A stretch of 64,000 bases of DNA from Candidatus Krumholzibacteriota bacterium (GTDB lineage Bacteria > Krumholzibacteriota > Krumholzibacteriia > JAJRXK01): contig JAJDAC010000005.1 in NCBI GenBank assembly GCA_029262065.1, positions 1-64,000 on the forward strand, written 5' to 3'. Of this stretch, positions 1 through 64,000 are shown one piece after another (position 1 is the stretch's first letter; each line of letters begins with the position of its first letter). Below the pieces are notes generated by a model. The model ran no database searches. It saw nothing but the letters and a program-made list of their open reading frames with translations, and had not been told where the DNA came from. The translations under genes and the position numbers were made by a program.

Positions 1-2514
1 GGTCTGGGGAACGTTGAACGCAATGAGCGTGGACGGGTTGAACGGATTCGGCACCGCGTCGTGCAGCGCGAACTTCGGCTCAGTGGGGTTGTCGGCCGCC
101 GTGACCGAGCCGGGACCGGCCGGTGGACCCTCGTTGCCCGCGTGATCCACGGCCGAAACCTTGTAATAGAAGCCCCAGGGACTGGCCGTGGGGTCGTTGA
201 ACACCGGCGATCCCACTTCGCCGATCAGATCACCGGGGGTTGGTACGAAGCCGGGATCCGTACCGCGATACACGCGCCAGAACTGCACGTCGGGTTCCAC
301 CGCGAAGTTCCAGTCCAGGTCGACGCCCGCGGCGGCGTAGCCAGCCACGATGGCGGTGGGCGGACCGGGCGGCAGGTTGTCGAGTGATGTGCCCGCCACC
401 GCCAGGTCGCTTCCGTACCACACCCCCGGTGCCGGGGTGTGAGCACTCACGAAGTAGGACGTGGGCACGTTGTCGACGAACGTGGGTACCGATATCTGGT
501 ACTGGGGTTGCTGCGCCGCGAACACGCTGGTCAGTAGTTCCCAGGTTCCGGGCGGAAACGTGTTCTGGTCCTTGGCCGTGCTGGCCTGCACAAATGTGCG
601 CCCATCCAACACGACGGCGCCCAGGCTGGCGAGCTTCGTCGACGGCTTCGCAGCGCTCAGATCGACCTGGGCCTTCGAACCGGTCAGGTCGCGCCACACG
701 TTGTAGCCGGTGATGGTCTCGATGGTATCCAAGCCCGACGCGGTGACGGTCATGCGCACCCAATGACCCTCGTCATTCGGCACGTCGACGATCGACGAGA
801 TGACCGGGTCGCTGAACAGGATCTTCGATTCGTTCAGTACGTCGAATGGACGCAGGGTGGGCGTGCAGTCCGCCCAGCCGGCGGCGGCCGGCACGAAGCT
901 GCTGGGTGTCGCCGCACCGATGGTGATCGTGCCCGAGACCTCGACCGAGAAGAACAGCGTGTACTGAACCAGCGCAATGTCGTTGTCGCCGTTACCGGTG
1001 CAGCTCGGAAGCCCGTTGATGAACTCGCCGGGAACGTCGCCCACGTTGACCGTACCGGGTGGAAGATCCGTCTCGCCCAGAACGAGAACTTCGGGCGGAA
1101 GGTTGATGAACGCTTCCCATGCGTCGATTCCCGTACCCGTCTTGGCCGACGGAACGTTCTTGGCAACGACCCAGGCCGTTACGGGCACGAACAGGGGAGG
1201 ATCGATCAACGTGTCCTGGGTGAACGCGGCGTCGAAGTACACGCCGAGCGTGGTCGGCGGCATCGTATCGATGCGGAAGTTGTCGAGGTTGATGTCGGTG
1301 TTACTAGGCGGAATGGTCGCGCGTACGATGACCCGCATGGTATCGCCGCGGAACGGCGCCAGGTTCACTGAACCCTCGAGGAATGCGGTCGAAGTGCTTC
1401 CGCCTCCCATGGGGATCGATGCGATGACCGTGGTCTGCTGGCTCGGTCCACCACCGGCCGGTTGGATGTCCACGTCGAGCACGATGTCACCCGGAGAACT
1501 CTGGTGCACCGTGGCCACGTAGTAGTCGAATTTCAGGTCGGTGGCATCGAAGGGAACGGCCACATCTTGAGCGAGCGTCCACGAGTCGGAAGTGCCGAAC
1601 GTGGCGTAGAACGCGTCGAAGCCGCCGTCGCTGGCGGTGTTGTTGCCATGGTTGCCACCGACGCTACCGGCTGCGTACACGTCGAGGTCGACGAAGCCAC
1701 CGGTTCCGCCGGTCCTCGTCCAGGCTGTGAGCGAGCCGTCTTCGAAGCTGGGGTTGTCGAGAGCGATGGTGTCCTGGTCGAAGCCATCGAGCGATACGTT
1801 GTCGAAGTCGAAACCGCCTGGTCCCGTGAAGTTTTCGGGGATAGTCCATCGGAACACGATGCGGATGGATTGACCCGCGAACGCGGAAACGTCCACGCTG
1901 CCGAGTTGTCCCAGGAGGATGTTTGTCGTTCCCGCGACAGCCGTGAGCACGGTGGTGACCTGCAGCGTTCCGCCACCACCGGAGGGCTGGATGACGACGT
2001 CGAAGGTTCGGTCCAGCGTTGCGCCGAAAATAACCATGTCCCAAAAGGCGTTGTAGTCGAACTCGAGCGTGGTGGTGTTGTTCCACAATGTCACGTCCTG
2101 GGCCAGTTCGATGGTGTCGAAACCAGCACCATCGAAGCCATGGCCGGCTGCGAAGGCTCCGTCGGGTACCGACCCGACCACACCGCCATATACACCTAGA
2201 GGGGTGAGTGGGTTGGCCATATCGGTGGCGATCCACCCCGTGAAGTCGCCCGTCTCGAAGCTGCAGTTCGTGATGATTCCCGACGGATCGCACGGCCCGT
2301 GGGTTTTGTCGGGAGCGATGTCCATCGGTTTGTCGGCGGACGGTCGTGGAAATTCGAAGTCACCGTAGGGGTTGCGCGCCTCGCCGGCGATCACTATCGG
2401 TGCGAGAAGAACGGCGGTGATGAGAACAGCGAGAGAAAGGACGCATCGGGTCAGGGCCAGCGAGCCGGCGCTTCCGGACACGAGTCGAGAGTCCTCGGGT
2501 CGTCGAAGGAGCAT
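1..2514 (-). CDS. Large secreted protein with repeated jelly-roll domains, FN3 and start of FlgD-like C-terminus (3' end outside window)
   Basis: The frame from the ATG at 2514 stays open to base 1 (838 codons visible), so the gene runs off the left edge. An AAGGGAAA ribosome site precedes the ATG. The N-terminus has a long signal peptide with a hydrophobic core at about residues 27-42. Two similar segments follow, beginning near NCSFETGDFTGW and NPSFEDGSLTAW, which look like carbohydrate-binding jelly-roll modules. A fibronectin type III-like domain follows (WRVYRG, YYKVSAVD). The visible end reads AVPNPFNPSTLIAFNV, the start of a FlgD-like Ig/sorting domain. It is probably exported and surface-attached or released. 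Substrate unknown. It lies 107 nt downstream of the glycosyltransferase on the same strand. Coding is secure from the continuous domain pattern; the function is not. Confidence 0.85.
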   Translation of the reverse strand, partial: MLLRRPEDSRLVSGSAGSLALTRCVLSLAVLITAVLLAPIVIAGEARNPYGDFEFPRPSADKPMDIAPDKTHGPCDPSGIITNCSFETGDFTGWIATDMANPLTPLGVYGGVVGSVPDGAFAAGHGFDGAGFDTIELAQDVTLWNNTTTLEFDYNAFWDMVIFGATLDRTFDVVIQPSGGGGTLQVTTVLTAVAGTTNILLGQLGSVDVSAFAGQSIRIVFRWTIPENFTGPGGFDFDNVSLDGFDQDTIALDNPSFEDGSLTAWTRTGGTGGFVDLDVYAAGSVGGNHGNNTASDGGFDAFYATFGTSDSWTLAQDVAVPFDATDLKFDYYVATVHQSSPGDIVLDVDIQPAGGGPSQQTTVIASIPMGGGSTSTAFLEGSVNLAPFRGDTMRVIVRATIPPSNTDINLDNFRIDTMPPTTLGVYFDAAFTQDTLIDPPLFVPVTAWVVAKNVPSAKTGTGIDAWEAFINLPPEVLVLGETDLPPGTVNVGDVPGEFINGLPSCTGNGDNDIALVQYTLFFSVEVSGTITIGAATPSSFVPAAAGWADCTPTLRPFDVLNESKILFSDPVISSIVDVPNDEGHWVRMTVTASGLDTIETITGYNVWRDLTGSKAQVDLSAAKPSTKLASLGAVVLDGRTFVQASTAKDQNTFPPGTWELLTSVFAAQQPQYQISVPTFVDNVPTSYFVSAHTPAPGVWYGSDLAVAGTSLDNLPPGPPTAIVAGYAAAGVDLDWNFAVEPDVQFWRVYRGTDPGFVPTPGDLIGEVGSPVFNDPTASPWGFYYKVSAVDHAGNEGPPAGPGSVTAADNPTEPKFALHDAVPNPFNPSTLIAFNVPQT

Positions 2515-2621
2515 GGTTTCCCTTTCGGTGATTCCGGGTACGAAAGTGAGAGCGGAGGAATGTCCACGTCGGTAGTATGGCCGAAATCATCGGGGAAAAA
2601 CTGATTACTTGGTGATTTGCC

Positions 2622-4190
2622 CTATTTGTTCGCTTGCGGTAGGCGAAGGAAGAGCCCTTCGGGTCGCATCTGGTGCCCGGTGACCGGGAAGAACTCGTCG
2701 GGTCCGGCGAACAACCCACTTCGTGCTTCGTAACCGTTCTGCAGATCGCCCATCATCCAGGCTTCGTCCAGCACCACCGCGCCGTACCTGGCGTCGCGAA
2801 TCGCGTTGCGCAGTTCGAGTTTGAAGGCGTCGGCGACGGCCGAGTTCTTCTGCACGCGGACCACGTCGGCGATCGCGGACATGTGCGCGGCCATGGGCTT
2901 GCCCGCCATGGTCGACAGGTAGCCGTGGTGCACCACGAACACGTCGCCGGGTACCGTGCGCAGCATTTCGACGAAGCGGTCGCCGGCCACGCGGTCCTGC
3001 TGGGTGGGAATTTGTTCCCGCGGATCGCCCGCCAGTACTGCGAGAACTCCGAGTTGCACCGCGAGCAGTAGGGTGCCGGCCACCAAGGGAATGCGGCCGC
3101 CGAACCTTCCAGACACGAACCTCGCGTAGGCCAACCCCATGGCGATGGCCAGGCCGGCGTAGGCGGGCAACAGCACGTTGTTCCAGCCCAGGCTGTGCAG
3201 GCGCGACAACCAACTCACGCCCAGCAGTCCACCCAGCAACACACCCATGCGAAACAGCTCGTTCCAATCGCGAGCGCGCAGCCACTGCACGAACAGCGCG
3301 ACCACGGCCACCAGCGCCAGGGCCGTCTTGCCCAGGTCGTGCGACCAGTACTTCACGAACATTTCTGTTTCCCAAAGATGCTCGCGCGGAATCTGCCAGA
3401 TGTAGAACGAGAACCAACCGTCGCTGCGGGCGTCGGCCACGAGCGTGGCGATCAGGATTCCCGCGCCGGCCACCAACGGAAACACCAAGCGAGTCCAACC
3501 GCGCGCGCGGAACAGCCAGCCCACCGCCAACGCTACGGCAATCGACACCGCCGACTGCTTGGTGAGAAACGCCAGCGTGATGAGCACGCCGGCGAACACG
3601 CCGTTGCGCCACGCCGGTGTGCGGTCGACGCAGTAGGCCGCGAGCAAGGTGAGCAACAGGAACAGCGGGTCAACCCGCCCCAGATCGAACCAGAATCCGG
3701 TGGCGTGGTAGGTGGCCAGGTAGAACCCCGCGGCCAGCGCGCCGGCCGCGCCATCGTGCGTGCGACGGCGGATCCAAACGAACAACAGCGCGCACGTGGC
3801 CAGCGTCGCGAGAATCGAAATGGCACGGAGTGGTACGAAGCCAACCACGCCGGTTTGACCGGAATCGCCAGGAGTGCCGGAATCGCCAGGAGTGCCGGGG
3901 CCGCCAGGAGGGCCGGGCTCAGCGGGATCGCCCGCGCCACTGACCCCCGCGCCACCAACCCACGACGCTACGTGGTAGTACAGGGGCGGGTAGATGTTCG
4001 GCGTCCACTCCACACTCGGTTCTATATATAAGGCTTCACCGCGTTCCACGCGCACCACGTGGTCCACTGCGGCGCCTTCCATCCATTCCAGTTCGTACGG
4101 GTACGACACGCGCGATAGCGCGATGAACAGAAACAGACCCAGGAACAGAACGCCCGAGCCCCAAGCGATGGCCTGGGTGGTTCGCAACAT
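2622..4190 (-). CDS. GT-C family integral membrane glycosyltransferase (ArnT/PMT-like) with collagen-like loop insert
   Basis: A 522-residue polytopic protein. The first helix is followed by an acidic motif, YELEWMEGAAVDH, in the first periplasmic loop. This matches the catalytic DE-type motif of GT-C enzymes that use polyprenyl-phosphate sugars. About ten hydrophobic segments follow up to residue ~400, then a soluble C-terminal domain. The unusual part is residues 93-113 in loop 1: seven Gly-X-Y triplets (GPP, GGP, GTP, GDS, GTP, GDS, GQT), collagen-like, encoded by near-identical 18-bp repeats at about 3852-3914. It lies downstream of the sigma-factor pair on the same strand, 21 nt after the small protein gene, so probably cotranscribed. 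Sugar donor and acceptor unknown. Confidence 0.8.
   Translation of the reverse strand: MLRTTQAIAWGSGVLFLGLFLFIALSRVSYPYELEWMEGAAVDHVVRVERGEALYIEPSVEWTPNIYPPLYYHVASWVGGAGVSGAGDPAEPGPPGGPGTPGDSGTPGDSGQTGVVGFVPLRAISILATLATCALLFVWIRRRTHDGAAGALAAGFYLATYHATGFWFDLGRVDPLFLLLTLLAAYCVDRTPAWRNGVFAGVLITLAFLTKQSAVSIAVALAVGWLFRARGWTRLVFPLVAGAGILIATLVADARSDGWFSFYIWQIPREHLWETEMFVKYWSHDLGKTALALVAVVALFVQWLRARDWNELFRMGVLLGGLLGVSWLSRLHSLGWNNVLLPAYAGLAIAMGLAYARFVSGRFGGRIPLVAGTLLLAVQLGVLAVLAGDPREQIPTQQDRVAGDRFVEMLRTVPGDVFVVHHGYLSTMAGKPMAAHMSAIADVVRVQKNSAVADAFKLELRNAIRDARYGAVVLDEAWMMGDLQNGYEARSGLFAGPDEFFPVTGHQMRPEGLFLRLPQANK
3852..3914 (-). repeat. In-frame tandem repeat encoding collagen-like Gly-X-Y triplets
   Basis: Two near-perfect copies of an 18-bp unit (GGAATCGCCAGGAGTGCC on the plus strand) plus degenerate flanking copies encode GPP-GGP-GTP-GDS-GTP-GDS-GQT within the first periplasmic loop of the glycosyltransferase. 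Confidence 0.8.
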
Positions 4191-4211
4191 GAAATGGTCC
4201 GACGAGAGAGC

Positions 4212-4682
4212 CTAGACTTCGGGGCCGCGTACCACCATGCACCGTCCGTCGGACAGGTGGAATTCGAGCGACCATGCTCCCACGAGGATATCGCGAAGTT
4301 CGAATTCGCCTAGCTCGGAAACGTCTTCGACGGCCAGAACGTTCTCGCCCTGGCACAGGGCGGCCTTGATGCCCACCGTGTCGTCGGGGGGATCCAGCCA
4401 GATCCGCCCGCGGATGGTCCACAGGTCGTCGCCTTCGGGCGGCGTGACCATGAGGGTCACGTCGGCGCCCGGCAGATTGCGCGTGATCATGCTGCCCACG
4501 CCGGGCTCGGCGACCGCGCTCGAGCGAATGTCGTCGGGGCGGATGTGCTGCTCGGGTGAACCGGGCGGAGGAATGGGCAGGGGGTCGTCGTCGACACCCG
4601 GCAGGCGTTTGCTGCCCGGCGGTTCTTCCCACGGCACGCCCATGGCGTCCTTGAAGCGCTTGAAGAGATCGCTATCGCTCAT
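4212..4682 (-). CDS. Small protein coupled to ECF sigma factor; beta-sandwich-like C-terminus
   Basis: A 156-residue protein with start MSDSDLFKRF. Its ATG at 4682 overlaps the sigma-factor stop as ATGA, which indicates translational coupling and decides the start over an upstream ATG. It has no signal peptide and no membrane helix, so it is cytoplasmic. The first ~55 residues are proline-rich and disordered-looking. The last ~70 (from LWTIRGRIW to CMVVRGPEV) read like a carboxypeptidase-regulatory-type beta sandwich. It lacks the HxxxCxxC motif of zinc anti-sigma factors. From position it may modulate the sigma factor, but no known family was recognised. Confidence 0.7.
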   Translation of the reverse strand: MSDSDLFKRFKDAMGVPWEEPPGSKRLPGVDDDPLPIPPPGSPEQHIRPDDIRSSAVAEPGVGSMITRNLPGADVTLMVTPPEGDDLWTIRGRIWLDPPDDTVGIKAALCQGENVLAVEDVSELGEFELRDILVGAWSLEFHLSDGRCMVVRGPEV

Positions 4683-5227
4683 GCCGCTTCCTCCTCGAGC
4701 ACCTTGCGTAGTCGGTCGAGACACCGCTGCCGAAGCGAGCCCACACTACCCTCGGCCAGCCCCGTCTTTTCGGCGACTTCCTGGTAGGTGACTTTTTGAT
4801 CTGAATAGAAAAACATCTTCAGTACTTCTTCGCAGCGGCCGCCCAGCGTTTCCAACGCGCGTTCCAGTTGAAAGCGCTCTTCAAGCGCCACCAGATTCGC
4901 GTCGGTCGCCGGGTTGGGGTCGACCATGTCTTCACGCACGTCGTTCACCCAACGGCCTTGCACAACGGCATGCCGGTAGGAAATTCGTCGCGTGGTTACA
5001 ATGAGCCAGCGCGGAAGAGCCTGCGCGTCGCGGATGCGAAGCAGCGAGCGGTGGAGCTCGATCCAGACCTGTTGATGAACGTCCACCGCCGACTCTTGAT
5101 CGAGTCCCGTGGACAAGGCCGTGGAGAAGACCAGATTCTGGTACTTCTTGACGAGCTTCCGCCATGCCTTTTCGTCGCCATCCTGGCAACGTTGCAGGAG
5201 TTCGGCATCGGGCGCAATGGAACCCAC
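4679..5227 (-). CDS. ECF-type RNA polymerase sigma factor
   Basis: 182 residues with a GTG start. The N-terminal half has the sigma-70 region 2 pattern (AWRKLVKKYQNLVFSTAL, then DVHQQVWIELHRSL and a WLIVTTRRISYRH helix). The C-terminal half has region 4 (LGGRCEEVLKMFF, VTYQEVAEKTGLAEGSVGSLRQRCLDRLR), the helix-turn-helix contacting the -35 element. Length and two-domain plan are normal for ECF factors. No membrane anti-sigma factor follows; instead a small cytoplasmic protein is coupled by an ATGA overlap. The upstream gap carries a nested inverted-repeat structure ending 25 nt before the start codon, which could act in its 5' leader. Confidence 0.9.
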   Translation of the reverse strand: MGSIAPDAELLQRCQDGDEKAWRKLVKKYQNLVFSTALSTGLDQESAVDVHQQVWIELHRSLLRIRDAQALPRWLIVTTRRISYRHAVVQGRWVNDVREDMVDPNPATDANLVALEERFQLERALETLGGRCEEVLKMFFYSDQKVTYQEVAEKTGLAEGSVGSLRQRCLDRLRKVLEEEAA

Positions 5228-5538
5228 GACTCGACTCTCACAGAATTAGAGGCTGGACGGAGCAACGGCGCCAAACGCCGGCCTCCCTCAAACATAGCTT
5301 CGGGCGCGAACCCGAGGCCACCGAACGCTCGTAAACCGCGCTCCGTCCAGCACACTGAGGCCAGAGGGTCCGCGGTTCGCAGCACATTCGGTGTCTTGTG
5401 GCTTACCGTGTACACTCTAGCTCGATTCCTTGGAAGTCGAAACGTGAAACCCTTGTGCCGCCCCTCCCATGGGGCGTCGTACAAACAGGTGCAGAGCAGG
5501 GACCGATCCGTGCATCGAAAAGTAGGAATTCTTCCGAG
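5228..5538. promoter_or_regulatory. Divergent gap between sigma operon and ABC operon
   Basis: 311 nt separate the sigma factor (minus) from the ABC exporter (plus), so promoters for both should lie here. No convincing gene was found. The left half is filled by the inverted-repeat structure at 5252-5351. The right half holds no clear consensus sigma-70 promoter. Confidence 0.5.
5252..5351. other. Nested inverted-repeat structure (candidate structured leader RNA)
   Basis: Outer arms GCTGGACGGAGC (5252-5263) and GCTCCGTCCAGC (5340-5351) are perfect 12-bp complements 76 nt apart. Inside are a hairpin CGGCG/CGCCG (5266-5280, loop CCAAA) and a second helix GCCTC/GAGGC (5281-5285 with 5314-5318) containing GGG/CCC pairs. 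The whole could fold as a multi-branch RNA. No U-run follows on either strand, so it is not a simple terminator. On the minus strand it sits 25 nt upstream of the sigma-factor GTG. Confidence 0.55.
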
Positions 5539-6471
5539 ATGACCAATTCAGCGATAGAGCCAGCCATAGAAGTAGTGGGCCTGGACCGTCATTTCGGGCA
5601 GAGACAGGCCCTGAGAGGGGTTGATCTACGGGTTTCGCCCGGCGAAATCGTGGGCCTGGTGGGCCCCAACGGATCGGGAAAGACCTCCCTCTTGAAGATC
5701 CTGGGCGGGTTTCTCAGGCCCCACGGCGGCCGCGTGGAGGTATTCGGACTGGAGCCCTTCGCCCGCCCCCACCACGTGATGCGTCGGGCCCGGTTCGCCT
5801 TTGCCCCGCCCGCGCTCTACGACTCGCTGACCCCCATGGAGCACCTGCATCACCTGTCGCGTATCGGCGGCCATCGTCCTTCGGACCAGGAACTGACTCG
5901 TGCGTTGGCCACCGTGGGGTTGGCCGACCGTGCGAACGACCGGGTAGCCACGCTTTCGTTCGGTATGCGTCAGCGGCTGGTGGTGGCATTGGCGTTGGTG
6001 CCCATGCCCGAACTGTTGGTGCTCGACGAGCCCACCGACGGACTCGATCCCGTCGCGGTACTGGAACTGCGCGACGTGCTGCTGCGCCTGCGCAACGAAC
6101 ACGGCATAGCCGTGTTGCTCTCGAGTCACCTGCTGGTGGAGATCGAGCACCTCGTGGATCACATGTTGGTGCTGAACGAAGGGCGCACGCTGTTCTCGGG
6201 CCCACCCTCCGAAATGATCCACACCACGTTGCGATTGGAAACGTCGTCACACGAAGCGGCGAAGGTCGCGCTCATGAACGGCGGTATCGAGGTGCGGAGA
6301 AGTCAACCCGGCCAGTGGTTGGAACTCGATGCCGGTAGCATGGACCTGGAACAATGCCGCGCGTTGCTGCACGCGCAGGGTATCGAACTGCGATCGTTCC
6401 ACGAGCACCGTCCCACGTTGGAAGAAGCGCTCTTGCGGCGATTACGCGCCGAACGGGAAGTGCTTCATTGA
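5539..6471 (+). CDS. ABC transporter ATP-binding protein (ABC-2 exporter type)
   Basis: 310 residues from the ATG at 5539; an upstream in-frame extension lacks family similarity. Walker A is GPNGSGKTS, the signature motif is LSFGMRQR, Walker B is LLVLDEPTDGLDP, and the switch His is in LSSHLL. The ~80-residue C-terminal tail after the nucleotide-binding domain is typical of ABC-2 drug, antibiotic or NosF-like ATPases. Its TGA stop overlaps the TTG start of the permease, so the two are coupled. It is expected to power export with that permease. Substrate unknown; the lipid genes that follow make a lipid or polysaccharide substrate possible. Confidence 0.92.
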   Translation: MTNSAIEPAIEVVGLDRHFGQRQALRGVDLRVSPGEIVGLVGPNGSGKTSLLKILGGFLRPHGGRVEVFGLEPFARPHHVMRRARFAFAPPALYDSLTPMEHLHHLSRIGGHRPSDQELTRALATVGLADRANDRVATLSFGMRQRLVVALALVPMPELLVLDEPTDGLDPVAVLELRDVLLRLRNEHGIAVLLSSHLLVEIEHLVDHMLVLNEGRTLFSGPPSEMIHTTLRLETSSHEAAKVALMNGGIEVRRSQPGQWLELDAGSMDLEQCRALLHAQGIELRSFHEHRPTLEEALLRRLRAEREVLH

Positions 6472-7301
6472 TCACGTTCGAACTGTTGAAGACCTGGCGG
6501 TCACGCCGACCGCATCTGGCCGCGGGTTCCATCGTGTTCTTCCTGGTGCTCATGTTGGTGGGGTTCTATACGTACGCGCAAACCGAAACCGGAGGCGACG
6601 CCGAGTTCCGTTACACGTTCGAGAACCAGTCGTACTTCAACGGGCTGACGTTTGCGCTCTACTCGTTCTACTTTGGCTTTCTGCTCATTCTCCCTATCTT
6701 CCTGATCATGGAATGCGCCGCGCACATTGCCGGCGAAACGGCCAGTGGCACGCTGTTCCTATTGCTTACGCGACCCCTGTCGCGAGCGAAGCTCTTCGCC
6801 GTGAAGTTGGGGCTTACGGCGATGTCGGCCGCCGGATTGGCGGCGGGGTTGTTGGCGCTGAGCCTGTTGGTGGGGTTGGTCGCCGTGGGCTGGGGTGCTC
6901 TGGATCTCTACCCGGGCGTGTTGCAGATGACCGACCGCCATCAGCACCTGGCGCGCGATGTGGCGCTCGTGCGGTTCGCGTTGGCCGTTCCGTTCGCGAC
7001 GGTTGCCCTCATGTCGGTCGCGGGATTGGGCTTTCTGGTATCCACCTGGGTGCGCAACCCGGTCAGTGCCGCGGGCACGGCCACGGCGCTGTACCTGGTG
7101 ATGTACGTCATCGCCGAGATCCACTTCTTCAAGGACCTGCGACCCTGGTTGTTCACCAGCTACATGCCGTACTGGCGATCGCTGTTCCAGGAAACGGTCG
7201 ATTGGCCGGGACTGTTCCGAGACGCGTCCAAGCTGGCCGGGTTCTCCTCGTTGTTCTTGTCACTCGCGCTGTTTCGTCTGCGCGGACGAGAGGAGCGCTA
7301 G
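6468..7301 (+). CDS. ABC-2 type permease
   Basis: 277 residues. I place the start at TTG 6468 (MITFELLKTW), which overlaps the ATPase stop as TTGA and has GGGAAG a few bases upstream. Six hydrophobic segments are visible. After the second comes the family hallmark GETASGTLFLLLTRPLSR, the cytoplasmic loop of ABC-2 permeases that contacts the ATPase. Only one permease gene is present, so the transporter is probably a homodimer of each subunit. A 3-nt gap separates it from the EEP phosphodiesterase gene, so the three genes form one operon. Confidence 0.88.
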   Translation: MITFELLKTWRSRRPHLAAGSIVFFLVLMLVGFYTYAQTETGGDAEFRYTFENQSYFNGLTFALYSFYFGFLLILPIFLIMECAAHIAGETASGTLFLLLTRPLSRAKLFAVKLGLTAMSAAGLAAGLLALSLLVGLVAVGWGALDLYPGVLQMTDRHQHLARDVALVRFALAVPFATVALMSVAGLGFLVSTWVRNPVSAAGTATALYLVMYVIAEIHFFKDLRPWLFTSYMPYWRSLFQETVDWPGLFRDASKLAGFSSLFLSLALFRLRGREER

Positions 7302-7304
7302 CCA

Positions 7305-8150
7305 ATGCGTCGGGGAATCGGTGGCGAGCTAATTCTATTGGGGCTGGCCCTCGGGTTCTTGTGGTACGGCTACGGAACCTCGTCGGGTGAATCGGCGGGC
7401 TTTGAACTCTACGCGCCCGACGAAGGCGTGGTGCGTGTGGTTTCCTGGAACGTGGGAGTGAGCGTGACCGACGGCGGGGTTGCGCTGCCGCCCGAGGCAG
7501 AGGCGCACGTGGTGTCGGCGTTGGGAGCGCTCGCGCCTACCGTGGTTGTGCTGCAGGAACTGCGGGATCTGGATCAACTGGAACGGTTGCTCGACGCCCT
7601 GGGTGACGAGTGGCGGGGCGTGTTGGGTGCATCGTACGAGGGGCGCCGCGTGGCGGTGTTGGCTCCCGCCCGCGCGCTGCGCGCACTGCGGGGTTCGGCG
7701 GGCGATGGGTCGAGCCTGGGGTTTCGGTTGCGCCTGGCCGACGAACTGCGTCTGACCGGCGTGGCCATACACGCCGATGCGCTCAGTTCTCGGCTGCGCA
7801 ACCAGCAGGTGGGGCAAGCGGTGGAGCTGGTCGAAAACGTCGACGGGCCGGTGCTGCTGGCCGGTGACCTGAACATCGACCTGGATCTGGACAAGCGCCG
7901 TGACCTGTTTTCCGACGACCAGTATCTCGACGTGGAAACCTACAACTACCTGGCCGAACGGTTCGTGGACGCCACGTTGGGCACGGGGTCCACGGCCGAA
8001 CCCGACCGTCGCCTGGACTACGTGTTCGTGTCGGGCGGATGGTGCGAAGTAGTTGCGGCGGGGCCGTGGCGACGACAACGCGCGCCGGGCATGGACCATG
8101 ATCCGGTGGTGGCCGACCTGCGGCCTACCGCGGCGGCGACATCTCGATGA
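7305..8150 (+). CDS. Membrane-anchored endonuclease/exonuclease/phosphatase (EEP) family hydrolase
   Basis: 281 residues. An N-terminal hydrophobic segment (about residues 8-24) should anchor or export the protein. The EEP metal and catalytic motifs are all present: VSWNVG, LQEL (metal-binding Glu), GDLNIDLD (catalytic Asp and Asn), RLDYVFV and the terminal MDHDPV with the catalytic His. The family includes neutral sphingomyelinases, inositol phosphatases and nucleases. Next to lipid head-group and acyl-transfer genes a phospholipid or sphingolipid phosphodiesterase is plausible, but this is inference. Its 3' end overlaps the convergent CDP-alcohol phosphatidyltransferase by 26 nt. Confidence 0.88.
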   Translation: MRRGIGGELILLGLALGFLWYGYGTSSGESAGFELYAPDEGVVRVVSWNVGVSVTDGGVALPPEAEAHVVSALGALAPTVVVLQELRDLDQLERLLDALGDEWRGVLGASYEGRRVAVLAPARALRALRGSAGDGSSLGFRLRLADELRLTGVAIHADALSSRLRNQQVGQAVELVENVDGPVLLAGDLNIDLDLDKRRDLFSDDQYLDVETYNYLAERFVDATLGTGSTAEPDRRLDYVFVSGGWCEVVAAGPWRRQRAPGMDHDPVVADLRPTAAATSR

Positions 8151-8871
8151 GTCGTCGTGAAATCCAGATGGTGCGGAAGATCGACGTGCCCATGGTTCCC
8201 ACCGCAATGATCACCAGCAGGATGAGCATGAGGAATCCGGTTTCGCGTCCCATGGCCGCTGATACGGTGGGGTCGAGAATGGCGCCGAAGCCCAGCAGCA
8301 ACATGCGCTCGGCGCGCTGCAACACACCCAGTTTGCACAGCACGCCCAGGCTCTCGCCGCGCGCGCGCGTGTAGCTGACCAACAGCGATCCGCCCAGACC
8401 GGTAACCACGATCACCACCGGCCAACCCGATCCGTAGAATGCGGCCAGTCCTATGAACGCGAACAGCTCGGCGTAGCGGTCGAGCGTGCTGTCGAGGAAT
8501 GCGCCCATGGGCGAGTCCACGCCTTGTGCCCGCGCGATCTCGCCGTCGTACACGTCGGCGATGCCACTCAACAGAATCATGGCGCCGGCCCACGGCAGCA
8601 GGTCGCGCGCGAAGAACACCGTACAGGCGATACTGAACACGATACCCAACGCGTTGAACACGAACGGCGACGTATTCAAACGCAGGAAGAAGGCCTTGCT
8701 GGGGTTCAGGAACCAGTAGAACCAGTTGCGTACCCAGAAGCCCATGACGAAGCTGCCGCCGCGACCGGTGGTGTCGCCGCTGGCGCGCCCCTCGGGGGTG
8801 ATGCGGTACACGACCATGGAAGCCAGGGCCAGACCGATGGCGCTGAGCAAGGCGACTATCTCAGTTCTCAT
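8125..8871 (-). CDS. CDP-alcohol phosphatidyltransferase family protein
   Basis: 248 residues with about six membrane helices. The full active-site signature D-x2-DG-x2-AR-x8-G-x3-D-x3-D is present, starting at DVYDGEIAR and ending FLDSTLD. The enzyme transfers a phospho-alcohol group from a CDP-activated donor to an acceptor alcohol, at the inner membrane. The N-terminal ~70 residues are longer than in the minimal enzymes. It is the last gene of a minus-strand run (acyltransferase, nucleotidyltransferase-fold protein, this gene) pointing away from the alpha-oxoamine synthase operon. Whether the product is a phosphoglycerolipid or a sphingoid-based lipid cannot be told from sequence. Confidence 0.9.
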   Translation of the reverse strand: MRTEIVALLSAIGLALASMVVYRITPEGRASGDTTGRGGSFVMGFWVRNWFYWFLNPSKAFFLRLNTSPFVFNALGIVFSIACTVFFARDLLPWAGAMILLSGIADVYDGEIARAQGVDSPMGAFLDSTLDRYAELFAFIGLAAFYGSGWPVVIVVTGLGGSLLVSYTRARGESLGVLCKLGVLQRAERMLLLGFGAILDPTVSAAMGRETGFLMLILLVIIAVGTMGTSIFRTIWISRRLIEMSPPR

Positions 8872-8927
8872 GATGCTGCTCTCATGACCGTGTTCCCATG
8901 ACTCTGTTCCAGCGAGTTCCGCTCGGC

Positions 8928-9926
8928 TCAGTTCTCATGCGTGGTTCCGTTGGCCGGGGGCAGCGGTGGGCGATTGCGCGATCGTAGCACGCGAATCACC
9001 TTTGGCCACAGCAGCAGAAACGGCAACTTGCGCTCGGCCGGCGTGAGTTCAAGCGGAACGCCGGTGCGACGCTCGGCCTTGCGTGCGATGTATTCCAGCC
9101 AATCGTCGTACGTGAACATGTACTTCGACCAACGTATCGTGGCGCGGGTCTTGGAGCGGCGGAAGTAGTTCTTCCACTTGCGACGCACCGACGCCGACGG
9201 CGGCGTGACGCATGAGTAGCGGCGGGCTTCGCCTTCGGCCGCTATCGGCCCCGTCAATATTCCCTTGGCCACGGCGGCTTCCAATACCGGCGAGTACAAC
9301 TCGAGCAACGCCTCGCGCTGGGCCTCGAACACTTCGCGTACACGGTCGGTCGACTCGGGCCGTATTTCGGCCGAGTACGATACCTGCAACATGCGCTGGC
9401 AATAGTCGGCCGCGGTGAACTCTTCGGGTAGGAAGCAGGGCATCCATTCGACCGTATGGTGTCGGGCGGCGTCCAGCCAGGCCACCAACTCGTTGCCCTC
9501 GTCGGTCGTGCGCGCGTACACTACGGCCACGCGCTGGGCCAACCGGCCCTTGCAAAAGTGATCGGGTGCATCGGCCGACAGCGCGCGTTGCATGTCGGCC
9601 GCGCTCATGACGATGCATTTGCTTTCGGCCCCCAGAGTGTCTTCCATGCGAAGCGACAGGATGTTCGGCGGCAGCCAGGAATTCAGGCGCGCCAGTGCGT
9701 TGGCCCCGCGGCGCAATTTCAATGCATCGCGCAGTGCTTCGTAGAAGGGCTTGTACTCGTCGACCACCAGGATCAGGTCGGTGGCGCTGTGGGGGTTGGG
9801 CGTGGTGCCCACCAGACGCGAGCCGAAGAACAAGACACTGCGCAGACCACCGTCCATTCCCACCAGTACGTCGACCGTGCGTTGCACGGGCGGCGGCAGG
9901 AGTTGCATGGCATCGGTTGTGGTCAC
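8928..9926 (-). CDS. Nucleotidyltransferase-fold protein of unknown function in lipid locus
   Basis: 332 residues, soluble. The N-terminal region has a pol-beta-like start: LFFGSR, then TDLILVVDE. The usual GS...DxD pattern is incomplete because the second Asp of the DxD pair is replaced (TDLIL), so catalysis is uncertain. The C-terminal ~60 residues are basic and proline-rich. Its ATG overlaps the stop of the acyltransferase (ATGA, 9923-9926), so the two are translationally coupled. The head-group transferase follows 56 nt further on. It might activate or sense a head group, but I cannot assign a reaction. Confidence 0.8.
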   Translation of the reverse strand: MTTTDAMQLLPPPVQRTVDVLVGMDGGLRSVLFFGSRLVGTTPNPHSATDLILVVDEYKPFYEALRDALKLRRGANALARLNSWLPPNILSLRMEDTLGAESKCIVMSAADMQRALSADAPDHFCKGRLAQRVAVVYARTTDEGNELVAWLDAARHHTVEWMPCFLPEEFTAADYCQRMLQVSYSAEIRPESTDRVREVFEAQREALLELYSPVLEAAVAKGILTGPIAAEGEARRYSCVTPPSASVRRKWKNYFRRSKTRATIRWSKYMFTYDDWLEYIARKAERRTGVPLELTPAERKLPFLLLWPKVIRVLRSRNRPPLPPANGTTHEN

Positions 9927-10753
9927 GTGGCTCCGTCTGGCCGTGTTTCAACTGGCCCTGTTTCAACCGGCCCTGTTTCGTCGGGCTCTGTTTGCTCTGA
10001 CACGGTCTCGCCGCGCAGTCGCGCCAACTCGGCTACGAGTCGATCGCGCATATCCTGGGCAAAAGCGTCGCGGTCGTCCTGGGCCGGGTCGAAGGCGAAC
10101 GGCCCCAGGCGCGAAACCTTGGCGTCGACCTGGCTGACTCCGGCTGTGAAATCGCCAATGCGCGCGCACTGCCAGAAGCCATCGACCACCATCAAGTAGA
10201 CGTTCCACGGGCGTGCCGAGAGGATAGCCTGGAGCCCGCCGGGCTGAAAGGGCCGGACCTGGCCGTCGCGGGTGCGCCCACCCTCGGGAAAAATCAACAA
10301 CGGTACCTCCATGGTCACCGCGCGTCGGGCCAACTCCACGAGTTGGCGGCGTCCACCCCGGCCGGGATGTACCAGCGGGTGGTCGTAGAGTCGTAACATG
10401 TGAGATATCAACGGGATACCCTTGGCGTAGCGGGCTCGCGTGACAAATAGGGGGTAGCCGGGGCTGCATGCCTGCACGGCCATCGGGATGTCCAACAGCG
10501 ACTGGTGGTTCATGACGATCAGGGTGCCGGCCGCACTGGGAACCGGCGGCGCGGCGGGGATTCGGGCGCCGCCGACCCTCCGGACCACGTTAAAAACGCT
10601 GTTCGCCATGATCTGTTTCCACCATCCCAGGATCTGATGGCGGGAATCTGGTCGGCGCCGGACCCGAGGGGCCACGGAAAACCTTTGAAACAAATCAGTT
10701 AGGAGAAACCACACGCCAATGGTGGCGAGCGTGAGGTAACCTCGGATCCTCAT
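9923..10753 (-). CDS. PlsC-like 1-acyl-glycerol-3-phosphate acyltransferase family protein
   Basis: 276 residues. An N-terminal hydrophobic helix (about residues 5-22) is followed by the acyltransferase motifs NHQSLLD (HX4D) near residue 92 and FPEGGRTRDG about 70 residues later. The protein should transfer an acyl group to a lysolipid or similar acceptor at the inner membrane. The last ~20 residues are an acidic tail made of VETGP repeats from a 15-bp tandem repeat, not part of the fold. It is the first gene of the minus arm of the lipid locus, 230 nt from the start of the divergent alpha-oxoamine synthase gene. Confidence 0.88.
   Translation of the reverse strand: MRIRGYLTLATIGVWFLLTDLFQRFSVAPRVRRRPDSRHQILGWWKQIMANSVFNVVRRVGGARIPAAPPVPSAAGTLIVMNHQSLLDIPMAVQACSPGYPLFVTRARYAKGIPLISHMLRLYDHPLVHPGRGGRRQLVELARRAVTMEVPLLIFPEGGRTRDGQVRPFQPGGLQAILSARPWNVYLMVVDGFWQCARIGDFTAGVSQVDAKVSRLGPFAFDPAQDDRDAFAQDMRDRLVAELARLRGETVSEQTEPDETGPVETGPVETRPDGAT
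9939..9998 (-). repeat. Four 15-bp tandem units in the acyltransferase 3' end
   Basis: Units at 9939-9953, 9954-9968, 9969-9983 and 9984-9998 share the plus-strand pattern GGCCCTGTTTCAACC and encode the ETGPV-type repeats of the acyltransferase tail. Confidence 0.8.
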
Positions 10754-10983
10754 GGCCCTAACTCACTTCCTGGAACGATTTGGGTCATCTTTAGTACCAA
10801 AACCTCGTGGCGATGGTTAGAATTGGTCGCTATCTAGGGGTCATCTTTGCCCAGACTTCACTCCGGCCTTCCTGACCGGTTCTCCCCGCGACGCATATCT
10901 CCGCGACGTGTTCTTAGCGACCGGTTCTAACGACCGGATCTAACGACCCAAAGGGACAACCCGATAAAGCCTGTTGGACGATC
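10754..10983. promoter_or_regulatory. Divergent control region of the lipid locus with direct repeats
   Basis: The 230-nt gap between the two arms should hold both promoters. GGGTCATCTTT occurs twice (10782-10792 and 10838-10848). GACCGG[T/A]TCT occurs three times (10874, 10919, 10932), the last two as tandem 13-nt copies with TCTAAC. These may be regulator sites. No clear -10/-35 pair was found. Confidence 0.45.
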
Positions 10984-12324
10984 GTGAAACCATTGAGACA
11001 ACCTGCGGAAAACCTAGAAACGTCTGTCCCAGAAGACAACGGTACCAAGCCGGCCACCGACCAGGATGCCGCTTCCAACTACTGGGACTACGACTACAGC
11101 AACTTCTACTCGGGCGCCGGCTTCGACGCGTTCGACATTCTCGATCCCTTCGATGCATGGTGGGAGCAGGCGCGCCCGCGTGGCTACTATTTGTTTGGCC
11201 AGCCCATAACGACGGCGCCGGGCACGCGCGTGCATCTGGTTGAAACCAAGGGGAACACCAAGCTCGAGAATCTGGTGAACCTGGCCTCGTACAACTACCT
11301 GGGTTTGTCATACCGACCCGAGGTCATTGCGGCGGCCCAGGAAGCAATCGGCCGGTACGGTCTGGGAGCCTCGGGCTCGCCGATCCTGTCGGGCACCATC
11401 GATCTGCACGAAGAGCTGGCCGAGAAGGTAGCGCGGTTCAAGAACAAGGAATCCGTGCTGCTGTTCCCCACCGGGTACAGCGCGAACCTGGGCGTGATTT
11501 CCGGCCTCATGCGACCGGGCGACCTGGTCGTGGCCGATCAGTACTCCCACGCCAGCATCGTCGACGGCGCCATTCTCTCGAAGGCCAAGACCCGATTCTT
11601 CCGCCACAACAACGCGGCCGACCTGGATCGCAAGCTACAGGGCTTCTCCGGCAAGAAGCTGGTGGTCATTGAAGGCGTGTACTCCATGGACGGCGACCTG
11701 GCTGCGTTGGCCGACATCGTCGAGGTATCGCGCAAGTACGGCGCGCGCATCCTGATCGACGAGGCACACTCGGCCTTCCTGTTCGGCGAGCACGGACGCG
11801 GCGTGGCCGAACACCTGGGCCTGGACGACGAAGTCGACATGCACCTGGGCACGTTCTCGAAGAGCCTGGGCGGTATGGGTGGCTACGTTGGTGGATCCAC
11901 CAAGTTCATCAACTACCTGCGCGGCTTCGCCCGCTCGCGCGTGTTCTCGTGCGCGCTGTCACCGGGCGTGGCGGCGGGACTCATCGCGGCGCTCAAGATC
12001 GTCGAGGAAGAGCCCGAGCTGCGGGCGAAGTTGTGGGAGAACGTCGCGTTCCTGCAGGAACGCCTGCGCAACGCCGGCGTGGACATAGGCGATAGTGAAT
12101 CGCAGGTCATTCCCATCATGATCCGCGACGATGCGCGCATCTTCTCCATCGCCGAGGAACTCATCCACGGGGGCGTGTATCTGAATCCCATCCGCTATCC
12201 AGCGGTGGGTAAGCATCGCTCGCGGTTCCGCATTTCCGTTTCGGCCGCCCACACCCGGGACGACCTCGAGGAAGGCGCCGATATCATCATCCGGGTGCTC
12301 AGGAAGAACGGTATATGCAGCTGA
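10984..12324 (+). CDS. Alpha-oxoamine synthase (serine palmitoyltransferase-like), PLP-dependent
   Basis: 446 residues with a GTG start. The fold-type I signature is complete: NLASYNYLGLS, the HGT-type segment GSPILSGTIDLHEELAEKVA, DEAHS (Asp 269, His 272) for the cofactor ring, and HLGTFSKSLGG with the Schiff-base Lys at 303. The family condenses an amino acid with an acyl-CoA or acyl-ACP, releasing CO2, to give an amino ketone. Members are serine palmitoyltransferase, AONS (BioF), KBL and ALAS. I favour the serine palmitoyltransferase type because the neighbours are a lipid kinase, an acyltransferase, a head-group transferase and a reductase, and no biotin gene is present. The ~60-residue extension before the core is longer than in BioF. 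The stop overlaps the next gene by 10 nt. Confidence 0.85.
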   Translation: MKPLRQPAENLETSVPEDNGTKPATDQDAASNYWDYDYSNFYSGAGFDAFDILDPFDAWWEQARPRGYYLFGQPITTAPGTRVHLVETKGNTKLENLVNLASYNYLGLSYRPEVIAAAQEAIGRYGLGASGSPILSGTIDLHEELAEKVARFKNKESVLLFPTGYSANLGVISGLMRPGDLVVADQYSHASIVDGAILSKAKTRFFRHNNAADLDRKLQGFSGKKLVVIEGVYSMDGDLAALADIVEVSRKYGARILIDEAHSAFLFGEHGRGVAEHLGLDDEVDMHLGTFSKSLGGMGGYVGGSTKFINYLRGFARSRVFSCALSPGVAAGLIAALKIVEEEPELRAKLWENVAFLQERLRNAGVDIGDSESQVIPIMIRDDARIFSIAEELIHGGVYLNPIRYPAVGKHRSRFRISVSAAHTRDDLEEGADIIIRVLRKNGICS

Positions 12325-12977
12325 CGAAATACGGATTCTCCCACGCGGTGAGCGCGTTCTTCGAAATGCCCACCGAGTTGGCCAAGAATCTCCTGCCCCG
12401 GCATCTGCAGCCGTTGGAAGTGCAACACGGGTCGGCGGTATTCGCCGTTACGGCGTTCGACTTCACCGAGAGCATGGTGGGCACGTATACCGAGATCGTA
12501 CTTGCCGTCATCGTGCCGCCGCTGTTGGAAGCGGGTCAGCAGTTTCCCAAGAGCGCGTTCTACCCGTACCTGGTGGGTACCAACACCCCCGAGTCGCGTG
12601 CGCACGCCATCGAGCGCTGGCATCTGCCGCATCACATGGCCGACGTCGACTGCGACTTCGCGGTTGAGGGTGGCGCCATGAACGTGCGCGTGCACGATAA
12701 CGACAAGCCCATCCTGGAAATGTCCGTGCACGAACACGAGTGGGGAAAAACCAACGACCTGTACCAGGCGTTCATGACCGACGAGCAGAAGCGCTACAAG
12801 GTCGACATCCACATGAACGGCGAATTCTCCGAGCACGAAGAAGAGAGCGGAAGCCTGAAGCTTCACAATCACCCCATGCTCGAAAAGCTGGAACCGGCTG
12901 AAATCAACACCTACCCGTTTCGTGAGCTTTGGATGAAGCAGGGTATGCAGACGTTCAACGAGCTGGAAACCATCTAG
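12315..12977 (+). CDS. Acetoacetate decarboxylase-like protein lacking the catalytic lysine pair
   Basis: 220 residues, soluble. The overall pattern resembles the acetoacetate decarboxylase superfamily, with a GRE..GFPKK-like segment. Here that segment reads ERWHLPHHMADV (about residues 100-111), so the Lys-Lys pair that forms and tunes the Schiff base is replaced by His-His (106-107). A classic decarboxylase mechanism is therefore unlikely. It might act as a lyase, isomerase or binding protein on the beta-keto product of the preceding synthase. Translation is coupled to that gene by a 10-nt overlap, and the lipid kinase follows 7 nt after its stop. The family call is by eye and moderate. Confidence 0.7.
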   Translation: MQLTKYGFSHAVSAFFEMPTELAKNLLPRHLQPLEVQHGSAVFAVTAFDFTESMVGTYTEIVLAVIVPPLLEAGQQFPKSAFYPYLVGTNTPESRAHAIERWHLPHHMADVDCDFAVEGGAMNVRVHDNDKPILEMSVHEHEWGKTNDLYQAFMTDEQKRYKVDIHMNGEFSEHEEESGSLKLHNHPMLEKLEPAEINTYPFRELWMKQGMQTFNELETI

Positions 12978-12984
12978 GCGCGCC

Positions 12985-13914
12985 GTGTCGCGCACCTTCG
13001 TCATCTTCAATCCCGCTGCCGGTAGAGGTCGATGTGCCAAGCGCATCGAGCTGTATCGCAGTCTGCTCTCGAGTCATGGCGTGGAGTACGACCACGTGGT
13101 GACCGAGCGCGCGGGCCAGGAAATCGAACTGGCCGACCGCGCCGCCGCCGGAGGCTACGACACCGTGGTGGCGGTGGGCGGCGACGGTACCTGGAGCGTG
13201 GTGGCCGACCGGCTGGTGCGCTCGGGCAATCGCAACGTGAGCCTGGCCCTGCTACCCGGCGGCACCGGCAACGACTTCGGCAAGACCTGGGGCATCTCGT
13301 GGGACGAGCCCGAAGCCGCCGTGGCCGGTATTGCCCGCGGCCAACGCCGCACCATCGACGTGGGCCGGGTGGAAGACCGGTACTTCCTGAACGTAGTGGG
13401 CCTGGGTTTCGATATCGCCGTGATCGACGACGCCGAGAGCGTGCCGCTGCTACGCGGTGACGCGGTCTACCAGTTCTCAGCCATGCGCCAACTGTTCCGA
13501 TTCCCGGGCATAGAATTCGAACTGATTGGCGGCGAAGCCGATGCCCACGCCGGTGGTGCTACCAGCCGCCGGGTCGAGCGGCGTAAGTACCTCATGTTGA
13601 CCATCTCCAATGCGCAGTACTTCGGCGGTTCGTTTCACATTGCTCCCAAGGCCAGCCTCGAAGACGGCAAGCTGGACGCCGTGGCCATCCACGACGGCGG
13701 ACCGCTTACCCGCGCCAAACTGTTCCAGCGCGTGGGCAAGGGCAACCATCGCCACGGCGAAAGCGTGACCATGTTGCAGGACGCGCGATTCGAGGTGGTG
13801 CTGAACGAGGCAGTGCGTTACGAAGTAGATGGCGAAGTGCTGGCGTCCAAGAGTTCCATCCTGACCGTGGAGTCGGTGCCAGGCGCACTGGACCTTATCG
13901 TACCGGCAAGCTGA
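12985..13914 (+). CDS. Diacylglycerol/sphingosine (LCB5-type) lipid kinase
   Basis: 309 residues with a GTG start. The DAGK catalytic domain is complete: IFNPAAGRGR at the N-terminus, VAVGGDGTWS (GGDGT nucleotide loop) and LLPGGTGNDFGKTWG. The C-terminal beta domain ends in a conserved VDGE (YEVDGEVL). The enzyme uses ATP to phosphorylate a lipid alcohol such as diacylglycerol, a sphingoid base or ceramide at the membrane surface. In Caulobacter a member of this family is a ceramide kinase, so its place directly behind an oxoamine synthase supports a sphingoid-like substrate. That substrate is inferred. Confidence 0.9.
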   Translation: MSRTFVIFNPAAGRGRCAKRIELYRSLLSSHGVEYDHVVTERAGQEIELADRAAAGGYDTVVAVGGDGTWSVVADRLVRSGNRNVSLALLPGGTGNDFGKTWGISWDEPEAAVAGIARGQRRTIDVGRVEDRYFLNVVGLGFDIAVIDDAESVPLLRGDAVYQFSAMRQLFRFPGIEFELIGGEADAHAGGATSRRVERRKYLMLTISNAQYFGGSFHIAPKASLEDGKLDAVAIHDGGPLTRAKLFQRVGKGNHRHGESVTMLQDARFEVVLNEAVRYEVDGEVLASKSSILTVESVPGALDLIVPAS

Positions 13915-13946
13915 GCCGTCTCTATATACTGAATCGGAGTACCCCC

Positions 13947-15176
13947 ATGCGTGGCGTGGTCTTTGACGGAGCGATTCCCCGCTACCTGGCCACCAAGGCG
14001 GCCGGCGCGGTGTCTTCGCGTTTGATGACCGGTCCGCGGCGCTGCACCAACCTGCTCGACGACGTGGATGTACCCACGCTGCCCGGCCCGCGTTGGGTAC
14101 GCTTGCGCACGCGCCTGGGCGGAATCTGCGGCAGCGATCTGAATCTGGTGAACCTGAACGTTTCGCCTTCGATGTCGCCGTTCTCCACTTTTCCCTTTGT
14201 CGTTGGTCACGAAAACGTGGGCGTGGTGGAAGAGGTGGGCGCCGAGGTGGCGCGCGTGTCGGTGGGCTCGCGCGTGGTGGTGAATCCGCTGCTCCCGTGC
14301 GCGGTTCGCGGCATCCACCCGCCGTGCCGGCACTGCATGGAAGGCAAGCCCTCGCGCTGCGAAAATTTTCTGGAAGGCGACATCCCCGCCGGCATGCTGC
14401 TGGGTACGTGCAAGGGCCTGGGCGGAAGCTGGGGCGAGCACTTCGTGGCCCACGAAAGTCAGCTGTACGAGGTACCGCAGGGCATGTCCGACAAGGCCGC
14501 CGTACTGCTGGAACCCCTGGCCACGGTGCTATCGCCGATCATGGCGGGTCCGCCCGCGGCCGACGCGAAGATCCTGGTCATCGGCGGTGGCTCGATCGGT
14601 CTGCTGGCCGTGGCCGCTTTGAAAGCCATTTCGCCGCACTGCGACGTAACATTGTTGGCCCGCTACGACTTCCAGGCCCAGGTGGGCGAGGAACTGGGCG
14701 CCGACCGCATCGTACGCGGCAAGCGAGGCTACTTCGCCGAGCTGTCGCGCCTTACCGACGGCAAACTGGTGAAGCCCATTCTGGGGAAGAAGATCCACAT
14801 CGGCGGCTTCGACGGCACCGTGGTTTGCGTCGGCTCCGACGGCGCGGTCGACGACGCGCTCCGATTCACGCGGGCCGGCGGCAGCATTCTGCTTCTGGGC
14901 AACGTGTCGACCCTGAAGAAGGTCGACTGGACCCCGCTATGGCAGAAGGAACTCTCCCTGCGCGGCAGCTTATGCTACAACCTGCACTCGCACGAGGGCG
15001 CCCCCCGCCACGCGTTCGACCTGGGACTCGAGATCCTGGGTTCACGCAAGGGCACCCAACTGGAATCGCTGGTAACGCACACGTTCCCGCTCGAAGCCTA
15101 CCAGGACGCCCTACGAATCGCCGGCAGCAAGTCGAAGGAAAAGTGCATCAAGGTCGCGTTCCAGTTCGATAACTGA
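13947..15176 (+). CDS. Zinc-dependent medium-chain dehydrogenase/reductase
   Basis: 409 residues, about 50 longer than typical, with an N-terminal extension before the core. Catalytic zinc ligands are GICGSD (Cys) and GHENVG (His-Glu). The structural zinc lobe is C-x(10-12)-C-x2-C-x7-C around PPCRHCMEGKPSRC. The nucleotide-binding loop is VIGGGSIGLLAV. It probably interconverts a ketone and alcohol with NAD(P)H. As last gene of the plus arm it could reduce the amino ketone made by the oxoamine synthase, a job done by unrelated SDR enzymes elsewhere. A KBL/TDH-like threonine route is the main alternative, but the lipid kinase between them argues against it. CGGAGT precedes the ATG. Confidence 0.85.
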   Translation: MRGVVFDGAIPRYLATKAAGAVSSRLMTGPRRCTNLLDDVDVPTLPGPRWVRLRTRLGGICGSDLNLVNLNVSPSMSPFSTFPFVVGHENVGVVEEVGAEVARVSVGSRVVVNPLLPCAVRGIHPPCRHCMEGKPSRCENFLEGDIPAGMLLGTCKGLGGSWGEHFVAHESQLYEVPQGMSDKAAVLLEPLATVLSPIMAGPPAADAKILVIGGGSIGLLAVAALKAISPHCDVTLLARYDFQAQVGEELGADRIVRGKRGYFAELSRLTDGKLVKPILGKKIHIGGFDGTVVCVGSDGAVDDALRFTRAGGSILLLGNVSTLKKVDWTPLWQKELSLRGSLCYNLHSHEGAPRHAFDLGLEILGSRKGTQLESLVTHTFPLEAYQDALRIAGSKSKEKCIKVAFQFDN

Positions 15177-15215
15177 CAAACGCCGCTATCGGGCGCCGAA
15201 CATCGTCAGGCTCTT

Positions 15216-16235
15216 CTAGTACCGTGCCTTCATGCTTCCGAACGAGACGGTTTCGGTGGGTACCGTGCCCACGCTGATCGAACCCTGTCCGGTCGCCGTT
15301 TGGAAAGGCGCGTCAAAAATGACCCCGTCGAATCCGGTAACCACCTCGTTGGAAGTGGTAACCAATGTGGAACTTCCTGGTACTCCCGTCTTGAACGTGA
15401 CCGTTCCCCACGTGGCTCCAAAGGTTGCAATAGCGAAGTCGGCCTCGTTTTGAGCCGTGAAGGTCAAATCGACTGACCCTGCCGTGATGTTGCTGGCGTT
15501 GGCAGACCAATTGACCAAGAATGTGTTCACCGAAACAAACGACGCAGCCGCCGAATCCCAGGTTAGCCGCACCGAGGCCTCGCCGATGTAGTATCCCGTG
15601 AAGGTACACTTGGCTCCGTACTGAACGGCTGATGAAACCGGCATGACTACGTTGGTTCCCGCTGGCCCTCCAACGTCATCCAACTGGTACCGGAACACGT
15701 CGGCGAAAGGACCGCAGATTGCACTGGGATACACCATGAAGCATCCGTTTGGTACCACGCCCTGCCCGTCGACGAGGGCGAAGTCCTGATCAACGGTGTT
15801 GCAGTTCGTGTAGACCGGCGCCGTGTCGGGAGCCAGCGGAGTGACGCAAATCGGAAGATCGGACAGTCCGGTCGCGAACACGCCGTACTGGTAGCTGATG
15901 AGCGGCGTGACTCCAATTCCGTTTACGCAGCTGGCTGTCGTGACCACCCAATCGTTGGGGCCGTAGATTGCCAGCGGCGACCGGGTACCGATGCTACTCG
16001 ACCCAAACAGCAGGATTGCGGGGTCGGCATCCACGGTGAAACGGAACCCATTGATGCCATCGGGAACATCGAGAGCCAGAACGTAGAAGTTGTTCGTGAC
16101 GGTGAATGGCGTCGGGTTGGCGGTGACCTCCCGGGCCATGGTGCCGGCGAAGACGCCGATTGTGGGCTGCGCAGCGGCCTGGCTGGCCAAGAACAAGCAA
16201 AGGGCAAGGATCGAAGCAAGAGTTCTGCGATACAT
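15216..16235 (-). CDS. Secreted protein, paralog of the gene at 17715-18719
   Basis: 339 residues with a clear signal peptide (ALCLFLASQAAAQ). The mature protein starts with PTIGVF and has two beta-rich halves. The first contains NNFYVLALDVPDGINGFRF; the second contains VRLTWDSAAASFVSV and looks cohesin-like. Six or more cysteines suggest disulfides. It lacks the FlgD tail and instead ends TETVSFGSMKARY, nearly identical to the tail of its paralog (TETVSFGRVKARY). The two genes flank the HNH endonuclease on the same strand. No function assigned. Confidence 0.85.
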   Translation of the reverse strand: MYRRTLASILALCLFLASQAAAQPTIGVFAGTMAREVTANPTPFTVTNNFYVLALDVPDGINGFRFTVDADPAILLFGSSSIGTRSPLAIYGPNDWVVTTASCVNGIGVTPLISYQYGVFATGLSDLPICVTPLAPDTAPVYTNCNTVDQDFALVDGQGVVPNGCFMVYPSAICGPFADVFRYQLDDVGGPAGTNVVMPVSSAVQYGAKCTFTGYYIGEASVRLTWDSAAASFVSVNTFLVNWSANASNITAGSVDLTFTAQNEADFAIATFGATWGTVTFKTGVPGSSTLVTTSNEVVTGFDGVIFDAPFQTATGQGSISVGTVPTETVSFGSMKARY

Positions 16236-16328
16236 GAGCCACCTGTCCTGACGAGGGTTGTTCGGGCGGAACCGCGTTGATTGTACCTAATTCGACCGTA
16301 CCGTGTCGACTGACCGAACACCGCCGCG

Positions 16329-17579
16329 TCATTCAACCAGCCGAGCGAACTCCCTGGCCCGGTCCAGGATTCGCCCCGAGGACACACCCGCGGCAATCAG
16401 GCGACTCTCTTCTGTATGCCAGTTCACGTGACACGCGCGGCAAAGAGCGGCGCAGTTGACCACGGAGTGGGCACCTTTGTTCGTTCGCCGTTGTAAGTGG
16501 TGCACGTCGACGAACTGCGTACTGTGACACCTGCGACAACTGAAACGGTCTCGCGCCAGCACGGCGCGCCGAACGCGTGGTGGTATGGTCGATTTTGTGC
16601 TGCCGTCGCCGCGAATCTCAACGGCATCGCACTGCCCGGCGCTTGCTTCGGGTCGTGAAAGCGTTCGCATGCCGCGGCGGGTAGGTGTCGCAACCGACTC
16701 GCACGACTCGCATCTATACAATACGACCTGCGCCGCGGGGCGAACCGAGGCGGACTGAACCGCCGTGGACTGAACCGAGGTGGGCTGAATAGAGACAGTT
16801 TGCTTTGGGGCAGGTGACGATGCGTCGTGCGCCGAAGTTTGTTCTGTGTTGGCCGAATCAACCTTCACCCGGGTAACCCGTTGTGAAGTCAGCGACTCGA
16901 GTGCAGCGAGCAGTGTTTCCCCGGCCTTGCGGTGACCCTGGCGGCGGGAGCGTTCCATGAGCTTGTCGAACTGGGCGGCTTGAAGTTGAGTGAGCTCGAA
17001 GCTGACGCGGCGCGGCGGATCGCCGGCGGGAAGATCGGGCGTATCGATCAGCAACGACTGACCTGGCGCGGGCTGCCCGGGCACGGGTTGGCCTGGCGAG
17101 GGTTGGCCCACCGACAGCTGGTTCGGCGACGACTGACCCGGCAGTTGGCCCAGCGCCGGCTGCTCGACCCGCGCCGGCTTCCTTGCGCGCTTCTTCACCT
17201 GGTCGGCTTGCTTCTCCAGCTCGCGGCGGGGTACCGACTTCGCGCGCTCGACCCACTCGTTCTGGTTCTCTGGCGTGGCGACGCTGCCCACGGTACGGGC
17301 TTTCGTCCAGCTGATCTCCCCCGACGACAGCGCCTGCTCGAGCGCGGGCAATCGTTTCATGTCTTTGGCCAGTCGCACGAATTGCATCGTCTTTCCGTGC
17401 GAAAACTTCAGGCCCTCCGTGGCGTAGTGATGGATCGACGAGAAGCCCAATGGCCGGAAGTGCTCTTCCTGCATTACCTGGGCGAACGCGAGTACTGCGC
17501 TTTGGTTCGCCACTTCGAGGGCGGCAAGCGCACGGATCAACACGCGATGCGCTTCGCGGGCGCGCGTGATGGTCGACAT
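16329..17579 (-). CDS. HNH endonuclease family protein with Pro/Gln-rich linkers
   Basis: 416 residues from ATG 17579 (MSTITRAREAHRV). An upstream in-frame ATG adds 33 residues without family character. The N-terminal ~130 residues are helical, like the DUF222-type domain often joined to HNH nucleases. A linker of GQP/GQS repeats follows, then a helical segment, then a Ser/Gln/Pro linker. The C-terminal HNH domain reads VLARDRFSCRRCHS, FVDVHHLQRR, VNCAALCRACHVNWH: two CxxC zinc pairs and the His-Asn-His residues. It sits between two paralogous secreted-protein genes and contains one copy of the 12-nt word CACCCGGGTAAC. It could be a selfish or mobile-type nuclease; no restriction partner is nearby. 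Confidence 0.85.
   Translation of the reverse strand: MSTITRAREAHRVLIRALAALEVANQSAVLAFAQVMQEEHFRPLGFSSIHHYATEGLKFSHGKTMQFVRLAKDMKRLPALEQALSSGEISWTKARTVGSVATPENQNEWVERAKSVPRRELEKQADQVKKRARKPARVEQPALGQLPGQSSPNQLSVGQPSPGQPVPGQPAPGQSLLIDTPDLPAGDPPRRVSFELTQLQAAQFDKLMERSRRQGHRKAGETLLAALESLTSQRVTRVKVDSANTEQTSAHDASSPAPKQTVSIQPTSVQSTAVQSASVRPAAQVVLYRCESCESVATPTRRGMRTLSRPEASAGQCDAVEIRGDGSTKSTIPPRVRRAVLARDRFSCRRCHSTQFVDVHHLQRRTNKGAHSVVNCAALCRACHVNWHTEESRLIAAGVSSGRILDRAREFARLVE
16866..16883 (+). repeat. Copy A of the CACCCGGGTAAC word (inside HNH gene)
   Basis: CACCCGGGTAACCCGTTG, identical over 18 nt to copy D at 48971. It encodes part of the HNH protein linker region on the minus strand. Confidence 0.6.
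17057..17162 (-). repeat. Degenerate tandem repeat encoding GQP-rich linker
   Basis: Units of about 15 nt encode PGQ/GQP/GQS motifs in the linker of the HNH protein. The copies are degenerate but in frame. Confidence 0.6.
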
Positions 17580-17714
17580 GGGTTGTTCCAAACCGGGAGG
17601 GCTTGCCTTGGGGAGGCAGGAACAACTTAGAATGAACAAGTATGGATTGCAATAGAAGCCAGCGTTGACGCTCGTCAAAGAACAAGCGCCAACGCGTCGA
17701 CGAGAAGTTCGCGT

Positions 17715-18719
17715 CTAGTACCGTGCCTTCACTCGTCCGAACGAAACGGTCTCGGTGGCGACCGGTCCCACGGTGATGGATCCCTGACCGCTCATGACGT
17801 CGAATGTACTACCGAAGCCACTTACGACTTCGTTCGATGTTGTGACTACGGTCGCGGTGCCAGGCGCTCCCGTGATAAAGGTGACCTCGCCCCATAGGTT
17901 CGGCTCGAATCTCGAATTGACGTAGTCGACCTCGTCGGCGGTGGTGAAGCTTATGTCGGCCGAGCCGGGCGTAACGTTGGAGGCGGTTGCCGTCCAATTC
18001 GGCAATGTCGTGGATACCGACGCGAAGGTTGCGACCGCGGGGTCCCAGGTGAGCTGGGCCGATAGAGTGCCGACATAGAACCCTGTAAAGATGCACTTGG
18101 CGCCGAACTGCAACTGGGTGGAGATCGGCAGGGTGACCGACGTACCGGTGGGACCTCCGGTGTCATCCAGTTGGTAGCCAAACACAGTTGGAAAAGGACC
18201 GCATGTGGACGTGGGGTACAACAACGCGCAGGCGTCGGGCGCTACCCCTTGGCCGTCGGTGGGCGAGAACGCATGTTCCTGGTCGTCGCAGTCGATGTAT
18301 ACCGGAGCGGCTTCGGACCCGAGCGGACTTACGCAAATGAGAATGTCGGATACGCTCGGTGTGAAGATTCCGTACTGGTAGTCGATGAGCGTGGTTGCAC
18401 CCACCCCGTTCAAGCAGTTCCCCAGGCTGACGACCCACTCGTCGGGTAGGTAGATGGCCAGAGGCGAGCGCTGCCCAATGTACGTGCGATTGAGTAGCAA
18501 CACGGTAGGGTCGGCGACGACTTCCAGGCGGTAACCGCTCATGCCGTCGGGCACATCGAGCGCGAGCACATAGAAATGGTTGTCGACCGTGAACAAAGGC
18601 GGGTTGCCGGATATCGACGTGGCGTTCTGATCGAGAAACACACCGATCGTCGGCTGGGCGACCGCCGTCGAGACCAGAAGGGCGGAAGCAGCGACAAACA
18701 GCAGTAGTTTGCGAATCAT
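17715..18719 (-). CDS. Secreted protein, paralog of the gene at 15216-16235
   Basis: 334 residues with signal peptide (LLLFVAASALLVSTAVAQ). It is colinear with the other copy throughout: AQPTIGVF, NHFYVLALDVPDGMSGYRL, SPLAIYLPDEWVV, YQLDD.GGPTGT, AQLTWDPAVATFASV and the tail TETVSFGRVKARY. Protein similarity is moderate, so the duplication is not recent. DNA just before the two stop codons still matches (CTAGTACCGTGCCTTCA). Role unknown; a cohesin-like second half is inferred from the strand pattern. Confidence 0.85.
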   Translation of the reverse strand: MIRKLLLFVAASALLVSTAVAQPTIGVFLDQNATSISGNPPLFTVDNHFYVLALDVPDGMSGYRLEVVADPTVLLLNRTYIGQRSPLAIYLPDEWVVSLGNCLNGVGATTLIDYQYGIFTPSVSDILICVSPLGSEAAPVYIDCDDQEHAFSPTDGQGVAPDACALLYPTSTCGPFPTVFGYQLDDTGGPTGTSVTLPISTQLQFGAKCIFTGFYVGTLSAQLTWDPAVATFASVSTTLPNWTATASNVTPGSADISFTTADEVDYVNSRFEPNLWGEVTFITGAPGTATVVTTSNEVVSGFGSTFDVMSGQGSITVGPVATETVSFGRVKARY

Positions 18720-18896
18720 GGTTTACCTGCCAGGGTCGGGGTTGGTTGAGCTGGGAGGCTGAAATCAATATAACGTGCTGCCGGTACGTGGTAAATGGGG
18801 CCGGCCCGAACGCCCGTTCAGGAGTGGGTGGAGTTCCCACGTTCTTTGACGTAGAGTTGTGCCCCCCCCCAAAGTCACACCAAGAAAGCTTCTGAC
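18720..18896. promoter_or_regulatory. Divergent gap with a nine-C homopolymer
   Basis: A run of nine C residues (18862-18870) lies 26 nt upstream of the ATG at 18897, within the expected promoter or leader of the DinB-like gene. Homopolymers here can slip during replication. No consensus promoter recognised. Confidence 0.4.
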
Positions 18897-19397
18897 ATGA
18901 TCAACAAACAGACTCTCTGCGACTCGATGATCCACGACTGTAATGTCTCCAAGCATCTCTACTCCAAGCTTGGCCCCGGTGCGATGGACTACCGCCCAAC
19001 GCCGGGTCAGCGATCGACGCTGGAGCTGCTACGTTACCTGGCGGCGTGCGGTTCGGGTGCCGTGGCCAGCATGGCCAGCAACGACTGGGATACGTACGCC
19101 AAGTACAGCGCCCCGGTGAAGGAAATGAGCGGGGACGCATTCCCCGCGGCCATGGAACAGCAGGTCACCGACCTGCAGAAGTTGTTCGACTCCGTGAGCG
19201 ACGAAGACTTCGCCACGAAGGAAGCACCGATGCCCGGCGGCGGCACCATGCCCTTGGGCCAGGCCATCCTGCACGGCCCCGCGAAGTGGCTCACGGCCTA
19301 CAAGATGCAGTTGTTCCTTTACGCCAAGGCGGCTGGTGCCCGCGACATTGGAACAGTCAACGCTTGGGTGGGCATGGACCCACCGCCCAAGGAATAA
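18897..19397 (+). CDS. DinB-like four-helix-bundle protein
   Basis: 166 residues, soluble. The N-terminal MINKQTLCDSMIHDCNVSKHLYSKL and the segment DYRPTPGQRSTLELLRYLAACG match the DinB/YfiT-like superfamily, helical bundles that often bind a metal through three His residues. Only one His (in LYSKL-preceding KHLY) and one near the C-terminus (ILHGPAKW) are clear, so metal binding is uncertain. It lies 22 nt upstream of the FlgD-tailed protein and is probably cotranscribed. Members act in thiol transfer or stress, but no substrate can be inferred. Confidence 0.7.
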   Translation: MINKQTLCDSMIHDCNVSKHLYSKLGPGAMDYRPTPGQRSTLELLRYLAACGSGAVASMASNDWDTYAKYSAPVKEMSGDAFPAAMEQQVTDLQKLFDSVSDEDFATKEAPMPGGGTMPLGQAILHGPAKWLTAYKMQLFLYAKAAGARDIGTVNAWVGMDPPPKE

Positions 19398-19419
19398 ATT
19401 CATCCAGGAGAGAATTATC

Positions 19420-21519
19420 ATGCGCCCAATGACTCTCAGCCTTTCAATCTCGTTTCTTTTCTTAATCCTGGTCGGTGCTCAGGCTGGACACACACGCCCG
19501 CCCCGACCGGACCAGGCGAAGGTGTTCGTCGTCGATGGTTCGTTCGTTCATGACGTCGGCGATCTGAACCTGAACATCACGAACTGGGGTCTGATAGGTT
19601 CCAGACCAAACTCATCGACCGCGTTCAGTCATGCTCCGTCGGCGGAGTTTCCCGCGGGGAGCGGACGTGAGTTTCTTTTTAGCGCCGGCCTCTGGGTGGG
19701 AGCGCTCGTGGATGGAGTGCCGCGGGTATCGACCGGCCAGTACGCAACGGAGATACTGCCGGATCCCAATGATCCATTCGATACAATATTCAGGTCCAGT
19801 CCTGGCGCCCCCGGCGGCAATCGGTTCCCTGACCCGGGCGAAGATGACGATTCCGACGGTCTCTTGAACGAGGACCCCCGGAATGCGCTCGATGACGACG
19901 CCGACGGCTTGATCGACGAAGACTTCGCGGTCATCGGCGACCAGCATTTCCGTGCGGTCATGCGCGACGACACGGCTCTGGCGAGTAGTCTGAATCCCGA
20001 CCATGAGCCGCTGGGTATCAAAGTGGTTCAGGAGTCGTTCCAGTGGTCGGATGATGAAGCCGACCATTTCGTGGGTTTCCAGTTCACCATCACGAACGTT
20101 GGTGACCGTGTGCTCGAAGATCTGTACATAGGGTTCTTTGCCGACTTCGACGTGGGGATGCGTGAGCCCGGGTACTTCAACGACGACGTCTATTTCTTGT
20201 TGGATGAGACCATCCCGGTTGGCGATGGGAGCGTCATGCCCTTGCGGGGCATCGCCATGTCGAGCGAGGGATGGAGTCAGCGCGTCGGTCTGCAGGTTCT
20301 GGGATACGAGACGGATCCGATCGGGTTGCTGGCTCCTTCGGAACCGCTGAAACCCAACGTCAACGCGATTCAATCCGGGATGGCCTTCACCGCCGGGGGC
20401 TTTCCGACCAACGACAGCGAGCAATACACGTTGATGGCCGGCCATGATCTGTTCAACGTGGCCACGGCTCCCAGCGACTACCAGACCCTGGTCAGTGTGG
20501 GCCCGTTTCCGAGTTTCGAGCCGGGCCGCTCAACCCGGTTCCATATTGCCATGGTCGGAGGAGTGGGCGTCGAGGGATACAAGCGCGCCGCGGCCGAAGC
20601 GATTCTGGTCTACGAGGGGGCTGCCTTCGATCGTGACTTTATTCCGTCGACCGGCATCCGAGGTCGCGAAACGAAGGCCTGCGCCCTCGACCCGAACGAT
20701 CCAAACGACCCGATCTTCTCCATGTTCGTTGATTGCGTTACGGCCGAGGATCTGCAGGGTCCCAATCCTCCCGCGCCCATCTCGCCCGAAGATCTCGATG
20801 AAGACGGTTGTATTTTCGTGAACGCCGATTGCTCATACGAAGCGGTTCGCACCTCGCCCGGCACGGACTGCACGCTCGATGGTCTCGTACCACCCAGCGA
20901 ACTCGCGGGGTGTACCGGAACGCAAGGGAAAGAGTTCCCCCTGCGTTGGTACTTCGCTGGCCCGGGGCCCGTGCCCGCGCTCGTTGGCGATATCTCTGCT
21001 CAACAAACGCCGCGTGGAATCGAAGTCCGCGCGGGGCTCAACCTACCCACCAATCTGCCGGTGCAGGTGGTGCGGCGCGAAGAGTCCGAGCTGAGCCGGC
21101 GCGTTTGGCCGATTGAGGCCGGCGAGTCGACCCTGCTCGTGATCGATGATGAACCGGGCGTCGGCGAACGGGTGTACGACCTCCAGGTTGATGCGGGGCG
21201 CGGCTTTGAGCGGCTGGCCACCACACGATTCTCGACCCTGGCGCCTCGTTTTGGACTCAGGAGCTGGCCCAACCCGGCCAACCCGATGGTATCCATTCTG
21301 TACACCGTCGAGCTGGCGGGCGATGTGACGCTGGACGTGTTCGACACGCGGGGGCGTCGAGTCCGAAGCCTGCTGCGTGCGGCCAAGAACGCAGGGGAAC
21401 ATACGATTCGGTGGAACGGGTTGGACGATGCGGGTCTGGCGGTGGCCAGCGGTGTGTATCACGTCCGCTTCACCAGTCAGAACCGGGAGACGAGTCGCGC
21501 CGTAACGCTCGTTCGCTGA
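19420..21519 (+). CDS. Secreted protein with Asp-rich calcium-type repeats and FlgD-like C-terminal domain
   Basis: 699 residues. ATG 19420 is preceded by AGGAGAG, which sets the start. The signal peptide is LSLSISFLFLILVGAQA. Around residues 135-165 two DxDxDG-like segments (DDDSDGLLNED, DDDADGLIDED) resemble thrombospondin type 3 calcium loops. The centre is a long beta-rich region with no family recognised. The C-terminus is a FlgD-like Ig domain (LRSWPNPANPMVSILYTV ... GVYHVRF) ending TSRAVTLVR. It is predicted to be exported, probably by a C-terminal-domain-dependent route. Confidence 0.85.
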   Translation: MRPMTLSLSISFLFLILVGAQAGHTRPPRPDQAKVFVVDGSFVHDVGDLNLNITNWGLIGSRPNSSTAFSHAPSAEFPAGSGREFLFSAGLWVGALVDGVPRVSTGQYATEILPDPNDPFDTIFRSSPGAPGGNRFPDPGEDDDSDGLLNEDPRNALDDDADGLIDEDFAVIGDQHFRAVMRDDTALASSLNPDHEPLGIKVVQESFQWSDDEADHFVGFQFTITNVGDRVLEDLYIGFFADFDVGMREPGYFNDDVYFLLDETIPVGDGSVMPLRGIAMSSEGWSQRVGLQVLGYETDPIGLLAPSEPLKPNVNAIQSGMAFTAGGFPTNDSEQYTLMAGHDLFNVATAPSDYQTLVSVGPFPSFEPGRSTRFHIAMVGGVGVEGYKRAAAEAILVYEGAAFDRDFIPSTGIRGRETKACALDPNDPNDPIFSMFVDCVTAEDLQGPNPPAPISPEDLDEDGCIFVNADCSYEAVRTSPGTDCTLDGLVPPSELAGCTGTQGKEFPLRWYFAGPGPVPALVGDISAQQTPRGIEVRAGLNLPTNLPVQVVRREESELSRRVWPIEAGESTLLVIDDEPGVGERVYDLQVDAGRGFERLATTRFSTLAPRFGLRSWPNPANPMVSILYTVELAGDVTLDVFDTRGRRVRSLLRAAKNAGEHTIRWNGLDDAGLAVASGVYHVRFTSQNRETSRAVTLVR

Positions 21520-21544
21520 CGCCAATCCCACCCGGTTTGCGAAA

Positions 21545-21573
21545 GGCCCCGGCGACACGAAGTCGACGGGGCC
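21545..21573. terminator. GC-rich hairpin between convergent genes
   Basis: GGCCCCG (21545-21551) pairs perfectly with CGGGGCC (21567-21573), with GAC/GTC inside. It lies between convergent stops at 21519 and 21625. There is no T-run, so intrinsic termination is only possible. Three GGCAGCCA copies at 12-nt spacing follow at about 21579-21611. Confidence 0.4.
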
Positions 21574-21624
21574 CGATCGGCAGCCATCGTGGCAGCCATA
21601 GCGGCAGCCAGCGCGGGGGGGGAA

Positions 21625-22995
21625 CTAGTTGTTCCAGATCTTCTTCCACCAGGGGCCCGGCGTGGGGCCCTCGGCCAGGTTCATGCGATCCCGGATTTCG
21701 GCGATGTCCCAGCCGGTGAGGGAAGCCAGTTCTTGCGCCTGGCGCTCTTCGCGTTCGCGAAGCCCTGCGCGGTACTCTTCGGCGCCGGGGCAGTTGTTCT
21801 TGCCCAGCCACGGGTGACGCAGCACGTAGCGTCCCTGGAAGTTGGTGCGGTCACCGGTCTCCTGGAATTTCAGATCCTGGGGGAAGTGCTCGGCGTCGTA
21901 GCGCACGTGCAGCCGGGTGACGAACACGTTCTGGGCGCCGGGTTGAATGGGACGCACGCGGATGTTGCCCTGGCCGCCGCTGCGGTCGGGCGACGGATTC
22001 AGCCAGAACACGCCCAACTCGCGTAGCTGATCGCGCGACAGCGGATCGGCGGCGCACGGATCGCACCAGGCCATGTCCCACGCGTACTCCTGGAACACCG
22101 CGGTCATGCCGGTCTTCTTTACTTCCTGGTCGAACATGGCCGAGTAGAACTCACCGAACTCGTCCTTCACGAACAGCGGTACTTCCTTGTCGCTGGGCAG
22201 CTTGATGGTGCGGTAGTTGGACGTTTCCACGCGGCCCTTGGTGGTGAGCGTGTAGACGATCATGTCCTGCGGACCGTCGGCATTCACCGTACCCAGGCGA
22301 ATCGGCAGCATGAACTTGGGCGATTCGAACGCCACCTGCAGCGGGCGTAGGTTTGACGTGCCCAGCTTGCCCTGCTCTTCCAGGTTCACCTTGGCCACGA
22401 AGAACTTCATGCCCTGCTTTATATAGCTTGCGAGCACCTTGGAGGCGCCGTCGGGAATGCGGTATTCGTTTTCGGTCAGCCAGGTTTCCAGGCCGCCGCT
22501 CTGCTTGGCCGACAGAATCAGGATGTCGTACTCGCCCACGGTGTAGGTGGCCTCGATCGTGACTCCCAGCTCACGGCGACGTCCGGCCGCATCTTCTTCG
22601 GCGATACCCACGGACTGGGGTGCCGACTTCGACATCAATCGCGCCTCATAGTCTCGTCGCATGCACGGATTCTCGTCGAAATATTCCACCAGCCGCGGCG
22701 CGGTATACGCATCCAGGTGATCGATCAGCGACTGTTCGGCCACGTGGATCTGCTCGCGCTGAAGCACCTGCGGCACCGGCACCACCATGGCAAACTCGGT
22801 GGGGTCGCCCTGGTAGTCGTTGGCCATGGTGATGACGGTCTTGTCATCGTGCCGGACCAGCACCACCTGCGATGCCTTGTTGAACAGCTTGGCGTCGGCC
22901 TTGGCCACGTAGAAGCCGCAGAAGCTCTGCGCCAGCTGGGCGGAAGCGGCCACCAGTATTGGAATGGCGACGATGGCCAGCATGAGTCGTTTCAT
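21625..22995 (-). CDS. DUF2330 family exported protein
   Basis: 456 residues. ATG 22995 follows a strong AGGAGAAAACC site. The signal peptide is MLAIVAIPILVAASAQLAQS, followed at once by FCGFYVAKADAKLFNKASQVVLVRHDDKTVITMANDY, the hallmark DUF2330 opening with the conserved CGFY. The core PTEFAMVVPVP and the later Cys-containing stretch (WCDPCAADPLS) are also typical. The family is uncharacterised. There is no C-terminal membrane anchor, so it is probably periplasmic or released. Its 5' end lies inside the RnfD/NqrB-like gene: the two frames overlap by 152 nt. Confidence 0.88.
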   Translation of the reverse strand: MKRLMLAIVAIPILVAASAQLAQSFCGFYVAKADAKLFNKASQVVLVRHDDKTVITMANDYQGDPTEFAMVVPVPQVLQREQIHVAEQSLIDHLDAYTAPRLVEYFDENPCMRRDYEARLMSKSAPQSVGIAEEDAAGRRRELGVTIEATYTVGEYDILILSAKQSGGLETWLTENEYRIPDGASKVLASYIKQGMKFFVAKVNLEEQGKLGTSNLRPLQVAFESPKFMLPIRLGTVNADGPQDMIVYTLTTKGRVETSNYRTIKLPSDKEVPLFVKDEFGEFYSAMFDQEVKKTGMTAVFQEYAWDMAWCDPCAADPLSRDQLRELGVFWLNPSPDRSGGQGNIRVRPIQPGAQNVFVTRLHVRYDAEHFPQDLKFQETGDRTNFQGRYVLRHPWLGKNNCPGAEEYRAGLREREERQAQELASLTGWDIAEIRDRMNLAEGPTPGPWWKKIWNN

Positions 22996-23827
22996 GGTTT
23001 TCTCCTGTGTTCGACGAACCCACGTTGGGCGCGCTCGTCCATTGAAATGCCCGACCGGGCAGAAAGTGATTGATGGCGGGGGTCAGTAGCGAAACGGGAA
23101 TGAGTGCCCATACGAATCCGTTGTTCGCGTGCAAACCCAGGTGTACCCAGGCGGCGCCCAGGGCCACCAGTAGAGCGAACACCACGCGACCGGCGCGTGA
23201 GTTGGGCGTGGTCTTGGGATCTGAAATCATGAAGAACGCGAACAGAATGAGCGCGCCGCTCTGTAGCGTGTGCAGCGGAACGGCGAGCGGATCGCCCAGC
23301 CACACCGCGCGCGACAACAGCACGGTTACGTAGAACGCCAGGAAGGCCCAGGTCACGTCGGACCGCGCCGAGCGATGCACCACGAACGTGCCCACGCAGG
23401 CCGCGGCGAAGGCGACCAAGGCGCCGCTTCCCCACTGACCGGGCGAGATCCAGGCGTCGTCGAAGAACAACAGCGCCACGACCAGACCGAACGCGGTGGG
23501 GTTGAAGACGTGTCGTCCCTGCCATCGCAGCAGAAACTTGCTGGCGACGGCCACCACCGCGATGGCCATGGCCGTGCTGTGCGACGGCGTGCGAAGCAGC
23601 AGGGCCAGGGAAAAACTCGAGATGAGCGCGCTACGCGCGTCGAAGAACGGAAGCCGGAACGCTTTCGTCAGAACGAACTGAGCACCCACCGCGGTGGCCG
23701 CGAGCACGCCGATACGGGCCGGTGCCACGTCGAAACCCAGTGCCAACACGCCGTATGCGAGCAGGCTGGCCAGGGTAATGATCTGGTAGGGGCGCGGATC
23801 GCGTAGTCGGAACACAGATGAATCCAC
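22844..23827 (-). CDS. RnfD/NqrB-like membrane protein overlapping DUF2330
   Basis: 327 residues with a GTG start and GGAG just upstream. About nine hydrophobic helices are present. The segment LQSGALILFAFFMISDPKTTPNSRAGR matches the conserved core of RnfD/NqrB subunits, where the SGAT-like Thr carries covalent FMN; here it reads SGAL, so the flavin Thr is absent. No other Rnf or Nqr subunits are nearby, so a full redox pump is unlikely. The last ~50 residues (from NTGENHETTHAGH) are out-of-frame reading of the DUF2330 signal peptide and look non-native. The membrane part therefore ends at about residue 272. Confidence 0.8.
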   Translation of the reverse strand: MDSSVFRLRDPRPYQIITLASLLAYGVLALGFDVAPARIGVLAATAVGAQFVLTKAFRLPFFDARSALISSFSLALLLRTPSHSTAMAIAVVAVASKFLLRWQGRHVFNPTAFGLVVALLFFDDAWISPGQWGSGALVAFAAACVGTFVVHRSARSDVTWAFLAFYVTVLLSRAVWLGDPLAVPLHTLQSGALILFAFFMISDPKTTPNSRAGRVVFALLVALGAAWVHLGLHANNGFVWALIPVSLLTPAINHFLPGRAFQWTSAPNVGSSNTGENHETTHAGHRRHSNTGGRFRPAGAELLRLLRGQGRRQAVQQGIAGGAGPAR

Positions 23828-24191
23828 GATGACTCCGGGTGCGTGGGGTGGCTTGTCTACACCCCCAGTACCGATGGGCCAGGCGGATTATTCCCAGCGA
23901 TTCTTACGGACATGCCGGTTGCTGAACGTACGCAGCACGGCCCGCACGGCGAAGAAAGCGGGGAATCTTTCGACCATCCGTTCGTCAATATTGAAAATTC
24001 GGTGAATAACACAAATTCGTATTCACGCAAATGTCGTGAGTCTGGTAGATTCTAAGGCGGTTCCGTTATGTCCGGTTGTTGCTCGTCCTTCCTCGCCCTG
24101 GCCAACCATCAACCCCTGGCGTGGATTCCTTTCAGGCACCTCTCGAATGTGACGGACTCTCGTCCATCCTCATCAGCCGAAAGGACCACGA
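23828..24191. promoter_or_regulatory. AT-rich divergent promoter region
   Basis: 364 nt without a gene. The stretch 23985-24060 is notably AT-rich. It contains the palindrome TCAATATTGA (23985-23994) and an inverted repeat GTGAATA (24002-24008) / TATTCAC (24020-24026). These are plausible operator or hairpin elements for the operon beginning at 24192. No unambiguous -10/-35 pair. Confidence 0.45.
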
Positions 24192-24833
24192 ATGGGCAAC
24201 CGATACCGGATTGCCGTCGCGTGCGTGTTACTTCTCTGCCTGGCCTCGTTTGCAACTACTGCAAGTGCGACCTCCATGCGGCAGAGCTCCATTGTGGACA
24301 TGCTCGATAAGGCCGAATCCATCGTTGTGGGCAAAGTTGTCGCCCTGACCGATGGTTTCGACAAAGACGGTTTTCCCTTCACCGAAATTACTCTCGAGCT
24401 CGACGAAGAGCTTCTGAACGGCCGCGACAGCGACCGCACACATGTATTCCGTCAGTTTGGTTTGATGGCTCCCCGGCAGATGCCCGATGGTCGGACCAAC
24501 ATGAACGTGACCCCCGAAGGTTTCCCGACCTTCGCCATGGGTGAGAAGGTCGTGGCCTTCCTATATAAGGCCGCGCGTATCACCGGATTCCAGACCACGG
24601 TCGGCCTGTTCCAGGGCAAGTTCACGATCCAGGACGGCCAGGTCGTCAATGCCGTGAGCAACCAGGGTCTGTTCAAGGGCGTCTCCGTAAGCGGCGATCG
24701 CCTGAACGAAGTACAGCAGAAGATGCTGCAGAAGCCCAGTGGGGCTGTCAGCGAAGACGCCTTCCTGTCTTTCCTGCGTTCCGCTGTAAGCGAGCGTTGG
24801 GTCGATGAGGGGGTGCTGTACGATGCGAACTAA
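24192..24833 (+). CDS. Exported protein, partner of the adjacent matrixin-like gene
   Basis: 213 residues with a signal peptide (VACVLLLCLASFATTASA). The mature part opens with SIVDMLDKAESIVVGKVVAL and contains a beta-rich core (TEITLELDEELLNG, EGFPTFAMGEKVVAFLY). From memory this pattern recurs in small exported proteins encoded beside matrixin-type proteases; the family has no known function. Its 3' end overlaps the protease gene by 11 nt, so the two are likely translationally coupled. It might be a chaperone or inhibitor of the protease, but that is inference. Confidence 0.8.
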   Translation: MGNRYRIAVACVLLLCLASFATTASATSMRQSSIVDMLDKAESIVVGKVVALTDGFDKDGFPFTEITLELDEELLNGRDSDRTHVFRQFGLMAPRQMPDGRTNMNVTPEGFPTFAMGEKVVAFLYKAARITGFQTTVGLFQGKFTIQDGQVVNAVSNQGLFKGVSVSGDRLNEVQQKMLQKPSGAVSEDAFLSFLRSAVSERWVDEGVLYDAN

Positions 24834-27800
24834 TCGAATCGTCCTGTCCCTGATTCTCGTCGCGCTCAGCGCGACGTCTGTCTTCGCGGCTGGCCCGCTG
24901 CTGTTGGATGGCGGCACCAACCTGCCGTTTGCCTACGGTCCTGGCGTGGTTCCCATGTACACCGATCTTGGCCCGCTTGGTCCTCTGACCAATGCCGAAG
25001 CCGATGTTCTGGTGGATGTGGCTGCGGCCCAATGGAGCGGAGTAGCCACGGCTACCTTTGCCGCTGCCGTGGTCGGCGACTTTGCCTCGATCGGTCTGCC
25101 CGACGTCAACAATGGTGCCACGGCCAATCTGGTCATCGGTGCGATCAACGGCCCGGGTATCCACGTGATCTACGACTCCACCGAGCAGGTGTTCTTCGAC
25201 ATCTTCGGTATTCCGCTGGGTTCGGGTGTGCTGGGTATTGCCAGCCCCGATTTCGCCACCGGGCTCGTCATCGACGAGAGTTGGATGATCATGGGTGGTG
25301 GCGGCGTGGATCCGGCCGACGCGGCTGGAGCCAGCTTCAATGGTGTGGTGACGCACGAGATGGGTCACTCCATCAACCTGGCTCACGCGCAGTTGAACGG
25401 TGCCACGATCTTCTTCGGCGACGCTACGGGACCGGGCGTTTGCCCGACGCCTTACGCGGGTGCACCGGCCTTCACGCATATGGAGACGATGTATCCGTTC
25501 ATCGATCCTTCGGCGGGTAGTATCGGTATCGATATGACCACCGTGGATCGCCTCGACGACACGTCGTCGCTGTCGGATCTGTATCCGGCCGCGGGTTGGC
25601 CTGGAACGTCGATCACGGGAACGATCTTCCTGTCGGACGGCGTTTCCGAGGTTACCGGTGTAAACGTGATCGCTCGCAACGCGGCCGATCCGTTTGGCGA
25701 TGCCATTTCGCATGTTTCGGGTGACTTCAGCCAGGGCAATCTGGGTCCCGACGGATCCTATGCGTTCAATGGCCTGACGGCTGGCGCCGACTACATCGTG
25801 TACGTCAACGCCATCGAAGCCGGTGGCTTCAGCACCAGTCCGGTAGTGCCGTTCCCCGGCGACGAGGAGTACTACAACAACGCGGAAAGCGCCGATCCTG
25901 GCCTGGACGATCCGTGTGCGGTCGACGCGGTCACCGCGGGTGCGGCTGGCATCAATATCATCTTCAACGACCAGGGTCCGACCCTGCCGCTCGGTGACGA
26001 TGACTTCATTGAAGTGCCCCTGGGCTTCGACTTCGCGTTCTGTGATGGCAACACCTACAGCACCGTATTCGTAGGCTCGAACGGCTTTCTGACCTTCGGC
26101 GCGGGCGACACCGACTTCTCGGAATCACCGGGTGAGTTGGTTTCGGGTCCGCCGCGGATCGCCATGTTCTGGGACGATCTCAGCCCCAACGAGGGTGGAA
26201 CCGTCACGGCCGAGAATACCGGCGCGGAATTCGTGGTTACGTTCTCGAACGTGCCCCAGTTCTTCGCGGGCGACGCGAACAGCTTCACCTGTACGCTGCG
26301 TCCCGACGGTACCTATAGCATCGAGTACCAGGGCGTGAACTCCACCGACGGTATCGTCGGCCGGAGCAACGGTGGCGGCGCCGCCGATCCTGGTAGCATC
26401 GATCTGTCGGGCGAGGCTCAGCCGTTCGGGTTTGGTCAGCAGACCATCTACGAACAGGTGGCCGGTCCGTGGGATCTCGATGGTACGATCACCGAGTGGT
26501 TGGTATGCGAGCAGCTGCCTCCGCCCGTGTTGGCCATCGACCCGGCCGACTTCTGCTTCACCGTCGCGGTGGATGGAAGCGACTCGGGTATCCTGAACAT
26601 CTCGAACCTGGCCACGCCTCCGGCGCGGGATCTCGAGTGGTCGCTCGACGACATTCAGCTTCTGAAGGCTCGTCGTTCGCCCACCAAGCCCTCGGTAATG
26701 CCCGAAGGCATGGATCCCAGCCAGATGATGCGTCAGTGCAAGGGCTGCAAGCACGAGCAGGCCGCCCAGCAGATTCGTCAGGACATGTTTGGCAAGCAGT
26801 TGCCGGTTCTGTCCAAGGCCAACCAGGTGAACGACGGCAGCTTCGAGCTGGGCGCGTTCGGTGGTGCCTGGGTCGAGGCATCGAGCAACTTCGGGACGCC
26901 TCTGTGCGACCTGGGTACCTGCGGTACCGGTACGGGCACGGGTCCGAACACCGGTGACTGGTGGTGCTGGTTCGGTGGTATCTCGATTCCCGAGACCGGT
27001 AGCGTCAGCCAGGCGGTAACCATTCCGACCGGTAACGTCGAGCTGAGCTTCTACCTGGAGCAGATCGTCTGCGATTCGCCGGCGGACTTCATGGAAGTCC
27101 TGATCGACGGCACGCAGGTGTTCGTGAGCAACGGTGGCAGCCCGCTTTGCGGCGTGCTGGGTTACACCCTGCAGACCATCGACCTCGATGCGCTGGGCTA
27201 CGCCGACGGTGGCGTGCACACGCTCGAGTTCCGTTCCGAGACGGTCGCCGCCAACCTGGGTGGATCGAACTTCTTCGTGGATGACGTGGTCATCGACGTA
27301 GTCGTCGGCGATTGCCCCTGGCTGACCGTGGCACCCACTTCGGGTACCACGCCGGCTGGCGGTTCGACTCCGGTGACGCTGAATGTGGATGCCACGGGCC
27401 TGGCCCCCGGTACCTACAACTGCGACATCCAGTTGACCACCAATGATGGTGACGTCACGATTCCGGTGAAGCTGATCGTCGAGGGTGGCAACCAGCCTCC
27501 CGTGGCGAACTGCGTCCCCGTGGTCCAGATCACCAACAACACCAGCTCGGGTCCTTGCGAGGCCAACGTCGATCCTTCACAGGTCGATAACGGCTCGTTC
27601 GATCCCGACGGTGGCCCGGTCACGCTGGAACTGATTCCGGCCGGTCCGTACCCCGGTGGCGCCACTCCGGTGACGCTGAGCGTGACGGACGACGAGGGTG
27701 ACAAGACCACTTGTCAGTCGATCATCGTGGTCGATTGCCCCGTACCGGTTCAGTTGGCTTCGTTCAACATGGATCGCGATGGTTGGGATGCGGTGCTGCG

Positions 27801-28314
27801 CTGGAGCGTGACCCGTACCGACGACCTGGACGGTTTCCATGTGTATCGTCAGGATTCTCCGGAATCGCCTCGCATGCGCCTGACGCAGGCTATCCTGCCC
27901 AAGGCGACTGAGTTCGAGTTTGTAGATGCGATCGCTCCCACGAGCGCGACCACCTACTTCATCGAAGAGGTCAGCATGGGTGGAGCAACCATTTCCCACG
28001 GCCCGTTCATTCTGGGCGAGGGTAAGGGTGGCGCTCCCATGGTGAGCCTGGCTCCGGGTAGCCCCAATCCGTTCCGCGGACAGACCAACATCTCCTACGC
28101 CATGCGTGAGGGACGTCCGGTCCGTCTGGCGGTCTACGACCTGCAGGGACGCCTGGTGTCCACGCTGGTCAACGGCAGCCAGGGTGCGGGCGTATACAAC
28201 GTGAGCTGGAACGGCCGCACCGACAATGGTGCTCCCGTGGCGGCTGGCGTGTACGTCATGCGTCTGCAGGCTGGAGACGATGTGAAGATCCAGAAGGTGA
28301 CGATGACTCGCTGA
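24823..28314 (+). CDS. Secreted matrixin-like zinc metalloprotease with accessory domains and FlgD-like C-terminus
   Basis: 1163 residues from ATG 24823 (GAGGGGG upstream); an ATG 18 nt earlier is possible. Signal peptide SLILVALSATSVFA. The catalytic zinc motif HEMGHSINLAH (about residues 178-188) fits HExxHxxxxxH of the metzincin/matrixin group, with a later Met (HMETMYPF) as possible Met-turn. After it come a carboxypeptidase-regulatory-like domain, a nidogen-like domain (DFAFCDGNTYSTVFVGSNGFLTFG), a choice-of-anchor/MAM-like domain near WVEASSNFGTPLC, a PKD/HYR-like segment, and the C-terminal FlgD-like domain (GSPNPFRGQTNISY ... GVYVMRLQ) ending KVTMTR. Exported protease; substrate unknown. 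Confidence 0.88.
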   Translation: MRTNRIVLSLILVALSATSVFAAGPLLLDGGTNLPFAYGPGVVPMYTDLGPLGPLTNAEADVLVDVAAAQWSGVATATFAAAVVGDFASIGLPDVNNGATANLVIGAINGPGIHVIYDSTEQVFFDIFGIPLGSGVLGIASPDFATGLVIDESWMIMGGGGVDPADAAGASFNGVVTHEMGHSINLAHAQLNGATIFFGDATGPGVCPTPYAGAPAFTHMETMYPFIDPSAGSIGIDMTTVDRLDDTSSLSDLYPAAGWPGTSITGTIFLSDGVSEVTGVNVIARNAADPFGDAISHVSGDFSQGNLGPDGSYAFNGLTAGADYIVYVNAIEAGGFSTSPVVPFPGDEEYYNNAESADPGLDDPCAVDAVTAGAAGINIIFNDQGPTLPLGDDDFIEVPLGFDFAFCDGNTYSTVFVGSNGFLTFGAGDTDFSESPGELVSGPPRIAMFWDDLSPNEGGTVTAENTGAEFVVTFSNVPQFFAGDANSFTCTLRPDGTYSIEYQGVNSTDGIVGRSNGGGAADPGSIDLSGEAQPFGFGQQTIYEQVAGPWDLDGTITEWLVCEQLPPPVLAIDPADFCFTVAVDGSDSGILNISNLATPPARDLEWSLDDIQLLKARRSPTKPSVMPEGMDPSQMMRQCKGCKHEQAAQQIRQDMFGKQLPVLSKANQVNDGSFELGAFGGAWVEASSNFGTPLCDLGTCGTGTGTGPNTGDWWCWFGGISIPETGSVSQAVTIPTGNVELSFYLEQIVCDSPADFMEVLIDGTQVFVSNGGSPLCGVLGYTLQTIDLDALGYADGGVHTLEFRSETVAANLGGSNFFVDDVVIDVVVGDCPWLTVAPTSGTTPAGGSTPVTLNVDATGLAPGTYNCDIQLTTNDGDVTIPVKLIVEGGNQPPVANCVPVVQITNNTSSGPCEANVDPSQVDNGSFDPDGGPVTLELIPAGPYPGGATPVTLSVTDDEGDKTTCQSIIVVDCPVPVQLASFNMDRDGWDAVLRWSVTRTDDLDGFHVYRQDSPESPRMRLTQAILPKATEFEFVDAIAPTSATTYFIEEVSMGGATISHGPFILGEGKGGAPMVSLAPGSPNPFRGQTNISYAMREGRPVRLAVYDLQGRLVSTLVNGSQGAGVYNVSWNGRTDNGAPVAAGVYVMRLQAGDDVKIQKVTMTR

Positions 28315-28333
28315 TGGAGCCACGCCGACTGGT

Positions 28334-28370
28334 GAGAGCAGGCGCCACCTGAGTTTTGGCGCTGGCTCTC
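28334..28370 (+). terminator. Imperfect stem-loop downstream of protease gene
   Basis: GAGAGC and GCGCC on the left pair with GGCGC and GCTCTC on the right, then TTT. It is 20 nt after the stop, upstream of a stronger hairpin. Confidence 0.45.
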
Positions 28371-28385
28371 TTTGATCGAAAAGGG

Positions 28386-28419
28386 ACGGGCCTCGCGGAT
28401 GCGGGGCCCGTTTCTCTTT
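28386..28419 (+). terminator. Rho-independent terminator of the 24192-28314 operon
   Basis: Arms ACGGGCC and GGCCCGT are perfect, extended by a G-T wobble and CGC/GCG around a GGAT loop, followed by TTTCTCTTT. It lies 72 nt after the protease stop. Confidence 0.8.
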
Positions 28420-28504
28420 GGGGGGTGTGCGGTTGGCGGCTAGCTGTCGTTCAAGAAGGTACCAACGCAAACACCGCCGCTTGGCCCCAATCCAGGAGAC
28501 TCCC

Positions 28505-30181
28505 ATGTCAGCCACCCGCAACCTCACCAGTATTCTCGTTCTTTCCCTCGGCCTCGTTCTGGGCCTGGTCGATTCGGCCCAAGCCAGTTGGACGGTCACC
28601 GGAGCCTTCGAGTTCGGCGATTTCACCGATGACCTGGGCGACGCCACCGCCGTGGACGCGGCCGGCAACGTGTATCTGGCGGGTTCCTTCCAGAACACCA
28701 TCAATCTGGGTGGGCTGACCTACACCTCGGCCGGCGGGCTCGACGTGTACGTGGCCAAGTTCGACCCCACCGGCACGCACCTCTGGTCGACGGCCGGCGG
28801 TGGTAGCGACGATGAATACGTGGAGGACATGGTGGTGGACAGCCTGGGCAACGTGATCGTGGTGGGCAGCATGGCGAGCGTCGACGCCACGTTCGGCGGC
28901 GGCACGTTGGTGTCGGCCGGAAGCAACGATGCGTTCATCGTGAAGTACAACGTATTCGGCCTACACAGTTGGTCGAAGAACTACGGTGACACCCTTGCCG
29001 ATCGCGCAACCTCGGTGGACGTCGATGACAATCGGAACATCCTCTTGGGCGGCACGTTTCTCAACACCGTGGATTTCGGCCGCGGCCCCCTCACGTCCAA
29101 TGGCAGCAGCGACATCTTCGTGGTGATTCTGGATCCGGCCGGAAACGAGTTTGGTTCGATCCACTACGGCGGTACCTCGACCGAGAGCGATTGCCAGGTG
29201 GCGTTCGACAGCGTCGGCAATCTCGTGGTGGCCGGATCGTTCCGGGACGTCGCGGACTTCGGTACGGGTCCGCTGACCAGCGCCGGTGAGTACGACATCT
29301 TTTTGGCCAAGTACCAGGCGGGCACGGCCACGCCGCTGTGGTCGCAACGTTCCGGTGGGCCCGAGTTCGATAGTCCCAGCGACATTGCCACGGGCGCGTT
29401 GGGATCGATATTCGTCACGGGATTTTTCAACGACGTCGTCAACTTCGGCGGTGGCGGGCTGGCCAGCGAGGGTGCGGCGGACGCGTTTGTCGCAGCCTAC
29501 GCCGCTGGCGGTGCGCACGTGTGGTCTCGGGCCATGGGCAGCCGAGACGAAGACGCCGCCCTGGGCATCGATGTGGTAGGCGACCGCGTGGTCGTGGCCG
29601 GATACTTCAGTGACGATGCAGACTTCGGACCGTTTGCGCTGACCTCGGCCGGGTACATCGACACCTTCGTCATGGAATTCGGATTCTTCGGCGTGGAGAA
29701 GCAGGTTCTCGGCGGCGGCGGCCTGGGACTCGACCTGGCCTACGACGTGGCCATTGGCGACGATGGCGTTTTTCTCGCGGGTACCTTTGATGGACCGTCG
29801 ACGTTCGATCCGAGGACCTTGAACGGGTTGGGCGGTCTTGATGCGTTCCTTCTCAGGTACGGTAGCGATGCGACCGGCATCGAGATCGTGGGTACACCGG
29901 CGGCAACCGGGTTGCAGATGGCTCCGGCTCGCCCCAATCCCTTCCGCAGCACTACAACGCTGGCGTACGATCGCTCCCGCTCGGGCCACGCGAACTTCGA
30001 GATCTTCGACGTGGCCGGCCGACTGGTCTACCGCGAGTCGCTGATGCTGGAGGCCGGAAGCGGCACGCTGTCCTGGAACGGCAAGGACCTGCGCGGCAAC
30101 CGCGCGGCCATTGGCATGTACTTCGCCCGCCTGTCCGACGGCGTCGAGAGCGTGGAGCAGCGCGTGACGTTGATGCGGTGA
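28505..30181 (+). CDS. Secreted SBBP-type beta-propeller protein with FlgD-like C-terminus
   Basis: 558 residues; ATG 28505 follows CCAGGAGAC. Signal peptide LVLSLGLVLGLVDSAQA. Residues ~30-460 are about nine repeats of the SBBP pattern (VDAAGNVYLAGSF ... GLDVYVAKFDPTGTHLWS), each about 50 residues, forming one or more propellers. The C-terminal FlgD-like domain (ARPNPFRSTTTLAY ... GMYFARLSDG) ends QRVTLMR. It is likely an exported binding or adhesion protein. Own transcription is expected, because a strong terminator precedes it. Confidence 0.87.
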   Translation: MSATRNLTSILVLSLGLVLGLVDSAQASWTVTGAFEFGDFTDDLGDATAVDAAGNVYLAGSFQNTINLGGLTYTSAGGLDVYVAKFDPTGTHLWSTAGGGSDDEYVEDMVVDSLGNVIVVGSMASVDATFGGGTLVSAGSNDAFIVKYNVFGLHSWSKNYGDTLADRATSVDVDDNRNILLGGTFLNTVDFGRGPLTSNGSSDIFVVILDPAGNEFGSIHYGGTSTESDCQVAFDSVGNLVVAGSFRDVADFGTGPLTSAGEYDIFLAKYQAGTATPLWSQRSGGPEFDSPSDIATGALGSIFVTGFFNDVVNFGGGGLASEGAADAFVAAYAAGGAHVWSRAMGSRDEDAALGIDVVGDRVVVAGYFSDDADFGPFALTSAGYIDTFVMEFGFFGVEKQVLGGGGLGLDLAYDVAIGDDGVFLAGTFDGPSTFDPRTLNGLGGLDAFLLRYGSDATGIEIVGTPAATGLQMAPARPNPFRSTTTLAYDRSRSGHANFEIFDVAGRLVYRESLMLEAGSGTLSWNGKDLRGNRAAIGMYFARLSDGVESVEQRVTLMR

Positions 30182-30313
30182 TGAACTTGGTTGGTCGAGC
30201 GGTTGACGCGAGCGCGTCGTGGGGCACTTCGCCGCGCGACGCGTTTCGCTTGCTGACCGGGGCCGCGGACGACTATGCTCCGTATCTGCCCCGACCGGCG
30301 AAAGCGGTAGACC

Positions 30314-31819
30314 ATGGGTTCCTTCCTGACCTCCGAACAACTCGATGCATTCCTGGCCGCCGACGAGCACGCGTATCCGTGGCCGGTGCCCACGCAGATG
30401 GTATCGAACGGTGAGTTCGCGCCGCACCCCCAGACTCCGAAACAGAAGAAACTCGAGCAGCGGTTGGCCGAAGTGGCCGACAAGCTGGCGCGCCGTCGCG
30501 GCGTGGATCGGCGTAGCTTTCTGAAGACCGCGGCCGGCATGGCGGCCACGTTCGCGGTGATGAACGAGTTCTACGGCGGCGTGTACGACGTCCTGGCGCA
30601 GGAGCCCGAGAACGACGCGGTGGCCGCCGAGCGCGCGGCAAAATACGCGCACCAGTTTGTTTTCGACGCCCAATTGCATTTCGTGCGCGAAGACGCCAAG
30701 CCCGAGTCGAACCCGGCGCGCATGGTGGGCCTGCGGCAGTTCGCGGGTGCGTACCTGAATCCTGACCTGCGCAACCACGCGCACCAGGTGGACGACATCA
30801 AGTACCAGAACTTCGTGAAGGAGGTGTACCTGGACTCCGACACCAAGGTGGGCATCCTGAGCGGTGCGCCGGCCGACGAAGGATTCAACTGGTTCCTGTC
30901 GAACGATCAGATGCGCCTGGCGCGTGACTCGGTGAACGAACTGGCCGGGTCGAAGCGGCTGTTGGCGCATGCCGTGATAACACCGGGCCAACCGGGCTGG
31001 TTGGATGAGATCGATCGCGCCATTGAAGAGTTGAAGCCCGACAGTTGGAAGGGCTACACGATGGGCGACCCCAACGGGCCCTCGAAGTACCGTTGGCGTC
31101 TGGACGACGAAGCGTTGGTGTACCCCGCGTTCGAGAAGATGGTGAAGGCGGGCATCAACAAGGTCTGTCTGCACAAGGGACTGGTGCCGCCTGGGGCCGA
31201 GGCGCGCATGCCGGGCATTACCGCGTTCTCCGATGTGAGCGACGTGGGCAAGGCCGCCAAGGACTGGCCGCAGCTGGATTTCATCATCTACCACGCCGGG
31301 TTCAATGTGCTCATGCCCACCGAAGTGGCGGTGACGGCGTTGGAAGAGAAGGGTCGCGTGGAATGGGTAAGCGACCTGGCCGCGATTCCCGAGAAGTTCG
31401 GCGTGAGCAACGTGTTTGCCGAGGTGGGTTCTTCGTTTGGGATCTCCACCATCATGAGTCCCCGCTTCTGCGCGGGGATGATGGGAGTGCTGGTGGAAGG
31501 CTTCGGACACGAGAACGTGTTCTGGGGCACCGACTCGGTGTGGTACGGATCGCCCCAGTGGCAGATTGAAGCGTTCCGGCGCATGGAGCTTCCGCAAGAC
31601 CTGCAGGATAAGTTCGGCTGGAAGCCGTTGGGCGACGCCGATGGCCCGGTGAAGCGGGCGATTCTGGGATTGAACGCAGCTCGTCACTACGGCATGGATG
31701 TGGAGGCGAAGCAGGCGGAGTTCGCCAGCGACAAGATCACTGCGTTTCGCAAAGAGTACAAAGCGGCGGGAGCCGAGCGCAGCAACCTGGCGTACGGATG
31801 GATCGACAAACGTATATAG
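30314..31819 (+). CDS. Tat-exported amidohydrolase (amidohydrolase_2 type)
   Basis: 501 residues. The twin-arginine motif DRRSFLKTAAGMAATFAV lies at about residue 64-81, after a conserved-looking prefix (PVPTQMVSNGEF), so the long N-terminus is probably genuine for this subfamily. The first metal motif reads FDAQLHFV: the usual DxHxH is DxQxH, as I recall for this Tat-dependent group. Later candidate ligands are in IYHAGFN and WGTDSVWYG. The enzyme is predicted to hydrolyse or decarboxylate a small cyclic or carboxylated substrate outside the cytoplasm. The following lipoprotein gene overlaps its 3' end by 22 nt. Confidence 0.85.
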   Translation: MGSFLTSEQLDAFLAADEHAYPWPVPTQMVSNGEFAPHPQTPKQKKLEQRLAEVADKLARRRGVDRRSFLKTAAGMAATFAVMNEFYGGVYDVLAQEPENDAVAAERAAKYAHQFVFDAQLHFVREDAKPESNPARMVGLRQFAGAYLNPDLRNHAHQVDDIKYQNFVKEVYLDSDTKVGILSGAPADEGFNWFLSNDQMRLARDSVNELAGSKRLLAHAVITPGQPGWLDEIDRAIEELKPDSWKGYTMGDPNGPSKYRWRLDDEALVYPAFEKMVKAGINKVCLHKGLVPPGAEARMPGITAFSDVSDVGKAAKDWPQLDFIIYHAGFNVLMPTEVAVTALEEKGRVEWVSDLAAIPEKFGVSNVFAEVGSSFGISTIMSPRFCAGMMGVLVEGFGHENVFWGTDSVWYGSPQWQIEAFRRMELPQDLQDKFGWKPLGDADGPVKRAILGLNAARHYGMDVEAKQAEFASDKITAFRKEYKAAGAERSNLAYGWIDKRI

Positions 31820-33864
31820 CCGCGCGGTTGCGCGCGTGGACCAGATCGCAACAGCCTCCGGTTCAATGGCGGAGCTGGTCGCGAGGTCTCGTCCAGAGGC
31901 GAAGCTCATCGCGACTGGCATGGTCGTTCTGCTTCGCGCTGGCCTGCGTGGTCGTTGCATGTGGGGCCCCGCCTTCTCAGGAAACACCAAACTTCAGGGT
32001 TGATAAGCCCGCGAACGAGCCGAGTTCGCCTCCCGAGGCTCCCTCGCCACCCGAGGTCGCCGTGCCACCCGAGGCCGTGCCACCCGAGGCAGTGCCACCC
32101 GAGGCAGTGCCTCCCGAGGGCGCGGCGCCGCGAGTGGGGCGTGCGACGATCGAAGTGGGCAGCGTTACCTGCCGCACCGAGGAGTGGACGCGGTACGTGC
32201 CCGACGCGGGGACGTCGTGGCCCGATCTGGAGATCACCTGGTCGCGTCGGTGCGACAGCCTGGACAAGGCGGTCCTGTCGCCGAAGGCGCTCGATGCGTT
32301 GGCGGCCGATCTGACCAATCCCGGTCGCGGGCGCAACGTGTACGGGTTGCGGAATTCTGCTTTTGGAATGCTCATAGACTTCTTCCATCGTGCGGATGCT
32401 TCGGAGCCTGTGTTCGGCGACCCACGCTTTCGCCGCAACGGCGTGAATTTCCAACTGCATTCGGCCATGAACCGCACCGAGGGCGACAGCGCTTCGCGCG
32501 GACACTTCGATCTGTTCCTTACGCATCCCGACGACGGTGGTCGGTGCGTGGGCACCGTGGGCATACCGCGCGGCACGGCCAACCAGGTGGCTGACGAAGG
32601 CGAAGTGGAGTTCCGGGCCAACTCGGTGCGTATGTGTATGGGCAACAAGGCGTCGCCCAACTGGCACGCGGCCGGCGGCGGGCGCTTCGCTACCATTTGT
32701 CATGAAATGCAGCACTCGTTGGAATCGTCCATGCGACGGTCCGGCACGCGCGTGGTCGACGGTTGGGCCGACGAATGGACCAGCAAGATCGCCGAGTACA
32801 TTCTGGATATCCCGCCGCCCGTGGATGAATTCGACTATCAGACCAGCTACGGAGCCACGCACTACCGGCGCGGCGACCCGTTCGCGCCGGTGGGTGACGT
32901 GCGGGGCGTGTGGTTGTACCCGAACTGGTTTCTTTGGGGCGGGTACTTGATCGACAACTTCCGCAACGGCACGCCCAGCGACTACACCGACGACCTGGTG
33001 TTTCGGCTGCTGACCGACGATCACCAGGACGGTAGGAGCTACGTGGACTTCTGGGGGTTGGCGCGATCGTTGGAACACGCGGACTACGATCGGTTGCCGT
33101 GGTTGAAGGTGGACGCCGGCGGTGGTTCGATAGGTGTCGGTTCGGGTGATGCCGCTGGTGGCCGTGCGGCTCAGGTCGCCGGCGCCGTGTCGGTGGGCGA
33201 CGAGCGGATCAAGCGCATCTTCGCCGACGCGGGCACTGCCATCTATGCCAACGCTTCGCACATCGACCACGGGCAGTATGCGTTTCGCGAGGGCTTCCGG
33301 CCTACCGATCATACGTCGATCTTCCGGAGTTGGATCAAAGGAGGGAATGCGCAGACCATTCCTCCGCTGCATCGTGTGGATTCGGCGGGGTTGGTTACCG
33401 TGAAGGGTCCGTATGAGCAGGACGACGGTACATCGTTTCACACCGCGCTGTACCCGTGGTCGCATGACTATGTATTGTTCGTGGCCGACAGGTCGCGGCC
33501 GGCAGGGGACCTTACGGTGAAGGTGATGCCCGATACCACCGGCGCGCTGGGTCCCGGCGAGGGCTACAGGTTGGACCTGCGGGCGCACCTGGTTACATAC
33601 GATGTGGCCGACGCGGATAGTCTTTGGTACCGCGGCGACAACGTGGTGAGCATCGAAGAGCTGGATGTGAGGCGCGACGTATCCGGCGCCGCGGTCATCG
33701 ACGCGAAAGTGGCCGACTTCGGCGGGCGCGTGCGCAGTGCCGCGTTGGTGTTGTCCATGTGCGAGTACGAGCCGGTGCAACGACCGACGCACCGGGGGCG
33801 GGTGTTCGTGGACAAGGGTAAGCTGCCGCGATGGGCGTATCACTACAGCTACGAGTTGCGGTGA
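31798..33864 (+). CDS. Zincin-like lipoprotein with PPEAV repeats
   Basis: Up to 688 residues; the start is uncertain, and ATG 31798 overlaps the amidohydrolase end. A hydrophobic stretch ends in the lipobox VVAC|GAPP (about residue 55), so it is a lipoprotein. A repeated VPPEA linker follows (15-bp repeats). The catalytic-looking motif is TICHEMQHSLESS (HExxH) near residue 300, followed by DGWADEW, which may give the third ligand. The C-terminal ~200 residues are beta-rich. I do not recognise the exact peptidase family. A remnant of a second copy of its 3' end lies at 40052-40147, with 26 of 32 residues identical. Confidence 0.8.
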   Translation: MDRQTYIAARLRAWTRSQQPPVQWRSWSRGLVQRRSSSRLAWSFCFALACVVVACGAPPSQETPNFRVDKPANEPSSPPEAPSPPEVAVPPEAVPPEAVPPEAVPPEGAAPRVGRATIEVGSVTCRTEEWTRYVPDAGTSWPDLEITWSRRCDSLDKAVLSPKALDALAADLTNPGRGRNVYGLRNSAFGMLIDFFHRADASEPVFGDPRFRRNGVNFQLHSAMNRTEGDSASRGHFDLFLTHPDDGGRCVGTVGIPRGTANQVADEGEVEFRANSVRMCMGNKASPNWHAAGGGRFATICHEMQHSLESSMRRSGTRVVDGWADEWTSKIAEYILDIPPPVDEFDYQTSYGATHYRRGDPFAPVGDVRGVWLYPNWFLWGGYLIDNFRNGTPSDYTDDLVFRLLTDDHQDGRSYVDFWGLARSLEHADYDRLPWLKVDAGGGSIGVGSGDAAGGRAAQVAGAVSVGDERIKRIFADAGTAIYANASHIDHGQYAFREGFRPTDHTSIFRSWIKGGNAQTIPPLHRVDSAGLVTVKGPYEQDDGTSFHTALYPWSHDYVLFVADRSRPAGDLTVKVMPDTTGALGPGEGYRLDLRAHLVTYDVADADSLWYRGDNVVSIEELDVRRDVSGAAVIDAKVADFGGRVRSAALVLSMCEYEPVQRPTHRGRVFVDKGKLPRWAYHYSYELR
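32046..32121 (+). repeat. 15-bp tandem repeat encoding VPPEA
   Basis: Units GTGCCACCCGAGGCN at 32062, 32077 and 32092, plus a diverged unit at 32107 and a partial one before 32062, encode the Pro/Glu spacer after the lipobox. Confidence 0.85.
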
Positions 33865-34175
33865 GCGAACTGAGGTTGGATGGACGCTCGGGGTTGACGG
33901 GGATCTACATACTGGTTGGACGTTTGCAGTTGGCGGAGATGGAGAGACGCGTATTGGATGGACGCTCGTAGTCGCGTGACGGAGGAGCGCGACTGAAAGA
34001 ACTGCAAACGCGAACATCGTGCGATCCACAACTGGGAGGCTGGGGATGCTTCGATGAGGAGAGTGTAGCAAACACTTGTTTGGTACGCAAGTGTGTCGCA
34101 CGCACGCGTCTCACCCCAGTCTGCCGGCAACTCGTTGCGAACCCAGACTTCTCGTCCGCCAGGCAGCGGTGTTGG
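33865..34175. other. Gap between convergent genes with repeats
   Basis: 311 nt with no convincing gene. It holds two copies of TTGGATGGACGCTCG (33876 and 33954) and the nested inverted repeats at 33921-34010. Nothing recognised in the last ~160 nt. Confidence 0.45.
33921..34010. other. Nested inverted repeats downstream of the zincin lipoprotein
   Basis: Outer arms CGTTTGCAGTT (33921-33931) and AACTGCAAACG (34000-34010) are perfect 11-bp complements. An inner hairpin has arms AGTCGCG (33970-33976) and CGCGACT (33988-33994) with an 11-nt loop. No T-run follows. Confidence 0.5.
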
Positions 34176-35243
34176 TCATGCCGACCCCGCCGTTTGGCTG
34201 TTGACCTGGAGCGGTACGTCGACTGTTCCCGAAGCCTGATCACTGGGCATCTCCAACACGACCTTGCCGCGCACGTGACCCAGCTCCACGAACCGTATGG
34301 CTTCGACTGCCTCGTGCAGCGGGAACGTCCGCTCGATCACCGGACGTAGCTGCCCCGCCGCCATCATCTGCCCAAGCTCGGCGAGATCGGTGTCGCGGAT
34401 GGAGTCGTCGACCTTGAGGGAGTGCACGCTCTTGCCGCTGAACATGAAGGCCAATTTTCCCAACAGTAGCGCTTCGAACAACTGCCGCGCGCCGCCACCG
34501 ATCATGGCGTAGCGTCCGCCTGGCTTCAGGCAACGACGATACTCGAGAACGGAGTGGTACCCGTTCACACCGAAGATCACGTCGTAGCGCTCACCGTTCT
34601 GCGTGAAGTCTTCGTGCGCGTAGTCGACTACGTGGTCGGCACCGAGCGACTTCATGAGCTCGACGTTGCGCTCGCCGCACACCGCGGTCACCGTTGCGCC
34701 CGCGGCCTTGGCCACCTGCACCAGGTACGTGCCCACGCCTCCGCCCGCGCCCTGGATGAGCACCGACTCGCCGGCACGTACCTTGGCCAGATCGCGAACC
34801 GCCTGCAACGCGGTGACTCCAGCCACGGGAAGGGTCGACGCCTGGGCGAACGTCACCGACTTGGGCTTGATGGCCAGCTTGTTCTCCGTGAGGGCCACGT
34901 ACTCGGCGAACCCGCCCATGCCATCATCGAATGCTTCGCCGAACACTTCGTCGCCCACCGAAAAGCGCCTGGCGCCCGGTCCCAGTTCGACCACCTCGCC
35001 GGCCGCTTCCACGCCCAAAATCTGATTCTTCGGACGCCAGATACCGTTGAAGAATCGAACCAGAAACGGGTCGGCCCGCATGATCCGGCAGTCGGCCGAG
35101 TTGATCGAACTCGCCCGCACCCGCACGAGCACCTGACCTTCGCCTGGCTTCGGGCGGGGAGCATCTATATGTTCGAGAACTTCGGGTCCACCGTAGCGGC
35201 GGTAGGCAATGGCTTTCATTGGGTTGGGCATTGGGTTGGGCAT
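34176..35243 (-). CDS. NAD(P)H quinone oxidoreductase-like MDR protein
   Basis: 355 residues. It has the zinc-free MDR plan: KAIAYRRYGGPEVLEH at the start, INSADCRIM, LGVEAAGEVVELG, and the NADPH loop GAGGGVGTYLVQVAKAAGA. The enzyme probably reduces quinones or reactive carbonyls in the cytoplasm. AGGAGAACCCC precedes the first of three closely spaced in-frame ATGs, produced by a duplicated ATGCCCAACCCA; homologs usually begin at the third (MKAIAYRR). It is divergent from a TetR-family regulator with palindromes between them, so it is probably that regulator's target. Confidence 0.9.
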   Translation of the reverse strand: MPNPMPNPMKAIAYRRYGGPEVLEHIDAPRPKPGEGQVLVRVRASSINSADCRIMRADPFLVRFFNGIWRPKNQILGVEAAGEVVELGPGARRFSVGDEVFGEAFDDGMGGFAEYVALTENKLAIKPKSVTFAQASTLPVAGVTALQAVRDLAKVRAGESVLIQGAGGGVGTYLVQVAKAAGATVTAVCGERNVELMKSLGADHVVDYAHEDFTQNGERYDVIFGVNGYHSVLEYRRCLKPGGRYAMIGGGARQLFEALLLGKLAFMFSGKSVHSLKVDDSIRDTDLAELGQMMAAGQLRPVIERTFPLHEAVEAIRFVELGHVRGKVVLEMPSDQASGTVDVPLQVNSQTAGSA

Positions 35244-35308
35244 GGGGTTCTCCTGGGGCTTTTCTGGCTGATCTGTCGCATTTTCAACCGATTGGACGTT
35301 GCGTGGCT

Positions 35309-35339
35309 TTTACTTACAGTGTAAACTTACGCAGTAAGT
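35309..35339. promoter_or_regulatory. TetR operator palindromes between oxidoreductase and regulator
   Basis: TTAC-AGT-GTAA (35314-35324, within TTTACTTACAGTGTAAAC) and ACTTAC-GCA-GTAAGT (35325-35339) are adjacent inverted repeats in the 112-127 nt divergent gap. Position and symmetry fit a TetR-type autorepressor also controlling the oxidoreductase. Confidence 0.65.
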
Positions 35340-35370
35340 CAATCGGCCGCAAGCCATGGGAGTCGAAGAA

Positions 35371-36039
35371 ATGACGGCAGCTCGCAAAGCCCGGTCGAGG
35401 CGCGCGCCACTCAGCTACGAGTTGGTGATCGAAACGGCGCTGAACCTGGCCGACGAGGTGGGCATCGACGCGCTGTCGATGCGCCGGCTGGGCCAGGCGT
35501 TGGGCGTGGAGGCCATGTCGCTGTACAACCACGTGGCCAACAAGGAAGCGTTGCTCGACGGACTGGTCGACCGCGTGTTCAGCGAAATGCAACTCGCCGA
35601 GAAGACCGGCGAGTGGAAGTCGGGCATGCGTGCGTGCGCGGTGTCCAAACATGAGGCGCTGCGGCGGCATCCGTGGGCTACGGTGCTGCTCGAGTCGCGA
35701 ACGAACCCCGGGCCGGAAAACCTGAAACACCACGACGCGGTACTCGGCTGCCTACGCAACGCCGGCTTCTCGATCGTCGACGCCGTGCACGCCTACTCGG
35801 CCATGGACAGTTACGTGTATGGGTTCGCCATGCAGCAGGCAAACCTTCCGTTCGACAGTCCCGAGGAAATGCACCACGTTACCGAAATGATGATGAGTGC
35901 GATGCCTGTGGGCGAGTACCCGCACCTGGCCGAAGCGGGCATCGAGCTCGTGCGCATGCAGTACGATTACGGTCAGGAATTCGAGTATGGTCTGGACCTC
36001 ATCCTCGACGGCATCGAGAGAGAAGGTTCACCCGGGTAA
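35371..36039 (+). CDS. TetR family transcriptional regulator
   Basis: 222 residues from ATG 35371, chosen because GGGAG sits 8 nt upstream; ATG 35356 would add five residues. The N-terminal helix-turn-helix is LVIETALNLADEVGIDALSMRRLGQALGVEAMSLYNHVANKEALLDGL (read here as one TetR_N domain in two parts). The C-terminal ~150 residues are the ligand-binding TetR_C-type helical domain. The likely target is the divergent oxidoreductase plus itself. The stop codon TAA lies within copy B of the CACCCGGGTAAC word, so the last residues (GSPG) come from that repeat. Confidence 0.9.
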   Translation: MTAARKARSRRAPLSYELVIETALNLADEVGIDALSMRRLGQALGVEAMSLYNHVANKEALLDGLVDRVFSEMQLAEKTGEWKSGMRACAVSKHEALRRHPWATVLLESRTNPGPENLKHHDAVLGCLRNAGFSIVDAVHAYSAMDSYVYGFAMQQANLPFDSPEEMHHVTEMMMSAMPVGEYPHLAEAGIELVRMQYDYGQEFEYGLDLILDGIEREGSPG

Positions 36040-36056
36040 CCGTAGGTTGCCATATA
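36029..36056 (+). repeat. Copy B of the CACCCGGGTAAC word
   Basis: CACCCGGGTAAC (36029-36040), with GGTTGCCATATA shortly after (36045-36056). It resembles copy D, where GTTGCCATAT also follows. It supplies the TetR stop codon. Confidence 0.6.
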
Positions 36057-36133
36057 CGTTAGGTGTTGCGGCAACTTCCTTCCCAGGGGCACCGTAGACC
36101 AGAGAGTCGTGGGTCCCAACGAAGGACAGATTC

Positions 36134-37717
36134 ATGGTACCAGCATCTGACGCATCGACTGGCCCACCGAGTGGCCCACCGACTGGCACATCGACCGGAA
36201 CCGCCCAACCCCTGGCCTGGCGTTGGCTTCTTGTCCCCGCCGTTGCCCAGCTCCTACTGCATCTCTTTACCAACGGCCGCTACGGCATCTTCCGCGACGA
36301 GTACTACTACCTCGCGTGCGCGGCCCGCCCCGCCATTGGGTACGTCGACCATCCGCCGCTCTCCATCTGGATCCTCTCAGTATGGAAGATGGTCTTTGGC
36401 GACTCCGTTCACGCCCTGCGTATTCTGCCGGCCCTATGCGGCGCGACACTGGTGATGATGACCGGTGCGCTCGCGGCCGAACTGGGAGGCCGCCGTTGGG
36501 CCCAGATGATCGCCGGTTCGGCCTCGGCCATCGGCGCGGTGGGGCTGGTGATCTGCGGCTTCTACTCCATGAACAGCTTCGACTTTCTGTTCTGGGCGGG
36601 CGCGTACCTCGTGCTGCTGAAGATCGTGCGAACGGGCGACGCACGACTATGGCCGATGCTCGGTGCGTTGTTGGGCGTGGGTCTCATGAACAAGATCGGT
36701 CTGCTCGTGTTCGGTTTGGCTCTGGTACTGGGCCTCGTGCTCACCGAGCATCGTCGCCATCTCAAGGACAAGCGCATCTACCTGGCGGGCGCTCTGGGAG
36801 TGTTGGGTCTGCTGCCGTACGTACTCTGGAACGCCGCGAACAACTGGGCCACGCTGACGTTCATCAGAAACGCGCAGACGGAGAAGATTTCCGACCTGTC
36901 GCCGTTGGAGTTCCTGAAGGAAAACGTGCTCGAAGCCAATCCCACCACACTCGTGATCTGGAGCAGCGGACTGGTTTGGCTTCTGGTGGCCAAACGTGCG
37001 GTGCGTTTTCGCATCGTCGGCGCAATGTTCCTGCTGAGCTTTGCCATCATGGTTTTGCAGAACGCCAAACCGTACTACCTGGGCCCGTCGTTCTTGGTGC
37101 TGATGGCCGCGGGGGCGGTTGCGTGGGAAGGCTGGACCCAGGCGCGCAAGTGGGCGTGGGCTCGTTGGCTAATGGTAGTGAACCTGGTCGCGGGTGCGGT
37201 CATCTTCATGCCCATGGCCATTCCCATCCTTTCACTCGAAGACTCGGTTACCTACATGCAGCGGCTGGGAATTGTACCCGAAACGGGCGAGGACACGCCG
37301 GTGGGCGAGGCGCCGCAGTACTTCTCCGACCGCTTCGGTTGGAAGGAAGTAGCTCAGACGGTGAACGATGTGTATGTGGGCTTGAGTCCAGAAGACAGAC
37401 AGAAGTGCGTGGTGGTGGCCACCAACTACGGCCACGCGGGGGCACTCGAGTATTGGGGGCGCAACTTCGACTACCCCACGCCGGTTCACTCGTTTCACAA
37501 CAACTACTGGTTGTGGGGTCCGCCCCCCGGTGACGGCGAGATCGTCATCATGGTCGACTTCAGTCGCGAATCCATCGAGACGATCTTCGGCGAAATCGTC
37601 GAGGCGGCCGTGCGCGTCGAACCTCGTGCTCGCGAGTCAGAAGTTCGCGTGTTGGTGTGTCGCGGGTTGAAGCGCCCATGGGCCGACGTTTGGGCCAAGA
37701 ACCCCTCGTTCATCTGA
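36134..37717 (+). CDS. PMT/ArnT-type (GT39/GT83-like) membrane glycosyltransferase
   Basis: 527 residues with 10-12 membrane helices. The first periplasmic loop reads FRDEYYYLACA ... GYVDHPPLSIWIL, the classic PMT_2 motif with the catalytic Asp-Glu pair and the following DHPP. These enzymes move a sugar from polyprenyl phosphate to lipid A, protein or another acceptor on the periplasmic face. The C-terminal ~170 residues form a soluble domain. The N-terminal ~24 residues are a disordered TGPPSG repeat from 12-bp units. The 3' end overlaps the convergent amidohydrolase by 8 nt. AAGGA precedes the ATG. Confidence 0.9.
   Translation: MVPASDASTGPPSGPPTGTSTGTAQPLAWRWLLVPAVAQLLLHLFTNGRYGIFRDEYYYLACAARPAIGYVDHPPLSIWILSVWKMVFGDSVHALRILPALCGATLVMMTGALAAELGGRRWAQMIAGSASAIGAVGLVICGFYSMNSFDFLFWAGAYLVLLKIVRTGDARLWPMLGALLGVGLMNKIGLLVFGLALVLGLVLTEHRRHLKDKRIYLAGALGVLGLLPYVLWNAANNWATLTFIRNAQTEKISDLSPLEFLKENVLEANPTTLVIWSSGLVWLLVAKRAVRFRIVGAMFLLSFAIMVLQNAKPYYLGPSFLVLMAAGAVAWEGWTQARKWAWARWLMVVNLVAGAVIFMPMAIPILSLEDSVTYMQRLGIVPETGEDTPVGEAPQYFSDRFGWKEVAQTVNDVYVGLSPEDRQKCVVVATNYGHAGALEYWGRNFDYPTPVHSFHNNYWLWGPPPGDGEIVIMVDFSRESIETIFGEIVEAAVRVEPRARESEVRVLVCRGLKRPWADVWAKNPSFI
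36158..36205 (+). repeat. Four 12-bp tandem units at the glycosyltransferase N-terminus
   Basis: ACTGGCCCACCG and three variants at 36158, 36170, 36182 and 36194 encode Thr/Ser-Gly-Pro-Pro-like repeats before the first helix. Confidence 0.75.
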
Positions 37718-39239
37718 TCCCAGACTTCACACTGCCAAGCAGCGCCTTCCGATCCACCAGGCGACCCTCACTGATCACCATCTCCAGCGTCCGCGTGTTC
37801 CGGATGTCATCCAACGGATTCTTGTCGAGCACGAGAAAGTCGGCGCGCTTGCCGGCTTCGATGGTGCCAACCTCATCGCCAACGCCGATGAGCTCGGCTG
37901 CGTTCCTGGTACCCATCTCCAGGGCTTCCATGGGCGTGAGCCCGGCCTGAACCAACAGTTCCAGTTCCCGGTGAACGCTGAATCCGGGAAAAACGTACGG
38001 GTTGCCGGTATCGGTTCCGAGTGCCATGGGCACGCCGCGGTCGTGCAACATCCCAACGTTGCTCAACAGGTCATCCATTCGGATGCGGTTGGCGTGGGCG
38101 GGGTCGATGCCGGGTTCGACGTGCACAGTACCGCTGCGCCGAAACCCCTGGATGAAGCGGGGGTTTCTGAGGGCGGCTACCTGTTCGGTTGAAACGGTCT
38201 CGGTCAGGAAGGAATCGTCGAGGGAAAACGGCTCGTCTACGTACCACAACGATACCAAGCCGGCGTAGATCGAGATGGTAGGCACCACAACGAAATTCGC
38301 GTCGGCCATCTTCTGGGCCAGGGCCGCATCGGGAAACGGCGGGCGCTCAACCGTGTGCACGACACCGGCGGCGCCGCCCTCCATGGCAGCTTCCAGCTCG
38401 TCGAGCGAGGTCACGTGCGCGAACACACGAAGTCCATGCTGCGCCGCCTCGTCCACGATCGTTCGTATCATCTCGACCGACATCTGGGGATGGTCGTCAC
38501 CAAACGGTGTAGGTCCGGATTCGACGGTGATCTTGATCGCATGCATTCCACCCGCCGCCCGCTCCTGAACCGCCTTTCGTGCAGCCTCCTTGGTACGGAC
38601 GAACGAAACGCCAATGCCCAGCGAGTACAGGTCGACGGGGTCGTTCATGGGGGTTGCCGCCGATAGTGAATCAGCGAACGCTTGCACACTCGAGGGGAAG
38701 ATCGTGTAGACCGGGTGCGTGCCGTGGAGGGTCAGGTGACCTCCGGTGCCGTAGATATATGGAGCTTGTAGCGTGCCCTCTGCACGCCTCTCTACTAGGG
38801 CATTGATGGAATCGGTGCTACCGCCGGTTGCGCCCAGCTGAAGAATGGACGTGACACCGTAGTAGAGAAGGCGACCGAGAACCTTGTCGATGGTGTCGGG
38901 TTGGCGGGCTACGGGCGACCCCAGCCCGAAGTGGACGTGCGTATCCGTGAGACCGGGAATCACGAACTTGCCCGCGGCGTCGATCACCGTAGCGCCACTG
39001 GGAATCTCGGCCTCTCCGTCGGCCGCTACCGATGCGATGCGGCCATCACGAACTACAATGGTGGTCCCGGGCCTGGACGCGGTTCCGGTCCCATCGATCA
39101 GGGTTGCTCCCGTAACTACGAGGTCGGACTGGTCCGCGGCCGAGACGGCTGCGGTGGCGTAGCGTGCGGTATGACTCGCAAACCCGATTACGCAGAAGAA
39201 GACGGTAGCGAAACAAAGTGCCGTCGTTCCTGTTCTCAT
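37710..39239 (-). CDS. Exported metal-dependent amidohydrolase (imidazolonepropionase-like)
   Basis: 509 residues; ATG 39239 follows AAGGAGAC. The signal peptide is FATVFFCVIGFASHTA. It has the amidohydrolase pattern: composite beta-sandwich start (LVVTGATLIDGTGTA ... VVRDGRIASV), metal motif GLTDTHVHFG, a probable carboxylated Lys in AIKITV, HV ligands in RVFAHVTS and VVHTVERP, and the catalytic Asp in LGTDTGNPY. It ends with the second half of the sandwich (GKRADFLVLDKNPLDDI). The substrate is perhaps a cyclic amide or dipeptide; not determinable. Confidence 0.9.
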   Translation of the reverse strand: MRTGTTALCFATVFFCVIGFASHTARYATAAVSAADQSDLVVTGATLIDGTGTASRPGTTIVVRDGRIASVAADGEAEIPSGATVIDAAGKFVIPGLTDTHVHFGLGSPVARQPDTIDKVLGRLLYYGVTSILQLGATGGSTDSINALVERRAEGTLQAPYIYGTGGHLTLHGTHPVYTIFPSSVQAFADSLSAATPMNDPVDLYSLGIGVSFVRTKEAARKAVQERAAGGMHAIKITVESGPTPFGDDHPQMSVEMIRTIVDEAAQHGLRVFAHVTSLDELEAAMEGGAAGVVHTVERPPFPDAALAQKMADANFVVVPTISIYAGLVSLWYVDEPFSLDDSFLTETVSTEQVAALRNPRFIQGFRRSGTVHVEPGIDPAHANRIRMDDLLSNVGMLHDRGVPMALGTDTGNPYVFPGFSVHRELELLVQAGLTPMEALEMGTRNAAELIGVGDEVGTIEAGKRADFLVLDKNPLDDIRNTRTLEMVISEGRLVDRKALLGSVKSGIR

Positions 39240-39374
39240 TGACGTTCGTCTCCTTCGAGCGACTCATTGTTCGGTGAGCTGACCTTCCAAAGCAGCCGTC
39301 CAGGGTTTCCAGACGGGCCTAACTAGACAACGAATGAGGTCCTCTGAACGAACAGGGGACTCGAGACGAGCTGC

Positions 39375-39671
39375 CTAGGACTTCAGACTAGACACTTCAT
39401 CCAAGAGACGGTCAGCCAGCAGATCCTTTTGTGTTTCCATGTCGAACCGGGTCTGCAAGTTGATCCAGAACATCTCGCTCGTGCCGAAATAGACGGAAAG
39501 GCGTAGTGCTGTATCGGCGCTGATGCCACGCTTCCCATGAACAATCTCGTTGATACGGCGAGGCGGAACAGTGATGTCCTTGGCAATCCGGTACTGGCTG
39601 ATTCCCATGGGCTCGAGGAATTCCTCAAGCAAGATTTCGCCGGGGTGAATGGGAGGTAGTTTCTTCGCCAT
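39375..39671 (-). CDS. higA: HigA family antitoxin (XRE)
   Basis: 98 residues. The HigA hallmark HPGEILLEEFLEPMGISQYRIAKDI is followed by a helix-turn-helix (PPRRINEIVHGKRGISADTALRLSVYF) and FWINLQTRFD. It should neutralise the HigB toxin encoded 8 nt upstream and repress the shared promoter. The gene order toxin then antitoxin is the usual higBA arrangement. Confidence 0.92.
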   Translation of the reverse strand: MAKKLPPIHPGEILLEEFLEPMGISQYRIAKDITVPPRRINEIVHGKRGISADTALRLSVYFGTSEMFWINLQTRFDMETQKDLLADRLLDEVSSLKS

Positions 39672-39679
39672 GATCGCCT

Positions 39680-39961
39680 TCAGTGATAGTCGGTTACTTC
39701 AACCTCGTAAGCGTGGCCTTGGCGCCATATAAAGCACACACGCCACTGGTCGTTGATTCGAATACTGTGTTGGCCTTTTCGATTTCCAGAGAGTTTTTCC
39801 AGCCGGTTTCCAGGCGGGATACGCAGATCAGCAACGGCTTCAGCCGCATCCAGAATCGCCAATTTCCTGTAGGTCGCCCTCTGGATGCCCATCGAGAGGC
39901 CTCTACACCTCTCCCGTCGGAACACCTGTTCAGCTGCTTTCCCACGGAACGATCGAATCAT
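39680..39961 (-). CDS. higB: HigB/RelE-type toxin
   Basis: 93 residues, normal HigB length. It starts MIRSFRGKAAEQVF and has the family signature: RKLAILDAAEAVADLRIPPGN, LEKLSGNRKGQHSIRINDQWRVCFIW, ending EVEVTDYH. The basic residues plus Arg in QWRVCF and the terminal Tyr-His suit a ribosome-dependent mRNA interferase. The start codon lies 7 nt downstream of the predicted -10 element, so the mRNA may be leaderless. Base composition is lower in GC than neighbours, in keeping with transfer. Confidence 0.92.
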   Translation of the reverse strand: MIRSFRGKAAEQVFRRERCRGLSMGIQRATYRKLAILDAAEAVADLRIPPGNRLEKLSGNRKGQHSIRINDQWRVCFIWRQGHAYEVEVTDYH

Positions 39962-39967
39962 TGCGAT

Positions 39968-40002
39968 ATGATAACGCGGATCGTTAATAACGTCAAGCGT
40001 TA
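39968..40002 (-). promoter_or_regulatory. higBA promoter with twin TAACG-N5-CGTTA operators
   Basis: Read on the minus strand, -35 TTGACG (39996-39991) and -10 TATCAT (39973-39968) are separated by exactly 17 nt. Two perfect inverted repeats TAACG-N5-CGTTA cover the promoter at 39972-39986 and 39988-40002, one base apart. HigA binding there would block polymerase. The expected transcription start is at or next to the higB ATG (39961). Confidence 0.8.
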
Positions 40003-40051
40003 ACAGTCGTTGACACGTGCCGGGGCGCGGGAAGCGTTCACCGAAGAAGCG

Positions 40052-40147
40052 CTGGATGAGAAGCGTGACGCATCTGGCGCGGCGGTTGTCGGTGCGAGCG
40101 TGGCCGACTTCGGTGGGCGTGTGCGCAGCGCGGCATTGGTGCTATCA
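40052..40147 (+). pseudogene. Remnant of a second copy of the zincin lipoprotein gene (3' part)
   Basis: Translated in the forward frame, this segment matches the zincin lipoprotein around bases 33661-33756. 26 of 32 residues are identical, including the block VADFGGRVRSAALVLS. Most codon differences in the second half are silent, so the copy diverged as a working gene before being cut. No start or N-terminal part is present; the frame is open only from about 40004 to a TGA at 40181-40183. It lies between higBA and an orphan gene, suggesting replacement of the rest by inserted DNA. Confidence 0.8.
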
Positions 40148-40152
40148 TCACT

Positions 40153-40944
40153 TCACCGTTCGTGGCGTTCGCCGAACCTGGTTTGACAAGCGACATACTC
40201 GACCCACCAAAGGGAAGCAATCGATACAAAGGACGATGCATTGACGGCGAACGACGATCGTCGGAGCCTCGGGTTGTAAGAGAACTGATGGATGCCGAAG
40301 CTCCCGAGCTCTTGCTCGATGAACTCTCGGTCATCGAAGAGTGACTTCAGGGTGAGCAGTACGGCTCCCGTTTGTTCGGGCGCTTGGCCGGTTCTATGAG
40401 CGGCTTCGACTGGAGCGACAAGCAACACCGAGGAGGTTTGAGCTTGTTCGAGGATAGCCACCGTTTCCCCTCGAGCCACGAAGTCTTGCCTCGCAAGGGG
40501 GAACAGTGAAACGCCCCGTTCCAAGAAGCCTAGGATGTCGCCGAGGGTGTACGAGTCCCCCATCTTGATGAAATAGGTGCCAACACCGTCCGACCCAGGA
40601 ACCGCAATGCCTTGCTCAAACTGGAACGCCCCCGCATGAGAAGCCACCAGATATTTGGCGCGCTTGGGAACTTCGACCAAGCCTAGGGTGTCGGTCTCAG
40701 CCACTTTGCCTGCAACGATCAGGAATCGGATTCTCTCTGCTGCTCGAAGTGGGTTTCGGTCTCTTATCAGATGACTGACTTCCGCCCACGGCGATCCCGT
40801 CGAATCCCATTCAACCCGATCGCTCGCACCAGATGTGGCGACACAGGACAGCACATGCAGCAGTAGGACTACTGCGGAAAGACACACGGTAGAGTTGAGA
40901 TGTCGCAACGGGTCGTCAACCATGGTGGTCAGGTGAACAAACAC
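40153..40944 (-). CDS. Hypothetical exported protein, possible lipoprotein
   Basis: 263 residues if read from GTG 40944; ATG 40923 is an equally good start, as neither has a clear ribosome site. A hydrophobic segment (VCLSAVVLLLHVLSC) ends in a possible lipobox, VLSC. The rest is soluble, with no family recognised. It overlaps the right end of the pseudogene frame on the opposite strand and sits in the accessory islet with higBA. Codon use is less GC-biased than neighbours. Function unknown. Confidence 0.6.
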   Translation of the reverse strand: MFVHLTTMVDDPLRHLNSTVCLSAVVLLLHVLSCVATSGASDRVEWDSTGSPWAEVSHLIRDRNPLRAAERIRFLIVAGKVAETDTLGLVEVPKRAKYLVASHAGAFQFEQGIAVPGSDGVGTYFIKMGDSYTLGDILGFLERGVSLFPLARQDFVARGETVAILEQAQTSSVLLVAPVEAAHRTGQAPEQTGAVLLTLKSLFDDREFIEQELGSFGIHQFSYNPRLRRSSFAVNASSFVSIASLWWVEYVACQTRFGERHER

Positions 40945-40957
40945 GAGGGAGAATCGT

Positions 40958-40994
40958 CACCCGGGTAACCTGTTGCAAATAGATTCATTGCAAC
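40958..40994 (+). repeat. Copy C of the CACCCGGGTAAC word with adjacent hairpin
   Basis: CACCCGGGTAACC (40958-40970) is followed directly by a stem GTTGCAA (40972-40978) / TTGCAAC (40988-40994) with a 9-nt loop. It is upstream of the orphan lipoprotein gene and downstream of nnrS. Confidence 0.6.
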
Positions 40995-41110
40995 TTGCCA
41001 ATATTCATAGGGTGCGGACGACCCCGTTCGTACAGTGATCTTGTTCCAGCACTCTTGTTGCAATCTACGGATCAGGCCGGTGCGGCGGCAACCCACCTCA
41101 ACAAGCCGCG

Positions 41111-42286
41111 CTAGTGCTCCGGCTCCACCCCGCCCTTGGGACGCAAACGCGACGCGTTGAGCACCACCCAGAACAACATCGCCACGATCCACGCCAACGC
41201 CGCGCCTTCTATATGCGTCCAGTACCCAACCAGGAAATCCGCACTCACCCGCGTCAGCATGGAAAACAAGAACAGGCTTCCGAACACCCACACCTGCCAT
41301 GGCTTCTGCATCACCGATTCCGCGTGTCCACCGTGTAGCGCGATCACGTGCGTGCTTATGCCGAAGGTCAGCAGGCTGAAGCCGCCGACGAACATCACGT
41401 GCAGGGCGGCAACGCGATAGACGGGCATGGCCGAAGCCATGAGCAGCCCCAACGGAATCATCCAGAACGCGATGTAGATGAAGCGGCGGTTCAGGCCCGG
41501 CGCCTTGGGCCAGCGATGCGCTCGGATGCTGTAGACATAGATGATCGTGACCAACAGCCATCGGAGTCCGTACACGGCGCGCACGACCATGGTGCGGTCC
41601 ATGCGCGTAAGCATCCACTCGGCCGCGGGATAACTGCCGGCCAGTAGCACCGCGGCCAGCACGTATGGTAGTCGCGAGCCGGTTATCGGTGACTGAGCAT
41701 CGGGATCGGCGGCGTAGCCCATGATGGCGGGGTGAAGCAGATGTCCCAGCCCCAGGATCAGGCACAGGAAGACGCCCTCCTGCATGAGACCGCGGCCAAT
41801 GGGCATGGCCCAGGCCGGTACCAGGTCGAGCGTCTGCAGCAGGACCGTTACGCCGCCGACCAATCCGCATATAAGCCCCGCCGGTACGAACAGGAAAGAC
41901 GGCGGCGGTCGGTGCATCTGGTCGCTCTGCCCAATGCGCGAACGAACGAAGTTCACGAGGGTGGCGAGTACGACCAGGTAGCCGACCTGCGATAGCCAGA
42001 AGCGGTCGGTGAGATTGCCGAACGTGGTCGACACCAGGGCCAATGTCAGCAGGACCAATTCGACGCGCGAGGGCCCGGCGGTCTGCATTCGTCGCGGGAT
42101 CATGGTGAGCAGGAAGCCGCAGGCGAAGGCCAGAAGAAACGACTGCACCTGGACCAGGGCGTGGCCCTGGCCGGAGTATTCCTCTTGCAGCTCGAAGGTG
42201 TAGAGCAGCCAATGGCCTACGCCGATGGCTCCGAGCAGGGCGCCGAGGGGGAAGAACAGGCGGTAGGGCGCGTGGGAGAGGGACAT
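41111..42286 (-). CDS. nnrS: NnrS family membrane protein
   Basis: 391 residues with twelve hydrophobic segments. It begins YRLFFPLGALLGAIGVGHW and has the family blocks FACGFLLTMIPR, RGLMQEGVFLCLILGLGHLLHPAI and AALHVMFVGGFSLLTFGISTHV, containing conserved His that may bind haem or copper. NnrS proteins are linked to nitric-oxide and nitrosative-stress protection. No nitrate or nitrite reductase genes are nearby, so it appears to be a stand-alone copy. Confidence 0.9.
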   Translation of the reverse strand: MSLSHAPYRLFFPLGALLGAIGVGHWLLYTFELQEEYSGQGHALVQVQSFLLAFACGFLLTMIPRRMQTAGPSRVELVLLTLALVSTTFGNLTDRFWLSQVGYLVVLATLVNFVRSRIGQSDQMHRPPPSFLFVPAGLICGLVGGVTVLLQTLDLVPAWAMPIGRGLMQEGVFLCLILGLGHLLHPAIMGYAADPDAQSPITGSRLPYVLAAVLLAGSYPAAEWMLTRMDRTMVVRAVYGLRWLLVTIIYVYSIRAHRWPKAPGLNRRFIYIAFWMIPLGLLMASAMPVYRVAALHVMFVGGFSLLTFGISTHVIALHGGHAESVMQKPWQVWVFGSLFLFSMLTRVSADFLVGYWTHIEGAALAWIVAMLFWVVLNASRLRPKGGVEPEH

Positions 42287-42419
42287 GGGCCCACTATGGT
42301 GCTGTCATGGGGTTCGTTCAAGTGCTCGTACCCGTGCCCCGATCCACCGCGATCTCCCATGGCCATGGCAGTTCTTCCGTCCAGACTTCGAACGTAAGGG
42401 TGAGGAGCCAGCCCGCCGG

Positions 42420-42456
42420 GGTTGGCCAACCATCCCTTTCGCGGACACCGGTCCGC
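42420..42456. promoter_or_regulatory. Palindrome and hairpin upstream of the propeller protein gene
   Basis: GGTTGGCCAACC (42420-42431) is a perfect 12-bp palindrome. GCGGAC (42441-42446) and GTCCGC (42451-42456) form a 4-nt-loop hairpin ending 25 nt before the ATG at 42482. Confidence 0.45.
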
Positions 42457-42481
42457 CGCCTTCGAAGCCGGGAGACCTGCC

Positions 42482-45400
42482 ATGAACTCATCACGCCCGC
42501 GGCTGTGGACCACCGCTCTCGCCTTGACCCTGTTGACCATGTCTGGGATCCGTGGCGCCAATGCCGGGTGGCCTCACCCGGCCGACCAGAACCTGCCCGT
42601 AGCGACTGGGACCGGTTTCCAGGTACCACTGGATGTCCAACCCGACGGCGAAGGTGGCATGTGGATTGGCTGGAGAGAGGACGAGGTGGGCCAAGAAGGC
42701 GTCCGGTTGCAACGGGTAAACGCGCGCGGTGATTTCTTGTTTCCGACCGAAGGCGTGCTGGTGTCCGCGAACACCAACGTGTCCTCCGATCTGGATATCC
42801 AGCTCGACGACAGCGGCGGCGTATTCGTGGCCTGGTCTCAACCCTATGGCCGTGGCACGGAAGCGCGGATCCAGAGGATCGCGTCCAACGGCACGCGGCT
42901 GTGGGATCCCGCCGGGGTGCTCGTGGCCCGAGGCCCGGACGTGGCCGTGGCCGTAGGTAACGGAGGCAAGATCTCCCATTCGGTTGACGGCGGCGAGACC
43001 TGGACCAGCGCCAACAGCAACACGACAAGGTCGCTGCTGGGCGTGTCGGTGGTTCCCGGCATGATCATGGCCGGGGGCGACATCGGCACGTTTGTGCGGG
43101 GTCAGAACCTGGGCGCGAACTGGAACGTGTTGAGCTCCGGCGGCGTGCCCGATATCAACGCGCTGGACCTACTCTCCTCTTCCTTCGGGATTGCGGTAGG
43201 AGACCAGGGACGTGCCTGGTCGTGGGACGGCTATTCATGGACGCTCGAGCCGGCCGGACCGACCACCGATCTACTGGGCGTTTCCATGCCCGTCTACGAC
43301 TTAGCGACCGCGGTCGGACGCAATGGGCGTGTTGCCCGCACCACCGACGGCGGAACCACCTGGACCGAGCAGAGCAGCGGAGTGGGTGGACATCTTCACG
43401 ACGTGAGTTTCGTGACCGAGGACACAGGCTGGGCCGTGGGTGTGGGCGGCGTCATCGTGAACACCACCGACGGTGGCGCCACGTGGAATGTGCAGAACAG
43501 CGGAACGGTACAAACCCTTCTGGCCGTGGACTTCTTCGACGAGATGTCAGGAGTCGCTACCGGGTACGCAGGCGTAGCGCAATACACCAACGACGGTGGG
43601 GCCACCTGGAATACGGGTTCGACTCCCTCTTCGCTTTGGAACATGGGTGTGGATATGAGCGATGCGCAAACCGCCATCGCGGTTGGTCAGGATGGTATCA
43701 TCATCAAGTCCGAAGACGGAGGCGCGACCTGGAGCCTGAAGCAGGCCCCGAGCGCGGTATCCGACTTCTGGGAAGTCTCTGCCCCCCGTAACCCCACGTT
43801 CCAGGGCTCACCGAAACTGGCCAGCGACGGGGCCGGGGGCGTGATGATGCTTTGGTCGGACCGTGCGTTCGAAGGATCCCAGTTATTCGCCCAGCGCATC
43901 GACGGCGCAGGCACGTTGACGTGGCCCGCACCGTTGCCGCTGTCAACCTCACCGGCTGAATTCCTCGAATCTTGGATTGTCGAGCGCGATGGCGGCGGTG
44001 CCATTGCCGCTTGGGTCAATTACGAGGGTGCGGCCGACGAAATCTATGGGCAAGCTATCGACCTCGATGGCACCCTACTACAGCCTCAACCCTCAATTGT
44101 CTCGGATCATCCCTCTTCCAAGCGGAACATCGATTTGGTAGCCGACGGGCTGGACGGGGCCATTGTGGCCTGGGTGGATTACCGTGCTAGTCCACACCGG
44201 GTGTACGGAAGGCGACTGGACAACGCGGGAGTCGCACGCTGGACCACGGACGGCCAACCCCTGACCGTGGACGCCGCTGGTCAGACCGAATTGTCACTGG
44301 CCAGTGACCCCGCCGGAGGAGCGTTCGTAATCTTCTCCGACAATCGAGATGGTTCCGTCGATGTCTTCGCACAGCGCGTGCACGCCGGCGGCGATCTGGC
44401 CTGGAACGCCGACGTGAGACTGAGCGACGCCCCGGATCGGCAATCGATTTCGTTCGTCGGACCCGATGGATTCGGCGGCTGCGTCGTCGGCTGGCTCGAC
44501 GAACGCTCGCCGTCGTACAACATCTACGCGCAGGCGGTCAGCCCCAGCGGTTCGACGCGGTGGCAGTATGGCGGCGTCCCCGTGCGCGAGGGCGTTGGCC
44601 CCAAAGTTCTCTACAACCGGTCGACGCTGTTCGCGGTCGGCGACGGAGCCGGCGGCGGAGTGTTCGTTTGGGCCGACTATCGAGGACTGGACGGGAGCCC
44701 CGACATTTTCGCCCAGAACGTCGACCGTCACGGCTACCGGGGTGACGCCAGCGCCGACATCAAGTCGGTCACGGATGTTCCCGACGATCAGGGCGGTGTG
44801 GCCACAGTGAGTTGGGAAGCGTCGTACCTCGACGCGTTTCCCCACCAGGTCGTAACGGAGTACAGCGTGTGGCGTCGGAACAACGGATCGGCCAAGTCGG
44901 TTGACCTGCAGGCCAAGAGCGCCGCGATCGAGCGGGCGCGGCGCGCCGGACTCGACGACGCTCTCATTGCGAGCCAGACATCGGCCGGTTGGTCGTTCGT
45001 GGGAACCACTCCCGCTGCGTACTTGCCGAGCTATGGCTACGAGGCCCCGACGTATGGCACTGGTCTTCCTCCCGACACATCACCCACCGACTTCCAGGTG
45101 CTGACCCACGCGTCCTCTCCATTCGTGTCGTGGATCTCGGAACCCTACGGCGGAAACTCTGAAGACAATCACGCGCCCGCGGGGCCGCAGACGTTGGCGG
45201 CCGCGGAGGCCGGCGGTTCGGTCGACCTGATGTGGCGCGATGGCAACGGATATGTCGCAGATATCGATCACTACCGCGTGTACCGCGGTAGCGCGCCGGG
45301 CTTCGTGGCCGATGCGTCCAGTCTCCTGGACATGGCCACGATGATGAGCTACGTGGACCTGGCCCCCAATGGTTCCGCGTTGTTCTACCGGGTCACCGCC

Positions 45401-45766
45401 GTCGACGTGCACGGCAACGAGAGTGAGCCGTCGAACGAGGCGAGCGTGGGAATCGTCACCGGGATAGGATCCGATTCGGCGACCGTCGTCAGTCTGCGCA
45501 TGAACCAACCGTTCCCCAACCCCTCGGCGGGTTCGGCGCGGGTGCGCTTCTCACTTCCCGGATCGGGACCCGTGCAGATCGATCTGTTCGATCTTGCCGG
45601 CCGTCGTGTGTACCGCGACGACCTGGGCACGCTGCCCGCGGGGTGGCATGAGCGGGGAGTGTTGGGGCGCGATAGCAACGGGGCTCGGTTGGCGAGTGGG
45701 ATGTATCTGTTGCGGTTGACGCACGGGGGGCAGGTGCGGACGGCGAAGTTTGCGGTGGCACGGTAG
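42482..45766 (+). CDS. Secreted double propeller protein: Ycf48/BNR module nested in an Asp-box-like repeat, FN3, FlgD-like C-terminus
   Basis: 1094 residues; ATG 42482 follows GGGAGACC, and the signal peptide is TTALALTLLTMSGIRGANA. Residues ~35-140 carry repeats of the type DGEGGMWIGWRE/RLQRVNARGD. At about residue 145 a run of Ycf48/BNR repeats begins (AVGRNGRVARTTDGGTTWTEQ, AVGVGGVIVNTTDGGATWN). At about residue 440 the first repeat type resumes (DGAGGVMMLWSDRAFEGSQLFAQRID) for six more units. A fibronectin type III-like domain with IDHYRVYRG follows, then FlgD-like (PFPNPSAGSARVRFSL ... GMYLLRLTHGG) ending TAKFAVAR. Role unknown; exported. Confidence 0.87.
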   Translation: MNSSRPRLWTTALALTLLTMSGIRGANAGWPHPADQNLPVATGTGFQVPLDVQPDGEGGMWIGWREDEVGQEGVRLQRVNARGDFLFPTEGVLVSANTNVSSDLDIQLDDSGGVFVAWSQPYGRGTEARIQRIASNGTRLWDPAGVLVARGPDVAVAVGNGGKISHSVDGGETWTSANSNTTRSLLGVSVVPGMIMAGGDIGTFVRGQNLGANWNVLSSGGVPDINALDLLSSSFGIAVGDQGRAWSWDGYSWTLEPAGPTTDLLGVSMPVYDLATAVGRNGRVARTTDGGTTWTEQSSGVGGHLHDVSFVTEDTGWAVGVGGVIVNTTDGGATWNVQNSGTVQTLLAVDFFDEMSGVATGYAGVAQYTNDGGATWNTGSTPSSLWNMGVDMSDAQTAIAVGQDGIIIKSEDGGATWSLKQAPSAVSDFWEVSAPRNPTFQGSPKLASDGAGGVMMLWSDRAFEGSQLFAQRIDGAGTLTWPAPLPLSTSPAEFLESWIVERDGGGAIAAWVNYEGAADEIYGQAIDLDGTLLQPQPSIVSDHPSSKRNIDLVADGLDGAIVAWVDYRASPHRVYGRRLDNAGVARWTTDGQPLTVDAAGQTELSLASDPAGGAFVIFSDNRDGSVDVFAQRVHAGGDLAWNADVRLSDAPDRQSISFVGPDGFGGCVVGWLDERSPSYNIYAQAVSPSGSTRWQYGGVPVREGVGPKVLYNRSTLFAVGDGAGGGVFVWADYRGLDGSPDIFAQNVDRHGYRGDASADIKSVTDVPDDQGGVATVSWEASYLDAFPHQVVTEYSVWRRNNGSAKSVDLQAKSAAIERARRAGLDDALIASQTSAGWSFVGTTPAAYLPSYGYEAPTYGTGLPPDTSPTDFQVLTHASSPFVSWISEPYGGNSEDNHAPAGPQTLAAAEAGGSVDLMWRDGNGYVADIDHYRVYRGSAPGFVADASSLLDMATMMSYVDLAPNGSALFYRVTAVDVHGNESEPSNEASVGIVTGIGSDSATVVSLRMNQPFPNPSAGSARVRFSLPGSGPVQIDLFDLAGRRVYRDDLGTLPAGWHERGVLGRDSNGARLASGMYLLRLTHGGQVRTAKFAVAR

Positions 45767-45788
45767 GGGGCTGTTGGTGGCGTTGTTT

Positions 45789-45824
45789 CGTGTAACTCCG
45801 GCGATGCTTTGCCGGAGTTACACG
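45789..45824. terminator. Perfect 14-bp hairpin between convergent genes
   Basis: Arms CGTGTAACTCCGGC (45789-45802) and GCCGGAGTTACACG (45811-45824) with an 8-nt loop. It lies between stops at 45766 and 45843, so it can serve both strands. No long T-run. Confidence 0.65.
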
Positions 45825-45842
45825 GCGTAGCCGACTACACTC

Positions 45843-46223
45843 CTACTTCTGCGACGAGAACGACGCACGGACATTTCGAGCGTCCACGATCGATAGTCCC
45901 GCTGGCTGCGTGATCGTCACATCACAAACATCAGGGCGAGACCTATCCAGGTCATCCAACTCTACTGGGCCATGGCGCCGTCCCTGATCGTGACCGTTGG
46001 TCGACATGTCGATTCCCAATACCTGGGTCGACCCATCGGGAAGATCGACTTCCGCCCGCACCGTGATGGTTCCTTGCAGGCCGGCGTCGTGCTCCAGTGT
46101 AACAATGAGATCCTCGCCGTCGATCGACCAGTCGACCACCGCGACTACTTCGCTTGCCTGGGGTACTGCGACGGCCAGAGCGAGGATGCCTACGAGGATC
46201 ATTGGGATTGCTGCGAATCGCAT
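45843..46223 (-). CDS. Small exported protein of unknown function
   Basis: 126 residues from ATG 46223, set by AAGGAAGG just upstream; a longer in-frame reading adds a basic non-homologous stretch. Signal peptide IPMILVGILALAVAVPQA. The mature part (VVAVVDWSIDGEDLIVTLEHDAG ... TITVRAEVDLPDG) is beta-rich, like a small Ig or CHRD-type module. The C-terminus has no FlgD tail. It is divergent from the LVIVD propeller gene. No family assigned. Confidence 0.7.
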   Translation of the reverse strand: MRFAAIPMILVGILALAVAVPQASEVVAVVDWSIDGEDLIVTLEHDAGLQGTITVRAEVDLPDGSTQVLGIDMSTNGHDQGRRHGPVELDDLDRSRPDVCDVTITQPAGLSIVDARNVRASFSSQK

Positions 46224-46447
46224 GGGACCTTCCTTTGCTGGGGTGGTGGGAATAGGTGCATTTGGGCGGAGGATCCGTGCAGAAAATCCTCTGGGACGAC
46301 TTATTCGCCGCCGACGCTCTGCTGTCGCATCAGACTGCCGACGCTTTGACGGTCCCTTGATCACGCGATTCGTGCCTGCTATCGTCAACGCCCAAACAAG
46401 CAAATCTTTACTACGCCATATGGTCACTGAGACTGGAGGCCAAGAGA

Positions 46448-48925
46448 GTGAATAGAAAAGGAACCACCTTCACGATACTTTCGATCGCTCTTGGACTTGG
46501 AGCGGTAGCAGAACCCTCAGGTGCAACTACCTGCGAGCAGTACGATCAATACGTACACAGAATCGGCTTCACGCAACCACCCGTAACCCAGCTCGACGGC
46601 GTTGCCGTACAGGGAACCTGGGCTTACGTGTCAGTGGCCCAATTGGGAGTACAGGTTGTGGATCTGTCCGATCCCAGAAACCCCACGGCCGTGCTCACGG
46701 TCCCTGTCGGCGGCACCGCCTACGGGTTGACCACGGTGGGCGACTACCTGTACGTGGCTGTCGGATCGAGCGGAATAAGCATCGTCGATATCCAGGATCC
46801 AGAGGCGGCTGCGGTCGTCGGGTCGGCAGACACGAACGGATTGGCCACCGGTATCGATGTGGTGGGAAATCTTGCCTACGTCGCTGATGGGAGCGTGGAG
46901 CTACAGATCATCGACGTTTCGGATCCAGCCGACCCCAAACTCGAGGGAGACTATGATGCCGCGGGTGCGTCCTTCGCGGAATCGGTCCATGTAGACGGAG
47001 ACCATGCTTACGTAGCCTCGGCCGCGGGGCTGTTCATCATCAACATTGAAAATCCCGAGAACCCCTTCGAGGTGGCATCACGCAGCGAGCTGGCCTCGTC
47101 GCACGATGTCGTGGTGCGAGGAACGCAAGCGTATGTCATCGGCACGGGGAGTTCGGAACTAACGGTCGTGGACGTGTCCAACCCCGCATTGCCCGTCATC
47201 GGTGTTCAGCTTCCCGTTACGGGCACCGGCATCGATATCATTGGCGATACCCTGGTTGTCTCGACTGCGCGCGGATGCCGGATGTTCGATCTGTTGAACG
47301 ACCCGCAGGTTCCGGTGGAAACCGGCAGCGTTGGGCTAGGCATCGCCTTTTTCGGCGGTAAGCTCGCCGTCGGGAATGGGATTGTCCTGGATGTTCGAGG
47401 CCAGCAGGGGCTGAGTGTCGTCGCGGTGCCGTCGCCCTTCAGCGTACCAACCCTTGGGTTCGATGACATGACCGCCAGCGATGTTCGTGGTGTCGCGGTG
47501 GAAGGCACAACGGCGGTGGTCGCCGGCGGTGACGGGATATATACGTTCGACGTGTCGGATCCGGAGAACCCCATCGGCCTTGATTATTTTGGGCCGTCGT
47601 TCGATTACAGGGGCGTGACGCTCATCGAGGGCTACGCCTACATGGCGAATGGGTTTGCTGGCGTAACCGTGTTCAACATCCAGAATGCCATGGATATCCA
47701 AGAGATCCTGACCATCGACACGGCCACGCCGTACAGCATCATTCCCGCGGGCGATCATGCCTACGTGGCCGACGGCAATGGCGGCCTGGTCGTGCTGGAC
47801 ACATCTAGCCCCTCGGCGCCCTCGGAGGGGGCGGCGATTGCAACGTTGGGTTCCGCTCGGAATGGAGTCGTTTCCGATGGGTACCTGTACCTCGCTGTGG
47901 GCCAAGCGGGGCTCCAGGTCTTCGATCTGTCGCAGCCGGCCGCCCCCAATTCAATCGGAAGCATCGATACTCTCGATGAAGCCGTCGACGTGGCGGTTGT
48001 CGGTTCATTCGCCTACGTGGCGGATAGTGAGGACGGAGTCCAGATCTTCGATGTGAATGACCCTTCCAATCCCATGCCCGCCGGAGCGATTCCCATCCCC
48101 TCCATCACGACATCTGTGAACGCAGCTGTGAACAGCTCTCTTCTCTACGTCACGGCGCAGTCTGCGGCTTCAGGTCCAGGTGTACTTTTATTCGACATCA
48201 CAGATCCGTTCGCCCCGTTGGCCGTAGGCTCGATTGATACACCGGGTCGTGCGTGGTCTGCAGTTCGGTACCGTCCGAATCCGAACGAGTCCGGGCGTCT
48301 CTATGTTGCCGATGGTGAGGGCGGCTTGCGGATCATGCCCCTCGATTGCGAAGACATTGTGGTATCGGTCTTCGTGAGCGGGTTTCGAGTCGCACGAGAC
48401 GATGAAGGGTACCGAGTCAGCTGGGAAGTGGCTGGTGAGTTGCGTGGCGAGTTCAGGCTGACTGTCTCCTGGGGCGATGAGACGGATGAACTAGCTGTCG
48501 TTGATCATGGAGGGGGACAGTTCAGTTCCTTTCTTTCCAGTGGCAACCGGCAATGGGAAACCGCGGTCGTGCGCCTGGAGCACAGGGCGCGTTCGGGGAA
48601 CTGGACCGTCGTGGCAACCCAGCTTGTCGAGGCGACGCTTCCGCGGTTAGGTCCCGGTTTGGTAGATGTCTACCCGAACCCCTTCAACCCGCGGACTACC
48701 ATCGATTTCGAAGTGTACCGCCGGGAACACGTGCAGCTGGGTGTGTACGACGCACGCGGACGCCTGGTCGCCACGTTGATCGATGAGCTGATCGATCCCG
48801 GATCTCACTCGGTAAATTGGTCCGGTCAGGATTCCGAAGGTCGGAGCCTGGCGTCGGGGGTCTACCACGTTCGCTTTTCTACGGCGGATGAGGTGGATAC
48901 CCGGGCGGTTGCGTTGATTCGGTAG
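46448..48925 (+). CDS. Secreted LVIVD-repeat propeller protein with FlgD-like C-terminus
   Basis: 825 residues with a GTG start and GGAGG upstream. Signal peptide FTILSIALGLGAVAEPSGA. Residues ~45-640 contain about fourteen LVIVD repeats (VQVVDLSDPRNPTAV, ISIVDIQDPEAAAVV, LQIIDVSDPADPKL), about 42 residues each. A short Ig-like segment follows, then the FlgD-like domain (VYPNPFNPRTTIDFEV ... GVYHVRFSTAD) ending TRAVALIR. Such propellers bind proteins or carbohydrates at the surface; partner unknown. The terminal tail matches the other FlgD-tailed proteins of the window. Confidence 0.88.
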   Translation: MNRKGTTFTILSIALGLGAVAEPSGATTCEQYDQYVHRIGFTQPPVTQLDGVAVQGTWAYVSVAQLGVQVVDLSDPRNPTAVLTVPVGGTAYGLTTVGDYLYVAVGSSGISIVDIQDPEAAAVVGSADTNGLATGIDVVGNLAYVADGSVELQIIDVSDPADPKLEGDYDAAGASFAESVHVDGDHAYVASAAGLFIINIENPENPFEVASRSELASSHDVVVRGTQAYVIGTGSSELTVVDVSNPALPVIGVQLPVTGTGIDIIGDTLVVSTARGCRMFDLLNDPQVPVETGSVGLGIAFFGGKLAVGNGIVLDVRGQQGLSVVAVPSPFSVPTLGFDDMTASDVRGVAVEGTTAVVAGGDGIYTFDVSDPENPIGLDYFGPSFDYRGVTLIEGYAYMANGFAGVTVFNIQNAMDIQEILTIDTATPYSIIPAGDHAYVADGNGGLVVLDTSSPSAPSEGAAIATLGSARNGVVSDGYLYLAVGQAGLQVFDLSQPAAPNSIGSIDTLDEAVDVAVVGSFAYVADSEDGVQIFDVNDPSNPMPAGAIPIPSITTSVNAAVNSSLLYVTAQSAASGPGVLLFDITDPFAPLAVGSIDTPGRAWSAVRYRPNPNESGRLYVADGEGGLRIMPLDCEDIVVSVFVSGFRVARDDEGYRVSWEVAGELRGEFRLTVSWGDETDELAVVDHGGGQFSSFLSSGNRQWETAVVRLEHRARSGNWTVVATQLVEATLPRLGPGLVDVYPNPFNPRTTIDFEVYRREHVQLGVYDARGRLVATLIDELIDPGSHSVNWSGQDSEGRSLASGVYHVRFSTADEVDTRAVALIR

Positions 48926-48970
48926 TCCGTCAACAGCGGTTGTCAGGCGAAAAAAAAGAGAGGAAAACTG

Positions 48971-48994
48971 CACCCGGGTAACCCGTTGCCATAT
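48971..48994 (+). repeat. Copy D of the CACCCGGGTAAC word
   Basis: CACCCGGGTAAC followed by CCGTTGCCATAT, in the gap between convergent genes. It shares 18 nt with copy A and the GTTGCCATAT end with copy B. Confidence 0.65.
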
Positions 48995-49094
48995 TTCATT
49001 TTTGACGGGTCCGTCGCGAATCGATCAGCCCAACGCACGCATGGACGCCCAGCCCCCACTTTCGAATGTAATTGCGGTGCCTGAGCTTCCCGGG

Positions 49095-49128
49095 AAAAAA
49101 AGCCCCGCCACCCAAGGGCAGCGAGGCT
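49095..49128 (-). terminator. Rho-independent terminator of the serine protease gene
   Basis: On the minus strand, AGCC-CGC-CCC arms pair with GGG-GCG-GGCT around TT, directly followed by seven T. It lies 33 nt after the protease stop. Confidence 0.85.
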
Positions 49129-49160
49129 CCTCTATGCACAGGGCAGATCAGCGGCGACTC

Positions 49161-52133
49161 CTATTTCAACAGCGTAACCTTCTCCGTCACAACTTCCCCA
49201 CCCTGCTGAAACCGCGCCAGGTAGAACCCACTCGAAACTGACTGTCCCGAACGGTCCCGGCCATTCCACGTATAGTCGTGCGCGCCCGCCGAGAGATGCT
49301 CATCCACCAACGTTCGCACCAGCTCCCCACGTAGGTTGTACAACGACAGTTGCACAACCTCGGCCGATGCCAAGGTGAACGAGAACGTGGTCTGCGGATT
49401 GAACGGATTCGGCGCAACCGACAGGAACCCGATTGCTACCGTTCCCTCGGGCGCCGCTTCCGGCATGGCCATCGGCGGGCCCAGAGCGAACACGTCCTTC
49501 ACGATACGGTCGCCGCCCAGTAGTTCGGTACGGAACTGTACGCCCACCAGACCATGCTCTTCGCTCGTCAACAAGATCTCAGAGATGTCGACCGAGTCGA
49601 ATGTAAGCACCAGGTCGGCGTGGCCGTCCTGGTCCACATCCTTCAGCCCCACGTGCTCGGGTTCTATGGTTGCTGACGTGTTGCCCAACAGGATTCTGTC
49701 GGCCAGGACCCGACGCGCGTCGAAGTCCATCGGCGAGAGGCGTTCGCCAGGGTTGTCGGCGATTTGCGCGTCGCCGGGGTCGGACGGAATCACTATTTCC
49801 ACCGACTTCGCCACCGGATCCAGAGAAGTCCCGTCGGCCGAGAAACCGCTCATGGCCATGGCATTGCCGCTCTGGTTGTGCGGCACCCGGACGAAGATGT
49901 CCGCAGTCGTTGCGTTGCCCGAACAGTCGGTGACCGAATAGGTGATCGTGTACGTGCGACCATCGTGGTTTCGTCCCGACCGTTCAGAACGCAACGAGAA
50001 CGAACGATCGTCGGTCCCGAACTCTGCGTTCTGGATGTCGTTGATCGTGTTTCCATCGCCTATACCGTTGTCGGGTTCGCTGCTCACAATCATATCGAGT
50101 GTGACCACGACATTGGCATCGCACACGTCTGACACCTCGATGTCGACCGTGACGTCGACCATCTTGTGGTTGGGTGGCCACAGGACATCGCGCGAAACCT
50201 CGAGCGTATCGAACACCGGATCAGAAGTATCCTCCACCGTGACGTCGGCCGTGCATTGGGCGGAATTGCCCGTCTTGTCGGTGCCCGTGAACGTCACCGG
50301 GGTGGTCGTTGGCCCAGGACAAGCATGCGGAAACAGGGCCGGTGCGTTGTCTGACGCCGAAGGGTTCGGATCACAGACATCCGTTACCACAAGGTCCGCG
50401 AAGAAATCCGCGAGAAGCGGATCGTCCTTGGGCGTGCCACCGGTCGCCGTACATTCCACCGTAATGTCGTCGGGGCACGTGAGCACCGGATCCAGCGTAT
50501 CCAGTACACTCACACTACCGTCGCACGAGCTGCTGAACTCGCCATCATTCACCTCGAGTGTAACGGTGCAGCTGAGCTCGCACCCGGCCGAGGTATCGAT
50601 GGAGAGCGTCGGCATTGCACTGGACGCATTGTCAAACGACGCTTCCGGACAATCGCTGGTCCATAGGTAGGTCAATGTATCGCCGTCTGGATCGAATGAT
50701 CCGGTCCCGTCGAGAAGCACCGGGGTCGTGACGCCGGCGCATTCCACTGTATAAGGACCGTTTGCATCGCAGACGGGTGGCTGGTTGGGGAACGAACCGG
50801 CCACCGTATTGGGACCAGCGTCGTCGGGGTCCAACCAGTCGCGAAGCCGCGTATCCGAGGCGCTCCCGTCCCAGGCTACCGAGAACTTCCCGTAGCAATC
50901 GTAGTCGATGTTGGTACAGGAGGCGGCTCCTCCGGACAGGAAGCCCACCACCAATTGCGAGGTGGGGTCGAAGAGGGCCGAACCCGAAGATCCTGGCTCG
51001 GTGGTTCCGTCTTCCCAGTCGTTGACCCGCCAATGCGTATTGGTACCTGCGGCAATGCAGTTGTTCTGGGTGGTGAGGGTATCGTCGTTGAAACTGATCG
51101 CCTTCTCGTCACCGCGGGGATGGTGGATTCCAACCGATCCCCCCGGCGCCGTACCCGAACGATCCCAGCCCGCGTAGTAAACGTTGTGTGCGGGATCGGG
51201 ATCGTCGTCGAGTTCGATGAGTGCGACATCCACGTCTTCCCGTCGGGCGCGGAACACGGCTCCCGTCTGGTTGTCGGCTAGGGAGCCACCAGACAGATCT
51301 CCGCAGTTGGGCGACTCGAAGTTCCAGTACACGGTTACCGACGCGGCATTGCCTGCGGTTACGCCGCAATGAAACGCGGTAAGGAAGAAGTTCCGGAAGC
51401 TACCGGGCACATCCATGATCATGGATCCGGTGCAGATGATGCTGCCGCCCAGCGAGTACGCTCCCACGGCCGCGATCTGATCGCGCCACGGATCTCCTTC
51501 GGGGCAGACCACGTCGTTGTTGCACGAGCCTTGCTTGGTCAGGTCGAGGCGAAACAAGTCGGTGTAGCCATAGCCAATCTGGCTGAGTTCGATCTGGGGT
51601 TTGAAGCCAGCCCCGGGCGCGACCTGCATTTCGATGATGGCCCGACTTCCAGGAACCACGGGAACCCACAGTTGCTCGTGGACCTCGTTGTCCGCCGCGG
51701 TGTACGGACCTTCGTAGTAGTCGTAGTCGGCGCTGATCACGTACAGCTTGGTACCGGCCGGAACCACGAAGCGTGTGAATCCCATGTTGAGATCGGTGGC
51801 GCCTTCGCTCACCACATTCAACCGCCAGACCATGGTTCCATCTGCTTCCGTGATCCAGCTTCCGTGCGTGTCCGGCGTAACAGTCATCGCCTGTGCCGCC
51901 GCATAGCGGTACGTCTTCACGCCGGCCTGCGCCTTGGCGGCATCTTCCGCCAACAGATCGGCGATGTTCGGTTCGGTCAGATTGAGTACGGGGGTAGCCG
52001 AAAGGCCCGCGCCCGCGGGCATGAGGGGCGCTTCACCCTGCCGGGCGTGGGCAGAGGGTGCGTTGATCATGAATACGAGAGTGGCGAGTAGGGAAAGTGA
52101 CGCAGCTGAACGTGCAAGCCGCGAGCGTTTCAT
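49161..52133 (-). CDS. Secreted trypsin-like serine protease (lysyl-endopeptidase type) with HYR/PKD domains and FlgD-like C-terminus
   Basis: 990 residues from ATG 52133. A tandem ATG at 52136 is closer to the GGGAGG site; the second gives better spacing. The signal peptide is followed by a ~170-residue prodomain-like region. The catalytic triad is visible: FFLTAFHCG (His about 255), DVALIELD (Asp about 302) and EPGSSGSALFD (Ser about 383). The TAxHCG and GSSGS forms, with many cysteines, resemble Achromobacter lysyl endopeptidase. A PKD-like domain (CDANGPYTVECAGV) and HYR-type domains follow, and a FlgD-like domain (VAPNPFNPQTTFSFTL) ending EKVTLLK. Exported protease, probably activated by loss of the propeptide; Lys specificity is unproved. 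Confidence 0.88.
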   Translation of the reverse strand: MKRSRLARSAASLSLLATLVFMINAPSAHARQGEAPLMPAGAGLSATPVLNLTEPNIADLLAEDAAKAQAGVKTYRYAAAQAMTVTPDTHGSWITEADGTMVWRLNVVSEGATDLNMGFTRFVVPAGTKLYVISADYDYYEGPYTAADNEVHEQLWVPVVPGSRAIIEMQVAPGAGFKPQIELSQIGYGYTDLFRLDLTKQGSCNNDVVCPEGDPWRDQIAAVGAYSLGGSIICTGSMIMDVPGSFRNFFLTAFHCGVTAGNAASVTVYWNFESPNCGDLSGGSLADNQTGAVFRARREDVDVALIELDDDPDPAHNVYYAGWDRSGTAPGGSVGIHHPRGDEKAISFNDDTLTTQNNCIAAGTNTHWRVNDWEDGTTEPGSSGSALFDPTSQLVVGFLSGGAASCTNIDYDCYGKFSVAWDGSASDTRLRDWLDPDDAGPNTVAGSFPNQPPVCDANGPYTVECAGVTTPVLLDGTGSFDPDGDTLTYLWTSDCPEASFDNASSAMPTLSIDTSAGCELSCTVTLEVNDGEFSSSCDGSVSVLDTLDPVLTCPDDITVECTATGGTPKDDPLLADFFADLVVTDVCDPNPSASDNAPALFPHACPGPTTTPVTFTGTDKTGNSAQCTADVTVEDTSDPVFDTLEVSRDVLWPPNHKMVDVTVDIEVSDVCDANVVVTLDMIVSSEPDNGIGDGNTINDIQNAEFGTDDRSFSLRSERSGRNHDGRTYTITYSVTDCSGNATTADIFVRVPHNQSGNAMAMSGFSADGTSLDPVAKSVEIVIPSDPGDAQIADNPGERLSPMDFDARRVLADRILLGNTSATIEPEHVGLKDVDQDGHADLVLTFDSVDISEILLTSEEHGLVGVQFRTELLGGDRIVKDVFALGPPMAMPEAAPEGTVAIGFLSVAPNPFNPQTTFSFTLASAEVVQLSLYNLRGELVRTLVDEHLSAGAHDYTWNGRDRSGQSVSSGFYLARFQQGGEVVTEKVTLLK

Positions 52134-52415
52134 CATGAACCTCCCTTTGGGAACCAACAGAGGCGAGCCATGAACTTTCGATGAGAGTGAGCGAGACAAG
52201 CATGCCATGGCTTGTGGGGCGGCAGCGCGAGCGGGCGTCGCCGCGGGATTGATCCGTGGGCTAGGCTATCACGTGCGGCGCTACTGGTGAGAGGTAAAGG
52301 CTGTCCGGCCGGGGTGCGGTACGGCGCGCGCTATTGAACTGCATTCGCCTTTCGTTCCCCCCAGTTCACACGCGCCGATGGGTGGGACTCACCGACCAGC
52401 GATTGGCCGGGGCGG

Positions 52416-55076
52416 TCAACGCGGGCGTCGCTCGAACTCCGCGAACTGGGGCAACCCAACCAGTGCCTCGAAGCGAGGATCGAGTCGCAGCCGGGGCGCG
52501 GTGAGCATGCTCTCGCGAGGGAGTGACTCCAGCGCGGCGAAGGCTTCTTGGAACTGTTTCAACCGTACGTGGACAATAGCGAGATTCTCGAGCGGCGCGG
52601 GTCCGGCCTCGACGTCCATCGTCATGGGCATCAGATCTATTGCCCGGCGGGCCGCCTCCAGCGCCTCCTCGCCGCGTCCCACCGCCGCCAACGGTTCGGC
52701 GATATCGAGATGCACCCGGAAGTCGTCGGGGCGCTGTTGCCTCTCGGCTTCGAGGAGGGCGACAGCCTCCTGCCAGGCGGCGTTCGCTTCCTCGGTTCGA
52801 CCCAGTTGCTCCAGGCACATCGCCGAGAGTGCGGCGCGCACGTTAAGGGTCAACTGATCGGCGAACATCTCCGGTCCTGAACGCGTGCGGGTCAGTGCTT
52901 CCTCGTAGCGACCCTCGTAGAACTCGAGCCAGAACCAGGCATCGTTGGCCAGACTCTCGTCTCCGCCGCCACTCGGCATCGATTCGAGGAAGGTGCGAGC
53001 CTCGGCCGTGGTTCCCTTCCATGCATAGTATATGAACGCCTTGTCAAAGTGCGGGCTGGCAACGTCGGGCGCGCTGGCAATTGCACGATCGTATGACGCG
53101 ATCGCTTTCGCGTACTCGCCCATCAGCCGATAGGTGACGCCCTGTTCCCTTGCCGAAGCGGAGGCCATGGGATCGAGTTCGATGATTCGCTCTTGCAGCC
53201 GGATGGCCTCGTCGTATCGCCCCTGTCGCTTGAAGATCGTTGCCTTCCACGAGATCATGTCGGTGTCGTTGGGGCGATCCGCGGCGGCGCGCTCGATCTG
53301 GTCCAGTGCCCGGTCGTAGTCGCGGAAGCATCGATAGTGGTAGAGGCCCATGGCCATGCGTGCTTCGGGAGCGTCAGGGGCCAGGCGCAGCGCTTCCTGC
53401 GCAGCCGACAGGGCGGCTTCGCGGCGTTCCTGGGACTTGTCGCCGCCGTGGAAGCGCCAGGAATGGGCGCGGGACAGTCCCGCCCAAGCCAACCCGAAGT
53501 CGGGATCGAGCTCGATCGCGCGCGTGAACATTTCTTCGGCAAGCGGCTCGGTGGGCGTCTTGTCCAGTGCGTCGTGTCCGCGGAGGTACGCGCGGTACGC
53601 GGCCTGATTGTCGGTGGGTTGGGCCTCGAGCGATGCACGATCCGTTCCCATGAGCACCACGCCCAGGGCGTCGATGACCTGCCCGGCGATACTGCTTTGT
53701 ACCTCGAAGATGTCGTCGATGGGGGAATCGTAGGTCTCGGCCCAGATGCTCGTGTCGTCGGTGATGCGTACGAGTTGCGGCACGATACGTACCCGGCTGT
53801 TCTCATCGTTGCCGGCCCATCGCACCGTACCCTCGAGCACGTACTCCACGTCGAAATCCGCGCCCACCTGCTGCAGGGTTTTTCCGGACCGGTCGTACTG
53901 GAACGCACTGGATCGCGCGATCACGTTCATCTCGCGTACCGAAGCGAGTCGACCAATGATCTCCTCGGTGACGCCGTCGGCGAAGTACTCATCTTCGGGC
54001 GCGCCAAGGTTCTCGAAGGGAAGCACCACGATGCGGGGCGGCTCGGCCGTGGCCTCGGTCTTCGCGGAGTTGCCACCGTCCGGGCCGAACTGCCAGAAGC
54101 CGATTGCCGCCACCACGATGGCGAGGGCAGCCACGGCCAGCATCCACATGGCGTTGCCTTTGGCCCCCGTCGCGACCTGGTTTGCTCCCGTCGCGCTGGG
54201 AATCGACGCGCGGCCGGTGTCCAGATCGCGCGCGAGATTGCGGAAGTCGGTGACGATCTCCGCCGCGGACTGGTACCGGCGGTCCGGTTCCTTCTCCATC
54301 GACTTGCTGACGACGCGGCTCGCCTCGGGTGCAAACTCGGGAGCGGACTCGGCCAGCGGCGGGGGATCGAACGTCAACGTTGCGTTGAGCGACTCGATGT
54401 CGCTGTCGCCGGAAAAGGGAAGGCGTCCGGTGGCCAACTGGTAGAGGAGGACTCCGAGCGAGAAGATGTCGGTACGATGGTCGATCGAATGCCCGCGCGC
54501 CTGCTCGGGGCTCATGTAGGCGACGGTACCGAGCACCTTGCCCATACGGGTCAACTCTTGGCTGATGGTGTCGAGCTCGGTTGGATCGCTTTGGTCGGGA
54601 ACCAGGAGCTTGGCCAGACCGAAATCAAGAAGCTTGATCCGGCCGTCGTCGGTGATCATCACGTTCGAAGGTTTGAGGTCCCGATGTACGACGCCGCTAC
54701 GGTGGGCGTGCGCGATGGCCTCGGCAATGGGAACGGCATAGTCGAGCCATTGCGCCATCGACAGCGTCTTGCCCCGCGTCGCCTCGTCCAGGGTCTTCCC
54801 CTCGATGAGTTCCATCACCAGAAAGGGCGACCCTTCGTATTCGCTGATTTCGTGAATGACCGCAATGTTCGGGTGCGAGAGCGCGGCGGCCGTCTGGGCC
54901 TCCCGCTCGAATCGCATCCGTCGCTCCGGATCGGCGGTGAGGGCCGGGGGCAGGACCTTGATCGCCACGTCACGGCGCAGCTTGGTGTCGTGGGCCCGAT
55001 ATACTTCGCCCATGCCGCCGCGTCCAAGCGCGGCCGTGATCTGGTAGTGGGCGATGTTCTTGCCAATCAAAGACAT
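52416..55076 (-). CDS. Hanks-type Ser/Thr kinase with TolB/CadC-like domain and TPR repeats
   Basis: 886 residues. The kinase domain (1-275) is complete: GRGGMGEVY loop, VAIK (Lys 40), HRDLKPSN (131-138), DFG (151-153) and the GTVAYMSPEQ activation end. One membrane helix follows at about residues 310-332 (MWMLAVAALAIVVAAIGFW). The extracytoplasmic part starts with VVLPFENLGAPEDEYFADGVTEEI, the FlgO/TolB-N-like module found in CadC-type and adenylate-cyclase-linked proteins, then about nine TPR units. A receptor kinase sensing an envelope ligand is likely. The beta-helix lipoprotein gene lies 47 nt upstream on the same strand. Confidence 0.92.
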   Translation of the reverse strand: MSLIGKNIAHYQITAALGRGGMGEVYRAHDTKLRRDVAIKVLPPALTADPERRMRFEREAQTAAALSHPNIAVIHEISEYEGSPFLVMELIEGKTLDEATRGKTLSMAQWLDYAVPIAEAIAHAHRSGVVHRDLKPSNVMITDDGRIKLLDFGLAKLLVPDQSDPTELDTISQELTRMGKVLGTVAYMSPEQARGHSIDHRTDIFSLGVLLYQLATGRLPFSGDSDIESLNATLTFDPPPLAESAPEFAPEASRVVSKSMEKEPDRRYQSAAEIVTDFRNLARDLDTGRASIPSATGANQVATGAKGNAMWMLAVAALAIVVAAIGFWQFGPDGGNSAKTEATAEPPRIVVLPFENLGAPEDEYFADGVTEEIIGRLASVREMNVIARSSAFQYDRSGKTLQQVGADFDVEYVLEGTVRWAGNDENSRVRIVPQLVRITDDTSIWAETYDSPIDDIFEVQSSIAGQVIDALGVVLMGTDRASLEAQPTDNQAAYRAYLRGHDALDKTPTEPLAEEMFTRAIELDPDFGLAWAGLSRAHSWRFHGGDKSQERREAALSAAQEALRLAPDAPEARMAMGLYHYRCFRDYDRALDQIERAAADRPNDTDMISWKATIFKRQGRYDEAIRLQERIIELDPMASASAREQGVTYRLMGEYAKAIASYDRAIASAPDVASPHFDKAFIYYAWKGTTAEARTFLESMPSGGGDESLANDAWFWLEFYEGRYEEALTRTRSGPEMFADQLTLNVRAALSAMCLEQLGRTEEANAAWQEAVALLEAERQQRPDDFRVHLDIAEPLAAVGRGEEALEAARRAIDLMPMTMDVEAGPAPLENLAIVHVRLKQFQEAFAALESLPRESMLTAPRLRLDPRFEALVGLPQFAEFERRPR

Positions 55077-55123
55077 GCTTCTCGGGTAGGGGTTGGGTGT
55101 TTTCTCCGGTGTCGGTGATCGTT

Positions 55124-56308
55124 CTATTGGGACTCAATTGCTCCCAAGTCGGGTCCCGACGCTGTGTCGACCGTGAGATCAATGTTCGTGCCGGTACAGC
55201 CCCAAGCAAAAGAAGACACGCCAACGTTGCGAGCAGGAGACTTCGCGCCAAGCGCGACGTTCCCGGCTGCCGCGTCCACGAACAGAGGATCCTGATCGAG
55301 ATTGGCGCCGGCATCGGCCTCGGCGGGCACCCCACCCTCGACGATCGAAGAAGAGATGTAGATGACTGGCTCGAACTGTTCATACAGGCCGTCAACGATT
55401 CCCCAGATGATGGAGTTCACAACGTCGACCCGTGGCGCCGGTCCGCGGGCGCCGATTACTTCTCTGGAATCGAGAAATGTGCAGTGGGCCAAGAGAACCT
55501 CAGTGTCATTCACGGCCACTGGGAAATCGATGTTGACGAACACGCAGCGCGAGATCCTGGTACACAGTTCGGTCTCGCCGAGGCTGACCCCGAGCTGTGC
55601 CAGTGTGAAAACGCTGTTGGTCAGTTCAAGGGAAGATCCGGTGTTCTCGAGAATGACGCCGTTTGTGACTTGCTCGAACCTGGCACCGTCGATCAGACCG
55701 GTTGACCCATCTTCGATCAGAACACCGACGCCCCAGCCGCGGAAGGTGCAATTCAGGATTTCCACGGTCGAAGCGTCGGACGCCGCTAGCGCCAAGCCAC
55801 CTGAGCCACTTCCCGACTCCGGATCACCATCCCCGTCCACGAAGTCGCAGTTATCCACGCGGAGCTCTCCTGTATCCTCGCATAGGACCCCCCACGACGG
55901 GGCGGTGTTGGGTTGCATGCTGTTGATGGTCAGATTCTCGATTGCGGCCGAGCGGGAAGGAGTTGGTGTCGGACCGGCAACGTAGACGATGATGTCCGTC
56001 GCCGGGCGTAGGATGGTCTCGTCGATTCCGCTCCCGCGCAGGGTTACGCCCGGACGCAAACGCACTCCGGCTTCGATGCCTCCCGCCGTTCGCTTGAACA
56101 CCGTGGTCTCGTCGTAGACCCCAGGTGCGAGTAGAACCACGTCACCCGATTTGGCGGCGGCCATGGCTAGTTCGATGGTAGCGTGGTCAGCGGGTACACG
56201 CAGAGTGGTTCCGCCGGAACCTTGCGTGGGGTTGGTCGGATCGTCGTCGCAGCCGCTGAACGCCAGGCAGAATACGGCGAGGCTCAAGAGGGCTCTGCGA
56301 TAGTTCAT
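55124..56308 (-). CDS. Lipoprotein with right-handed parallel beta-helix
   Basis: 394 residues from ATG 56308. The signal peptide ends in the lipobox AFSGC, then an acidic stretch DDDPTNPTQ. LRVPADHATIELAMAAAKSGDVVLLAPGVY is the standard start of a DUF1565/pectate-lyase-like beta helix. Eight or more coils follow with repeats such as NLTINSM, VDNCDFVDG, ILNCTFRGW and ELTNSVFTL. It may bind or cleave surface polysaccharide; no catalytic residues could be assigned. It is probably cotranscribed with the downstream receptor kinase. Confidence 0.87.
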   Translation of the reverse strand: MNYRRALLSLAVFCLAFSGCDDDPTNPTQGSGGTTLRVPADHATIELAMAAAKSGDVVLLAPGVYDETTVFKRTAGGIEAGVRLRPGVTLRGSGIDETILRPATDIIVYVAGPTPTPSRSAAIENLTINSMQPNTAPSWGVLCEDTGELRVDNCDFVDGDGDPESGSGSGGLALAASDASTVEILNCTFRGWGVGVLIEDGSTGLIDGARFEQVTNGVILENTGSSLELTNSVFTLAQLGVSLGETELCTRISRCVFVNIDFPVAVNDTEVLLAHCTFLDSREVIGARGPAPRVDVVNSIIWGIVDGLYEQFEPVIYISSSIVEGGVPAEADAGANLDQDPLFVDAAAGNVALGAKSPARNVGVSSFAWGCTGTNIDLTVDTASGPDLGAIESQ

Positions 56309-56538
56309 CGTACGTGCTCCAGAATCGAGGCATATCCAATTGTGCCCCAAGTATCGTCCAGTCCATGACGCTTGTCATCAGGGGCTTCGTCCCGCGCGCT
56401 TTCATGGCCGTGTTCGTCGGGATCGCCAAAGGTGCCACGATCAGGTATAGAATGACCTCAAGCACCTGTCTGACGCCATGGTCCACGACCACACCAAGTC
56501 GACCAACGCGGACGGAAACATGAGGTAGGCCCAGCCAC

Positions 56539-57189
56539 ATGCCGGAACCCAAAGCAGCCATGGAATACCTACTAGACCGCGACCACGTAATCGCGCCCGC
56601 TCGCAGCCCCGAGTACAACCTCGCGCAGCGGTTCTGGAATCGCGCGATCGGTTGGGTCGGATGGAAGGTCGTGGGCACCTGGCCCACGCCCGACAAGTTC
56701 ATCATGGTCGTGGCGCCGCACACTTCCAACTGGGACGTGCCGGTGGGTCTGTTGGCGGGATTCTCCAGTGGTATCCTGGGCCGCTGGCCGTATGGGTTCA
56801 TGATGAAGGACATCTGGTTCAAGAAGCCGCTCGGACCGTTCATGCGGAAGCTGGGCGGGCTGCCCATAGATCGCAGCAATCCCAACGACGTCGTCGATCA
56901 GATGGCCGCCGTGTTTTCCCAACGCGAAAATTTCATTCTGGCCATCACTCCCGAAGGCACCCGGCGAAAAACCGAGCACTGGAAGAGCGGGTTCTACTTC
57001 ATTGCGCAGGCGGCCGTGGTTCCCGTGGTGCCCGTCTCCTTCGACTACGGCCGCAAGGAAGTCGGACTGGGCGAAGCCATCTACATGACCGGTGACAAAG
57101 ACAAGGACATCGCCGCGTTCCAAGATTTCTTCCGGGGCGTCACCGCGCGTCAGCCGGACAGATTCGGCCCCGTGAGGTTCCGCGAGTAA
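56539..57189 (+). CDS. Lysophospholipid/glycerol acyltransferase family protein
   Basis: 216 residues. The HX4D motif is APHTSNWDVPVG (about residues 53-64). The substrate loop is FIMKDIWF-like followed by LGGLPIDRS, and the third motif is ITPEGTRRKTEHWKSGF. This is the short PlsC-like clade that lacks an N-terminal membrane helix. It should acylate a lysolipid or related acceptor. It stands alone between surface-protein genes, 2 nt before an alternative frame of the next gene, and is distinct from the acyltransferase at 9923-10753. Confidence 0.9.
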   Translation: MPEPKAAMEYLLDRDHVIAPARSPEYNLAQRFWNRAIGWVGWKVVGTWPTPDKFIMVVAPHTSNWDVPVGLLAGFSSGILGRWPYGFMMKDIWFKKPLGPFMRKLGGLPIDRSNPNDVVDQMAAVFSQRENFILAITPEGTRRKTEHWKSGFYFIAQAAVVPVVPVSFDYGRKEVGLGEAIYMTGDKDKDIAAFQDFFRGVTARQPDRFGPVRFRE

Positions 57190-57301
57190 CGTGTCATTGA
57201 GCCTTGGCGAACGGTGCACGATTGTGGTGGGCAGTCCAATCGCCTACAATGAACGTGTTACGCGACTCCCATACACCCGCTCAGTTCGCCGGAGGGTAGT
57301 T

Positions 57302-58930
57302 GTGTCTATATTCCACTCGTCTTCGTCCCGAATTGTCCTTTTCTTGCTCCTCGCCCTGTGGCTCGGTCTCGACGCTAGCCACGTCTCCGTCTGTGTAGCC
57401 GGTTCGAGCAGTCCGGTGAACATTGTTTACTTCGACTTCGAAGATGGCGCCGGCGGTCCCGACACCCAGGGATGGCGGCCGCTGAATAGCTTCGGCAGCG
57501 AATACGCGTACTCTCACGTCGAGGACTTCACCGGCGCGGGTCAACTCGCGGCGCCCCTGGCGGGAAGCCAGTCATTCTGGTTCGGGCTGCCCGCCGAAGA
57601 TCCGCGCACCTGTCACTGGAACGCACCCCCGGGGTACGGAAGCTATTGGAACGAGGACTTCATTTCCACGGAGTTCACGGTACAGGGCGACGTGCACCTC
57701 GATTATCTCTACGACATGTTCGTGGAAATGGGCTACGAGAACGTGTGGGTGGAGTACGAAGACCCTACCGGCGAGTGGATCGAACTCGCTCGCTACAGCT
57801 GCGGGGCGATTTGTGTCGGCGAGTGCTATCCTCAAGACTGTGGCATGCCCTCCGACAGCCATACCATCCCCGCTGCGTTCCACGATGGTACGATTCGCTT
57901 TCGGTTCCACTTTGCGTCCGACAATGTCGGCGATCAGGAGTCCAGCCTCTACAACGTCTTTCAGAAGGCATTTACCATCGACAACCTGACTGTCACCGAC
58001 GATACCGGCATCGTCGACTTCCAGGACTTCGAGGGGGAGGCGGTAGGCGACGCTATCACCGCCGACGGTGACTGGTTCACCCGACCCAACACCGACGACT
58101 TCAACGGCGGGTTCCTGGTCGACGGCGACGACGTGTTGCAGGACTCGCCACAAATCAACGACACCTATGTGTGGGCCTTCTTCGAGAACTCGCCCGAAGA
58201 CTTCTCCTGCGCCGGACACCCCGAGCAGTTGGCGGTCCCGGTAAGCCACATCCACGTGCGGTCGCCTCTCATCAGCTTGGTGCAGGACGAATTCGGCAAC
58301 GAAATCGCCGGCGACATCGACAGTCTCGAAGTTTCGTTCGACGTGTACCGCGACTTCCCCGAGCCCAACTTCCTGCAGGAGTACACATGGCAGGTCAGGA
58401 GCTACTCGGATACCTGTCAGCTGGATTCCTCGGAAGCGCGGGGATCCGATGAAGGAGAGCAGCAGGACTGGTTCCGGCAGGTTCTGGTCTTCACGCCCGC
58501 CGCAGGTGCCACCCGGATCGAGATCGAACTGGGGGTCGACAACCCCTCGTCCAGTCCGAGCGCGTGCCACAGCCACGCCCCGCTTTTCGACAACGTCACG
58601 GTTCGGCGGTTCGGAGGCGATGTCGTCACGGCGAGCGAGCCCGTAACTCCCACGCGGCTGGTGCTCCGCAGTTGGCCCAACCCGTTCAACCCCACGACCA
58701 CCATTGCGTACGAAGTGCCAGCTGGGGTGGGTCGCGTTGCGCTACGTATCTACGACGCGAGCGGACGATTGGTGCGCACGTTGGTGGATGACGAGCGATC
58801 GGAGGGGCCGGCGAGGGTGACCTGGAACGGAACCACCAACACCGGCGACCTGGCTGCAAGCGGTGTGTACTTCGGTCGGTTATCTGCGGGAACCCAGAGC
58901 ACGAGCCATCGCATGGTCCTGCTGAAATAA
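57302..58930 (+). CDS. Secreted protein with MAM-like domains and FlgD-like C-terminus
   Basis: 542 residues from GTG 57302, chosen because GGAGGG lies 5 nt upstream. The upstream in-frame extension to 57191 lacks similarity. Signal peptide IVLFLLLALWLGLDASHVSVCVA. Two related beta-sandwich halves begin YFDFEDGAGG and FQDFEGEAVG and include WFGLPAEDPRTCH and YVWAFFENSPEDFSC. Cys pairs suggest disulfides. The FlgD-like domain (SWPNPFNPTTTIAYEV ... GVYFGRLSAG) ends HRMVLLK. Function unknown; exported. Confidence 0.84.
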   Translation: MSIFHSSSSRIVLFLLLALWLGLDASHVSVCVAGSSSPVNIVYFDFEDGAGGPDTQGWRPLNSFGSEYAYSHVEDFTGAGQLAAPLAGSQSFWFGLPAEDPRTCHWNAPPGYGSYWNEDFISTEFTVQGDVHLDYLYDMFVEMGYENVWVEYEDPTGEWIELARYSCGAICVGECYPQDCGMPSDSHTIPAAFHDGTIRFRFHFASDNVGDQESSLYNVFQKAFTIDNLTVTDDTGIVDFQDFEGEAVGDAITADGDWFTRPNTDDFNGGFLVDGDDVLQDSPQINDTYVWAFFENSPEDFSCAGHPEQLAVPVSHIHVRSPLISLVQDEFGNEIAGDIDSLEVSFDVYRDFPEPNFLQEYTWQVRSYSDTCQLDSSEARGSDEGEQQDWFRQVLVFTPAAGATRIEIELGVDNPSSSPSACHSHAPLFDNVTVRRFGGDVVTASEPVTPTRLVLRSWPNPFNPTTTIAYEVPAGVGRVALRIYDASGRLVRTLVDDERSEGPARVTWNGTTNTGDLAASGVYFGRLSAGTQSTSHRMVLLK

Positions 58931-58931
58931 C

Positions 58932-60245
58932 TCAGGGACTGACAACGTACAAATCAGCCTCCAGCGCCGCCTCGAGCATCGGATCACGATCCTGACGAAA
59001 GATGTCGAAGCTATAGCTGGCCGGAATGTCGACGGGAAGATAGTCGGCATCTCCCAGGGCCGCGTCGCGCTCGACGAACTGTGTCGATACGGTCGCCCAG
59101 GTTCCGGTGCGATCGAGGTCGATGTCCCGGCCTTCGCTGGGGTTGTTGGGCTTTCCCCGCGGGGCTTCGCCCACGACCCGCGCTCCCGCCCGCGCACGGA
59201 GCTGGGCCGCGTTCGTCAGCGCGGCCGAGAAGGTGCGCCTGCCCACCAGCACGAACAGCCCACCGCGCTCGCCGATCTCCGGCCGTTGCTCGAGCGCTTC
59301 GATGAGCGGCTCGCCGATGCGCGGCTCGCCGCCCGTGTTCTGTCTCACGTCGATGATGATGCGTTCCACGGGATGGGCATCCACGAACTCGAACATATCG
59401 TCGATCAGCTTTGCGAACGTGATGTCTCCGTCTTTGTCCCAGCACGCATTGTATTGAAGGAAGATCGAGCGCTGGTCTTCGAGGTACTCAAACCAGTAGT
59501 ACTTGCGCTCGGCCAGATGCGGAAGCGTGAACGATGTTGCAAAGAGCAGCTCGAGGCGCCGGCTCGGAGCCGCTTTCTCCGGACCGACGACACCGTTCGA
59601 CACGCGCCAGTCGCCCTCGAGCCATTGGTCGGCCGTCATCGCATGGAAGACACTCCGCTTTCCATCGTCGAAGACGAACGTCGCCGAATCGGCTGAGGCC
59701 GCGATTCCGAGCGCGTGAAGCAACTCGGGACGAATCAGCTCGAAGGGGGCGGTGTAGCGGTACTCCATGTCGTTGTCGGCGCTGATGGTCGTGCTGATTG
59801 CCTCAAGTGCCTGTTCGATGGGAGTCTGGTCGATCTGCACCAGGCGTTTGTCGAGTAGGTGCATGGACTCACGAGGGGTTGCCGTGGGATAGATTCCGTC
59901 GGCGAACCAGTAGAGCTGGATGGGGTAGTAGTGGAATTTCCAGCGCTTCTGATCGCCTGGGTAGAACGACGTGTGACCGTCGCCCACCATGGCTGTGAGT
60001 TGCGCGATGCGCACCAGGATCTCGGTGGTGCTCAGGGTAGGGATGCGCTCATGCAGATCGTCGAACCCCGCCGACAGCTTGCTCTCGGAAACGCTGTGAT
60101 AGAGATCGACATGTCTCTCGGCCAGCTCGCGCTCGAGCTGGCGAAGGTCCTCGCGCCAGTGTTCGCTGGTCACGGGGCGGGCGCATCCCTGCGCCAGCAA
60201 GACCGCGAGCGCGAGGAGCAGCAGAACGGTGATCGTGCTCTTCAT
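58932..60245 (-). CDS. S41-like (C-terminal processing) peptidase lipoprotein
   Basis: 437 residues from ATG 60245. The signal peptide ends in LLAQGC, so it is a lipoprotein. DLYHSVSESKLSAGFDDLHERIP and AMVGDGHTSFYP are typical of the S41 N-terminal cap. The protease-fold core contains RIIIDVRQNTGGEPR (the DLRxNxGG motif) and FVLVGRRTFSAALTNAAQL, with the probable nucleophile Ser in TFSAA. No PDZ domain is evident. It faces the divergent membrane-protein/sigma operon across a gap with nested inverted repeats. Confidence 0.85.
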   Translation of the reverse strand: MKSTITVLLLLALAVLLAQGCARPVTSEHWREDLRQLERELAERHVDLYHSVSESKLSAGFDDLHERIPTLSTTEILVRIAQLTAMVGDGHTSFYPGDQKRWKFHYYPIQLYWFADGIYPTATPRESMHLLDKRLVQIDQTPIEQALEAISTTISADNDMEYRYTAPFELIRPELLHALGIAASADSATFVFDDGKRSVFHAMTADQWLEGDWRVSNGVVGPEKAAPSRRLELLFATSFTLPHLAERKYYWFEYLEDQRSIFLQYNACWDKDGDITFAKLIDDMFEFVDAHPVERIIIDVRQNTGGEPRIGEPLIEALEQRPEIGERGGLFVLVGRRTFSAALTNAAQLRARAGARVVGEAPRGKPNNPSEGRDIDLDRTGTWATVSTQFVERDAALGDADYLPVDIPASYSFDIFRQDRDPMLEAALEADLYVVSP

Positions 60246-60464
60246 ATTGACATTCCTTCGTGGGAATCGGGGTGGCCTCATCCTGGACAACGAATGGGGA
60301 TCCGGTCTGGTAAACAGCAAATCGGACTTGTTTCCGAGGTTGGATGGAGCTGTTTACCAGCAGCGCCGCCAGACGTTGTTCCCCGTGGAGCATCACTGTG
60401 CCAAGATGCTGAATGGACACCGCAGTGGGGAACCACAGCCGCCAAGATCGAGGAGAAAGACGCC
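60246..60464. promoter_or_regulatory. Divergent gap with nested inverted repeat at 60307-60360
   Basis: Perfect 12-bp arms CTGGTAAACAGC (60307-60318) and GCTGTTTACCAG (60349-60360) enclose a hairpin TCGGA (60322-60326) / TCCGA (60333-60337). It lies midway between the S41 peptidase and the sigma operon and may be an operator or leader structure. Confidence 0.55.
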
Positions 60465-60905
60465 GTGACCGGATTCGAAGCTCACCACACCATCCTTATC
60501 GTCCTGCAGGTCTTTACCTTCAGCCTGCTGAGCGTCCTGGTTTATTTCGCCTACCAGCGCAAGCAGGCGAGGCGCCACGAGTTCTCGAAGCAGTTTCTCG
60601 AGAAGCTGAGTTCGGAAGAGTTCGTGGCTCTACTCGAGTCCAGCGCCGGCCGCCGCTCGGTGGAGCGCGTCCTGGGCACGTACAAGAGCGCAGAAGAGTG
60701 GACCACCGAAGCGATCCGCCGTTCCGTCGTGCTCATATTCGGCGGGCTGGGGAGCGTGGCGGTCTACCTCCTGGAAGAGTTCAGCGGTCACCAGGCGTTT
60801 CTGGCCGTGGGCAGCATATCGATTGCGGGAGCGCTCGGCTACCTCGTCGCGGCGGCCCTCACCCGCGGCCGGGCACGGCGCGAAGATTCCGAGACCGCGC
60901 TCTAG
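60465..60905 (+). CDS. Small two-helix membrane protein in ECF sigma operon
   Basis: 146 residues from GTG 60465, preceded by AGGAGAA. Helix one is ILIVLQVFTFSLLSVLVYFAY (split here as one membrane segment), then a cytoplasmic-looking helical region RKQARRHEF to EEWTTEAI. A second hydrophobic stretch, VVLIFGGLGSVAVYLL and FLAVGSISIAGALGYLVAAAL, follows. The C-terminus is basic. It sits 4 nt upstream of the sigma factor, so cotranscription is near certain. Function unknown; it may sense the membrane state or anchor the module. Confidence 0.78.
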   Translation: MTGFEAHHTILIVLQVFTFSLLSVLVYFAYQRKQARRHEFSKQFLEKLSSEEFVALLESSAGRRSVERVLGTYKSAEEWTTEAIRRSVVLIFGGLGSVAVYLLEEFSGHQAFLAVGSISIAGALGYLVAAALTRGRARREDSETAL

Positions 60906-60909
60906 GCGC

Positions 60910-61389
60910 ATGCACGACGAGCTACTGCATCAGGTCTACGAGGCGGTGGGGGCCGACTTGTATGCGTACATCGAGCGCGTCTGCGCGAACGATGCGGATG
61001 CGGACGATTTGTTCCAGGAGAGTTTCGCGCGACTGCTGGGATCAGATTTCGCAGGAGACAACGTCGCCGATTCGCGTCGCTATCTCTTCCGGATTGCGAC
61101 GAATCTGATGCGCGATCGCTTTCGCTGGTCGCGACGATGGGGGTTCACGGTGTTGCCCGAACTCATCGGTCGCGCCCCGGAATCTCGCTACCTCGACGAG
61201 ATCGACGCGCACCGGGCGCTTGCAACGCTGAAACCACGGCAACGCGCGCTGCTCTGGCTGGCCTATGTCGAAGGAATGACCCACGACGAAATCGCCGCGA
61301 CGGTCGGAGTGGGTTCGAAGAGCGTACGCGTGTTGTTGTCCAGAGCCCGCAAGGAAATCCTGAATCAGTTGGGAGAACATCTGTCATGA
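60910..61389 (+). CDS. ECF-type RNA polymerase sigma factor
   Basis: 159 residues from ATG 60910. Region 2 reads ADLYAYIERVCANDADADDLFQESFARLL and YLFRIATNLMRDRFRW. Region 4 reads LATLKPRQRALLWLAYVEGMTHDEIAATVGVGSKSVRVLLSRARKEIL (as two adjacent helices of the HTH). The stop overlaps the anti-sigma start as ATGA (61386-61389), so the two are coupled. It is a standard ECF pair, unlike the sigma factor at 4679-5227, which has no zinc anti-sigma partner. Confidence 0.92.
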   Translation: MHDELLHQVYEAVGADLYAYIERVCANDADADDLFQESFARLLGSDFAGDNVADSRRYLFRIATNLMRDRFRWSRRWGFTVLPELIGRAPESRYLDEIDAHRALATLKPRQRALLWLAYVEGMTHDEIAATVGVGSKSVRVLLSRARKEILNQLGEHLS

Positions 61390-61823
61390 GCCGAAGAAGT
61401 TGCCCGTCGCCGCACGAGCTGGTCAAAGCTATACGCAACGACACGTTGGGGAGTGATGTACAGGCACACGCCGAATCATGCCCGGAGTGCGGAGAGACCT
61501 TAAGCTTGGTAAGCAGGCTGCAAGCCGCATCTCAGCCTTCCGAGAATATGCCATCGTTCGAGAGCCTTCGATGGAACATTCGCGCGCGCGCGATCCTCGA
61601 TGCTTCGCGTCGCAGGCACCACCGGGCGACGGGTCCGCTGCGGTCCTTCCATCTGGCGGCGGGCCTCAGTCTCCTGGCGGTCGTGCTCTTCATTATGATT
61701 GCGCCGTTCGTCGCTCCGAACGCGTTCCATGGCCTTGTTTCCGTGGGTCCATTGCCCGCCTTGGTTGCGGCGGCAATGGGAACGCACCTGATCGCCTTGG
61801 GGCGGGACAGACTTCACGGTTGA
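61386..61823 (+). CDS. Zinc-binding anti-sigma factor (ZAS type), membrane-bound
   Basis: 145 residues from ATG 61386 within the ATGA overlap. The N-terminus has the HxxxCxxC motif (HAESCPEC, about residues 28-35), which binds zinc and grips the sigma factor. Two C-terminal hydrophobic segments (LAAGLSLLAVVLFIMIAPFV and LVSVGPLPALVAAAMGTHLIA) place it in the membrane. It should hold the sigma factor inactive until a signal releases it. It converges with the kinase-PD40 gene, 13 nt away. Confidence 0.88.
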   Translation: MSRRSCPSPHELVKAIRNDTLGSDVQAHAESCPECGETLSLVSRLQAASQPSENMPSFESLRWNIRARAILDASRRRHHRATGPLRSFHLAAGLSLLAVVLFIMIAPFVAPNAFHGLVSVGPLPALVAAAMGTHLIALGRDRLHG

Positions 61824-61836
61824 GGCGCAAGATCGG

Positions 61837-64000
61837 CTACCGGAAATCCTCGATCAGAACGATGTCCCGCGTCGTGCGGCCCATTGATACGGCGAGCGAG
61901 TTTCCGTCCGGCGACATCACCCAGGCCGAGACTTCGTTGCCAGGCTCGTCGAACGCGGTGAGTTGCTCGGAAGCGCCGTCTTCCACGGCAACGACACTCC
62001 AGACGTTCTCGACGCCATCCACCCTCCGGTCGTAGAGCAGCCGCGATCCATCCGCCGACCAGGTCATCAACTCGCTGATCTGTATGTCCAGGGTCGCCAC
62101 GCGTGCGCCTGTATCGGCGGTCAGGATGGCCACTCCCCAGTGCCCGTCGGATTCGTTCAGTGTGTTGACCGCCAAGCGGGTACCGTCCGGGGACACGATT
62201 CCGAAGTTCACCTGTTCGTCCGCAATGGGGACCGACTCACCACCCTCGATCGAAACCTTCATGAGCCGTGCCCGCCGGGCGTCCAGGTAGTAGACCCAAT
62301 CGCCGCGTTGAGCCATGAACGGGTAGAAGTCCTGGCTGCCGCTCGTCAGGCGCAGTGGGTTGCTTCCGTCGAGTTCGGTGCGCCAGACCTGAACGGGACC
62401 TTCCCGGTTGGAGGAGAACACGATGTACCGACCGCTGGCATCGACGGACCCGAAGAACTCCACTTCTGGCCACGACGTGATCTGTTGCGGTGGCCCTCCG
62501 TTGGCGTTGATCTTCCAGATGTCGACCGACATGGTCGTCACCGAGCTCGTGCTGCAGAAGATGCCGCCGTCCGACAGCCACGCGAACGGCCAATTCAGGG
62601 CCGCGCTGTTCGGTGTCAACTTCCTCGGGGTTCGCGTGCCGTCGAGGGGCACCATCCACAGGTCGGTCGCAGACTGTCCCTGACGGGTGACCAGCGATCG
62701 TCCGTCCGCCGTCAACGTCAGGTCGAGATAGGTGCTGAGGTCGTTCGTGATACGTCTGAACTCGCCTCCCGGATAGGAAATGTGCCACAGCTGGGAAGAC
62801 AGTGGACCCTCTCCGCCCACGAAGGCGAAGCCGTCGCCTCCGGGGAACCATGCGAGATCCTCCGCGGTCCACCACGCTCGGCCCAGCGGTCGGGATTCCT
62901 TCGAATCGAGGTCGAATATCCACAGCCACGTTGCGTACGTTGGTTCGAACGCGAACTGAGGTACGACGATCGTGCTCCCGTCTGGTGACCAGGCCGGATC
63001 CCTGAATCCTTCGTGCCCCTGCAGCTCGGACAGCAACTCTTCGTTTCCGTCGGTCACGTCGGCAATCATGAGCGAGCCAATGTTGGGATCGCGTGTGCGG
63101 ACGAACACAATGCGCTGGCCATCCGGTGCGAACGAGATCCGTGATCCGACGCCGGTGACGATCTTGCGCGGCTGTCCGCCAAGAGCGGGCACACGGTACA
63201 AGTCGCCCTGGGTCGAGCCGGCTTCCCGGTGCGTGTAGTAGACGAAGTCTCCATCGGGTGAGTACGTCAGCTCTTCGATCGTCTCGGACTGAGGCGGAAC
63301 GATCTCGATCTGACTCTGGGTCGCGACCTGGATCACGGCGATGTTGTTCATGCCCGCTTCGTCGATGCAATACGCCACATGACGACCGTCGGGTGAGATC
63401 GCCGGCGCGCGGGCGTTGCCGCTCGAGGTCAGGCCACGGACCTCCATCTGCGATGGAGGCGTGGATGGGACCGATGTCGATTCACGAGACGTCCATTGGC
63501 TCACGCCGAAAGCGATCGAGGCAATGGTGACCACGGCCATGCCCACCACGAGTCCGCGGTGTCCAGCGCTCTTCTGGGCGGGGGCGAGAACCGGGGCTTC
63601 GATTTCACCCGAGCTGATTTCATCGCGCAGGTTCTCGAGCTCGTTCTTGACGTCCAACGCGGTCTGATAGCGACGGTCCGGATCCTTCTCCAGGCACCTC
63701 TTCACGATGCGGCCGAGATGCCGTGGCAGCCTCTGATTGAGATTGGTAACAGAGCTCGGCGTGTCGCGGAGGATCGCGGTGATCGTCGATACCGGAGTGT
63801 CGCCGCGGAAGGGTTGGAGCCCGGTGGCCATCTCATACAGGATGATCCCCATTGCGAAGACGTCGGAACGAAAGTCGGCTGGTTTCCCCTCAGCCTGCTC
63901 GGGCGACATGTAGGCCGGGGTTCCGAGAATCGTCCCCTCTCCCGTCATGGCTTGGGTCGCAGCCGCGTCGGCTTCCTGTTCTTCGACGCTGCGCGGGTCT
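61837..64000 (-). CDS. Ser/Thr kinase-PD40 (WD40-like) receptor protein, N-terminus outside window
   Basis: The frame is open to the right edge (721 codons including those before the first internal Met), so the gene starts outside. The visible kinase part begins in the activation loop (DPRSVEEQEADAAATQAM, GTILGTPAYMSPEQAEG) and includes SDVFAMGIILYEMATG and the C-lobe KRCLEKDPDRRYQ. A membrane helix (VVGMAVVTIASIAFGVSQW) follows. The rest is about ten PD40/TolB-like blades (ISPDGRHVAYC, YSPDGDFVYYT, SPDGTRLAVNT). It should be a receptor kinase with an envelope-facing propeller. The sigma/anti-sigma pair converges on it. Confidence 0.9.
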   Translation of the reverse strand, partial: DPRSVEEQEADAAATQAMTGEGTILGTPAYMSPEQAEGKPADFRSDVFAMGIILYEMATGLQPFRGDTPVSTITAILRDTPSSVTNLNQRLPRHLGRIVKRCLEKDPDRRYQTALDVKNELENLRDEISSGEIEAPVLAPAQKSAGHRGLVVGMAVVTIASIAFGVSQWTSRESTSVPSTPPSQMEVRGLTSSGNARAPAISPDGRHVAYCIDEAGMNNIAVIQVATQSQIEIVPPQSETIEELTYSPDGDFVYYTHREAGSTQGDLYRVPALGGQPRKIVTGVGSRISFAPDGQRIVFVRTRDPNIGSLMIADVTDGNEELLSELQGHEGFRDPAWSPDGSTIVVPQFAFEPTYATWLWIFDLDSKESRPLGRAWWTAEDLAWFPGGDGFAFVGGEGPLSSQLWHISYPGGEFRRITNDLSTYLDLTLTADGRSLVTRQGQSATDLWMVPLDGTRTPRKLTPNSAALNWPFAWLSDGGIFCSTSSVTTMSVDIWKINANGGPPQQITSWPEVEFFGSVDASGRYIVFSSNREGPVQVWRTELDGSNPLRLTSGSQDFYPFMAQRGDWVYYLDARRARLMKVSIEGGESVPIADEQVNFGIVSPDGTRLAVNTLNESDGHWGVAILTADTGARVATLDIQISELMTWSADGSRLLYDRRVDGVENVWSVVAVEDGASEQLTAFDEPGNEVSAWVMSPDGNSLAVSMGRTTRDIVLIEDFR

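Follow-up and report, generated by a model that had tools for sequence, protein, structure and literature searches.

A conserved two-armed locus from Krumholzibacteriota and a candidate route to a phosphate-bearing sphingolipid-like lipid

Which lipid would be made by a bacterial locus that places an alpha-oxoamine synthase (AOS) beside a lipid kinase, an acyltransferase, a nucleotidyltransferase and a CDP-alcohol phosphatidyltransferase? The question is raised by the first 64,000 nucleotides of contig JAJDAC010000005.1 (assembly GCA_029262065.1, Candidatus Krumholzibacteriota bacterium), referred to here as the window, for which an original prediction had proposed a sphingoid-like or amino-ketone lipid pathway encoded in two linked arms. 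The reading favoured here, to which we give a probability of roughly 0.58, is that seven of these genes make one phosphate-bearing sphingolipid-like lipid, which would be activated by CTP and would probably carry inositol phosphate as its head group.

A two-armed gene set and its conservation

The locus comprises the following features, with the evidence for each in brackets.

7305–8150, plus strand: EEP-family hydrolase, adjacent to but outside the conserved set (Pfam/NCBIfam; neighbourhood comparison)
8125–8871, minus strand: CDP-alcohol phosphatidyltransferase, phosphatidylinositol-phosphate-synthase-like (NCBIfam ranking, PDB matches, signature motif)
8928–9926, minus strand: predicted Tam41-type lipid-phosphate cytidylyltransferase (AlphaFold model, Z 21.9, hmmsearch, homology to proteobacterial SPT-locus proteins)
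9923–10753, minus strand: PlsC-type acyltransferase (Pfam; HX4D and EGxR motifs)
10754–10983, no strand: divergent intergenic region of 230 nt between the two arms (ORF coordinates)
10984–12324, plus strand: AOS, SPT-like, with a clade-specific N-terminus bearing a DYDYSNF motif (Pfam/NCBIfam, PDB match, motifs, tree)
12315–12977, plus strand: acetoacetate-decarboxylase-fold (ADC-like) protein, with His106 in place of the catalytic Lys (Pfam ADC, fold, linkage)
12985–13914, plus strand: YegS/DAGK-family lipid kinase (TIGR00147 above cut-off, GGDGT, linkage to the arm of PlsC, nucleotidyltransferase and CDP-alcohol transferase)
13947–15176, plus strand: zinc-dependent MDR dehydrogenase, the proposed keto-base reductase (Pfam, ligand motifs, mutual exclusion with an SDR)

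All eight ORFs belong to the families first named for them, and the 230-nt divergent region lies where it was described; no sigma-70-like promoter was found within it. The EEP hydrolase, which had been counted as part of the locus, is found beside the other genes in none of six relatives and in none of 80 orthologous loci (the best of 320), so the conserved set spans 8125–15176 and not 7305–15176. One further cluster of ORFs among the loci, cluster 8, was discarded as antisense shadow ORFs.

Scanning 84,980 species genomes returned 320 AOS relatives, and the best 80 of these, mostly from Gemmatimonadota, Acidobacteriota and Krumholzibacteriota, were retained as orthologous loci; locus counts were taken without correction for shared ancestry. 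Among these best 80, the ADC-like gene follows the AOS in 78, the contigs of the remaining two ending at that point, and in 49 the two genes overlap by exactly 10 nt. The kinase, PlsC-like, nucleotidyltransferase and CDP-alcohol phosphatidyltransferase genes are retained in about half of the same 80. Where at least 4 kb is available on both sides (58 loci), the kinase and the Tam41-like arm occur together in 32, neither is seen in 21, and the kinase or the arm is found alone in four and one, respectively. About half of the AOS-ADC loci, in Gemmatimonadota, have no kinase or head-group genes nearby, and the AOS-ADC pair would thus be able to act without them.

The arms either diverge, which is the arrangement of the window, or run in one direction as a single operon (Vicinamibacteria), and they recur in other phyla at 40–70% identity, which puts the grouping of these genes far beyond chance. 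Within the class, six relatives show 66–73% identity in the AOS and roughly 40–60% in the neighbouring genes, some of their loci being cut or without the kinase or the MDR. The AOS clade and the ADC-like and Tam41-like families are found in exactly the same seven of 58 class genomes. The two arms are one conserved gene set, co-occurring in many genomes as had been proposed; the contrary outcome, that they are never found together in related genomes, did not occur. The closest AOS relatives of the window come from two genomes of the same family.

An SPT-like synthase and its ADC-fold partner

The AOS retains the residues of PLP fold-type I oxoamine synthases (DEAHS, the TFSK lysine, HASI and the C-terminal Arg), with DEAHS present in all 80 orthologs (the best of 320) and the Schiff-base-lysine motif TFSK in 70 of them. 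Its best PDB match is the SPT of S. multivorum. In a tree that took in E. coli BioF and KBL, two annotated ALAS, the S. multivorum and S. wittichii SPTs and other SPT-like proteins, the window AOS falls in a clade with 100/99 support, inside a 100/97 group that holds all the SPTs, which supports the proposal of a sphingoid or amino-ketone lipid locus. The approximately unbiased (AU) test rejected a grouping with KBL (p 0.008) and with ALAS (p 0.041), and was borderline for BioF (p 0.059); a synthase firmly inside the BioF or KBL clade, the outcome that would have spoken against the prediction, was not found, the tree placing it in neither, and its exclusion from BioF is supported, at that borderline AU value. 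KBL-type paralogs are present in the class as separate genes.

The closest characterised relatives of the window AOS are the SPTs of S. multivorum (3a2b) and S. wittichii (2x8u), from which it differs in its separate clade, its own N-terminal motif and its scores, which lie below every curated SPT cut-off (NF047599, 349.7 of 500 bits; NF047600, 370.1 of 640; NF047603, 283 of 670). Since no NCBIfam AOS model reached its cut-off, the enzyme is called SPT-like and not SPT.

The ADC-like protein has an acetoacetate decarboxylase fold (Z 22.1, the next unrelated fold scoring 7.4), shared with the superfamily that includes ADC, MppR and Swit_4259 at Z 19–22. The catalytic Schiff-base residue of the ADC family is the lysine in its LPK motif. 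The window family differs in having His at this position: the LPK of annotated family members aligns with LPH (His106), and no lysine is conserved among 65 sequences, all of which keep the active-site Glu60. With this lysine lost, the protein is unlikely to be a Schiff-base decarboxylase, and its strict coupling to the AOS suggests that it works on the keto product of that enzyme. A profile of the family found no ADC in the PDB, its kinship with ADC coming from Pfam and structure, and literature searches found no paper linking acetoacetate decarboxylase with SPT.

The Tam41-type enzyme and the head-group arm

An AlphaFold model of the window nucleotidyltransferase (pLDDT 91) scores Z 21.9 against bacterial Tam41 in complex with CTP (7ecd; 244 residues) and Z 17.5 against the mitochondrial enzyme (6ig2), the next unrelated fold reaching 9.0. 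The nucleotidyltransferase fold first assigned to this protein is thus borne out, and can be sharpened: the model marks it as a predicted Tam41-type lipid-phosphate cytidylyltransferase. The two-domain fold and the GS and D-x5-D region are common to Tam41, the mitochondrial and bacterial CDP-DAG synthase, although identity is only about 14% over the 244 residues and the Pfam Tam41_Mmp37 gathering score is missed (19.3 of 24 bits). The same Pfam profile is found at E ≤ 0.01 in seven of 34 orthologs, and an hmmsearch comparing Tam41 6ig2 with the window family gave E 0.003. A C-terminal block, KxxxTFxxWLxYIxRKxxRRxG, sets the window enzyme apart from Tam41 and is shared with proteins of proteobacterial SPT loci.

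These proteins came to light in a tblastn search of 72,556 plasmids, in which the window protein matched 18 records. Seventeen are the same as those found by the Roseomonas homolog, and carry relatives of a single ‘hypothetical protein’ in Roseomonas, Pseudomonas, Diaphorobacter and Qipengyuania; one further record, from Thermus, matched weakly (E 0.4). Profile-profile comparison joined the window protein to these proteobacterial relatives with E 3e-41 over 293 columns, a control profile reaching 0.1% probability. All six plasmid loci examined have a DAGK kinase next to the Tam41-like gene or close to it, and four also have an SPT or AOS with an ACP within the stretch. In Roseomonas and Pseudomonas the Tam41-like protein is encoded directly behind the DAGK-family kinase, in loci that contain an SPT or AOS, an ACP and a CDP-alcohol transferase; LptFG is present in those of R. 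mucosa and Pseudomonas, and the R. mucosa SPT passes its NCBIfam cut-off. In Diaphorobacter the kinase and two CDP-alcohol transferases are near the Tam41-like gene, and in Qipengyuania the kinase is the only partner seen. For the window kinase and the CDP-alcohol transferase, the relationship to the proteobacterial counterparts is only a distant one. The kinship of the Tam41-like enzyme with SPT-locus proteins points to the minus arm as one of lipid activation and head-group transfer.

A similar combination is known in Caulobacter, where phosphosphingolipids depend genetically on the corresponding genes and the locus CC_1152–CC_1168 includes a ceramide kinase (CC_1160), a CDP-alcohol transferase (CC_1159) and CC_1161, a protein with a CDP-DAG-synthase-like domain that is needed for ceramide phosphoglycerate, the next product after the ceramide kinase, and for which the authors suggested an NDP-activated ceramide (PMC11324152). 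The Pfam Tam41 profile matched nothing in 14 control genomes, Caulobacter included, nor any of the proteobacterial relatives; orthology of CC_1161 with the Roseomonas and Pseudomonas proteins, which are homologous to that of the window, is therefore something we infer from gene order, gene content and the published annotation. Like the window, the Caulobacter-type locus and its Roseomonas and Pseudomonas counterparts link an SPT-family synthase, a DAGK-family kinase, a Tam41-like protein and a CDP-alcohol transferase. The window set differs in having ADC-like, MDR (or SDR) and PlsC-like genes in place of the ACP, acyl-AMP ligase, epimerase-type CerR and LptFG, an AOS of a separate clade and a PIPS-like CDP-alcohol transferase. 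The suggestion that the pathway had not been described before is thus only partly right, since genetic work in Caulobacter had already placed a kinase, a CDP-DAG-synthase-like protein and a CDP-alcohol transferase next to SPT (PMC11324152).

The remaining enzymes keep their motifs. The kinase passes TIGR00147 (139.7 against a cut-off of 118.65 bits), and GGDGT is present in 44 of 44 orthologs, HX4D and EGxR in 40–41 of 41 PlsC-like proteins, and the signature DX2DGX2AR..GX3DX3D in 41 of 41 CDP-alcohol transferases, all from loci among the best 80 of 320. The MDR ligand motifs are likewise kept in orthologs. The MDR is found in nine divergent loci and an SDR upstream of the AOS in all eight co-oriented arm-bearing loci, never both, with neither nearby in 16 divergent loci. 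The SDR has its best NCBIfam match, below cut-off, in mycolate reductase, which reduces beta-keto lipids. As the SDR takes the same place in other loci, the MDR appears to fill the reductase slot, in line with its original assignment. Neither CerS nor CerR is annotated among the locus genes next to the AOS (Pfam/NCBIfam).

For the CDP-alcohol transferase, the NCBIfam ranking is led by archaetidylinositol-P synthase (129 bits), followed by PIP synthases (102 and 88) and PgsA (24), the curated cut-offs lying higher (129 of 180 bits for archaetidylinositol-P synthase and 88 of 170 for PIPSynth). S132, K135, R155 and R195 have been shown to matter in MtPIPS (PMC4634129); the Ser and the RxxR Arg are kept in the window enzyme, K135 is replaced by Arg, and R195 is not confidently alignable. 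Myo-inositol-phosphate synthase (MIPS) is encoded in 34 of 36 locus genomes, whether or not they bear the arm; being class-wide it was rejected as a locus-specific marker, and it indicates that inositol phosphate is available without being diagnostic of the head group. A PIPS-like CDP-alcohol transferase is also tied by biology to sphingolipids in Bacteroides, through BT_1522–1526 and an alternative cluster of NTP-transferase, CDP-alcohol transferase and HAD genes (PMC9246714). In those systems, PI synthesis comes first and the head group is then transferred to ceramide, or else CDP-inositol has been proposed (PMC9246714), whereas the window nucleotidyltransferase is of the predicted Tam41 type, with the lipid side activated, and lies beside a lipid kinase and an AOS.

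A candidate pathway and its alternatives

One candidate gene is available for each of condensation, reduction, acylation, phosphorylation, CTP activation and head-group transfer. The AOS would join a long acyl thioester to an amino acid, probably serine, and the ketone of the resulting 3-keto base would be reduced by the MDR (or by the SDR in other lineages). The PlsC-like enzyme would then acylate the base and the DAGK-family kinase phosphorylate its primary hydroxyl, after which the Tam41-type enzyme would move CMP from CTP onto the lipid phosphate, giving a CDP-ceramide-like liponucleotide. Finally, the PIP-synthase-like enzyme would replace the CMP by an alcohol phosphate, for which inositol-1-phosphate is the likeliest candidate. 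The ADC-fold protein may bind or process the keto intermediate, in a role other than decarboxylation.

PlsC, Tam41 and PIP synthase are, however, exactly what a glycerophospholipid route needs too. The main rival accordingly divides the locus between two products, with (phospho)sphingoid bases from the plus arm and dedicated phosphatidylinositol (phosphate), by way of PA, CDP-DAG and PIP, from the PlsC, Tam41 and PIP-synthase-like enzymes. Characterised members of the Tam41 and PIP synthase families use PA and CDP-DAG as substrates (PMC7018664, PMC4634129), and the first rank of inositol-phosphate transferases for the CDP-alcohol transferase and the near-universal MIPS fit this division too. 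CdsA bears on it in both directions: it was not detected in the window’s own assembly (95.6% complete), where the Tam41-like enzyme could therefore serve ordinary phospholipids, but occurs in all 13 locus genomes searched outside the class and in five of seven inside, so that the Tam41-like enzyme is extra there and probably a dedicated one beside the ordinary CdsA. Also against two separate products are the lipid kinases that adjoin Tam41-like relatives in SPT loci, the one-operon order of Vicinamibacteria, and a head-group arm almost never found without the kinase; we regard this division as rather unlikely.

Less probable again is that the AOS makes a non-sphingoid long-chain amino ketone, for example from glycine or another amino acid, which the ADC-like partner would help to convert into a signal or a secondary metabolite; the Gemmatimonadota loci that have the AOS-ADC pair only may be a case of this. 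The missed SPT cut-offs and the frequency of such loci (about half) are consistent with this, but the 100/97 support for grouping the AOS with SPTs, and the kinase and activation genes, which imply a lipid alcohol, speak for a sphingoid product. A housekeeping BioF or KBL in a chance neighbourhood is highly improbable: the AU test does not firmly reject BioF, but it rejects KBL, the class encodes its KBL-type paralogs separately, no biotin genes were seen among the immediate neighbours, and the linkage is conserved in several phyla.

The single phosphate-bearing sphingolipid-like product can also be put in a stronger form, which we hold only tentatively. This is a CDP-ceramide-type route to inositol-phosphate sphingolipids, run by an undescribed SPT clade and an obligate lysine-less ADC-fold partner, with the Tam41-like family acting as a sphingolipid-phosphate cytidylyltransferase in proteobacteria as well. 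Literature searches found no paper containing the term ‘CDP-ceramide’. If true, such a route would be widespread in Gemmatimonadota, Acidobacteriota and Krumholzibacteriota, and the Tam41-like family would explain the step after the ceramide kinase in Caulobacter. The enzyme is a concrete, assayable candidate for the step that leads from ceramide-1-phosphate to head-grouped bacterial phosphosphingolipids, and the locus also draws attention to an ADC-fold family free of the catalytic lysine and coupled to an SPT-like enzyme in almost all loci among the best 80 of 320. The recurrence of the gene set in several little-studied phyla gives a genetic reason to expect sphingolipids in phyla that are abundant but uncultured, in which CerS and CerR homologs may be absent.

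Genes 3′ of the lipid set

Two secreted-looking paralogues, 55% identical over 340 columns, enclose a third gene:

15216-16235, minus strand: secreted-looking protein, paralogue of 17715-18719
16329-17678: gene whose product carries P-x-P-G-Q repeats and is HNH-like at its C-terminus
17715-18719, minus strand: secreted-looking protein, paralogue of 15216-16235

Loci in other genomes and on plasmids

In about half of the loci pairing an SPT-like alpha-oxoamine synthase (AOS) with an acetoacetate-decarboxylase-fold gene, the lipid kinase and head-group genes are not nearby, Gemmatimonadota examples being L057, L060, L071, L088 and L123. Upstream, several loci of this kind carry instead an alpha/beta hydrolase, a distant MDR, or an SDR that belongs to a different family.

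On a Roseomonas mucosa plasmid (L161/L175), an operon adjoins SPT and ACP:

145281-148224 of the record: CDP-alcohol transferase, DAGK and a Tam41-like “hypothetical” protein, the last without a match in Pfam

Phosphosulfolactate synthase and phosphatase genes adjoin an AOS on a Legionella lytica plasmid (L168), a possible sulfonolipid-type locus. On Thioclava plasmid p2 (L159), an AOS is accompanied by ACP, an AMP-binding protein, a ketosynthase and a class III aminotransferase; this is predicted to be a polyketide-like amino lipid locus.

CDP-alcohol metabolism in the window's genome

The genome has two myo-inositol-phosphate synthase genes (G000:C21:57717 and G000:C2:202685), compared with one in nearly all relatives. 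One of the two has a second CDP-alcohol transferase 15 kb away. No match to the CdsA family (ordinary CDP-DAG synthase) was found in the 5.77-Mb, 95.6% complete assembly, which still encodes CDP-alcohol transferases. This absence could reflect a gap in the assembly, or the Tam41-like enzyme, a predicted lipid-phosphate cytidylyltransferase, could be a functional substitute.
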